A stretch of 36,214 nt of DNA, taken from positions 16,316 through 52,529 of the forward strand of contig PLQC01000009.1 in assembly GCA_003159675.1 (NCBI GenBank), given 5' to 3'. How positions within the stretch are numbered: position 1 is the stretch's first letter; each line of letters opens with the position of its first letter. The position numbers were made by a program, and so were the translations under genes. This document shows positions 1-36,214 of the stretch, one piece after another. This stretch comes from Limisphaerales bacterium (GTDB lineage Bacteria; Verrucomicrobiota; Verrucomicrobiia; Limisphaerales; BOG-1460). The notes beneath the pieces were generated by a model, which saw only the letters and a program-made list of their open reading frames with translations, ran no database searches and was not told where the DNA came from.

Positions 1-67
1 GATTCCCTTCACCCGCTCCATTATAAATCAAGCACTTACGACAATGTGCAAGTAAAGTGCAAGTAAA

Positions 68-295
68 TTAACCCCTGAAAACCTCAATAGAAAAAGTTGG
101 ATTTGCTCGGTTTTCAATCAGCCGTTGAAGCAATTCCTTAACCTGCGACGAAGTCAAATGCGCCGTCACCAGAACGCTGGATTTTGACAACGCGATGGAA
201 AAATCGACGTTACACCCGCCGACCTCCAGCAGACGTTCGACAAATCCCGCCAACTCCAGATTGAAGGCGACGCCACAGTCCTCGCCGCCAAGAAG
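68..295 (-). CDS. possible 3' end of an unrecognised gene
   Basis: An open minus-strand frame runs from a TAG just above position 295 to a TAA at 68-70, with a possible TTG start at 253. Its predicted protein has a natural-looking amphipathic composition (LTSSQVKELLQRLIENR), but I recognise no family. The opposite strand is also open over 188-295 and reads into a zinc-ribbon gene, so at most one of the two is real. No ribosome-binding site or promoter is visible. It may be a decayed remnant. Confidence 0.2.
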   Translation of the reverse strand, partial: LLGGEDCGVAFNLELAGFVERLLEVGGCNVDFSIALSKSSVLVTAHLTSSQVKELLQRLIENRANPTFSIEVFRG

Positions 296-624
296 CTAGA
301 ACAACACCTGCGCTGGGCTCACGGTCGAGATGTGCGGTTCGACGCCGCGCTGACCCGAGCATCGATGTGGATGCCTTGGGCGCGCGAAATTGTCCGAGAT
401 GCGAGGGGATCCCGCTCAAACGGGTTCTTCTGTCCTCCGGCAGCCATGTTCACGTGCATGAATGCCCGAGCTGCGATGCCTGCTGGCTCGACTATGCCGA
501 AATCGCAAAACTTTACGATGAGAGAGTCGATTTGATGAATTCGGGGAAAATTGAAAAGCGCAGCCGCTCTTCCGATTTGATCCAATATCTCTACGAGGTC
601 CGGACCGGCCGCCGAAGACACTAA
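188..624 (+). pseudogene. frameshifted zf-TFIIB-type zinc-ribbon gene
   Basis: Codons 367-624 encode a small zinc-ribbon domain: CPRC, about 20 residues, then CPSCDACWLD and an acidic/basic tail. This matches the zf-TFIIB family of small bacterial zinc-ribbon proteins, whose hallmark is CPxC...CxxCxGxWLD; their biochemical role is mostly unknown. That frame is open only from 265 and has no convincing start (GTG 367 would begin right at the domain). The preceding coding-like sequence, from 188 to about 360 (reading ...VTPADLQQTFDKSRQ...), lies in another frame. I infer one gene broken by a frameshift near 350-365. An alternative is a short intact gene starting at GTG 367, with the upstream frame open by chance. 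Confidence 0.45.
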
Positions 625-766
625 CGTCAATGGGCCGCGCTCTCAGGCTGCGGGAGCCGCCATCTTGCCCGGCGGGCGGCGCCAACCCCGCCTGCCCGGT
701 TGATTGCGTCCGGCGGGGAAAGGAACGGCGGCATCCTCCCGAGGGCCGCCACAGTGGAAAATCGGT
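625..766. other. short intergenic stretch, nothing recognised
   Basis: This is GC-rich sequence between the damaged zinc-ribbon gene and the thrS leader promoter. I see no convincing ORF, no tRNA fold and none of the SRP-RNA or RNase P signatures I looked for. Confidence 0.5.
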
Positions 767-795
767 TTGCAAAACGCCGTTGTTTTCCCTACGAT
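767..795 (+). promoter_or_regulatory. sigma70-type promoter of the thrS leader
   Basis: TTGCAA (767-772) and TACGAT (790-795) are separated by exactly 17 bp. Transcription would begin about 7 nt later, at or next to the ATG of the short leader ORF at 802. This is the only good promoter I see upstream of thrS, and everything downstream up to thrS lies on the same strand. Confidence 0.55.
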
Positions 796-801
796 CCGGG
801 C

Positions 802-834
802 ATGTTCGTTCGCAGGAACACGACGACGATTTAG
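802..834 (+). CDS. putative threonine-rich leader peptide of thrS
   Basis: A ten-codon ORF, ATG to TAG, encodes MFVRRNTTTI. Codons 7-9 are three consecutive Thr codons (ACG) followed by Ile, reminiscent of the Thr/Ile-rich peptide of the E. coli thr operon leader. It starts 6 nt after a -10 box, so the message would be leaderless. It is followed by a hairpin (834-840 pairing with 852-858) and an intrinsic terminator, and thrS is the next gene. The inference is a ribosome-dependent attenuator: scarcity of charged tRNA-Thr slows translation at the Thr codons and favours read-through into thrS. Caveat: the ACG run is also a simple trinucleotide repeat, and the ORF is very short. Confidence 0.5.
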   Translation: MFVRRNTTTI

Positions 835-861
835 CGTCCATGGAAACGCCGTGGACGCCAG

Positions 862-896
862 CGCCTCGAACCGCCCAAGTCGAGGCGTTTTTGTTT
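862..896 (+). terminator. intrinsic terminator in the thrS leader (attenuator)
   Basis: CGCCTCGA (862-869) pairs perfectly with TCGAGGCG (880-887) around a 10-nt loop and is followed directly by TTTTTGTTT. No complete gene ends just upstream, so the terminator belongs to the short leader transcript. A competing pairing is possible between GTTCG-C-AGG at 808-816 and CCTCGAAC at 864-871 (8 bp with one bulge), which would remove the 5' arm of the terminator. Confidence 0.7.
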
Positions 897-910
897 ATCA
901 GGAACGAATT

Positions 911-1028
911 GAAACCACAGATGGACACAGATAGATACAGATTCTTAAGGCAGGAGCAAGCGGGACAGTGTCGCCTTCCGTCATCTTCTCGTCTCCATCT
1001 GTGTTCATCTGTGTCCATCTGTGGTTTC
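911..1028. repeat. long palindromic repeat, CCACAGATGGACACAGAT family
   Basis: Position 911-932 (beginning GAAACCACAG) is perfectly complementary, over 22 nt, to 1007-1028. The similarity continues inward with mismatches because both arms consist of ACAGATG/GACACAGAT sub-repeats. The element lies between the leader terminator and the thrS start, inside the likely 5' untranslated region, and could form a large hairpin. From memory, similar CACAGATG-rich palindromes are dispersed in Verrucomicrobiota genomes; I could not check this. Confidence 0.85.
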
Positions 1029-1040
1029 CCTTTTTAGTTT

Positions 1041-3503
1041 ATGGAAAACGAACGCAAAACTCTCGACGACCGCGCGAAGATGACCGATCTGGACCGGCTC
1101 CGCCATTCCTGCGCGCATGTGATGGCCACGGCCATCCTGCGCCTCTGGCCCGACGCCCAGTTCGCCGCCGGGCCGCCGGTCGAAAACGGCTTCTACTACG
1201 ACGTCGAACTTTCGCACCGCATCTCGCCCGAAGATTTTCCGAAGATCGAGGAGGAGATGAAAAAGGAAATCAAGGCCAACCGCACGTTCGAGAAGATCGT
1301 CGTCACGCGCGAGGAGGCGATCAAAGACGCGCAGAGCGGCCGGCTAGGCGGATTGACCGAGCGTCCAGACAACCCGAGCAAGTTCAAGATCGGCAACCTC
1401 GAGGACATTCCCGAGGGCGAGCAGATCACGTACTTCAAGAACGGAGACTTTGTCGATCTCTGCGCCGGCCCGCACGTGATGCGCACCGGCAACATCGGCG
1501 CCTTCAAGCTCACCACCGCGGCCAGCGCCTATTACAAGGGCGACGAACGCAACCCGCAACTCCAGCGCATCTACGGCACCGCGTTCAAGAACAAGACCGA
1601 GATGGAAGCCTATTTCACGATGATCGAAGAGGCCAAGCGCCGGGATCATCGTAAAATCGGCCAGGAGATGGGGCTGTTCACCATCGACACGGAGTTTGTT
1701 GGTCCGGGCTTGCCGCTCTGGCTGCCCAAGGGCACGGCGATCCTCGAGGAGTTGGAAAAACTGGCGAAGGAAACCGAGTTCCAAGCCGGGTATGTGCGGG
1801 TGAAGACCCCGCACATCGCCAAGGAGAAAATGTACCTGACCAGCGGGCACCTGCCGATTCTCTATAAAGAGTCAATGTTCCCGCCGATGGAATTGCGCGA
1901 ACACGATGAAAAGGGGAGCGCGCGCGTCCCGCGTGCCGTTTCCGGCGTCGCGCCGGAAACATCGAGCGGTGTGAAATATTCCAGACGCCCGCTTCCACAC
2001 TTTGAACGTCCATGGGCCAAATACATGGTTACGTTCAGCACCGTCGGGCGGCATCCGCTTTCACCGCCCGCCCGCGATCTTGTTTTGAAGAGTCTGTTGT
2101 TCATGAATGAACAGCGGCGCTATGAGCTTTATGCCGCGTGCGTCATGCCCGACCATGTGCATCTGCTTTTTGAGCCGCAAATCAAAGAACAGGATCAGGA
2201 GGGAAAGCCGGTATTTTGGTTGCTGTCAGAGATTTTGCATTCGATAAAGTCGTTCACCGCGCACGAAATAAGCAAAGCGCAGGGGACGAAAGGAAATCCA
2301 GTTTGGGAAAAGGAATCCTTTGACCGCATCCTTCGCAGCGACGCGGATTTGGAAGAGAAATTTCACTATATTTGCAGAAATCCGTGGGATACGGGCGTCG
2401 CAAAACCAGATAAGAGTTATCCGTGGCTTTGGACGCCGGAGGCTCCTCGGCGCGACGCCGAGGAGAGCACGCGGGACGCGCGCGCTCCCCACCCATCCCG
2501 CGAGCCTGTGTTGGCCGAAGATTCGGGGAGCGAGCGTTACTACCTCAAGGCCATGAACTGCCCGCATCATCACCGCATTTTTGCGGCGGAGCCGCGCAGT
2601 TACCGCGATCTGCCGCTGCGCCTGGCGGAGTATGGCACGTGCTATCGGTACGAACAGTCGGGCGAGTTGTTCGGCCTCATGCGCGTCCGGTCGCTGAACA
2701 TGAACGACGCGCACATTTATTGCACGCCGGAGCAGTTCGCCGCCGAGTTCAACGCGGTGAACGAAATGTACCTGAAATATTTCAAGATTTTCGGAATCGA
2801 AAAGTATGTGATGCGCTTCAGCACGCACGATCCGTCCCGCCTGACCGGCGACAACGCCAAATTTGTCAACGAACCGGAGCTATGGAAGCAAACCGAAGAC
2901 ATGGTTCGCAAGACCCTCATCGATTCGAAGATCCCTTTCGTGGAAGTGCCGAACGAAGCGGCGTTTTACGGCCCGAAGATCGACGTGCAGGTCTGGAGCG
3001 TCATCGGCCGCGAATTCACGCTGGCGACCAACCAGGTGGATTTCGCCGTGCCCAAACGCTTCGGCTTGGTCTATCGGGACAAGGACAATACGGACAAGAC
3101 ACCGCTGTGCATCCATCGCGCGCCGCTGGGGACGCATGAACGGTTCATCGGCTTTTTGATCGAGCATTACGCCGGAAACTTCCCGCTCTGGCTTGCGCCC
3201 GAGCAGGTCCGCGTCCTCACGCTGGGCGATGAGGAGCCGCTGGTGAACTATGCCCAAGGCATCGTGAACGAACTGCGCGCCCATTTTGTGCGTTGCGAGG
3301 CCGATTACTCCACCAACAAGATCAACGGCAAGATTCAGGACGCCGAAAAAGCCAAAGTTCACACCATGCTCGTCATCGGCGGTCGCGACATGGAAGCCGG
3401 CAACGTCAGCGTGCGTTTGCACGGCAAAGGCAACATCGGAGCGAAGCCGAAAGGCGAGGTCGTAGCGGATATTCTGGCGTCGATCAAAGAACGTCGCGCA
3501 TAG
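1041..3503 (+). CDS. thrS: threonyl-tRNA synthetase with an in-frame RAYT insertion
   Basis: ThrS charges tRNA-Thr with threonine in the cytosol. The protein starts directly at the editing domain (HSCAH at 22-26, CAGPH at 141-145) and lacks the N-terminal TGS domain. Class II core: motif 1 near GYVRVKTP, motif 2 around R536, motif 3 HRAPLGTHER at 692-701. The zinc ligands are conserved as C507, H558 and H692, and an anticodon-binding domain follows. All catalytic parts are present, yet the protein is 820 aa because residues 294-497 are foreign: a complete RAYT transposase domain in the loop just before YYLKAMNCP. Removing 612 bp gives a continuous 616-aa ThrS. The ATG at 1041 is fixed by an in-frame TAG at 1035. 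There is no Shine-Dalgarno. Expression is probably controlled by the leader at 767-896. Whether the hybrid protein is active is unknown. Confidence 0.95.
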   Translation: MENERKTLDDRAKMTDLDRLRHSCAHVMATAILRLWPDAQFAAGPPVENGFYYDVELSHRISPEDFPKIEEEMKKEIKANRTFEKIVVTREEAIKDAQSGRLGGLTERPDNPSKFKIGNLEDIPEGEQITYFKNGDFVDLCAGPHVMRTGNIGAFKLTTAASAYYKGDERNPQLQRIYGTAFKNKTEMEAYFTMIEEAKRRDHRKIGQEMGLFTIDTEFVGPGLPLWLPKGTAILEELEKLAKETEFQAGYVRVKTPHIAKEKMYLTSGHLPILYKESMFPPMELREHDEKGSARVPRAVSGVAPETSSGVKYSRRPLPHFERPWAKYMVTFSTVGRHPLSPPARDLVLKSLLFMNEQRRYELYAACVMPDHVHLLFEPQIKEQDQEGKPVFWLLSEILHSIKSFTAHEISKAQGTKGNPVWEKESFDRILRSDADLEEKFHYICRNPWDTGVAKPDKSYPWLWTPEAPRRDAEESTRDARAPHPSREPVLAEDSGSERYYLKAMNCPHHHRIFAAEPRSYRDLPLRLAEYGTCYRYEQSGELFGLMRVRSLNMNDAHIYCTPEQFAAEFNAVNEMYLKYFKIFGIEKYVMRFSTHDPSRLTGDNAKFVNEPELWKQTEDMVRKTLIDSKIPFVEVPNEAAFYGPKIDVQVWSVIGREFTLATNQVDFAVPKRFGLVYRDKDNTDKTPLCIHRAPLGTHERFIGFLIEHYAGNFPLWLAPEQVRVLTLGDEEPLVNYAQGIVNELRAHFVRCEADYSTNKINGKIQDAEKAKVHTMLVIGGRDMEAGNVSVRLHGKGNIGAKPKGEVVADILASIKERRA
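1938..1960. repeat. left REP hairpin of the RAYT element
   Basis: GTTTCCGGCG and CGCCGGAAAC form a perfect 10-bp stem with loop TCG. It lies just inside the left 24-bp inverted repeat and is in opposite orientation to the right hairpin, the usual REP-pair layout around a RAYT gene. Confidence 0.85.
2443..2465. repeat. right REP hairpin of the RAYT element
   Basis: CTCCTCGGCG and CGCCGAGGAG form a perfect 10-bp stem with loop CGA, the reverse complement of the left loop. The loop-proximal CGGCG/CGCCG is shared with the left hairpin, while the outer stem differs but remains fully paired, indicating that structure is conserved rather than sequence. Confidence 0.85.
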
Positions 3504-3513
3504 GCCAAAACAA

Positions 3514-3545
3514 CCGCCCAGGAACTGGAGGCGGACTGATTTTCT
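3514..3545 (+). terminator. possible terminator after thrS
   Basis: CCGCCCAG (3514-3521), loop GAA, then CTG-GA-GGCGG (3525-3534) form a hairpin with a 2-nt bulge. It is followed by ACTGATTTTC, which has only a weak T-tract. It begins 10 nt after the thrS stop codon. Confidence 0.35.
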
Positions 3546-3705
3546 TCCGATTCGCTCGCCGTTGCGCTGCGCGAAATGCGGCGCCTGTTGTTGCTGCGAG
3601 CTGCCGGGCGAACTCTTTGGCTCACCTACCGCGACAAGGACAACACCGACAAGACGCCGAGAAGATCAAAGTGCACACCATGCTCATCATCGGCGGTCGT
3701 GATCC
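3545..3705 (+). pseudogene. decayed thrS fragment 1 (mosaic of three pieces)
   Basis: Three pieces of thrS-like sequence follow the intact gene. The first (about 3550-3625) resembles the motif 2 region and ends in the equivalent of SGELFG. The second (3630-3659) encodes YRDKDNTDKTP and matches intact thrS at about 26 of 30 bases. The third (about 3656-3702) encodes EKIKVHTMLIIGGRD in another frame. The stretches between them are deleted. The mismatches with the intact gene show an old or diverged copy, not a recent assembly duplication. Confidence 0.7.
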
Positions 3706-3754
3706 CGCCTGTGCGTGTCTGGGCGGGACCGGCAATAGAGACGCGCTCTTCCAC

Positions 3755-3783
3755 TTGACGCTTAGTAGCTTAAAAGCTACAGT
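3755..3783 (+). promoter_or_regulatory. toxin-antitoxin promoter with embedded operator palindrome
   Basis: TTGACG (3755-3760) and TACAGT (3778-3783) are exactly 17 bp apart. The spacer and the start of the -10 box contain the inverted repeat GTAGCTT-AA-AAGCTAC (3765-3780). A palindrome in this place is what is expected for autorepression by the antitoxin, whose HTH domain is encoded downstream. The -10 box ends 6 nt before the toxin GTG, so the transcript may be leaderless. Confidence 0.6.
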
Positions 3784-3789
3784 ATTCCG

Positions 3790-4125
3790 GTGCTGGTGAC
3801 GCCCACAGAAGTCGTCGCGTTTCGCGCCAAAGATGGCCAGGTGCCATTTGAGGTTTGGCTGGACGATGTGGACGACAAGCGGGCTGTGGCACGGGTGCTG
3901 GCGCGGTTAGCGCGCGTGCGTCAGGGCAACCTGGGCGATTGCAAATCGATTGGCGAAGGCGTCTCCGAGTTGCGAGTGGATTACGGGCCGGGCTATCGGG
4001 TCTATTTTGGGCAGAGAGGCCGGACGCTGGTGGTGCTGCTCTGCGGTGGCGACAAGCGGACACAAGACCGGGATATCCGGCTGGCAAAACAGTATTGGCA
4101 AGAATTCAAAGTGAGTGAGTCATGA
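3790..4125 (+). CDS. RelE/HigB-superfamily toxin (HI1419 family)
   Basis: This 111-aa protein belongs to the addiction-module killer family typified by Haemophilus HI1419, within the RelE/ParE/HigB mRNA-interferase superfamily. Diagnostic features are WLDDVDDKRAVARVLARLARV near the N-terminus, GEGVSELRVDYGPGYRVYF in the core and LLCGGDKRTQDRDI near the C-terminus. The gene order, toxin first and antitoxin second, is typical of this family and of HigBA. The stop overlaps the antitoxin start (ATGA, 4122-4125), indicating translational coupling. The start is taken as GTG 3790, 6 nt after the -10 box; GTG 3796 is an alternative. The cassette sits between two thrS remnants and may have arrived there by insertion. 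Target specificity cannot be read from the sequence. Confidence 0.9.
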   Translation: MLVTPTEVVAFRAKDGQVPFEVWLDDVDDKRAVARVLARLARVRQGNLGDCKSIGEGVSELRVDYGPGYRVYFGQRGRTLVVLLCGGDKRTQDRDIRLAKQYWQEFKVSES

Positions 4126-4409
4126 AAACTGTGAGTTACAAAAGAATTCTGCGTAAGAAGCTGGATGACCCCGAACAGGCGGCGGAATATCTCACTGCCT
4201 GCTACGAGGAAGGGCCGGAGGTTTTTCTGGTTGGACTCCGAGACGTTGTCGAAGCCCAAGGCGGCGTGGCCCGCGCGGCGGAGTTGAGCAAGTTGAACCG
4301 CGAGAGTTTGTATCGGCTCTTTTCGCGCGACGGAAACCCACGATTGTCGAGTTTGAATTCAGTTCTCTCCGCGCTCGGCCTGAAAGTTACTTTCGCCGCC
4401 GCAGCTTGA
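4122..4409 (+). CDS. antitoxin with HTH domain (HI1420 family)
   Basis: This 95-aa protein matches the HI1420-type addiction-module antidote family: DPEQAAEYLTACYEEG at the N-terminus, a Cro/C1-like helix-turn-helix around VARAAELSKLNRESLYRLFS, then GNPRLSSLNSVLSALGLKV. It should bind and neutralise the upstream toxin and repress the shared promoter through the palindrome at 3765-3780. It overlaps the toxin gene by 4 bp. No separate promoter is visible. Confidence 0.9.
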   Translation: MKTVSYKRILRKKLDDPEQAAEYLTACYEEGPEVFLVGLRDVVEAQGGVARAAELSKLNRESLYRLFSRDGNPRLSSLNSVLSALGLKVTFAAAA

Positions 4410-4413
4410 TTGT

Positions 4414-4540
4414 CGCGCAGTTACCGTGACCTCCGATTGCGCTTGGCGGAATACGACCCCCTGCCGCTACGAGCACTCGGGCGAATTGTTTGGCCTCATG
4501 TGCGTGCGCTCGCTCAATATGAGCGCCGCGCTTGAGCGAC
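4414..4540 (+). pseudogene. decayed thrS fragment 2 (motif 2 region)
   Basis: 4416-4470 reads RSYRDLRLRLAEYD, close to the intact RSYRDLPLRLAEYG. After a frameshift near 4455, 4460-4530 reads PCRYEHSGELFGLMCVRSLNMS, matching the intact CYRYEQSGELFGLMRVRSLNM. The same motif 2 region is also present in fragment 1, so at least two extra partial copies of thrS once existed here. This fragment begins a few bases after the antitoxin stop. Confidence 0.75.
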
Positions 4541-4598
4541 TGTCCGGCGGATGGCGGGGTTTGTCCTGCGGGGCGGCGGTCCGTGTTCCGAGTCGGGG

Positions 4599-6002
4599 TC
4601 ACGACTTGCCGCAGCCGAACAATCCGTCGCGCCGGATGATTTCGACCACGGGCGGGGGGACGAGTTTTTGCCAGGAGGCATCGCCGGCCTGGATCTGATC
4701 CAGGATGTCGTGCGAGCGGATCCGCACGGCGTCCTTGTTGAAGTTGCGGATTCCCTCGATGAAATGATTTTCCAGCAGGTACGCGTAAACGTGTTTGAGC
4801 TGCGGCGCGACGGGGAAGGTTTCCGCCGTGACCAGTTCGCCGGTCTCGAAATTCAGACTGGGATAAACATAGAGCCGCCCGGAGTTCTTGAAAAGCTGGC
4901 CGAGGCCGCCGAGGATGCCACCTTCGCTGTTGTTGTAGAGGCTTTCGTCGAAGATCTCCTTCAGCTTCGACGCCCCGAGGGCGAGGGCGATGGGGCGATT
5001 GGTGTAGCCCGCCAGGTAGCCGGCGAGGCGATGGAACCGGAGGAAATTGGAGATCAAGACCGTTTTGCCGAGCACGCTGAGGGTGTCGGCGCGGGCCAGA
5101 AAATCCTTTTCATCGATGAATTCGCCCATGCGCAGATGGCGCAGGGTCATTTCCATCAGGACGACCGGTTCCTCGCCTTGGATCCGGGGCGACTGTGCGA
5201 ACTGTTCCTGCGCGCGTTCGAGCACATCGAGCGTGGCATTGGTGATGGGATGAAAGCTGCCGCGCTGGACCAGGACGGGTTTTTTGTAAAAGACTTCGGA
5301 CCATTGAATCGCTTCGCCCCTGGCGGTGAACATCGCGGCTTCGGTCAGGCCTTGTTGGACCAGTTGCAGCGCCATGAGCCGGTTGTCCACGCGCGCGAAG
5401 GCGGGCCCGCCGAACTGGATCATGTCCACCTCCACGCGTTCCCAGGTCAGATGATCCAGGAGCGTGCCGATGAGGGCCTCGGGGTTCTGGTACAGGTTGA
5501 ACGCTCCGTAGATGAAGTTGACGCCGATGATGCCGAGCGCCTCCTGCTGGCGGGCATTCTCGTTGTCGAGCATCCGCACGTGGATGAAGATTTCGGAGAA
5601 TGGAGCACGAGGTTCGGTTTGAAAGCGGACGCCGAGCCAGCCGTGGCCTTCCTCATGCCGGCTGAAACTGCGCGTGGCCACTGTATCGGCGAAGACGAAG
5701 AAGGCGACGCGGTCGCCGTGCGATTTGTCGAGCCGCTCGACGAGCAGGGCGTATTCATGGTCGAGCATGGCGCGAAGGCGCTGGCGGCTGACGTAGCGGT
5801 CGGCGTGGCCGTAAACCGCGTCGCTCACGGCCATGTCGTACGCCGAAATGGTTTTGGCGACCGTGCCCGCGGCGCCGCCGGCATGAAAGAACCAACGGGC
5901 CACCTCCTGTCCGGCCCCGATTTCGGCGAAGGTGCCGTAACGTTTGGCGTCGAGATTGATTTTGAGCGCCTTTTGATTCGCGTTCAGGATTTCGTTGGTC
6001 AT
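4599..6002 (-). CDS. conserved cytosolic protein of unknown function
   Basis: This 467-aa protein has no signal peptide or membrane segment. It resembles a widely conserved bacterial family (also in Bacteroidota) beginning MTNEIL...AKRYGTFAEIGAGQEVARWFF, with further blocks SAYDMAVSDA, RYVSRQRL, QQEALGIIGVNFIYGAF and YLLENHFIEGIR. From memory, members are often labelled TonB-dependent receptor in databases, which the sequence does not support: there is no plug, barrel or export signal. I cannot assign a reaction. It is divergent from the DAHP synthase gene, with 104 bp between start codons. ATG 6002 starts the conserved block; upstream I see only a weak AATACT-like -10. The protein appears full length. 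Confidence 0.85.
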   Translation of the reverse strand: MTNEILNANQKALKINLDAKRYGTFAEIGAGQEVARWFFHAGGAAGTVAKTISAYDMAVSDAVYGHADRYVSRQRLRAMLDHEYALLVERLDKSHGDRVAFFVFADTVATRSFSRHEEGHGWLGVRFQTEPRAPFSEIFIHVRMLDNENARQQEALGIIGVNFIYGAFNLYQNPEALIGTLLDHLTWERVEVDMIQFGGPAFARVDNRLMALQLVQQGLTEAAMFTARGEAIQWSEVFYKKPVLVQRGSFHPITNATLDVLERAQEQFAQSPRIQGEEPVVLMEMTLRHLRMGEFIDEKDFLARADTLSVLGKTVLISNFLRFHRLAGYLAGYTNRPIALALGASKLKEIFDESLYNNSEGGILGGLGQLFKNSGRLYVYPSLNFETGELVTAETFPVAPQLKHVYAYLLENHFIEGIRNFNKDAVRIRSHDILDQIQAGDASWQKLVPPPVVEIIRRDGLFGCGKS

Positions 6003-6093
6003 GACCTGGAATCAGTATTCCGCAGGGAACGTTCCGAGGCCAGCTTGAATCGTTTGAGGCGGCGATTGGACTTTCATTGGCGCGGCGGGCGGG

Positions 6094-6106
6094 TACAATG
6101 GGTTTG
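6094..6106 (+). promoter_or_regulatory. -10 box giving a leaderless aroG-type transcript
   Basis: TACAAT (6094-6099) is followed by 7 nt and then ATG 6107. The -35 region is weak: TTTCAT at 6072-6077 with 16-bp spacing. The position of the -10 box favours ATG 6107 over the upstream in-frame starts at 6077 and 6098. Confidence 0.5.
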
Positions 6107-7183
6107 ATGTTTTGCACCCACGATCTGCGCGTTCGGGAGATTGTGAGGCTTCAGTCGCCCGCCACAATCAAAGCCGAACTGCCCATCAGCGAGGCCTTGA
6201 GCGCCACGGTGGCGCATGGCCGCGAGGCGGTCACCCGCATCCTGCGGCGCCAGGACCCGCGCCTGCTGGTGGTGGTGGGGCCGTGTTCCATTCATGATGT
6301 GCGGGGCGCGCTGGAGTATGCAGGCAGGTTGAATGCGCTCCGCAAGGAGTTCGCGGACCGGATGGAGATCGTCATGCGTGTTTATTTTGAAAAGCCGCGG
6401 ACGACCATCGGGTGGAAGGGGTTGATCAACGATCCCCAGCTCGACGGCACCCAGGACATCGGGTCGGGTTTGAGGATTGGGCGGCGCCTGTTGCTGGATA
6501 TTACCGGCATGGGGCTGCCGGCAGCCACCGAGTTTCTGGATCCGATCATTCCCCAGTACACGGCCGACCTGATCACCTGGGCGGCGATCGGGGCGCGGAC
6601 GACGGAATCCCAGACTCACCGCGAGCTGGCGAGTGGTCTCTCCATGCCGGTGGGGTTCAAGAACGCGACGGACGGGAGCATGCAAATCGCGGTGGACGCG
6701 ATGTGTTCGGCGCGCACGTCGCATAGTTTTCTGGGCATCGATCAGGAGGGGTTTACGGCGGTTGTGCGCACCACCGGGAATCCGGACGGTCACATTGTCC
6801 TGCGTGGGGGGCGGCAGCAGACCAATTACGACGCGGAAAGCATTCGCGAAGCGGAGACCAGGCTGGTGGAATCCGGTTTGCCGCCGGTGCTGATGGTGGA
6901 TTGCAGCCACGCCAATTCGGGCAAACAGCCCACGCGACAGGAGGACGTGTGGCACAGCCTCGTCGAGCAGCGCCTGGCCGGCACCACCTCGCTCATCGGC
7001 ATATTGATCGAGAGCTATTTGCATGAAGGGAACCAGCCGATTCCCCGGAACCTGGCCGAGCTGCGTTACGGAGTATCGATCACCGACGCGTGCATTTCTT
7101 GGGAAACCACCGAGCGCATGTTGCGCTGGGGCTATGGAAAGCTCGCCGGGCTGCCGCGCGAGATGGCGGCTGCGGCGAAATAG
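6107..7183 (+). CDS. aroG: class I (AroFGH-type) DAHP synthase
   Basis: The enzyme condenses phosphoenolpyruvate and erythrose 4-phosphate to DAHP, the first step of the shikimate pathway. The 358-aa product aligns along its full length with E. coli AroG (350 aa) as I remember it: LLVVVGPCSIHD (metal-binding Cys), MRVYFEKPRTTIGWKGLINDP, GARTTESQTHRELASGLS, PVGFKNATDGS, DCSHANSGKQ (metal His), ESYLHEGNQ (metal Glu) and SITDACISWE (metal Asp). All catalytic residues are present. The N-terminal segment, where the E. coli isoenzymes bind feedback amino acids, is retained, but I cannot tell which amino acid would inhibit it. The start at ATG 6107 is supported by the leaderless promoter pattern and by alignment of FCTHDLRVREI with NDDLRIKEI. 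The symbol is by closest similarity; aroF or aroH are equally possible labels. Confidence 0.93.
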   Translation: MFCTHDLRVREIVRLQSPATIKAELPISEALSATVAHGREAVTRILRRQDPRLLVVVGPCSIHDVRGALEYAGRLNALRKEFADRMEIVMRVYFEKPRTTIGWKGLINDPQLDGTQDIGSGLRIGRRLLLDITGMGLPAATEFLDPIIPQYTADLITWAAIGARTTESQTHRELASGLSMPVGFKNATDGSMQIAVDAMCSARTSHSFLGIDQEGFTAVVRTTGNPDGHIVLRGGRQQTNYDAESIREAETRLVESGLPPVLMVDCSHANSGKQPTRQEDVWHSLVEQRLAGTTSLIGILIESYLHEGNQPIPRNLAELRYGVSITDACISWETTERMLRWGYGKLAGLPREMAAAAK

Positions 7184-7199
7184 GCGGGCTCTCGAGGCC

Positions 7200-7411
7200 A
7201 TGTCGCTCATCCAGCGAGCCATCCAGGTGGGCTATCAGTTGCGGGTTTACTTCACGGAGGATGTTTTCCATCCGGCCAACGTGGTGCTGAGGAATATTCT
7301 CGGTCCCGGGGACTCGCTCCCCGCCAGGAGGGCACTGGTGGTGCTGGATGAAGCCCTGGCCGCGGCGTAACCCGGTCTTGCGGCGCGGATCGAAAGTTAT
7401 TTCAGCGGCTG
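7200..7411 (+). pseudogene. truncated 3-dehydroquinate synthase/sugar phosphate cyclase-like gene
   Basis: ATG 7200 lies 17 bp after the DAHP synthase stop. The 56 codons to TAA 7368 read like the N-terminus of the AroB/sugar phosphate cyclase superfamily: YQLRVYFTEDVFHPANVVL, then RRALVVLDEALAAA. Beyond the TAA the same frame continues with family-like PGLAARIESYFSGCADS, and similarity ends where the convergent gene begins (7427). So the gene has both a premature stop and loss of most of its body. Its place behind DAHP synthase fits a former two-gene shikimate-type operon. It is a short match, so the exact subfamily (AroB versus EboD-like) is uncertain. Confidence 0.6.
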
Positions 7412-7426
7412 TGCCGATTCCGTGAA

Positions 7427-9301
7427 TCAGGAATGCGATTCGGCAGGGGCGGCAGGCGTATCGGTATTGACTTGCGTTTCGGGCGCGGCAGGAGCCGGGG
7501 TCGGGTCGCTCTCGGCGGGGGCCGGAACCTCCGCGCTCGATTGGGGTGAGATGGAGTCCGCAGAGGCGGGTTCTGTGTTCGCGGTCGGCTCGGCTTCGAC
7601 GGTAGATGCCTGATCCTTTTGGACCTGTTCACCAACCATGGACTGGGTAGGGACGCGCTGCTGCGCGTCCGGGCCGATCGGCAGGTCGGCCCCACCAATT
7701 TCATGGGAAGCGGGCGCAGAGTTGCCCTCCGCGGAGACCGGCGCGGAGGATTTCGCTTCCGCCTTGGCCTCCGGTTTCGGCGGTTTGGGTGCGGGTTTTT
7801 TGGCCGTCTCGATAATCCCGTTGGCGAACTCGATCACATGGCCCTCGTGAATCAGCCAATGCAAATCGGCAACCACGGCAGTTTCTTCCGGTGTCGGTTC
7901 GGCGGGCGTGGCGGGCGCGGCGGGCGCGGCGGGCGAAGGAACGGGCGCCGTCGCCGCAGAAGCCGGTTCAGTCTCAGGAGCCGGCGGGGGGGCGGCGGGA
8001 GATTCTGCTTCCGGCGGCTTCCTGCTGTCAGGTGATTGGGGGCGGGGCTCTGAAGCGGCCGGCACCAGGGCTTCGACGAGGCGACTCCGGGTGCACTTGA
8101 GATGCGTGTTGATGAAATCGACGATCCGCCGGATCCCGTCTGAAACCGGGGTGGTTTCGAGGTCGAGGAAGTGCGGTCGCGCGACGCAGACGTGGGTGAT
8201 GGCGCGGTTGACCTTGAAGAATTGGAGGCCCTGGCCGGTGAATTGCTGGCTGAGCACCGTGGCGATCTGCAGCGGAAACCGCCGTTGGTCTTCCGACGAG
8301 AGGCGCACGAGCCGGGCGAGTTCGGGGCTTCGCAGCCCCCGGGCGGCCGTTCCGGTGAGCGTGTGCAAGTCGGTGGACTTGATGATGTTGTCCTTGTGGA
8401 GTTCGCGGAAGTGTTTTTCCACGGCTTCGCGGTTCGCGAGACGGAGCGGCTCGGGCGTGTTCAAACATACGAATTCCGTCTTCCAACTTTGATCGTCAAT
8501 CCACTTCTTCACCACCTCCTCATCCCGGACGATTCGGACGCGCGATTTGAACGCCTCGAACGGCATGCGGGAAAACCGCTCCGCGTGCAGCTTGCGCAAT
8601 TGATTCTGGTAATCGTGGTGGTTTGGGGGGCCGAGGACCACCCCGCTCAAGCCGCATTGCGCGACAAAGGTGTATTTGCCCTTCGGCGGTTCGGTGGCGG
8701 TGCGTTCGGTCTGGTAGAAGGTGGAGAAATGATTCTTCAGCACGTGCTGGACGGCCTCGTCCTCGGACAGCCACAGCGTGTCGTCGAGGGCGCAGGCGAA
8801 CAGGGGCTGGGCGACCTTGCCGTCGGGCTTCCTCACGACGCTGAAGGTGATCGAGTAACGTTCCGCCTTCTGGAGGATCAACCGAGCGATGTCAAACAGC
8901 GGGTAGGCCCGGCCGGTGGTCTTGATCTGGCGGGCCAGGGACTCGACTCCTCTTTCGTCCGGGATGAACGACACATTGATTTCGGGCAGGGGCGGCGGCG
9001 GTTCGTGGCGTTCGCGCGGTTCCTCGCGACGTGGGCCGGATCGGTTCCGGTCGAGATTTCTTCTGTCACCGTCAGGCCGGGGTTGGCCCTGGCGATCCCC
9101 CCGCGGGCGGCCGCCGGGCGGCCGTTCATTGGGAGCTCCTTCGCGCCGGAAAGGCCTGCGGCCGCGCCATTCGTCACTGCGTTCAGGCCGTGCGTCGCCG
9201 CCCGCATACTGGGCGTAATTTTTGGCTGAGGATGGCTCCTGCGCCCAGGCGGGCAGGAAGAGTTTCTCGAGGTCCAGCTCGTTTTCAGGCAATGTGCTCA
9301 T
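7427..9301 (-). CDS. R/G/P-rich protein of unknown function with disordered tails
   Basis: This 624-aa protein has three parts. Residues 30-105 are very rich in Arg, Gly, Asp and Pro (RPPGGRPRGDRQGQPRPDGDRR), resembling disordered RNA-binding tails. Residues 105-430 form a folded core with FIPDERGVESLARQIKTTGRAYPLFD, a region LWLSEDEAVQHVLKNHFSTFY, and a Cys-containing FVAQCGLSGVVLGPPNHHDYQ. Residues 430-624 are Ala/Pro/Glu/Ser-rich low complexity enclosing a short conserved-looking segment (VADLHWLIHEGHVIEFANGII). There is no signal peptide. I do not recognise the core; RNA or ribosome association is only a guess from composition. The ATG follows directly on GAAGGA, too close for a normal Shine-Dalgarno. 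The stop is convergent with the aroB-like remnant. Confidence 0.85.
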   Translation of the reverse strand: MSTLPENELDLEKLFLPAWAQEPSSAKNYAQYAGGDARPERSDEWRGRRPFRREGAPNERPPGGRPRGDRQGQPRPDGDRRNLDRNRSGPRREEPRERHEPPPPLPEINVSFIPDERGVESLARQIKTTGRAYPLFDIARLILQKAERYSITFSVVRKPDGKVAQPLFACALDDTLWLSEDEAVQHVLKNHFSTFYQTERTATEPPKGKYTFVAQCGLSGVVLGPPNHHDYQNQLRKLHAERFSRMPFEAFKSRVRIVRDEEVVKKWIDDQSWKTEFVCLNTPEPLRLANREAVEKHFRELHKDNIIKSTDLHTLTGTAARGLRSPELARLVRLSSEDQRRFPLQIATVLSQQFTGQGLQFFKVNRAITHVCVARPHFLDLETTPVSDGIRRIVDFINTHLKCTRSRLVEALVPAASEPRPQSPDSRKPPEAESPAAPPPAPETEPASAATAPVPSPAAPAAPATPAEPTPEETAVVADLHWLIHEGHVIEFANGIIETAKKPAPKPPKPEAKAEAKSSAPVSAEGNSAPASHEIGGADLPIGPDAQQRVPTQSMVGEQVQKDQASTVEAEPTANTEPASADSISPQSSAEVPAPAESDPTPAPAAPETQVNTDTPAAPAESHS

Positions 9302-9464
9302 TCCTTCACGTCAGCCCCGAGGTGTCCGGGACTCGATCAGTGGATTCAGCATGGGGCCGGGCCGGGAGGATTGCAAGCGCGGGCTGGCCACAGACTTGGG
9401 GGCGAATCGGGGGGATGAAACGGGACGACGGCACCGCAGCCCGTAAGCTGTTGGAAGTTTGCCT

Positions 9465-9493
9465 TTTACCTTTTCGCTTCGGCCCGCTAATTT
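9465..9493 (+). promoter_or_regulatory. promoter of proB, leaderless type
   Basis: TTTACC (9465-9470), 17 bp, TAATTT (9488-9493), then 7 nt and ATG 9501. The spacing places the transcription start at the start codon. Confidence 0.5.
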
Positions 9494-9500
9494 CGTCCCC

Positions 9501-10577
9501 ATGCGACGCGAGTTGCTCAAGAATGTCACGCGGATCGTGCTGAAACTCGGGACCGGTGTCCTGACCGACAGCCGGAAGCAGCCGGACTTGGAGCAACTGG
9601 AGCAACTGGTCAGGCAGATCGCCGAGCAACGCAAGGCCGGCAAGGAACTGGTGCTGGTAACTTCCGGAGCGGTCGGCGCCGGCATGGGCGCGCTCGGCTA
9701 TGAGAAACGGCCCGTGGAGATCGCCGAATTGCAGGCCTGCGCCGCCGTCGGCCAATCGCGGCTCATGGCGACGTATGAAAAGTTGTTCGGCGCCTTCGGC
9801 CTGGCGGTCGCCCAGGTGTTGCTCACGCATGAGGATCTTGAACACCACGAACGCCATCTCAACGCGCGCAACGCCCTGGTCACGCTCCTGGGCCGCAACG
9901 TCGTTCCCATCATCAATGAAAACGACGTGGTCTCGATCACGGAACTGAAATTCGGCGACAACGACAAGCTCTCGGCGCTGGTGGCATCGCTGCTCCCGGC
10001 GGATCTGCTGGTCATTCTGACGACCGCCGAGGGCGTGATCGAGAATTTTGGAAAGGCCAACGCCAGAACCCTGTCCACCATCGAGCGGATTGACGCGCGC
10101 GTGGAGAGGATGGCGGGCGGCACCGACAGCGCGACGGCGGTGGGCGGGATGGCTTCCAAGATCGAGGCGGCGAAAATCGTGGTCCGGTCCGGCATCCCGC
10201 TGGTGATCGCGTCCGGGAAAAAAAAGGGCGTGCTGGCGCGGGTGATTTCGGGCAACGAGGAAGGCACGCTGTTCGTGCCGCGACCCGCCAAATTGCAGGG
10301 GCGCAAACGCTGGATCGCGTTCTTTCATTATCCCCATGGCGCGCTTTTTGTGGACGTGGGGGCGAAGAAAGCCCTGCGCGAAGGCGGAAAGAGCCTGTTG
10401 CCGCCGGGGGTGGCCCGGTGCGAGGGGGATTTCGACGCCGGCGAAGTAGTACGCATTTGTGATCTGGATGGAACCGAGTTTGCGCGGGGGATTGCGGGTT
10501 TCGGTTCCGACGAAATCAAGGCGCGGAAATTGCAGCGCGTGGAAGTGGTGCATCGGAACAATTTGGTGATCCTCTGA
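9501..10577 (+). CDS. proB: glutamate 5-kinase
   Basis: ProB phosphorylates glutamate to gamma-glutamyl phosphate, the first step of proline synthesis. The 358-aa product has the amino acid kinase fold: IVLKLGTGVLTD at the N-terminus, LVTSGAVGAGMGALG, the substrate loop NARNALVTLLGRNVVPIINENDVVS, FGDNDKLSALVASLL, and GGMASKIEAAK. A C-terminal PUA domain follows (about residues 270-358), as in E. coli ProB (367 aa). The upstream in-frame start at 9459 would add residues not found in the family; ATG 9501 fits both the family N-terminus and the -10 box. proA is not in the window. A palindromic repeat and then mazG follow. Confidence 0.95.
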   Translation: MRRELLKNVTRIVLKLGTGVLTDSRKQPDLEQLEQLVRQIAEQRKAGKELVLVTSGAVGAGMGALGYEKRPVEIAELQACAAVGQSRLMATYEKLFGAFGLAVAQVLLTHEDLEHHERHLNARNALVTLLGRNVVPIINENDVVSITELKFGDNDKLSALVASLLPADLLVILTTAEGVIENFGKANARTLSTIERIDARVERMAGGTDSATAVGGMASKIEAAKIVVRSGIPLVIASGKKKGVLARVISGNEEGTLFVPRPAKLQGRKRWIAFFHYPHGALFVDVGAKKALREGGKSLLPPGVARCEGDFDAGEVVRICDLDGTEFARGIAGFGSDEIKARKLQRVEVVHRNNLVIL

Positions 10578-10586
10578 GGGAACATT

Positions 10587-10672
10587 GAACATCCAACATC
10601 GAACGCCCAACGTCCAGGTGTTGGCTCCGCTTCATCGGATGTTCGGAGTTGGGGGTTCGATGTTGGATGTTC
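10587..10672. repeat. palindromic repeat, GAACATCCAACATCGAAC family
   Basis: GAACATCCAACATCGAAC (10587-10604) is exactly complementary to 10655-10672, and the match extends inward to 24 of 25 bp with CCCAAC/GTTGGG. It occupies the proB-mazG gap and could fold into a long hairpin in a proB-mazG transcript. Its sequence is unrelated to the palindrome at 911-1028. Confidence 0.85.
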
Positions 10673-10682
10673 TTCTCTTGAA

Positions 10683-11417
10683 ATGAAACACAAGCCCGCC
10701 ATTAACGACCTTCTCAAGGTAATGGCTCGCTTGCGTTCGCCTCGGGGCTGCCCGTGGGACCGCGAGCAGGACCACCTGTCCCTGCGCTGGCACGCGGTGG
10801 AGGAAGTTTATGAGTTGATGGACGCCATTGAGGCGGGCGACGATCACGAGCTGGAGGAGGAACTGGGCGATCTGCTGCTGCAGGTGGTTTTTCACTGTCA
10901 ACTGGCCAAAGAGCGGGGTGCGTTTGATTTCGAGAAGGTGGCTCGCCGCATCACCGACAAGCTGACCCGGAGGCACCCGCATGTTTTTGGGAACATCAAA
11001 GTCAAGAACGTGGACCAGGTATGGGCCAATTGGGAGAAGATCAAGCGCGCGGAAAAGCTGGGCACCCGGCACGCGCGGTCCTCGGCCCTGGACGGCATCC
11101 CGAAGCATCTGCCGGCGCTGCTGCGAGCGGAGAAACTGATCAAAAAGGCCCGCAAGGCCAATCTGATTCCAGAGACCGCCGGAAAGCGGACCCTCAGCCG
11201 GGCGAAGCTGGCCGCAGAACTTTTTTCACTCGCCCAATCCGCCCGGCAATGGGGCTGGTCGGCGGAGGCCCTGTTGCGTGATGAAATCGGGAAACGCGAG
11301 CGCCGGTTTCGAAGACTGGAGAGGCGGCAGGCCCGGAAGCCCCGCGTCACTGCGGCAGGGGTCAGCAGCGCTCCAGTCCCTCACTGTTGCTCCGTCTTCC
11401 CTCTGGCGGCCCTCTGA
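10683..11417 (+). CDS. mazG: nucleoside triphosphate pyrophosphohydrolase MazG
   Basis: MazG hydrolyses (d)NTPs to NMP and pyrophosphate, cleaning the nucleotide pool. The 244-aa protein shows CPWDREQDHLSLRWHAVEEVYELMDAI and ELEEELGDLLLQVVFH, the EExxE...ExxD metal site of the first MazG domain. A second copy follows after LDGIPKHLPALLRAEKLIKKA, but its acidic motif is degraded to AKLAAELFSLA. In E. coli MazG the C-terminal domain is the active one, so activity here would have to rest on the first domain. The last ~25 residues after FRRLERRQ look poorly conserved and may be non-native read-through. A palindromic repeat lies immediately upstream; no separate promoter is seen. Confidence 0.9.
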   Translation: MKHKPAINDLLKVMARLRSPRGCPWDREQDHLSLRWHAVEEVYELMDAIEAGDDHELEEELGDLLLQVVFHCQLAKERGAFDFEKVARRITDKLTRRHPHVFGNIKVKNVDQVWANWEKIKRAEKLGTRHARSSALDGIPKHLPALLRAEKLIKKARKANLIPETAGKRTLSRAKLAAELFSLAQSARQWGWSAEALLRDEIGKRERRFRRLERRQARKPRVTAAGVSSAPVPHCCSVFPLAAL

Positions 11418-11477
11418 ATCGGCAGTCTCCAACATATCCGCTTTCACCTCGCGGTCGCCTGATGTATTGAGAAGACG

Positions 11478-12158
11478 GTGAATCCACCCACGATACTGGA
11501 TGTTCGCGGACTGACGAAGCGCTATCCGAACGCGGACGGCACGCTGACGGTGTTGGACGATGTCAGCTTTTCGCTGCCGGCCGCCTCCACGTGCGCCATC
11601 GTCGGCCCCTCCGGCAGCGGCAAGACGACATTGATCGGCTTGTGCGCGGGCCTTGACCTGCCGACTTCGGGCGAGGTGCGCCTCGACGGCGTCCAGCTTG
11701 GCGCGCTCGATGAAGACGGCCGCGCGCGCCTCCGCGGCGAGGTGGTCGGCTTCGTCTTTCAAATTTTTCAACTCATCCCGACGCTGACGGCACTCGAGAA
11801 CGTGATGGTGCCGCTGGAATTGCGCGGGCAAAACGGCGCGCGCCCGCAGGCGACCGCCCTGCTCGATCGCGTCGGGCTGGGCGCACGACTCTCGCATTAT
11901 CCGGCCCAGCTTTCCGGCGGGGAGCAACAGCGCGTCGGACTGGCGCGCGCCTTCATCAACCGGCCCAAGATCCTCTTCGCGGATGAACCCACCGGCAACC
12001 TGGATGCCGAAACCGGACGTGTGGTGATCGACAGTCTGTTCGCGCTGAACGCCGAGGCAGGCACCACCCTCGTGCTCGTCACGCACGATCTCGACCTTGC
12101 GAAGCGTGCCCGGAACAGCATCCGACTCAAAGGCGGCAGGATCATCGCCGGAGAGTGA
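11478..12158 (+). CDS. ABC transporter ATP-binding protein (YbbA/LolD-like)
   Basis: This 226-aa ATPase of the MacB/LolD/YbbA group has Walker A GPSGSGKTT (43-51), a Q-loop in FVFQIFQLIPTLTALENV, signature LSGGEQQRVGLARA, Walker B ILFADEPTGNLD and the switch His in LVTHD. It powers the FtsX-type permease encoded 81 bp downstream. The start is GTG 11478, preceded by GAGAAG (11469-11474), a plausible Shine-Dalgarno; an in-frame TGA at 11460 prevents a longer protein. The substrate cannot be read from the sequence. Confidence 0.93.
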   Translation: MNPPTILDVRGLTKRYPNADGTLTVLDDVSFSLPAASTCAIVGPSGSGKTTLIGLCAGLDLPTSGEVRLDGVQLGALDEDGRARLRGEVVGFVFQIFQLIPTLTALENVMVPLELRGQNGARPQATALLDRVGLGARLSHYPAQLSGGEQQRVGLARAFINRPKILFADEPTGNLDAETGRVVIDSLFALNAEAGTTLVLVTHDLDLAKRARNSIRLKGGRIIAGE

Positions 12159-12239
12159 CCTCGCCATGCGTGACCTTCGCACCGTCACAGCCCGGACCGC
12201 TGATCCGCCGGGCCTGATCTCGTTCTCCGGACAAAGCCG

Positions 12240-14813
12240 ATGACCGTCAGCCACTCAAGCCTTCGCCGCGGTTTCATCGGCCATTTCTGCTCGGCCTGGA
12301 CGTGGCGGATGGCGTGGCGCGACAGCCGGACCAGCCGCAAAAAGCTCGCGCTGTTTTCCTGTTCCATCGTCCTGGGCATCGCAGCGCTGGCCGCCATCGG
12401 CTCCCTCGGCCGGAACCTGGAGCAGGCGATCGAAGAGCAGACCAAAGCCCTCCTCGGCGCGGACCTCGTCATCAACTCGCGCGACGACTTCACGCCTGAA
12501 GAATCACGTTGGCTGGAAGGGCTCGGAGGCGAGCAATCCCGCGAGGTGTCCTTTTCCAGCATGATTTACCTCCCGCGCACCGGGAGCACGCGGCTGGTCC
12601 AGGTGCGCGCGTTGAGCGGCGGCTTCCCGTTCTATGGAAAGCTGGATACCGAACCGGTCAGCGCGGCGGTTGATTTCCGGCGCGGCGGCGGCGCGTTGGT
12701 TGAAGAATCCCTCCTCCAGCAATTCGATGCAAAGGCCGGGGACCCGATCCGCGTGGGCAAGCTGACGGCGCGGATCGTCGGCCGGCTGGAGAAGGTCCCC
12801 GGTGAAACGGTCGCCCTTTCGACCATCGCGCCGCGCGTTTACATTTCCATGGAGGACCTGCCGGGCACCGGCTTGATCCAGACGGCGAGCCTGGCGCGTT
12901 ACCGGGTGTATTTTAAATTCGGTCCCGGCGTGGATGTGCCGAAGCTGGTGGAGCGCATCCGTCCCGAGCTGGAAAAACTCCATCTCGGCCACGACACGGT
13001 GGAGGAGCGGAAACGGGAGCTGGGGCGCTCGATGGACAACCTCTACCATTTCCTGAACTTGGTTGGGTTCATCGCCCTATTGCTGGGGGGCGTCGGCATC
13101 GCGAGCGCCATCCACGTGCACGTTCAACAAAAGCTGGGCACTGTGGCCGTGCTGCGGTGTCTCGGAGGCTCCATCGCGCAGACGTTTGCGGTTTATCTCG
13201 CCCAGGGGACGGCGCTGGGCCTGTTCGGCGCTGCGCTTGGCGGAGCCGTGGGCATCGCCATCCAATCGGCCCTGCCCAGGGTCCTGGCCGATTTTATCCC
13301 GTTCACGTTCCAGTTTCACACGGCGTGGCCTGCGGTCGGCCGCGCCATGGCCATCGGTTTCACGATCTGCCTGCTGTTTGCCCTGATGCCGCTGCTGACC
13401 GTGCGGCGCGTGTCGCCGCTGGCCGCCCTCCGCGCTTCCTTCGAGCCAGTCCGTGCGCGCCCCGATCCATGGCGCTGGCTCGTGGGTGCGTGCCTCGCCG
13501 GCGGCATCGCCGGTTTCGCGCTCCTGCAAGGCCGCAACTGGCGGGTCGGGCTCGGATTCGCCATCGGGCTGGGAGTGGTGTTCGGCATCCTGACCGTCAC
13601 GGCCAAGGCGCTGGTCTGGCTGACGCGGAGGTTCATTCCGGCGACACTCCCGTTCACTGCGCGGCAGGGAATCGCCAATCTGAGCCGCCCGAACAACCGC
13701 ACGCTGTCGCTCCTGTTGTCCCTGGGGCTGGGGACATTCCTCATGATGAGCCTGTATTCGGTCCAGCGGACGTTGCTGGCGCAACTGGCGACCTCCACGA
13801 GCCAACACCGCCCCAACGCCGTCCTGTTCGACATCCAGACCTCCCAGGAACAGGCCGTGATTGCCCTGGTTCGGTCCCTGAACCTACCGGTGCTGGATGA
13901 CACACCGATCATCACAATGCGCCTGAGTTCCGTGAAGGGCCATCCCGTGGATTCCATCATGTCGGACCGGCAGGGGCGCGGCCGGCGCTGGGCTTACCGG
14001 CGCGAGTATCGCAGCACCTATCGCGATCAGTTGCGGGACGGCGAAACAATCGTCGCCGGCAAATGGGTTTCGCGGGTGGCCGATGGGACGAAAGTCGTGC
14101 CTGTCTCCCTGGAACAGGGCATCGCCAGGGATCTGCAGGTGGGGCTTGGCGACGAACTGGTGTTCGATGTGCAAGGGGTGCCGGTCACAACCCGCGTGGC
14201 GAGCCTGCGCGAGGTGGAATGGCGGCGAATTCAGCCGAACTTTTTTGTCGTGTTCCCGTGCGGGGTCCTCGAGAGCGCGCCGGCCATGCACGTGCTGGTG
14301 ACACACGTCAACTCGAGCGAGGAATCCGCGCGGCTGCAGCGCGAGACCGTCAAGGCCTTCCCGAACGTCTCCGCGATCGACCTGACGCTCGTGCTGCAGA
14401 CGGTGGATTCCATCCTCGGCAAAATCTCATTCGTGATCCGCTTCCTGGCGATGTTCACCGTGCTGACAGGATTGCTGGTGGTGGTAACGGCGCTGATGAC
14501 GGGCCGCTACCAGCGTCTCCAGGAAAGCGTCCTGTTGCGGACGCTCGGCGCCTCGCGTGGTCAGATTTACAGAATCCTTTTGGTGGAATATTTTTCGCTC
14601 GGCTTCCTGGCCGCGCTGACCGGTCTCCTGCTGGCGATGCTCGCCGCCTGGGCGCTGGCGAGGTTTGTTTTCCACGCACCCTTCGCGCCGGACTTCGCTT
14701 CGCTGCTGTTGGCCCTGCTGATTGTGCCGGGCATAACGGTGATCGCGGGTTTCCTGATGAGCCGCGGCGTGCTGAGCCATCCGCCGCTGGCGGTTTTACG
14801 GGCGGAGGGTTGA
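12240..14813 (+). CDS. FtsX-family ABC permease, YbbP-like
   Basis: This 857-aa inner-membrane protein has the YbbP-like layout: an N-terminal membrane helix (LALFSCSIVLGIAALAAIGSL) and a periplasmic MacB-like domain (residues about 60-270), then a first FtsX membrane block (about 275-400), two further helices near 415-455, a second periplasmic region (490-730) and a C-terminal FtsX block (about 735-855) ending SHPPLAVLRAEG. Permeases of this type work with a YbbA-like ATPase, here the preceding gene. In E. coli the pair is linked to esterase TesA; no TesA is nearby. An in-frame TGA upstream makes ATG 12240 the first possible start. The role may be extraction of lipophilic molecules or envelope proteins, by family analogy only. 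Confidence 0.9.
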   Translation: MTVSHSSLRRGFIGHFCSAWTWRMAWRDSRTSRKKLALFSCSIVLGIAALAAIGSLGRNLEQAIEEQTKALLGADLVINSRDDFTPEESRWLEGLGGEQSREVSFSSMIYLPRTGSTRLVQVRALSGGFPFYGKLDTEPVSAAVDFRRGGGALVEESLLQQFDAKAGDPIRVGKLTARIVGRLEKVPGETVALSTIAPRVYISMEDLPGTGLIQTASLARYRVYFKFGPGVDVPKLVERIRPELEKLHLGHDTVEERKRELGRSMDNLYHFLNLVGFIALLLGGVGIASAIHVHVQQKLGTVAVLRCLGGSIAQTFAVYLAQGTALGLFGAALGGAVGIAIQSALPRVLADFIPFTFQFHTAWPAVGRAMAIGFTICLLFALMPLLTVRRVSPLAALRASFEPVRARPDPWRWLVGACLAGGIAGFALLQGRNWRVGLGFAIGLGVVFGILTVTAKALVWLTRRFIPATLPFTARQGIANLSRPNNRTLSLLLSLGLGTFLMMSLYSVQRTLLAQLATSTSQHRPNAVLFDIQTSQEQAVIALVRSLNLPVLDDTPIITMRLSSVKGHPVDSIMSDRQGRGRRWAYRREYRSTYRDQLRDGETIVAGKWVSRVADGTKVVPVSLEQGIARDLQVGLGDELVFDVQGVPVTTRVASLREVEWRRIQPNFFVVFPCGVLESAPAMHVLVTHVNSSEESARLQRETVKAFPNVSAIDLTLVLQTVDSILGKISFVIRFLAMFTVLTGLLVVVTALMTGRYQRLQESVLLRTLGASRGQIYRILLVEYFSLGFLAALTGLLLAMLAAWALARFVFHAPFAPDFASLLLALLIVPGITVIAGFLMSRGVLSHPPLAVLRAEG

Positions 14814-14843
14814 AGACGGAAACGGCAGCCTCAAAACCGCTCC

Positions 14844-14865
14844 GGGCTGGCCGCCCCCCCAGCCC
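14844..14865. terminator. weak hairpin between convergent genes
   Basis: GGGCTGG (14844-14850) pairs with CCAGCCC (14859-14865) in the 69-bp gap between two convergent stop codons. There is no T-tract, so this is only a possible transcription barrier. Confidence 0.25.
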
Positions 14866-14882
14866 CAACGCGCAGGAGGAAA

Positions 14883-15752
14883 TCAGCACTTCCCCCAGCG
14901 CCTCATGACTTGGAGTGATTTCTCGACGGCGACGAGCGGCGGGTAAAGGTCGCTTTCGTATTCGATGATGTACCACTTCACACCGGCGGTGGTCTCGCAG
15001 ATACTGAAGATTTCCTGCCACGGCAGTTCGTCGTCCCCGATGAGCGCATTGGGTTTCAGTTTCGAGAAGGCCTTCACATGCAGGCTCAGGACGCGACCCG
15101 GATACTTTTTCAGCAGAGCGACGGGATCGGCGCCGCCGGCCGCCGCGTTGCCGGTGTCGAGCTGGATGACCACCTCCTTCTTCGCCCGGCTGAAGAAGGT
15201 GTCCCAGGGCATCTCCCCGTCCAGCGGTTTGAATTCCGTGCTTTCGTTATGATAGCCAATTCGCATCCCGTGCGGCTTCAATTTGTCGGCCAATTCGCCG
15301 AACAGGTCGGCGGCCTCCCGCCAGCCCTGACGGGTCTCGGTGTATTTCTTCGGGAGTTCGGGCACGATCAGGGTCCGATTGCCGAGCACGCGATTGAACT
15401 CAATGGTTCTCGACAGGTTGTCCCCGAGCAACGAATCGAATGGCCGGATATGGGAACCGACACACGCGAGGCTGACATTATCGAGCAGGTTGCGCAGTGA
15501 TCCGGCATCGCGCCCGAAATAATCGGCGAACTCGACACCTTTGTAGCCCATCTTTGCCAAAGCCGCGAGGGTGCCGGGCAGGTCGTTCGCGCATTCCTTG
15601 CGCACGGAATAGAGCTGGACGCCAAGAGGAATGCTATTGCCGCCGTAGGGACCCGCGGCCAACAAGGCTGTCGGCGAGGTGGCGGCGATCGCAGTCGCGG
15701 CGGTGGCGCTTGTTTTGAGGAAATGCCGTCGGGAGATCGATTGGCTTTTCAT
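14883..15752 (-). CDS. Tat-exported sugar phosphate isomerase/epimerase-like TIM barrel
   Basis: This 289-aa protein opens with a twin-arginine signal (SRRHFLKTSATAATAIAA, cleavage probably near LLAAG), predicting export in folded form. The rest matches the AP-endonuclease-2-like xylose isomerase TIM-barrel family: PLGVQLYSVRKEC, MGYKGVEFADYFG, ACVGSHI, GYHNESTEF with Glu/His, IQLDTGNAAAGG, and LSLHVKAFSK. The His, Asp and Glu residues of the usual metal site appear present. Members act on sugars or inositols; the substrate is unknown. ATG 15752 overlaps the stop of the upstream Rrf2 gene by 4 nt (ATGA), so expression is translationally coupled to that regulator. A longer frame upstream only reads through the Rrf2 gene and is not real. 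Confidence 0.88.
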   Translation of the reverse strand: MKSQSISRRHFLKTSATAATAIAATSPTALLAAGPYGGNSIPLGVQLYSVRKECANDLPGTLAALAKMGYKGVEFADYFGRDAGSLRNLLDNVSLACVGSHIRPFDSLLGDNLSRTIEFNRVLGNRTLIVPELPKKYTETRQGWREAADLFGELADKLKPHGMRIGYHNESTEFKPLDGEMPWDTFFSRAKKEVVIQLDTGNAAAGGADPVALLKKYPGRVLSLHVKAFSKLKPNALIGDDELPWQEIFSICETTAGVKWYIIEYESDLYPPLVAVEKSLQVMRRWGKC

Positions 15753-16168
15753 ATGTAGTACATCTTTTCCTTGTCGGCCCCTTCGTCCAGCAGTTGCTGG
15801 AAGGTGATCCCGGCGGCGGCCTTGTCCATCGCATCTTTGAGTCTCTGCCAGGCGCCCCGGAGTTCCGGCGCACAGTTCGGGTCGCTTAATGCGGGCGTGT
15901 CGAACACTTCGCCATGAACGGCGCGCAGCACGTCGCCGAGCGAGATTTCCGCCGGCGCACGGGCCAGCAGATATCCTCCTTCCTTGCCGCGCACACTCTT
16001 TGCAATGCCCTGGGCCTTCAGTTCGATGAGGATCTGGACGAGATAGTTTGCCGGCACGCCCTGGCCGGATGCGAGGTCTTCGACACGCAACGCTGCGCCG
16101 GTCGGATAATGCCGCGCCAAACCAAGCACGGCGCGGGCGGCGTAATCGCTTTTGACCGAGAGCTTCAC
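15749..16168 (-). CDS. Rrf2-family transcriptional regulator with a single cysteine
   Basis: This 139-aa protein has the Rrf2 winged-helix domain: MKLSVKSDYAARAVLGLA, then VPANYLVQILIELKAQGIAKSVRGKEGGYLLAR. Iron-sulfur members such as IscR and NsrR have three cysteines in the region after residue 90. Here the whole protein has one Cys (in DPNCAPELRG), so it is probably cluster-free or uses unusual ligands, as in CymR-like members. The start is GTG 16168, fixed by the family N-terminus and by a -10 box 6 nt upstream. It is cotranscribed with the TIM-barrel gene and divergent from the HtrA-like protease, so it may control one or both. Confidence 0.92.
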   Translation of the reverse strand: MKLSVKSDYAARAVLGLARHYPTGAALRVEDLASGQGVPANYLVQILIELKAQGIAKSVRGKEGGYLLARAPAEISLGDVLRAVHGEVFDTPALSDPNCAPELRGAWQRLKDAMDKAAAGITFQQLLDEGADKEKMYYI

Positions 16169-16174
16169 GAGCGA

Positions 16175-16202
16175 ACCTTAGCGAACGCGCTGCAAACCGC
16201 AA
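16175..16202 (-). promoter_or_regulatory. promoter of the Rrf2 gene, leaderless type
   Basis: On the minus strand TTGCGG (16202-16197), 16 bp, TAAGGT (16180-16175), then 6 nt and GTG 16168. On the plus strand of the same intergenic region a perfect TTGACA lies at 16230-16235, possibly the -35 of the protease gene, but its -10 partner is unclear (TACAAC at 14-bp spacing). Confidence 0.5.
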
Positions 16203-16282
16203 TCAAAACAGGCGGAGGCAAAGGTCGGTTTGACAACGCGCGAAACCGGTACAACTTCATTCAACTGCCCACGCAGATTGTT

Positions 16283-17317
16283 ATGAAGAGCGCAGATTTT
16301 GAAGTTGGCGGAGAAGCCGGGGCAACCCAGGTTTCACTTCAGCACGAATCGACGGCGTCAACGCCGCCGGCCGCAGCACATGAAGAGGACGCGCTGCTGG
16401 ATGCCTATTCCAAGGCGGTGGTCCGTGCCGCAGACGAGGTCGGCCCCTCGGTGGTGAACATCGAGGTGCGCCGGCGAAATGGCGAACATGCCGGCAGCGG
16501 TTCGGGGTTCGTCATCACTCCCGACGGATTTGTGCTGACGAACAGCCACGTCGTCCACGGCGCCGAAAGAATCGAAATCGTGCTCGCGGACGGGCGCCGC
16601 CCGGACGCGTACGTCGTCGGAGACGATCCGGACACCGATCTGGCCGTGCTGCGGGTCTACGCGCCGCAGCTCCACCCGGTGCGGCTCGGCGAATCGCGGG
16701 AGACCCGCGTCGGCCAGCTCGCCATCGCGATTGGCAACCCATACGGGTTCCAGTGCACCGTCACGGCCGGGGTCGTGAGCGCGCTGGGAAGATCGTTCCG
16801 CGCCAAAACCGGCCGGCTGATCGACGACATCATCCAGACCGATGCGGCGTTGAATCCGGGCAATTCGGGCGGCCCGCTGGTCAATTCACGAGGCGAAGTC
16901 ATCGGCGTGAACACGGCGGTGATCCTTCCGGGGCAGGGAATCTGTTTCGCCATTGGCATCGACACGGCAAAGCAAGTCGCGGGGTGGCTGATCAAGGACG
17001 GCAAGATCCGGCGAAGCTACATCGGCCTTGGCGGACAAAACGTGCCGCTGCACCGGCGCGTCGTCCGGTTCCATCAACTGCCGGTTTCCAGCGGCGTGCT
17101 GGTAATCTCGACGGCGTCCGGCTGTCCCGCCGCAAGCGCCGGCTTGCGGGAAGGGGACGTCCTGATCGAGTTCGACGGACAGCCGGTGGCCTCGATCGAT
17201 GCGCTGCACAAGCTGCTCACGGGCGACAGGATCGGGCGGCATTGGCCGCTCACGATTCTCCGCGGAACCGAGGAGATTGCGCTGCAGGTGACACCGGCGG
17301 AATCGCCGTCGCATTGA
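16283..17317 (+). CDS. HtrA/Deg-like serine protease with one PDZ domain
   Basis: This 344-aa trypsin-like protease has the full catalytic triad: H89 (LTNSHVVHGA), D119 (DPDTDLAVLRV) and S195 (NPGNSGGPLV). A PDZ domain follows (about residues 245-340) with the carboxylate-binding region near SAGLREGDVLIEFDGQPV. Deg proteases normally act in the periplasm, but this one shows no signal peptide or membrane anchor: the N-terminus (MKSADFEVGGEAGAT) is polar. The frame is open further upstream, but that part reads through the Rrf2 gene on the other strand. I therefore infer a cytosolic protease, unless an unrecognised upstream start is used. It is convergent with the RMD1/DUF155 gene. Confidence 0.88.
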   Translation: MKSADFEVGGEAGATQVSLQHESTASTPPAAAHEEDALLDAYSKAVVRAADEVGPSVVNIEVRRRNGEHAGSGSGFVITPDGFVLTNSHVVHGAERIEIVLADGRRPDAYVVGDDPDTDLAVLRVYAPQLHPVRLGESRETRVGQLAIAIGNPYGFQCTVTAGVVSALGRSFRAKTGRLIDDIIQTDAALNPGNSGGPLVNSRGEVIGVNTAVILPGQGICFAIGIDTAKQVAGWLIKDGKIRRSYIGLGGQNVPLHRRVVRFHQLPVSSGVLVISTASGCPAASAGLREGDVLIEFDGQPVASIDALHKLLTGDRIGRHWPLTILRGTEEIALQVTPAESPSH

Positions 17318-17344
17318 GCCCGGGAAGCCTTGAGCCCGGCCGGG

Positions 17345-18514
17345 TCAGTGGCTGAGTCCGAGGAACAAAATCACCAGGTCGATCACGAACAACAGGACGA
17401 TGGTGACTTCCAGGATCAGCATCCAGCGATTGGTCTGGTCGTGGTTGAGCAGTTGATACAAATCCGCGAGCGTTTTCAATTTGCCGTCGATGGTCTTGTG
17501 CCAGTCAGGGAGATGGAACCGCGCGGAAATGTTCTCGTAAATGCGGGCGAGGTGCCAGTCGCCGAAGAATTTGGTGATATTGGACAGCTCGTCGCTGAAG
17601 CGCGCCATGTCGATGCGCAGCTCGCGCAGTTCGCGCAGCATGTTCGCGCGACCGCGCGCCGGGCTCCTCGTCAGATCCCGGTAGGCCCGCTCGAGCGAGC
17701 CGTCCAGGATCCGGTCATAGGCCTCAAGTTCGGCCAGTTGCAGGTTCGCCAGCTCCATGATGTAGAGCGTTTCGTCGAAATTCTGCTTCTCGTCGATGAT
17801 CAACGCCGCGTCCCAGTCCACGACGACGAGGTCGTGTTCGTAATAGCTGAGGTAGCGGCCGGTGGATTCATCGGCCTCCTGCCTCGAGAGGTGGGCCATG
17901 TCCGGTTCCTGCGTCAGCAGCGAGGCCACGGCGCGGCGATTCGCGCGCCACCAGTTTTCCGCGACGAGCGGGGTTCCATCCTCCGTCAGCAATGGCGATT
18001 TGATGCAAAAGACCGTGTAGGCTTCCTCCTCCGCCAGTTGCCCGACGGGCCGGATGTAGTGGGGCGCCAATTCGCGCCGGACTTCCTCCGCCAGACGGCG
18101 CACTTCATCGTGCAGGAAACCGTCGTTGAACCGTAAATCGTGATAGCCGACCAGATCTTCGATGCGCTCGACGTCGAAGGGCACGCGCACGGTGATGCTG
18201 AGCGCCCCAACCGGGAGCAATTTGACAACGCGTTCGATGCGCAACGGTCCGCCGGGCCCGGCGCGTTCCTGCGGCGGCAGACGGACCATTTGGGGGCGAT
18301 AGAAGAAGAGATGCCGCGGACTGCGCTTGCTGGCATCGACGACAAATTGCGCTACTGGCTGGCCCAGCAATTCACGCACGGGTTGACGGGTCATCTCATA
18401 CGCGACATCGTATGCATAAATGTAAACCACCTCGCCCGTGTATCGCCCAACCCGGGGCACCGGCGAAGCGGATTTGCGTTCCAGGTTCTTGAGTTGTTCC
18501 ACCGTTGACACCAT
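17345..18514 (-). CDS. RMD1/YagE (DUF155) family protein with C-terminal membrane anchor
   Basis: This 389-aa protein ends in a single hydrophobic segment (LILEVTIVLLFVIDLVILFLGL), preceded by a helical stretch FFGDWHLARIYENISARFHLPDW...KLKTLADLYQLLNHDQTNR. That C-terminal layout (long helices, a linker, one TM segment) is characteristic of the RMD1/DUF155 family. In yeast these proteins are linked to mitochondrial translation or meiotic division; the bacterial role is unknown. ATG 18514 begins MVSTVEQL and is preceded by a promoter with -10 8 nt away; the open frame further upstream to 18607 is not family-like. It is convergent with the HtrA-like gene. Confidence 0.75.
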   Translation of the reverse strand: MVSTVEQLKNLERKSASPVPRVGRYTGEVVYIYAYDVAYEMTRQPVRELLGQPVAQFVVDASKRSPRHLFFYRPQMVRLPPQERAGPGGPLRIERVVKLLPVGALSITVRVPFDVERIEDLVGYHDLRFNDGFLHDEVRRLAEEVRRELAPHYIRPVGQLAEEEAYTVFCIKSPLLTEDGTPLVAENWWRANRRAVASLLTQEPDMAHLSRQEADESTGRYLSYYEHDLVVVDWDAALIIDEKQNFDETLYIMELANLQLAELEAYDRILDGSLERAYRDLTRSPARGRANMLRELRELRIDMARFSDELSNITKFFGDWHLARIYENISARFHLPDWHKTIDGKLKTLADLYQLLNHDQTNRWMLILEVTIVLLFVIDLVILFLGLSH

Positions 18515-18522
18515 AACAAGCC

Positions 18523-18551
18523 AAGGTACGCCATGGCAGCAGGGATGTCTA
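18523..18551 (-). promoter_or_regulatory. promoter of the RMD1/DUF155 gene
   Basis: On the minus strand TAGACA (18551-18546), 17 bp, TACCTT (18528-18523), then 8 nt and ATG 18514. The predicted transcript has almost no leader, and no Shine-Dalgarno is visible. Confidence 0.45.
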
Positions 18552-18575
18552 AGTGCGGTGCGAATTAAATGCAAA

Positions 18576-18747
18576 CTATTGGAGGATAGTATTCTGTGAA
18601 GCGGCACGTTTCAGCGTCCTCTGCCAAAGGCTGACGCGGTTGACCTGCCGATCAACGTGAACGTCCAGCAGGCGCATCCCTGCCGGGGTCATGGTCTTGA
18701 ATACATGGGCTGGGCGTGCCTTGTTCGTGAACGCGGGCGGCAGCATC
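18576..18747 (-). pseudogene. coding-like fragment cut off by a palindromic element
   Basis: A 57-codon minus frame (ATG 18747 to TAG 18576) has host-like codon use and reads PAFTNKARPAHVFKTMTPAG, then LLDVHVDRQVNRVSLWQR. I do not recognise the family. Its 5' end coincides with the 17-bp inverted repeat at 18743-18759, so it looks like the 3' remainder of a gene interrupted by the repeat element, or a very small gene starting inside it. Confidence 0.3.
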
Positions 18748-19021
18748 TTGACACTGCCCCCGATTGCAAACAGGCCGGAGCGCGGTGTTTAGACCCAGCG
18801 TGAAAAGCTGGAAGGGTAGCACGGGCCACTGGCCCGTCCCGTCCGGCGACCCGCCGGGCGGAATGGAGAGGGGCATTTCAGTTGAAACTCAGGCCAAAGT
18901 GTCGCCCGTCGTCAAGCTCTTCCGGTCGGCGAGTCGCCGACCGGAACGGGCGGGTCGCCCGTTCCACCCATTCCAGAGACAGCCACTGAATGCCGTGTCG
19001 TCGAGGGCAGTGTCAAGATGC
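18743..19021. repeat. compound palindromic (REP/MITE-like) element with 17-bp terminal inverted repeats
   Basis: GCATCTTGACACTGCCC (18743-18759) is exactly inverted at 19005-19021. Between them are strong hairpins: TTCCGGTCGGCGA/TCGCCGACCGGAA (18920-18946, 13-bp stem, 1-nt loop), overlapped by GGAACGGGCG-GGT-CGCCCGTTCC (18943-18965), and on the left side ACGGGCCA-C-TGGCCCGT. The last two hairpins share GG-rich REP-like loops. No transposase is encoded. This explains most of the gene-free region between 18515 and 19053. Confidence 0.75.
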
Positions 19022-19053
19022 GCCCAACGGGGGCAGGACGTCTTTTACCGGCT

Positions 19054-19320
19054 CTACTTTGAGGGAGGGTTGGCTCCCGATTGCGGTTTTGGCCTGGTGC
19101 CTGGCGCGTCGCCACCGGCAGGCTTCGATCCCATTTTGGCCATGAGGAGCATGAATGCGCCAAAAGCCAGCAGCACCAAGCCCCACCAGAGGTTGACGTT
19201 GATGTCGAGGGAGCGTTTGTACATGTCGGCGTTCGAGCCAGTGATGAGGCCATTGATGGTGAGCATCGCGCCGATGAGCGAAAACATCAGACCGATTGGC
19301 CAGCGTAGATCGAGTCCCAT
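19054..19320 (-). CDS. small two-TM membrane protein next to symporter
   Basis: This 88-aa protein has two hydrophobic helices (WPIGLMFSLIGAMLTINGLI and LWWGLVLLAFGAFMLLMAKM) separated by a polar stretch with YKRSLDINVN, and a Pro/Gly/Lys-rich tail. It begins 22 bp after the sodium:solute symporter gene and has a good Shine-Dalgarno (AAAGGAA, about 8 nt before ATG), so the two form an operon. By position it may be a small companion of the symporter, similar to the small membrane proteins paired with some SSS transporters; that is inference. No family name is recognised. Confidence 0.8.
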   Translation of the reverse strand: MGLDLRWPIGLMFSLIGAMLTINGLITGSNADMYKRSLDINVNLWWGLVLLAFGAFMLLMAKMGSKPAGGDAPGTRPKPQSGANPPSK

Positions 19321-19342
19321 AAGTTTGGTTCCTTTCTGTTGT

Positions 19343-21343
19343 TTAGCGGAAAATGATATTGAGAATAACGCAACCGATGAGGAGCATCATGCCCGCCACC
19401 GCGGGTCGCAGATACCAGGCCTTTTCTTCGTCTTTCAGTTTGGGCGTAAGCGAATAAACGAGGCCCTTGAGTTCCTCGTTTGTCTTGGTTCGTTTCGTGG
19501 CCAGTGAGAGGACCAGCGTCAAGGCGAAGCAGACCATGAAAGCGAAGGTGGCGAGCCAGAAATTCTGGGCCATGTCACTGCGGAACTCGACCAGGCCCGG
19601 AATGGTTTCACGCGTCCTGCCCAGCAGAATCCAGAGGTAGCCTCCTTTGACGCCCAGAGAATTGCCCACTGCGGTCGTCAAGGAGTGGAACAGGGTCGAG
19701 GTGGCCGTGCCTCCGAGCAGGCCCAGGAACGCTCCGGTGCCGGTGGCCCGCGCCCAGAACATGCCCAGCAGGAACGTGGCAAACAATGGCGCGTTCACGA
19801 ACCCGAACACGAGTTGGATAATGTCCATCGCGTTGGACCAGTAGCTGACGAAATAGGCGCAGGCAATACCCAACAAAATGCCGACGACCGTCGCCGACTG
19901 GCCCATCCAGAAGTAGTGCTGGTCGCTCTTGTTCGGGGCGATGTAGGCCTGGTAAAGGTCGTAAGTCCAGATGGTGTTGAACGCCGTGACATTGCCCGCC
20001 ATGCCGGACATGAATGAAGCGAGCAGGGCGGTCAGCGCGAGACCGAGCAATCCAGTCGGGCAGTAACGCTTGACCAAAGACAGAATAACGCCGTCGTAAT
20101 CAGTCTCCGCCACGGCGTCCTGGAGCCGTGCCTTGAGGACCTCGTCTGCCAGCGGAGCGGCTTTCATGTCCGCCGCCAGAGCGGCGATTTTGGCCTCATT
20201 AAGCTTATAGGACATGGCGTCGTCTTTGCCGATGGCATCGTTTACAGCCTGGAGTGCCGCGTCGCCCTGGAGTCCTTCGGTGGAAGCTTGTTTGACGGCG
20301 GGGACAATTTTCGCATACATCGCCGTCGTCAATGGTTTGGGAGGCAATCGGTAGCCGTCTTTGGCAGTGATCGCGAGTCCGGCCGCAATCATGCCCGGGA
20401 GGATGACCAGGGCCGGGAAAAGCATTTTTGGCACGGCGGCGATCAATGGCGTGCGGCGCGCGGCGCTCATGTTGCGGGCCGCCATGGCACGCTGCACGAC
20501 AAGGAAATTGGTGCACCAGTATCCGAAGGAGAGAACAAACCCGAGCCCGAACACCATCGCAAACCAGTCCACTCCCATGGGATTCGAGGCCGGCCCTGCC
20601 AACAGCGGCTTCCAGGCGCCGGTCCAGGAATCAGGCGGGAACGTTCTTCCGGCCTTGTCAATCATCCCTGCCGCAGCAGGGTTTTGCGCCACTTCGACCA
20701 GTTTGCTTTTTAACCCATTCCATCCGCCTACATCCCGGAGGCCGAGGTAAACAACTGGCGCAAAGCCGAGCACGATCATGAAGAACTGCAGCACCTCGGT
20801 GTAGATCGCGGAAGTCAATCCGCCTTTGAGCACGTAAACCAGCACGACTGCGGAGCAGATCCAAAGGCTCAGGTCATAATTCCATCCCAGGAGTTGATTC
20901 AGCAATTTGGCCAGCAGATTCATGGAAACGCCGGAGGCGAAGAGCGTCATTACCGCGAAAGAAATCGAATTCAAGCAACGAGTCCGGTAGTCGAACCGCA
21001 TGTTGAGATATTCCGGCACCGATCTCGCCTTGGAGCCGTAGTAGAACGGCATCATGAAGACGGCGAGGAACACCATGGCCGGGATCGCCCCGACCCAATA
21101 GAAGTGGCAGGTGGCGATGCCGTATTTGGCGCCGCTGGCGGCCATGCCGACCATTTCCAGCGCGCCCAGGTTCGCTGAAATGAATGCCAGGCCGGTGACC
21201 CACGCCGGAATGGATCGCCCGGACGTGAGGAAGTCCGACGAACTTTTCATGTATCGCCTCAGCGCGAAGCCGATTCCGACGACGAAGGCGACGTAGATGA
21301 TAAGGATTGCGTAGTCGAGGAAGCCGAGTTGAATGTTTTGCAT
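19343..21343 (-). CDS. sodium:solute symporter (SSS family)
   Basis: This 666-aa integral membrane protein couples Na+ influx to uptake of a solute. Typical SSS features are the N-terminal helix YAILIIYVAFVVGIGFALRR, FLTSGRSIPAWVTGLAFISANLGALEMVGMAASG (the first core helix with a Na+ site), YWVGAIPAMVFLAVFMMPFYYGS, and ALTALLASFMSGMAGNVTAFNTIWTYDLYQ. A soluble loop of about 85 residues (near 340-425) rich in Ala and charged residues is unusual. The substrate (sugar, amino acid or other) cannot be told. Upstream a TTGACA (21395-21390, minus strand) and TTTAAA/TAAAGG may form a promoter giving a leader of about 20 nt. The 2-TM gene follows. Confidence 0.9.
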   Translation of the reverse strand: MQNIQLGFLDYAILIIYVAFVVGIGFALRRYMKSSSDFLTSGRSIPAWVTGLAFISANLGALEMVGMAASGAKYGIATCHFYWVGAIPAMVFLAVFMMPFYYGSKARSVPEYLNMRFDYRTRCLNSISFAVMTLFASGVSMNLLAKLLNQLLGWNYDLSLWICSAVVLVYVLKGGLTSAIYTEVLQFFMIVLGFAPVVYLGLRDVGGWNGLKSKLVEVAQNPAAAGMIDKAGRTFPPDSWTGAWKPLLAGPASNPMGVDWFAMVFGLGFVLSFGYWCTNFLVVQRAMAARNMSAARRTPLIAAVPKMLFPALVILPGMIAAGLAITAKDGYRLPPKPLTTAMYAKIVPAVKQASTEGLQGDAALQAVNDAIGKDDAMSYKLNEAKIAALAADMKAAPLADEVLKARLQDAVAETDYDGVILSLVKRYCPTGLLGLALTALLASFMSGMAGNVTAFNTIWTYDLYQAYIAPNKSDQHYFWMGQSATVVGILLGIACAYFVSYWSNAMDIIQLVFGFVNAPLFATFLLGMFWARATGTGAFLGLLGGTATSTLFHSLTTAVGNSLGVKGGYLWILLGRTRETIPGLVEFRSDMAQNFWLATFAFMVCFALTLVLSLATKRTKTNEELKGLVYSLTPKLKDEEKAWYLRPAVAGMMLLIGCVILNIIFR

Positions 21344-21459
21344 AATAATTAACTCGAACGGCCCAACCTTTAAAGATTCCGCCCGACATTGTCAACGCTG
21401 CCGGTTGCACCAGGGGTGCGACTGGACGTGAGGATCGGGAGCGCGGCGGATGCTTCGCA

Positions 21460-21497
21460 CACAGCCGCGCTCCACAGCCTTGCGGACCGCGACTGTG
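21460..21497. repeat. dispersed repeat (CACAGTCGCGGTCCG family), copy 1
   Basis: This 38-nt core is the reverse complement of 23680-23717 with a single mismatch (37 of 38). It is itself an imperfect hairpin (CACAGCCGCG...CGCGACTGTG), and TGCTTCGCA flanks it on the left. It lies in the gene-free region 21344-21659; I see nothing else there except the possible symporter promoter near 21367-21395. Confidence 0.85.
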
Positions 21498-21659
21498 TGC
21501 GGAAGGCACCAGTCGTTGCGCCCGAACATCGCCGCCATGCCCTGGGACCATCCCTCGGCTCCCGCCCGCTCCCACCGCGCTGCGCTGGTATGTGTTCAAA
21601 GTTATTCAGCCGGCGGCGAGGAGAGTCGTCCGGGGCTACCCGGGACCCGCCCCTGCGGA

Positions 21660-23456
21660 TTAGGGCATTCGTTTGACCCTGAAAAACCGTGCTTGCGCAG
21701 GAACATTCGTGGTGAAGACCACACTTCCGCCTGTCGCCTCCACGTCGTCCGCCAGCCCCGTCCAACTCTGAAGGTCGAAAGAACTTTCCACCCGATAGGA
21801 TTGCCCGGGAACCGACTCCCAGCTCAGCGCCACGCTTTGATTGCTGCGGGTGATCGCCGTCAAACGAAACGGCTTCCGGTACAGATTATTGAACACCATT
21901 CGGACCGGCAGATGGTCCGAGGCCATCCGGTCATCGTTGGTCCGCACGAGCGGATACAGGTTGGGGAGAAGATCTGTCCGAAAAACCTCGCTGCAGGCGA
22001 TGTTGGAGAACAACAACGCGCAGGGAAGTATGTAATCATACCGCTTGCTCAACCCGGCGCTCTGGATCGAGATGGTCAGTTCGCTCCCGGTGACTGGATT
22101 CAATGGTGTTGTCAGTTGCAGGCCGGTTGGTGTGCCGACCAACCGCTGGATGGATTGCCGATGACTCGCGGGCGGACGCACGAGGTCTTCATTCATGTCG
22201 CCGCTCAGCACATAGGGTTGCAGACCGTTCGAGGGAAGGAACGTGACGACAAAAAAATTGGAGACGGCCCCGGCTTCGGCGGCCCGCTCGGAGGAAGCGG
22301 CGGCGTCCTGGCTGGATTTGAGGTGAACGCAAAACACGTGCAGCGGTTGCGGAAACCCAGGCAATGCGATCTCGGCTTCGAACAAATCCCGCTTGAAGGC
22401 GGCGTTCGTGCAGCCAAATGGCGCGAGATCGGAATCGTGCAGCCAGCTCCGGGAATGAGTGATGGGAAAGCGACTTGCGATGACGTTGCGGATGGACCCG
22501 TCGCCTTCGGAATTGGTTGCCAGAAAATACCCGGGCAGGAACGCTGTCACCCAATTCTCCATCTGCCAGGTGTTCGTTTCCGGGATTTCGTCGAACGTGA
22601 TGATGTCTGGTTTCAGGTAAACCAACTGGCGTCCGATCGCGCGGATCTGCGACGAGTTTGTGCTCCAGTTTTCAACCTGGTTGCCATGCGTGTTATAGGT
22701 GAGCAGCGAAAAGGTATCGTTCGTGGCCGGCGCCTCCGCGATCGTTTGCGCCCGATCGAAGGAAACGGTGACATCGTCGAGCGCAAGCGCGTCGTCAAAC
22801 CCGGGATCATCCACATCGAGCCAGCGCAGAAACAGTTCCTGGCCGGGCGGCACCACGACGCCCGGGAGCAGGATGCCGGTGAAGGCCACCTGGTTGGCCG
22901 GATCATTCCCCTCCAGCGTCCCGGCGGCGCTGGTGTTCGGACTCGGAAAATCCAGTGCAGGGAAGGGAGTCCAGGTCTGGTCGTCCGGCGCGTCGGCATT
23001 GGTCAGCCCGCTGCCGATCTGATAGGAGAACGCCAGTTCCTGCACGTTCGTGCCGCCCGCGCGCCATTGTTCGCCCGCGCAGGAAATCCTGAATCCGGTT
23101 TGGGGCAGTCCCGTGTCGTTCACAAACCGGACCCCGAATGCCAGTTTCCCGGTCCCGCCGGACGCCAGCGAGCCGATGGACCGCTCGTCGGATCCGGCGT
23201 CGCCGAAGCTGTAGAGCGCTCCTGTGGTGCTCGAGCCGGTCCCGGCGCTGTAGTTCGTCACGGAATGGGGAGCGGCACCCCGGGATGCGTACCACCCGGG
23301 CAACGTGACATTGTCGATCCACGGGGCGGACCCATTGCTTGCAAGAGAATTGAAATCTTGCGCGTACGGGCCGCCGCTCAGGGGAATTTGGGCCGGGAGA
23401 GAGACAGTGGACACAGTGGCCAGCACGAATGGCAACAACAGAAGGCGATCTTTCAT
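21660..23456 (-). CDS. secreted endonuclease/exonuclease/phosphatase family protein
   Basis: This 598-aa protein starts with a Sec signal peptide (MKDRLLLLPFVLATVSTVSLPAQ). Residues about 25-240 form a beta-rich domain with a carbohydrate-binding or jelly-roll appearance (YAQDFNSLASNG at the start, LALDDVTVSFD at the end). Residues 245-520 are the EEP catalytic domain: LLTYNTHGNQ, ITFDEIPE, VHLKS, SGDMNED and SDHLPVRM supply the expected Asn, Glu, His, Asp/Asn and Asp-His residues. A C-terminal module (YRVESSFDLQSWT...FFRVKRMP) is common in exported Verrucomicrobiota proteins. It could hydrolyse extracellular DNA or phosphodiesters. ATG 23456 is chosen by the signal peptide; the frame is open further upstream only through repeat DNA. 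The gene lies between two inverted repeat copies. Confidence 0.88.
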   Translation of the reverse strand: MKDRLLLLPFVLATVSTVSLPAQIPLSGGPYAQDFNSLASNGSAPWIDNVTLPGWYASRGAAPHSVTNYSAGTGSSTTGALYSFGDAGSDERSIGSLASGGTGKLAFGVRFVNDTGLPQTGFRISCAGEQWRAGGTNVQELAFSYQIGSGLTNADAPDDQTWTPFPALDFPSPNTSAAGTLEGNDPANQVAFTGILLPGVVVPPGQELFLRWLDVDDPGFDDALALDDVTVSFDRAQTIAEAPATNDTFSLLTYNTHGNQVENWSTNSSQIRAIGRQLVYLKPDIITFDEIPETNTWQMENWVTAFLPGYFLATNSEGDGSIRNVIASRFPITHSRSWLHDSDLAPFGCTNAAFKRDLFEAEIALPGFPQPLHVFCVHLKSSQDAAASSERAAEAGAVSNFFVVTFLPSNGLQPYVLSGDMNEDLVRPPASHRQSIQRLVGTPTGLQLTTPLNPVTGSELTISIQSAGLSKRYDYILPCALLFSNIACSEVFRTDLLPNLYPLVRTNDDRMASDHLPVRMVFNNLYRKPFRLTAITRSNQSVALSWESVPGQSYRVESSFDLQSWTGLADDVEATGGSVVFTTNVPAQARFFRVKRMP

Positions 23457-23679
23457 AAGGCGAAAACCTTTCCCAGCGGGTGGGCAGGCCCGTTGTTGAC
23501 GCACGCAGTCTGCTATGGGATTCACCGCCTGTAAACCATGAAAATCCCGGCCGGTGCGATTGGAAGTGAGGGGTTGGAGCGCGTGTCCGCCGAGGACCGC
23601 AGCATGATCATTGACGAAAGGCCGGAGACGCTCCCGACGCGACATGACAATGGTCACGCGCTGCGACGGGTGCTTCGCA

Positions 23680-23717
23680 CACAGTCGCGGTCCGTAAGGC
23701 TGTGGAGCGCGGCTGTG
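23680..23717. repeat. dispersed repeat (CACAGTCGCGGTCCG family), copy 2
   Basis: This is inverted relative to the copy at 21460-21497 (37 of 38 nt), and the same TGCTTCGCA precedes it. It is followed by CCTCCGAGG, a small extra palindrome. It occupies the 358-bp gap between the EEP gene and lplA, in which I see no gene. Confidence 0.85.
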
Positions 23718-23814
23718 TCCTCCGAGGACCAGCCGCAGCGCGCAAGAACTTCGCAAGGAAAATGATTTTAAGCCGGTCCCGCCAAATGAGCCGCTGCAGC
23801 CGGCGCCCGCCTTC

Positions 23815-24507
23815 TCACCGTTTTTGATTGTAACCCTCTTGCGAGTACTTTTGTGCGGCAAGGGCCGTCACCCGTTCGCCCAAACCGGCATCCGGCGTGC
23901 ATCCGGCCCATTCAACTCCCTCCCCGGAAGCGACGTCGCACATCGCCCGCTCCCAGTCCATCCTCCGCAACGGAATGGGCGGCGGCTGGATCGAGCCCTG
24001 GATCAGCAATCCCTCCCGGGTCCGGCGCTGTGCCGCGCCCGCGATTTTTCGGTCGCGCCAGAGCAGGTCGAATTCTTCGTGCCCGACAAAGCATTGGCCG
24101 GGCCCGGCTCTGCGGCAATCGGAAGCAAGCGTGGATGGGACTTGCAATCCTTCGAAGGCCTTTTGAATCCATTCGTGAACGCGGCGATAGCTCTCAACCG
24201 CGGTGAGGGAATACCATTCGTGCACGACCGGAAACGCCAGGCTGTACGTCCAGTCCGCGCCGTGCGGAACGATGCCGCCGCCGGTGGGGCGCCGCACCAG
24301 CGGGCGGAGCCGGGTCGCGCGGTCCACTTCCGCATATTTCTGAAAATAGCCGAACGACGCCGCGCGCTCGGTCCAGCCATAGAACCGCAGCGCGGGCCGT
24401 TGCAGACGCGGCATGGCTCCGAGCAATGCCTCGTCGAAAGCCATGTTGAAGGCGGCGGGACCGGGACCGGAGTTGAACAAAAGCCAATTTGAATGTTTCT
24501 GACTCAC
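23815..24507 (-). CDS. lipoate-protein ligase A-like (LplA/LipM superfamily)
   Basis: This 230-aa protein has the biotin/lipoate ligase fold: NMAFDEALL at the N-terminus, RRPTGGGIVPHGADWTYSLAF (the lipoyl-AMP or lipoyl-binding RRxxGGGxxxH motif), and DLLWRDRKIAGAAQRRTREGLLIQGSI with the conserved Lys. It should attach lipoate, or transfer octanoate, to E2/GcvH domains. At 230 aa, without the C-terminal accessory domain of E. coli LplA (~338 aa), it is closer in size to LipM/LipL-type transferases. No signal peptide is present. GTG 24507 overlaps the nth stop codon by 4 nt (GTGA), so it is translated as part of an nth operon. Confidence 0.85.
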   Translation of the reverse strand: MSQKHSNWLLFNSGPGPAAFNMAFDEALLGAMPRLQRPALRFYGWTERAASFGYFQKYAEVDRATRLRPLVRRPTGGGIVPHGADWTYSLAFPVVHEWYSLTAVESYRRVHEWIQKAFEGLQVPSTLASDCRRAGPGQCFVGHEEFDLLWRDRKIAGAAQRRTREGLLIQGSIQPPPIPLRRMDWERAMCDVASGEGVEWAGCTPDAGLGERVTALAAQKYSQEGYNQKR

Positions 24508-25157
24508 AGTTTTCCCGCCGACGGACAGAGTCCTGAGATTTCACAATGCGCGCAATCCGGCTTGCGCGCCGAGCAACGCCGCCGGCCGTGCCAGATCAGC
24601 CAATGGCTGAACAAGGTCCATTCCTCCTTCGGAACGAGCTTCATCAGGGCCTGCTCGATCTTTGCCGGATCGGTTTCACCGGTGAGTCCCAACCTCCGCG
24701 AGAGCCGCGCCACGTGCGTGTCCACGACGACGCCGACGTTGATGTTGAAGGCATTGCCGAGCACAACGTTTGCCGTCTTGCGGCCGACGCCGCCCAGCTC
24801 GATCAGTTCCTCCATGGTCCCCGGCACACTTCCGCCGTGTCTTTCCACCAGCGCGTGGCCGCAGGCTTTGATGCTCCTGGCCTTGTTCCGGTAAAAGCCG
24901 GTCGTCCTGATGTCCCGCTCGAGCCCCGCAAGGTCCGCGCGGGCATAGTCCGCCGCCGACCGGTATTTGTTGAACAGCTCCCCCGTGACAATGTTCACGC
25001 GCTTGTCCGTGCATTGCGCGGACAGGATGGTCGCGACGAGCAGTTCGAGCGGGTTTGAATGATTCAACTCGCAGTGGGCGTCCGGGTAGGCTTTCCGCAA
25101 ACCGGAGATGACCTTCTTCACGCGCGCGGCTTTGGCTTGAAACGATTCGCGAGGCAT
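24504..25157 (-). CDS. nth: endonuclease III
   Basis: Endonuclease III removes oxidised pyrimidines and nicks abasic sites in base excision repair. The 217-aa protein shows the helix-hairpin-helix LIELGGVGRKTANVVLGNAF with the catalytic Lys, the catalytic Asp in VVDTHVARLSRRLGL, and the four [4Fe-4S] cysteines in C-x6-C-x2-C-x5-C spacing near the C-terminus (CSARKPDCAHCEISGLC). All key residues are present and the length is close to E. coli Nth (211). It is first in a two-gene operon with the lipoate ligase. TTGCTG-17-TAACTT upstream ends 9 nt before the ATG. Confidence 0.95.
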   Translation of the reverse strand: MPRESFQAKAARVKKVISGLRKAYPDAHCELNHSNPLELLVATILSAQCTDKRVNIVTGELFNKYRSAADYARADLAGLERDIRTTGFYRNKARSIKACGHALVERHGGSVPGTMEELIELGGVGRKTANVVLGNAFNINVGVVVDTHVARLSRRLGLTGETDPAKIEQALMKLVPKEEWTLFSHWLIWHGRRRCSARKPDCAHCEISGLCPSAGKL

Positions 25158-25166
25158 CGCGGGCGC

Positions 25167-25195
25167 AAGTTAATCCCGGGCGGGGTTTCCAGCAA
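25167..25195 (-). promoter_or_regulatory. promoter of nth-lplA
   Basis: On the minus strand TTGCTG (25195-25190), 17 bp, TAACTT (25172-25167), then 9 nt to ATG 25157. This predicts a leader of two or three nucleotides at most. Confidence 0.4.
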
Positions 25196-25257
25196 GCGCG
25201 CGAAGACAAAACCTCAATCCCAAATCGGGAGCGCATGGGAACCCTGACCCCTTGTAG

Positions 25258-25319
25258 CCGCCAATGTGAATTGGCGGATCCGTCTCGCGGTAGCAATCTC
25301 CGCCGTTTCACAACGGCGG
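25258..25319. repeat. REP-like hairpin pair, CCGCC...GGCGG family
   Basis: CCGCCAAT-GTGA-ATTGGCGG (25258-25277) and CCGCCGTT-TCAC-AACGGCGG (25300-25319) are two perfect 8-bp-stem hairpins with complementary loops, flanked by TAG on the left and CTA on the right. They are therefore inverted copies of one REP unit with compensatory stem changes. They lie between the stop of the 740-aa gene and nth. Confidence 0.85.
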
Positions 25320-25334
25320 CTATGAAGGCCCGGT

Positions 25335-27557
25335 TCAGGGAGAGCCCTTGCCCGGGGGTGCGTTGGTGGCGGCGGGGGCGGCGGCGACTGCGGCGGGACT
25401 GGCTGCGTTCTGCGCGCCGTTCCGGGCCTCCGTCCTTTTCTGAATACCCATCCGGCCGTTGGTCCATTGATAGACGAAACCAAGATGGTTGAGCAGGACG
25501 TAAACGAGGTAGAGCGCCAGGGCGAAGACGGCGAGTTTCGGCCAGGGACTCTTTTTTTCCGCGAAGGGATCGATCAGGTCGCGATCCGAGCCGGCGGGCA
25601 GCTTCGCAATCCCGGTCAACGCCGCGCCGAACGGCACGTTGATTTTGGCTTTGGCATTCACAGCCCAGCCGTTGGCGTCGAGGATGGGACCCAGGTTGCG
25701 CTTATGCAGCTTGATGTAGGCCAGGATCATCGAAGGACCCGAGATCAGGGCCATGACACCAATGATCAAACCGAGGATCGCAAGCGGTCCATAGGTGACG
25801 ATACCAATGAGGTGGCCGATCAGCAATCCGAGGAAGGTGGCAATCGAACCGAAAGCGACCCCCAAAGCCGCCACCGTGCCCACATCGATCTTCCTGGGCT
25901 CGGCGGCCTTGGCCGTGGCGGGCTCGGCGACCGCCGCGCGCTTCGAGACTATTTCCTCGACCATCCGCACGAACTTCTTGTAGGGGAGCCAAAACGCCTG
26001 CCGGACACCGATCGGATTCGACACGATTCGGGTGATCGTCGCGTCGTAGTCGAGGCCTTTGCGGTCAAAGAAAATTCCGTTGCGGCCCACCATCAAATTG
26101 TCGTCATCGCCCTGCGAGAAGACAGCGAGGATGCTCATTTTTTCACCGGTGCCTTTGCGCACGCAATCGCAGTAGGCGAGATAGGCCCCCGCCAGCCCCG
26201 CCATTGTCGCGTGCCGGGCGGAATCTTCGACGATGAGACAGAGGGAGCAGGAGCGCTGGTCGAGGTACAACGTGCCGCACTGAAAAACAGCGGGGTGGCC
26301 GCCGCCGTAGAAATTCCTGAAATTGACAAAGTTGATGCAGAGCGTGTGCAAATCGCGCACGAAACGCACAATCTTCTCAACGTTCGCAATGGACGCAGCC
26401 TCGGGTTCGAGCGCCTTGTCTTTGGCAATGAGTCCATCCACGGTTTCCCTGGCCTTCGACGCAAGGATTTCACGAACGCGCTGGATGCCGAGTCGTTCGA
26501 CGACCTCTCCTGCCTTCCCGGCGTTCCATCTCTCGAATGCGTCCAGCCTGGCCTGCAGCGCCACCCAATCGGCTTCAATCAATTCGGTTTTGTCCCCGAG
26601 CAGCGGCTTTACGGCGCTGATTCGCAACTCCGCCACGGCGGCGGCATGCGCCGGGTTGATCGTCCCCTGCAGGGGCAGAGGCTGGCCGACGACAATCCAC
26701 GCGAGCGGGAAGCCGGCGACTTCGGCGGCCGTGAAGCTCAGATCCTTCGCGGCGACGGCCAGATAATCCTCTTCGCCGCGATTGAGCAAAGCGGTCGTGC
26801 GGGGGTCGAAGGCGGCGAGGCGGCAGCGGCCGAAGTAATCATCCACCTTGCCTCGGATTGCCCGGACCGCGGCCGCGGCGGCGGCGGTGCCTGGGCCGGC
26901 GGGCAGGATCGTGCCAGCGTCCGCCTCCGCCAGTTTCCTCCAGCCGCCCAACGCGGCGCACTCGGCAAAGAAAGCATTCGCCCTGGCCTGGTCGATGCCC
27001 GGTTTGCCGGAACGATCCGGCACCGTGCCCAGGCACGCGGCGATGTCGTTGATCAGCGCCCGGGTGGCCTCGTCGGCGGCCGACTCGGCGATGATCACAC
27101 CGTCGCCGTTGAAGGTGGTGTCCGCGAAAATCCTGTTGGCATCGGAGGCGTCAGCGAGTGAAATGGCGGCGGCGTCTTTTCTGCCGAGGTTGATGAGGAT
27201 TTGCCGCGCCGAAGCCACGAGCCGCCTGCCCTCGGGAGTGGAGTCGTCGATCGCCGAGAGCGGGATCGAATCGCCCCCCCTCACCAACAGATCCGGGTCT
27301 TTGAGCATCGATCCGGCCCACCTGGCTGCGGCGATGAGTTCGGGAGCGCGGATGCGACCGTCCTTGTCGGTGTCGATCAGGGCGAGTGTTTTCGGATCGA
27401 ACTCCAGGCCGGTGGTCGGACAGGCCAGCGCGACCCACAACTTCGGGTCGAGTTGATCGAGGTTCACCAGGTCCGCGCCAGTTTCGAGTTTGACCTGATC
27501 GAAACCGCCGGCGCGGAAGAAGCGCCAGCGGTGGGAGGCAGTCGCCGGGTTCAGCAT
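25335..27557 (-). CDS. large membrane protein of unknown function with an EF-hand-like loop
   Basis: The 740-aa protein is mostly soluble for its first ~560 residues. It then has two adjacent hydrophobic hairpins (VAALGVAFGSIATFLGLLIGHLIGIV and GPLAILGLIIGVMALISGPSMILAYI), a polar stretch and a last TM segment (LAVFALALYLVYVLLNHLGFVY), followed by an Ala/Pro-rich tail. DTDKDGRIRAPEL near residue 60 fits an EF-hand calcium loop (DxDxDGxIxxxE). Cysteines cluster near FQCGTLYLDQRSCSLCLIV. There is no signal peptide. I know of no function. It appears intact and monocistronic; no ribosome-binding site or clear promoter was found upstream of ATG 27557. Confidence 0.82.
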   Translation of the reverse strand: MLNPATASHRWRFFRAGGFDQVKLETGADLVNLDQLDPKLWVALACPTTGLEFDPKTLALIDTDKDGRIRAPELIAAARWAGSMLKDPDLLVRGGDSIPLSAIDDSTPEGRRLVASARQILINLGRKDAAAISLADASDANRIFADTTFNGDGVIIAESAADEATRALINDIAACLGTVPDRSGKPGIDQARANAFFAECAALGGWRKLAEADAGTILPAGPGTAAAAAAVRAIRGKVDDYFGRCRLAAFDPRTTALLNRGEEDYLAVAAKDLSFTAAEVAGFPLAWIVVGQPLPLQGTINPAHAAAVAELRISAVKPLLGDKTELIEADWVALQARLDAFERWNAGKAGEVVERLGIQRVREILASKARETVDGLIAKDKALEPEAASIANVEKIVRFVRDLHTLCINFVNFRNFYGGGHPAVFQCGTLYLDQRSCSLCLIVEDSARHATMAGLAGAYLAYCDCVRKGTGEKMSILAVFSQGDDDNLMVGRNGIFFDRKGLDYDATITRIVSNPIGVRQAFWLPYKKFVRMVEEIVSKRAAVAEPATAKAAEPRKIDVGTVAALGVAFGSIATFLGLLIGHLIGIVTYGPLAILGLIIGVMALISGPSMILAYIKLHKRNLGPILDANGWAVNAKAKINVPFGAALTGIAKLPAGSDRDLIDPFAEKKSPWPKLAVFALALYLVYVLLNHLGFVYQWTNGRMGIQKRTEARNGAQNAASPAAVAAAPAATNAPPGKGSP

Positions 27558-27658
27558 AGGCAGGCGTTCAAAAGGTCACGGGTCTCGCCGGCACAGAGTA
27601 ACCGGCTCGATACGGACAGGCAACAGCCTTGGAAGACAATCTGTGGCGGAAGAGCCAT

Positions 27659-28435
27659 CTAAAATTTGCAGGCGATCGCGGTCACCAACTTCGCATCGTT
27701 CCTCTCGCGACCCACCGCCGGCACGTTGTTATACGTGTCCTGCAGAAAGCTCCGCAGACTGAATCTCTTATTCTGGCTGAGGTCGGCTTCGATGCCGATC
27801 TCGGCGTTGACGATGTAGTTGTTGAAATCGTCCACCTGCGGCAGTAACTCGACCGTCTGCCAAAGGCGGGACCGGTCGCTCAATTTGCAGTGGAACTTTT
27901 CACCGAAGCGGAATGTCGCGTAACTGGTCTGGGCGTCCCCCAACTCTTCCGCGAGGTAGCCGGGACCCAGTTCCGCGCTCAGATCGGCGGTCTTGTTCTT
28001 GATGAAATAATACCCGGCGCCCAGGTTTATCGACGTGCGATACCGGATGTCGGCGAGGCCGTCGTGCAATCCTTCGGCGCGGACGAAACCGAAAACACGG
28101 TCGCCGAACATGCGGTTGTATTGAGAGACACCGTGGATCTGCTCGGCATTTTTCGTGGCTTCGCCGGAACCCGGCTGCTTCGTTTCGCCATAGGTCCCGT
28201 CCGCACCGAACGACCATTCGTTCTGATCCCATTTCACATCCGTGCTGCCGGAGATTGTCGCCAGCAGCGTCTCGCTATTCCCGCGAGTCAGCGTCAGACC
28301 CGCCGCGGCGGTGCTCACCCACTTGGGCTTTTGCGAGAGGGAAACGCCGGGCGGCGCGTCTTCGGACCAGGCGCGAACAGCGCCGAACAGAAGAGCGGCC
28401 ACGGCAATGCGGAGGAATAGGTGATTCGGTTTCAT
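27659..28435 (-). CDS. DUF481 (YdiY-like) outer-membrane beta-barrel protein
   Basis: The 258-aa protein starts with a signal peptide (MKPNHLFLRIAVAALLFGAVRAWSE) and then has alternating beta-strands typical of the DUF481 family: VSTAAAGLTLTRGNSETLLATISG, YNRMFGDRVFGFVRAEGLHDGLADIRYR, GAGYYFIKNKTADLSAELGPGYLAEE and a C-terminal strand ending in aromatic F (AIACKF), as usual for outer-membrane insertion. DUF481 proteins, for example E. coli YdiY, are salt- or acid-induced but of unknown role. The ATG is chosen by the signal peptide. The gene begins 29 bp after kamA and probably shares its transcript. Confidence 0.88.
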   Translation of the reverse strand: MKPNHLFLRIAVAALLFGAVRAWSEDAPPGVSLSQKPKWVSTAAAGLTLTRGNSETLLATISGSTDVKWDQNEWSFGADGTYGETKQPGSGEATKNAEQIHGVSQYNRMFGDRVFGFVRAEGLHDGLADIRYRTSINLGAGYYFIKNKTADLSAELGPGYLAEELGDAQTSYATFRFGEKFHCKLSDRSRLWQTVELLPQVDDFNNYIVNAEIGIEADLSQNKRFSLRSFLQDTYNNVPAVGRERNDAKLVTAIACKF

Positions 28436-28464
28436 GGTGAAATCGGCGGGAGCCCCGGTGAGCG

Positions 28465-29706
28465 TCAGGCCAGTTCCGGTTCCTCGAATTCCTTCATCGG
28501 CGCGGGGGATAGTGGCGTTCCATCGGCCGCTTCGGGGTATTCGAAGAGTTTGCCCTCGTAGTTGCGGATGAGGACGCGATCGGCATTGCGGCTGAGCACG
28601 TATTCCGGGCTGACCGGCACCTTGCCGCCGCCGCCCGGCGCGTCGATGACATAGGTCGGGACCGCGTAACCGGTCGTGTGGCCGCGCAGCTTCTCGATGA
28701 TCTCGATTCCTTCGCGGACACTGGCGCGCAAATGCGCGGAGCCGGCGATCAGATCGCACTGGTAAATGTAATAAGGCTTCACGCGGCACATCAGAAGTTT
28801 CTGGATGTGCGCCTTCATGACGGTGGCGTCGTCGTTGACATGGCGCAGCAGCACGGATTGGTTGCCCAGCGGAATGCCCGCGTCGGCCAGCCGGCCCAGC
28901 GCGTCGCGCACCTCGGTCGTCAGCTCCCGCGGATGATTGGAATGGATGCTGATGAAAAGCGGGTGATATTTTTTCAACATCGCGCACAGCTCGGGCGTGA
29001 TGCGCTGCGGCAGGAAGACCGGGATGCGGGTGCCGATGCGGAGGAACTCGACGTGCGGGATGGCCCGCAGCCGGCTCAGGAGCTGTTCGAGCTTTTCGTC
29101 GTTGAACAGGAGCGGATCGCCGCCGCTGAGCAGGACGTCGCGAATGGATTTGTTATTTCGGATATAGTCGATCTGGTCCTCGAACTGCGGGTGAAAGTCG
29201 TAGCCGCTGGCATTGCTGACCAGCCGCGAACGGGTGCAATAGCGGCAATACGACGCGCACCGGTCCGTCACAAGGAATAGAACGCGGTCGGGATACCGAT
29301 GGACCAGGCCCGGCACCGGCGAATGGGCATCTTCGCCGCACGGGTCCGCCATTTCCCAGAGGGCGGTATGCGTTTCCTCGAGGCGCGGGATGACCTGGCG
29401 GCGGATGGGACAGTTCTCATCCGCGGGATCGATCAGGTTGAAGAAGCAGGGCGTAATGGCCAGTGCGAGCTTTTGATTGGCCAGTTGCGTGCCGGCATAC
29501 TCCTCGGGGGTCAGCGTCGGCATGAGCCGTTGCAACTGCTCCAGGGTGGTGATGCGGTGGGTGAGCTGCCAATGCCAGTTATTCCAATCTGAACCGGGAA
29601 CATGGCTCCAAAATCCGCGGCCGGCTGAACGGAATTCCTTGAGGGAGTTTAATGATCTACACGATGGCGGCTCCTCGGCGCCATCCTTGGAAGTATCGGG
29701 TTGCAT
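28465..29706 (-). CDS. kamA: lysine 2,3-aminomutase
   Basis: This radical-SAM, PLP-dependent enzyme converts L-lysine to L-beta-lysine. The 413-aa product has the radical SAM cluster motif CASYCRYC (CxxxCxxC), GGDPLLFNDEKLEQLL, HVEFLRIGTRIPVFLPQRI, YYIYQCDLIAGSAHLR, and the PLP-binding Lys in DAPGGGGKVPVSPEY. The size suits KamA rather than the shorter EpmB type. Beta-lysine may serve as a precursor of the osmolyte N-epsilon-acetyl-beta-lysine, but no AblB acetyltransferase is in the window. The N-terminal coding region contains a small hairpin (29663-29669 with 29679-29685, GATGGCG/CGCCATC). A strong promoter and an operator-like palindrome lie upstream. Confidence 0.95.
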   Translation of the reverse strand: MQPDTSKDGAEEPPSCRSLNSLKEFRSAGRGFWSHVPGSDWNNWHWQLTHRITTLEQLQRLMPTLTPEEYAGTQLANQKLALAITPCFFNLIDPADENCPIRRQVIPRLEETHTALWEMADPCGEDAHSPVPGLVHRYPDRVLFLVTDRCASYCRYCTRSRLVSNASGYDFHPQFEDQIDYIRNNKSIRDVLLSGGDPLLFNDEKLEQLLSRLRAIPHVEFLRIGTRIPVFLPQRITPELCAMLKKYHPLFISIHSNHPRELTTEVRDALGRLADAGIPLGNQSVLLRHVNDDATVMKAHIQKLLMCRVKPYYIYQCDLIAGSAHLRASVREGIEIIEKLRGHTTGYAVPTYVIDAPGGGGKVPVSPEYVLSRNADRVLIRNYEGKLFEYPEAADGTPLSPAPMKEFEEPELA

Positions 29707-29711
29707 GTAAT

Positions 29712-29756
29712 CGCTAATTGGTTAGCGCACTATAGGTGGGATCGGCTGCCTGTCAA
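29712..29756 (-). promoter_or_regulatory. kamA promoter with palindrome at the start site
   Basis: On the minus strand TTGACA (29756-29751), 16 bp, TATAGT (29734-29729). Transcription should start near 29722, inside CGCTAA-TTGG-TTAGCG (29712-29727). A palindrome just after the -10 box is a likely repressor site. The leader would be about 16 nt without a Shine-Dalgarno. Confidence 0.65.
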
Positions 29757-29828
29757 GCGAAGGCCAATGAATATGTGATTGATAAGGTTAACCCACAGCA
29801 GCGCTGCAGGTTAGGAGAGAAAATCTCT

Positions 29829-31175
29829 CTATTTAACCGTGCCTTGCGCCGCACCCGTAACGGCCGCGGCCGGCTGCGGCCGGAGGGCCTCCCGACGCAC
29901 GTCCAGAGCGTCCAATTGCTTGATCGCGTCTTCCACCGCGAGGTCCGCGTTCGGTGCGACCCGAGTCCGGGAAAAGAGGCTGAAATCGACCTGGCTCTGC
30001 CTCTGCAGACAGGTCTGGATCGACGCGCGGTAATCATCCACGAGCAGCACAAGGTTCTGGGCGGCGCGCAAGCGCAGGAAATCCAGTTCCCGGAGCTTGC
30101 GCCGAAGCGCTTCCATCTGTCGCGGGCGATCCCATTCGCGAAGGATGGTCTGCAAACTCACCTCGGCGCGCAGCGGTAGCTGCCTCTGTTCAGTCCGGAC
30201 ATCCACGGGCGACCGAAGGATTTCATCCAGCTTCCTCGAGCTTTCCTCGGGCGTCCAGGTCTGGGACAGGTCCCGTCCGGTGAATTGCACAATCTGGAGC
30301 GCCCACCATTTTTCGACGTCGAGGGGATATTGAAAATGAGACCGGAAAGCCTGCAGGAACGCCAACTGCCAGTTGTAATACCGGGGCAGCTCACCGAGCA
30401 TGGTTCTCACGCAGGCCGGCCCGTCGGCCAGTCGCAGCAGCGAATCGACAAAAAACTGGGCGCTGCAGCGGTAAGCTTCGCCCGCGTCGCCGGCCAGTTG
30501 TTCGTCCGGCGGCCAACTGAGCTGCTCGAACGTCATCGGAGGCCGCGCCCTCAGTTCCTTCTGGGCATTCTCCAAAGGATTCGACCAGCGCGCGTTCATC
30601 ACCTGCGCGTTGAGGCTCAGGCCGTGAACGTTCCATTTAGGCGGTGACAGGAGAATTTCCGTCTCTCTCGAAGCGCGCAGCTCCCGCGACAGACCTTCGG
30701 CAAGCCAGGTCGGAATTTCGGCCGAATGCGTCCCGGCGTTGCGGTTGGCGAAGTCCAGCAGCAATACCTGCACGATGGCTCGCAGGAAACGGTCGCGCGG
30801 CAACGCGTCGGGCAATGTCACGTGATACTCCCAGCCGACAGGAGACCGGTCCGCGACCACGGCGACCCACTCGTCGGCGGAGGCGGCGGGACGCAGGTCG
30901 AGGTAAATCTTCCCGCCCCACCGCATGTCCACACCGAGCAGTGCCCATAGCTTTTGCTTGATCCGCTCGCAGGAAACCGCGAGCAACTCCGGTTGAAGAC
31001 GAATGAAATCCGGGTTGGCCGGGGACGCGGCGAACGGTGACGGCAACGCCTCGGGTTGCTCTGTCAGGACGACGAACTGTCCCGAGGAGCTCTCGATGGG
31101 AGCCCTCCGGCCCATCTGCGCGCGGGCGGTGCCCAGTAGCGCAAGCACGACGGCGATCGCTGCAAAAATTTTCAC
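29829..31175 (-). CDS. exported protein resembling a catalytically dead peptidase MA-type protein
   Basis: The 448-aa protein has a signal peptide (MKIFAAIAVVLALLGTARAQ). Its middle part resembles gluzincin-type peptidase MA proteins: a region that would carry HExxH reads IVQVLLLDFANRNAG, with no His-Glu pair, while the downstream IPTWLAEGLSRELRA looks like the family's P-x-W-L-x-E-G-L element. It is thus probably non-catalytic, or not a peptidase. The C-terminal third is helical and charged (RQMEALRRKLRELDFLRLR). The start is GTG 31175; no clear promoter is seen. It is upstream of kamA on the same strand but separated by the kamA promoter, so it is an independent unit. Confidence 0.75.
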   Translation of the reverse strand: MKIFAAIAVVLALLGTARAQMGRRAPIESSSGQFVVLTEQPEALPSPFAASPANPDFIRLQPELLAVSCERIKQKLWALLGVDMRWGGKIYLDLRPAASADEWVAVVADRSPVGWEYHVTLPDALPRDRFLRAIVQVLLLDFANRNAGTHSAEIPTWLAEGLSRELRASRETEILLSPPKWNVHGLSLNAQVMNARWSNPLENAQKELRARPPMTFEQLSWPPDEQLAGDAGEAYRCSAQFFVDSLLRLADGPACVRTMLGELPRYYNWQLAFLQAFRSHFQYPLDVEKWWALQIVQFTGRDLSQTWTPEESSRKLDEILRSPVDVRTEQRQLPLRAEVSLQTILREWDRPRQMEALRRKLRELDFLRLRAAQNLVLLVDDYRASIQTCLQRQSQVDFSLFSRTRVAPNADLAVEDAIKQLDALDVRREALRPQPAAAVTGAAQGTVK

Positions 31176-31253
31176 CGACAGGATGGCCTCATTGCTGGCA
31201 TGCTTCAGCGACGCGTACCCGCAGCCAGGATGGCTCCGGCATTCGGTTCCCGA

Positions 31254-31598
31254 TCAATTCTTGCCATCGGTTTTGGCCGGCTTGCTTTCCTTCTTCGGCG
31301 CGGGTTTGCTTTCCGATCCGGAAGGCGGCTTGCCCTCGCCGCCCGGCGCATTGGAGGCGGCGGAGTCTTTTTTGGCCGCTTCCTTGTATTTTTCGCTGCG
31401 GTGATCGGTAATGTAAAAGCCGCTCCCTTTGAAGATCAGGCCGGCGCCGGCGCCGATCTCCTTCTTCACTTTGCCATGACCCCATTTCTTCCGGGGGCAC
31501 CGATCTTTCGGGCAAACGGTCAGCGGCTTGTCGGCAATGGGTTGAAATTTTTCAAATTCGTGACCGCACTTCGAGCAAACGTATTCATAGGTCGGCAT
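31254..31598 (-). CDS. FmdB-family zinc-ribbon protein
   Basis: The 114-aa protein begins MPTYEYVCSKCGHEFEKFQ and continues with VCPKDRCPRKKW, giving two cysteine pairs (CxxC and CxxxxC) of the FmdB zinc ribbon, then GLIFKGSGFYITDHRS, a typical continuation of this family, and a low-complexity Lys/Ser/Pro tail. FmdB-type proteins are putative regulators or nucleic-acid-binding proteins. ATG 31598 is the only family-like start; its promoter ends a few bases upstream. The tail is longer than in many family members. Confidence 0.9.
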   Translation of the reverse strand: MPTYEYVCSKCGHEFEKFQPIADKPLTVCPKDRCPRKKWGHGKVKKEIGAGAGLIFKGSGFYITDHRSEKYKEAAKKDSAASNAPGGEGKPPSGSESKPAPKKESKPAKTDGKN

Positions 31599-31605
31599 AG
31601 TCGAT

Positions 31606-31637
31606 AATGTAATAGTCACGCGGACCTGTCCGGTCAA
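31606..31637 (-). promoter_or_regulatory. promoter of the FmdB-like gene
   Basis: On the minus strand TTGACC (31637-31632), 17 bp, TATTAC (31614-31609), overlapping TACATT (31611-31606), which ends 7 nt before ATG 31598. Either -10 choice predicts a leader of 0-5 nt. Confidence 0.45.
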
Positions 31638-31963
31638 GCGCCGACAGCGCCGACGAGGAGTTTCGGCAGGAGTTGCTGGAGCGGGTGAGCAGGCGGCCAG
31701 GGCCGAGCCACTTTGGGGAGGCGGCGCAGGAGGCGCAGGAGGCACGGGCGGAGCGTTGGGTGGTGGAGTGTTTGAAACGGATGGGATGGACCCAGGCAGA
31801 GCTGAGGGCGCGGCGCAAGGGGGATCGGAGGAAGGTAAAGCTGGCGGGGGAATTGCGTTCCAGGACGACGATGCCGCTGGCTTGGATCGCGGAGCGGCTG
31901 AGCATGGGCAGCCGGGGGTGTCTGGCTTGGCTGCTGGGACAGGGCAGAAAAGCCAGCCGTTGA
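31637..31963 (+). pseudogene. C-terminal remnant of a RAYT-like transposase
   Basis: The frame runs DEEFRQELLERVSRRPG, then GEAAQEAQEARAERWVVECLKRMGW, RRKGDRRKVKLAGELRS and TTMPLAWIAERLSMGS, ending at 31963. From memory this is the helical C-terminal extension (KGDxxKVxLAxxLRxxTTxxLxWIAxRLxMGS) found after the Y1 domain in many Verrucomicrobiota and Planctomycetota RAYTs. The catalytic N-terminal part (HUH motif and Tyr) is absent; the sequence starts at the promoter of the FmdB-like gene. No start codon fits the family. A truncated relic is inferred; it is a different RAYT subgroup from the one inside thrS, which lacks this extension. Confidence 0.6.
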
Positions 31964-32039
31964 CGATCGGGCTAACAACGTCTGCCGGAATGATGATATG
32001 ACACTCTCATTAACTGATTAATGGGTGAGCCTTCCCAGC

Positions 32040-32309
32040 TTAGTTCCTCCATGACAGATGCTGCATAACAAGCGGCTCTCCATGGAACCCTTCCTTCCCC
32101 TCTTTGAGCACTCCATGAAGGAATAGGTTCCCGTGACTGCGTTCCACCGGTGCAGTCTTCGCGTGTCCGAAAAAGAGATTCTCCGAAATCACAAGCATCT
32201 TCTTGATCCCTTTCGGCAGGGATTGAAAATCCGGGTATGTCATCACTATCGATCTCATAGTTTGCTTATTTCTCTGACCATTGGACGCAGCATTCTCCAG
32301 AGCATTCAA
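32040..32309 (-). CDS. small ORF of unknown function in a GC-poorer region
   Basis: This 89-codon ORF includes TYPDFQSLPKGIKKMLVISENLFFGHAKTAPVE, a plausible soluble protein sequence, and ends in VMQHLSWRN. Starts at ATG 32309, 32258 or 32243 are possible; I cannot choose. Base composition is visibly lower in GC than the neighbours, suggesting foreign origin. I recognise no family and see no promoter. It could also be a decayed remnant. Confidence 0.4.
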   Translation of the reverse strand: MNALENAASNGQRNKQTMRSIVMTYPDFQSLPKGIKKMLVISENLFFGHAKTAPVERSHGNLFLHGVLKEGKEGFHGEPLVMQHLSWRN

Positions 32310-32510
32310 TCAAGCCGATGACATTCCAGTTAAGTCGCTATTCATGAGGAAGCCCCACCCAAGGCGTGCATATCACCTTTGCACAGCCAACGCAGTTAGC
32401 AGGACGCGGAACTCGCAATCCCCTTGATTGTTGGTAAAGCCCGAGAATCGCAGGCTATTGTTGGCTGATAGGTTCATTTTTGGTGGTGAGCCCTTCTTCG
32501 CGGCTCGGGT
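32310..32510. other. gene-free stretch between small ORF and kinase
   Basis: GC-poorer sequence continues from the preceding ORF. Near the kinase stop there is a small imperfect inverted repeat (GAGCC...GGCTC) without a T-tract. I see no gene or RNA here. Confidence 0.4.
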
Positions 32511-35500
32511 TCATGGCTGCTTGATCTCCGTTTTCTCTTTCGCTTCCGCCGCACCACGCAGCAATCCGATTTTTACCAGCGCTTCCTTGTCGTTCACGGT
32601 GAGCCGGCCTTGGGACTCGGGACTGTTCAGAATGGCTGCGGCGCGGTCGAGCAACGACTGACGCCGGGCGGCATCGGCCGGGTTTGCCGGATCCAGCACG
32701 CCAGCGAGCAGAACCAAACTTTTTGCCAATTCTTCTTTAATCGTCCAATTCTCAGGTTGTCGGACGACCGCCGCTGCCCAGTCGGTGAGGACGGATTCAG
32801 AAAGACTTCTGGCACGCTCGCGGTTGCCGTTTTTCGCCAGCGCCTCGGCCAGGTCCATGTTGGCTTCGGCCGCATAAAAGTGCCGGTCTTCCATAAATGC
32901 CATCGCGGGCGGGGTGTCGTGATAGCCCGTCACCGACTGTTCAAGCACCGATACGGCCTCCGGCCCGTTGTTCTGGCCCAACAACGCCATTCCCAGGAAG
33001 GATTGAGCCACCGCGCGACGCAACAATAATTCACTGTCGCCCGGCCGCTGGCCCAATCCATCGTCGATCGCCGCCAGCGTTGCCCGCGCGACCCGCCCCA
33101 GCTCCGCCCAATCGTGCATCGTATAAAACACCTGCGATTCTTGATTCAGCCAGCGGATGCGGGCCTGGATGCGATCGAATGGTGCGGCGGGAAGCTTGTC
33201 GTACTGCGCCTGAAACCGGGATTCGGCGGTCGCAAGCTGGGCGCGGGCATCCGCATTGTCGCCTGCCGGCGCGGCCAGACGCGCCAGAGCGATGCTGTTG
33301 TCCGCGAGTTTGCTTGCATCCCACGGTTGAAGAGTCAGATTCTGGATCAGTGAATCAAATTTCTTGAGCGCCTGCCGGGCCGCTTCGATCTGACCCTCAC
33401 TTTCAAGGTAGTAACACTCCATCATGTGCGCCATGGCGAAGTGGTAGCGCCAATCGGCATTGGCAGGATCGAGCGTGGTGAGCGTGCGATAGCGTTCGCG
33501 CGCGACCAATTCGGCATCCCGCGAGCGTTTTTGTGAAATGGACGAAACGCGGTAACTAAGATTTTGGGCCGCGGCGGCGGCATCGGCGAGCAATCTCAGG
33601 TTGCCGGGGTCTTCTTTCACTGCCTTGTCGTAAAACGCTTCAGCCTCTTCACTCACCTGCACGGCTTTGTCCTGCTCGCCTACAGCCTGGTAAGCAATCG
33701 CCAGAACACCCAGGCATTGAGCGTAAGCGGCGGCCATGGCTTTGTTTTCCGGTTCTCTGGCCGTCCCTTTGCGAACATACTCCTGCAATTCCAGGCCAAC
33801 AGTGATGGCTTCCTGAGGCTTGTTGAAGCGTTGCGCCGCGAAAGAAGCCCGGGTCCATAACGCTCCGCCAAAACCCACCCTCGCCTCGAGATTGTCCGGG
33901 TATTTTCCATGGAGTTCGCGCCAGCGGCGGAGAATATCCTGCTGAAAAATGTCCAACTCGGCTGAGGATGGGGGCGGTCCCAGAAACTTTAACGACCACT
34001 CGACATTCAGCGCTCCGGCAACCGCCTTCGGGATTTCGGGATGTTTCTCCGCGAGGTCCTGATACAAGGCCAGCGCCTCCCGAAGTTTCCCCTCGGCGGT
34101 TCTTGTATCGCCAGACGATTGGAGAATTTCAGCCAGGGCTTCAATCGCGTCGGCCCGAGCCAGTTCGGTTTTCGCGTTTCGCAGGTCCGGCGGCAGTCCG
34201 ACGAAATAATTCACGGTCTTCTCCTCAACCTGCTTCAGGAGCGGCAGCCGGCCATAATCCTTCAATGCCGGCTGCAGATCCTGGATCATGAACGTCACCA
34301 GACCCTCGGCCTGACTGCGCGCCGAATCGGCTTGCTGACGCAGTCTGGTTTCATTGGCTTGGGCGGCGAGGGCTTCCTTTTCACTGGCCTCGGCCTGTTG
34401 CCGCGCGGACAGCGCGTCCCGTTTGGCACGGGTCGCCCGCACTGCCTGCGCGGTGCTGACGATGATGCCGAGCAACAATGCCGAAGCCACTGCGCCGGCG
34501 GCGGCAAAGACGAGCTTGTTTCGTCGAACCAGTTTCTGAAAGCGATAGGCCGAACTGGGCGGACGCGCGACAATAGGTTCGTTATTGAGGTGGCGTTTGA
34601 GATCCGCGGCCAATCCATTCGCTGTTTCGTAACGCCGCGTGCGGTCCTTCTCCAAACACTTCATCACGATCCAATCCAGATCGCCCTTGAGCTGATGCAT
34701 CAGCTTCGAGGTGTCGGTGGAGCGACGTTTGGCCGTGGTCGTCAACTCCTCGCCCTTGAGCGTCGCAAAGCGCGTGCTCGGCCGGACCGGCTCTTTCTCG
34801 CGAATCGTCTTTCGCATCTGCTCAATGCCCGAAGCCATCAGTTCCTTCGCGTCAAACGGTGTGCTGCCGGCCAGCAACTCGTAGAGCAGCACGCCCAGGC
34901 TGTAAATGTCGCTGCGCGTATCAATGTCCAGCCCGCTCATCTCCGCCTGTTCCGGGCTCATATACGCCGGCGTCCCGATAAACTGGTGCAACTGCGTGTA
35001 AACCGTCGCGTCGGTCAGCCTTCCTTCTGTCGCTTTGGCGATGCCGAAATCAATCACCTTCGGCACCGGCACGCCGTCGTGCAGCGTGACGAGAATGTTC
35101 GACGGCTTGATGTCGCGGTGGATGATGCCTTTCTGGTGCGCGTGCTGGATGGCCTGGCAGATCTTGATGAACAGGTCGAGGCGTTCCTTTGTGGAAAGCT
35201 GGTTCTGGTCGCAGTAATCGGTGATGCGGATGCCGCGGACCAGTTCCATCACGAAAAAGGGCCGGCCAAACTCGGTGGTGCCGGCGTCGAGCACCTTGGC
35301 AATGTTCGGATGGTCCATCATCGCCAGCGCCTGTCGCTCGGCCTCGAAACGAGCGACAACGGCCTTGGTGTCCATCCCGAGTTTGATGACCTTGAGCGCA
35401 ACGCGACGCCGCACCGGCACGGTTTGTTCCGCGACATAGACCACGCCGTAACCGCCTTCGCCGACTCGTTCCAGCAGTTTGTAACGACCCAGAGTTTGCC

Positions 35501-35756
35501 CCACCGCTTCGTCCTCGGCGTCGGGCAGATCGAGCTTCAGCGTCGCCTTGACGGCGGGCGCGGTGATCGGCCGCAATTCGTCAGGCTCGTCGTGGGCAGC
35601 CAGCAGCGCGTCGAGGCGCCGGCGCAACGCGTTGTCATCGCCGCATTCGCGATCCAGCCACACCGCGCGCTCGGCAGCGGGTTTCGTCAGCGCGAGCGCA
35701 AACAGCGCTTCCTCTCGTTGTTGGGGTGATGGCATGGTGGATTGGAGTTGGCTCAT
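32511..35756 (-). CDS. membrane Ser/Thr protein kinase with TPR-like C-terminus
   Basis: This 1081-aa protein has an N-terminal region of ~85 residues, then a Hanks-type kinase domain (about 90-395): Gly-rich loop GEGGYG (99-104), catalytic Lys in VALKVIK (K122), HRDIKPSN (D215), DFG (236-238) and GTPAYMSPEQAE. One membrane helix follows (LVFAAAGAVASALLLGIIV, around residue 440), then a coiled-coil (DALSARQQAEASEKEALAAQ) and about 600 residues of helical TPR-like repeats that would lie outside the cytoplasm. Kinases of this layout are abundant in Verrucomicrobiota and Planctomycetota, often beside an ECF sigma factor gene; none is present here. The ATG is preceded by AGGA with 4-nt spacing, a good Shine-Dalgarno. 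It is divergent from a small zinc-ribbon gene. Confidence 0.93.
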   Translation of the reverse strand: MSQLQSTMPSPQQREEALFALALTKPAAERAVWLDRECGDDNALRRRLDALLAAHDEPDELRPITAPAVKATLKLDLPDAEDEAVGQTLGRYKLLERVGEGGYGVVYVAEQTVPVRRRVALKVIKLGMDTKAVVARFEAERQALAMMDHPNIAKVLDAGTTEFGRPFFVMELVRGIRITDYCDQNQLSTKERLDLFIKICQAIQHAHQKGIIHRDIKPSNILVTLHDGVPVPKVIDFGIAKATEGRLTDATVYTQLHQFIGTPAYMSPEQAEMSGLDIDTRSDIYSLGVLLYELLAGSTPFDAKELMASGIEQMRKTIREKEPVRPSTRFATLKGEELTTTAKRRSTDTSKLMHQLKGDLDWIVMKCLEKDRTRRYETANGLAADLKRHLNNEPIVARPPSSAYRFQKLVRRNKLVFAAAGAVASALLLGIIVSTAQAVRATRAKRDALSARQQAEASEKEALAAQANETRLRQQADSARSQAEGLVTFMIQDLQPALKDYGRLPLLKQVEEKTVNYFVGLPPDLRNAKTELARADAIEALAEILQSSGDTRTAEGKLREALALYQDLAEKHPEIPKAVAGALNVEWSLKFLGPPPSSAELDIFQQDILRRWRELHGKYPDNLEARVGFGGALWTRASFAAQRFNKPQEAITVGLELQEYVRKGTAREPENKAMAAAYAQCLGVLAIAYQAVGEQDKAVQVSEEAEAFYDKAVKEDPGNLRLLADAAAAAQNLSYRVSSISQKRSRDAELVARERYRTLTTLDPANADWRYHFAMAHMMECYYLESEGQIEAARQALKKFDSLIQNLTLQPWDASKLADNSIALARLAAPAGDNADARAQLATAESRFQAQYDKLPAAPFDRIQARIRWLNQESQVFYTMHDWAELGRVARATLAAIDDGLGQRPGDSELLLRRAVAQSFLGMALLGQNNGPEAVSVLEQSVTGYHDTPPAMAFMEDRHFYAAEANMDLAEALAKNGNRERARSLSESVLTDWAAAVVRQPENWTIKEELAKSLVLLAGVLDPANPADAARRQSLLDRAAAILNSPESQGRLTVNDKEALVKIGLLRGAAEAKEKTEIKQP

Positions 35757-35840
35757 TCAATCCTACATGCGCATTCGGTCGACTAAAAGCATGAATAAAT
35801 CTTTCATATACTTTTTGCGCCTGGTTTGCGCATGCTGAGG

Positions 35841-36059
35841 ATGAAGCCTGTGAACGCGAACGAATTCAAATTCTACTGTTCCCACTGTGATCAGCCGTTG
35901 AAGTGCGACCCGTGCCACGCCGGCCGGCAGATTCAATGCCCGGCCTGCCAGCATCTCATCCGCATCCCCAATCCGCCGACGGGCACCGGTTTCACGCACG
36001 TCCAGCCGGAATCCGGCCGCACCTGGGATACACATGCGCCGAAGGGCACCCAGGCCTGA
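35841..36059 (+). CDS. small zinc-ribbon protein
   Basis: The 72-aa protein (from ATG 35841; ATG 35832 and TTG 35826 are alternatives) contains FYCSHCDQPLKCDPCHAGRQIQCPACQHLIRIP, with CxxC pairs spaced as in a double-Cys zinc ribbon of the type that begins many longer Verrucomicrobiota proteins. Here the frame ends after a Pro/Gly/Thr-rich tail with no further domain, so it is either a stand-alone ribbon or a truncated gene. A TATACT box lies at 35807-35812, but no matching -35 was found. The role is unknown; the neighbouring kinase is divergent, with about 85 bp between the starts. Confidence 0.65.
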   Translation: MKPVNANEFKFYCSHCDQPLKCDPCHAGRQIQCPACQHLIRIPNPPTGTGFTHVQPESGRTWDTHAPKGTQA

Positions 36060-36214
36060 TTCGTCCGGAGAACCGCCAAGTCAGCGCGGCACCGGGCCGC
36101 TCATCTCGACCTTGAGCCAGGGTGCGAACCGGAGTGATAGGTAACAAACGAACCCGGTGAAGGGGTCAGTCCCAGCTATTGTAGAATATTGGCTTGACGC
36201 TCAAGCCCCGGCTG
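36060..36214. other. window end, nothing recognised
   Basis: I see no ORF or structure that can be supported before the window ends. Confidence 0.5.

Follow-up and report, generated by a model that had tools for sequence, protein, structure and literature searches.

In the attenuators of Proteobacteria (trp, his, thr, pheST), a short open reading frame (ORF) rich in codons for the cognate amino acid has its stop codon beside a hairpin, and an intrinsic terminator lies before the regulated gene. The gene for threonyl-tRNA synthetase, thrS, is controlled by other means in E. coli and Firmicutes: in E. coli by a translational operator which is bound by protein, and in Firmicutes by a T-box which binds tRNA directly, neither of them with a leader peptide. 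Leader-peptide attenuators have been placed in Proteobacteria, Actinobacteria and also bacilli (PMC2965389), and those predicted for Streptomyces include attenuators of the synthetase genes trpS and leuS (PMC1262725). In Sinorhizobium meliloti trpL, the attenuator RNA is leaderless: the leader's ATG stands at its very 5' end, and a terminator follows (PMC7298713). Mycobacteria are reported to have leaderless polycysteine ORFs (Canestrari 2020, cited in PMC13236596), and mycobacterial cys leaders are without a conserved terminator hairpin (PMC1262725).

Here we describe a leader upstream of thrS in a 36,214-nucleotide stretch of a Limisphaerales genome (hereafter the window, meaning the whole of the DNA analysed). 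To judge from its sequence, the element is very probably a Thr leader-peptide attenuator of thrS. It is like the proteobacterial attenuators in having a codon-rich ORF, a hairpin adjacent to the stop codon (H1) and a terminator (T) before the gene. However, the proteobacterial antiterminator shares bases with the terminator, whereas canonical H1 and T share none, the target here is thrS and the host belongs to the Verrucomicrobiota. As in Sinorhizobium trpL, the RNA is predicted to start at or beside the leader ATG and then to run into a terminator; trpL differs in its Trp codons, its classical mutually exclusive structures and its place in the Alphaproteobacteria. The mycobacterial polycysteine ORFs are leaderless, as this leader probably is, and like it repeat the codon that is sensed, but theirs is a cysteine run without a conserved terminator hairpin. 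The Streptomyces trpS and leuS leaders likewise place a leader peptide before a synthetase gene, but for other amino acids, with classical antiterminators and in Actinobacteria. With the E. coli operator and the Firmicutes T-box, only the target gene is common.

Layout of the leader and its thrS gene

The features of the locus are collected in Table 1. The promoter, the 6 nt between the -10 element TACGAT and the leader ATG at 802, and the ORF all lie where the original prediction had put them, and thrS is, as it had stated, the next gene. The ORF ends in ACG ACG ACG ATT before its stop codon, with Thr at codons -4 to -2. The predicted terminator is also present and runs with its TTTTTGTTT to 896, but its stem comprises 10 bp rather than the 8 bp first described. 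A second stable hairpin, H1, had been overlooked between the leader stop codon and T, so that the fold contains two hairpins rather than one. The first paired base of H1 is the G of the TAG stop codon. The stability of the fold (energy z = -2.5) was equalled in 3 of 200 shuffles.

Table 1 Features of the thrS leader region, with positions counted from the first letter of the window.
Feature	Position	Strand	Details	Basis
Predicted promoter	767..795	+	-35 TTGCAA 767-772, 17-nt spacer, -10 TACGAT 790-795	sequence, relatives
Putative leaderless leader peptide ORF	802..834	+	MFVRRNTTTI-stop, ATG at 802	sequence; Thr codons conserved
Hairpin H1	834..858	+	834-843 paired with 849-858	fold, covariation, conserved placing
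Intrinsic terminator T	860..896	+	stem 860-869 with 880-889, then TTTGTTT 890-896	fold; near-invariant
Inverted-repeat element	911..1028	.	between T and thrS	sequence
thrS (threonyl-tRNA synthetase), predicted regulated gene	1041..3503	+	ATG 1041	Pfam tRNA-synt_2b, tRNA_SAD, HGTP_anticodon

The inverted repeat downstream of T begins AACCACAGATGGACACAGAT. Judging by the relatives, which are without it or have different sequence there, it is outside the predicted switch. Several relatives have repeats of a similar kind in the T-thrS interval, and in some of these a whole additional gene is inserted there as well.

The thrS gene of the window is the single match in its own genome. It contains an in-frame fragment of a Y1/IS200-like transposase (Pfam Y1_Tnp; about 1920-2520, amino acids ~294-497), which is probably REP-associated. 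The insert has palindromic flanks and sits in a loop whose length is hypervariable in the relatives' threonyl-tRNA synthetases (13-105 amino acids), and the synthetase domains look intact. Downstream, at about 3620-3702 and 4414-4531, lie pieces left over from another thrS copy (77-85% identical in DNA), which flank a small toxin-antitoxin-like pair (Gp49/HigB-like, 3790-4125; HI1420-type antidote, 4122-4409).

Conservation of the leader in Limisphaerales

When 58 genomes of the order surveyed (Limisphaerales/Pedosphaera, Verrucomicrobia subdivision 3) were searched at the DNA level, the leader turned up in at least 12 families, at 72-85% identity. We built a covariance model from an alignment of 49 leaders, taken upstream of thrS in Limisphaerales, and searched 320 Limisphaerales genomes with it. 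Matches at E<=0.01 were obtained in 151 of them, with more than 110 at E<1e-7 and the best E values reaching 6e-21, and there was nearly always one match per genome. Many members of the order are thus without the element, and thrS can therefore run without it. Where present, the element is tightly linked to this gene: thrS lay downstream on the same strand in 67 of the 73 matches that were checked, corresponding to 67 of the 70 within the order, and the three in-order exceptions were at contig ends or behind insertions. The distance from T to thrS in relatives ranges from 18 to >1500 nt, because repeats and genes have been inserted between them.

Beyond the order, a search of 388 genomes from across the phylum returned three weak matches, none of them real (generic terminators or an FMN riboswitch). 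The regions upstream of 29 thrS genes from other lineages of the phylum likewise contained no convincing combination of Thr leader and terminator, the weak candidates being L329 and L346. In SZAS-18, a more distant Verrucomicrobia metagenome-assembled genome, thrS is preceded by another kind of Thr-rich leader, MIAITTSLTPTTTRPRRA*, with a terminator (L290, ~2335-2500). Its architecture is unlike that of the Limisphaerales family, and by this comparison it is possibly of independent origin.

Some Limisphaerales depart from the common arrangement. In L124, thrS stands directly behind a TTGCCA-17-TAGCTT promoter and the attenuator is not seen; in L134, a Thr-containing leader of another type and a terminator precede thrS; and L106 has kept T and lost H1, with two ACG codons near T.

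An alignment of relatives, the check proposed with the original prediction, showed conserved Thr codons and a covarying H1 stem. Across 105 leaders, Thr is encoded at codon -2 in 96%, at -3 in 93%, at -4 in 91%, at -5 in 61% and at -6 in 13%; upstream of -6 it falls to 0-7%, and it never occurs at -1. This is the opposite of what had been named as evidence against the attenuator, namely a terminator kept in relatives that have lost the Thr codons. The first and second bases of codons -2 to -4 are conserved at 93-99% and the third at only 36-64%, which argues for selection on the amino acid rather than on the DNA. The leader stop codon is TAG in 95 of the 105.

A promoter could be assigned to 77 leaders; 61 of these have TTGCCA, and 64 have a spacer of 17 nt. 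The leader start codon is ATG, GTG or, rarely, TTG, and lies 6-9 nt past the -10 element in most leaders. The exact arrangement TTGCCA-(16-18)-TAnnnT-(5-9)-in-frame start is above random expectation: it is present in 53 of the 105 leaders and in none of 20 shuffled upstream sets. Given this arrangement and the 6-9 nt spacing, the 5' end of the predicted transcript probably coincides with the start codon or lies beside it. A transcription start downstream of 896, the other outcome held to speak against the attenuator, is at odds with a predicted promoter which lies upstream of 802 and is conserved in relatives. Translation of the leader as a leaderless message, with no Shine-Dalgarno sequence, is likely on this pattern. 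Together, the relatives' Thr codons and promoters bear out the core of the original prediction, a leaderless Thr leader peptide with ribosome-dependent attenuation of thrS.

A search of the window's own genome for other leaderless attenuators by the promoter pattern found none, with 11 matches against 8 for a control pattern. In the same genome, TTGCCA-(16-18)-TAnnnT-(5-9)-start is also seen directly before ordinary genes (L315, L317, L321, L323). Because the pattern directly precedes such genes, leaderless mRNAs may be common in the lineage, with the reservation that the pattern count is not above control.

H1, the terminator and candidate switches

The H1 stem covaries. In the 49 aligned sequences, 66 cells show changes on both sides of the stem, compared with 13.7 in shuffles, and 0 of 500 shuffles reach 66. 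For 54 held-out sequences the corresponding figures are 115 and 37, in an alignment which was fitted to the model and so leans towards it. All 105 leaders fold as exactly H1 and T, with mean energies of -18.2 kcal/mol for H1 and -16.7 kcal/mol for T. H1 starts at the third base of the stop codon in 87 of the 105, and the gap between H1 and T is 0-3 nt in 103. An intrinsic terminator, stem and U-tract, stands between the leader ORF and thrS in all leaders examined, and it is near-invariant in the 105.

In the diverged leaders L108/L109 and L135, an unrelated stable hairpin lies downstream of the Thr codons; the leader ORF extends into it, and it directly adjoins T. A hairpin also abuts T in 12-62% of shuffles of the GC-rich diverged leaders, so abutment is weak evidence in any single one of them.

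The supply of charged tRNA-Thr, sensed by the leader ribosome, is what would set thrS expression. We draw this from the codon evidence and from established attenuator logic, and a ribosome-dependent transcription attenuator of this kind is, taken as a whole, very probable on the comparative data. With a transcript that starts at the leader start codon or a few bases from it, the ribosome would load on the 5' end, using no Shine-Dalgarno sequence, and would read a short peptide that ends in three to four Thr codons, one further codon and the stop. Homeostasis requires that a stalled ribosome lets the polymerase pass T into thrS. During a shortage of Thr-tRNA, the ribosome would stall on the first Thr codons (-4/-5) with its front edge halted at H1, leaving H1 folded; when it is plentiful, a ribosome at the stop codon would melt the 5' arm of H1, T would form and transcription would end. 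The placing of the Thr run fits this scheme, for geometry and known footprints suggest that a ribosome on -4/-5 would just touch H1 and one on the stop codon would cover its whole 5' arm.

As H1 would be folded in the starved state and melted in the fed state, it should work against T. Base pairing explains such an effect in one variant only: in L080, the two hairpins have an overlap of 4 nt and are mutually exclusive, so that H1 excludes T outright by sharing bases with it. In the canonical leaders no such overlap exists, and T formation at equilibrium was 0.88-0.94 in every ribosome state that was modelled. Any hindrance of T by H1 would therefore be steric or kinetic. Since H1 is flush with T, we propose that the exit channel of RNA polymerase has no room for the two together: a folded H1 would block closing of the T base there, and the polymerase would read on into thrS. 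Our modelling leaves this switch of H1 against T as a tentative proposal, one that we would stop just short of calling probable. The more general notion, that helix-helix exclusion replaces alternative pairing, through an H1 that has no bases in common with T and is opened when a ribosome reaches the stop codon of a leaderless mRNA, is possible and is put forward with somewhat greater reserve.

An all-pairs scan of the aligned leaders found no supported pair besides H1 and T. The antiterminator first suggested, 808-816 with 864-871, is thus without comparative support, and the doubt expressed at the time about the exact switch was justified, as the leaders yielded no conserved antiterminator that overlaps T. 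Two other pairings were considered and rejected. Pairing of the H1 3' arm with the terminator 3' arm (ACGCC:GGCGU) is impossible in L101 and L113, where the terminator ends in GAGGC-U, and for an extension of H1 into the terminator base, the last-codon bases match inconsistently in the alignment.

The same scan result would be in keeping with a different mode of action, in which the Thr leader acted through ribosome-polymerase coupling or through pausing at H1 rather than through exclusion between RNA structures. H1 sits where a pause hairpin before T would, and a leaderless start places the ribosome close behind the polymerase. We regard this explanation as unlikely; coupling or pausing alone leaves unexplained why the stop codon overlaps the start of H1 and why its other end is 0-3 nt from T.

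Classical logic would reverse the roles. A stalled ribosome would cover the base of H1, and the freed 3' arm (GGACG) would pair with the terminator 5' arm (CGCC) as an antiterminator; with no stall, H1 would sequester this arm and T would terminate. When 8-14 nt past the stop codon were masked, the accessibility of the terminator 5' arm, with its partner not yet made, indeed fell from 0.72 to 0.46-0.49, and GG(A)CG:CGCC hairpins can be drawn in many sequences. The pairing is weak, however (about -1.5 to -2 kcal/mol in L065 and L073), it shows no covariation in the all-pairs scan, and the ACG that it needs has been lost in L089/L091 with H1 kept. Moreover, H1 would stay uncovered with a ribosome at the start of the Thr run, and a ribosome at the stop codon would likewise free the arm. 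We consider the classical switch unlikely.

That T does no more than end some unrelated transcript or sRNA from upstream, with thrS served by its own promoter, could be argued from the insertions of up to 1.5 kb between T and thrS in some relatives, but is very improbable for an element that is found at thrS in essentially all checked in-order matches with its own promoter and Thr ORF. A protein-binding operator (autoregulation by the synthetase as in E. coli) or a T-box, with incidental Thr codons, has the target thrS in its favour and is the least credible of all: the loop and upper stem of H1 vary freely in the alignments, leaving visible neither a protein-recognised sequence nor the fixed-sequence, tRNA-anticodon-like hairpins of the E. 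coli type, Rfam including the T-box model gave no match at gathering score or among weak matches to E=10, and the Thr codons are placed to the exact codon with free third bases.

A probable new form of leader-peptide attenuation

The Rfam model Thr_leader, which describes the proteobacterial thrABC attenuator, also gave no match at gathering score or at E<=10. As no conserved overlapping antiterminator was found, we do not file the element as a member of the classical trp type; on comparative grounds it would be a new form of ribosome-mediated leader-peptide attenuation. In the literature that we searched, which was mainly open-access, there was no description of leader-peptide attenuation in Verrucomicrobia or for thrS. 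If our reading is true, this would be the first leader-peptide attenuator in Verrucomicrobiota and the first for thrS within that searched open-access literature, and it would extend the short list of leaderless leader peptides to a further lineage. The covariance model and the 105 leaders are ready as a candidate Rfam family. The tight, conserved geometry without an overlapping antiterminator offers a compact test of whether the room that one hairpin takes up is enough to block the terminator next to it. In these bacteria, the element would fill the role that T-boxes have in Firmicutes and the translational operator has in E. coli.
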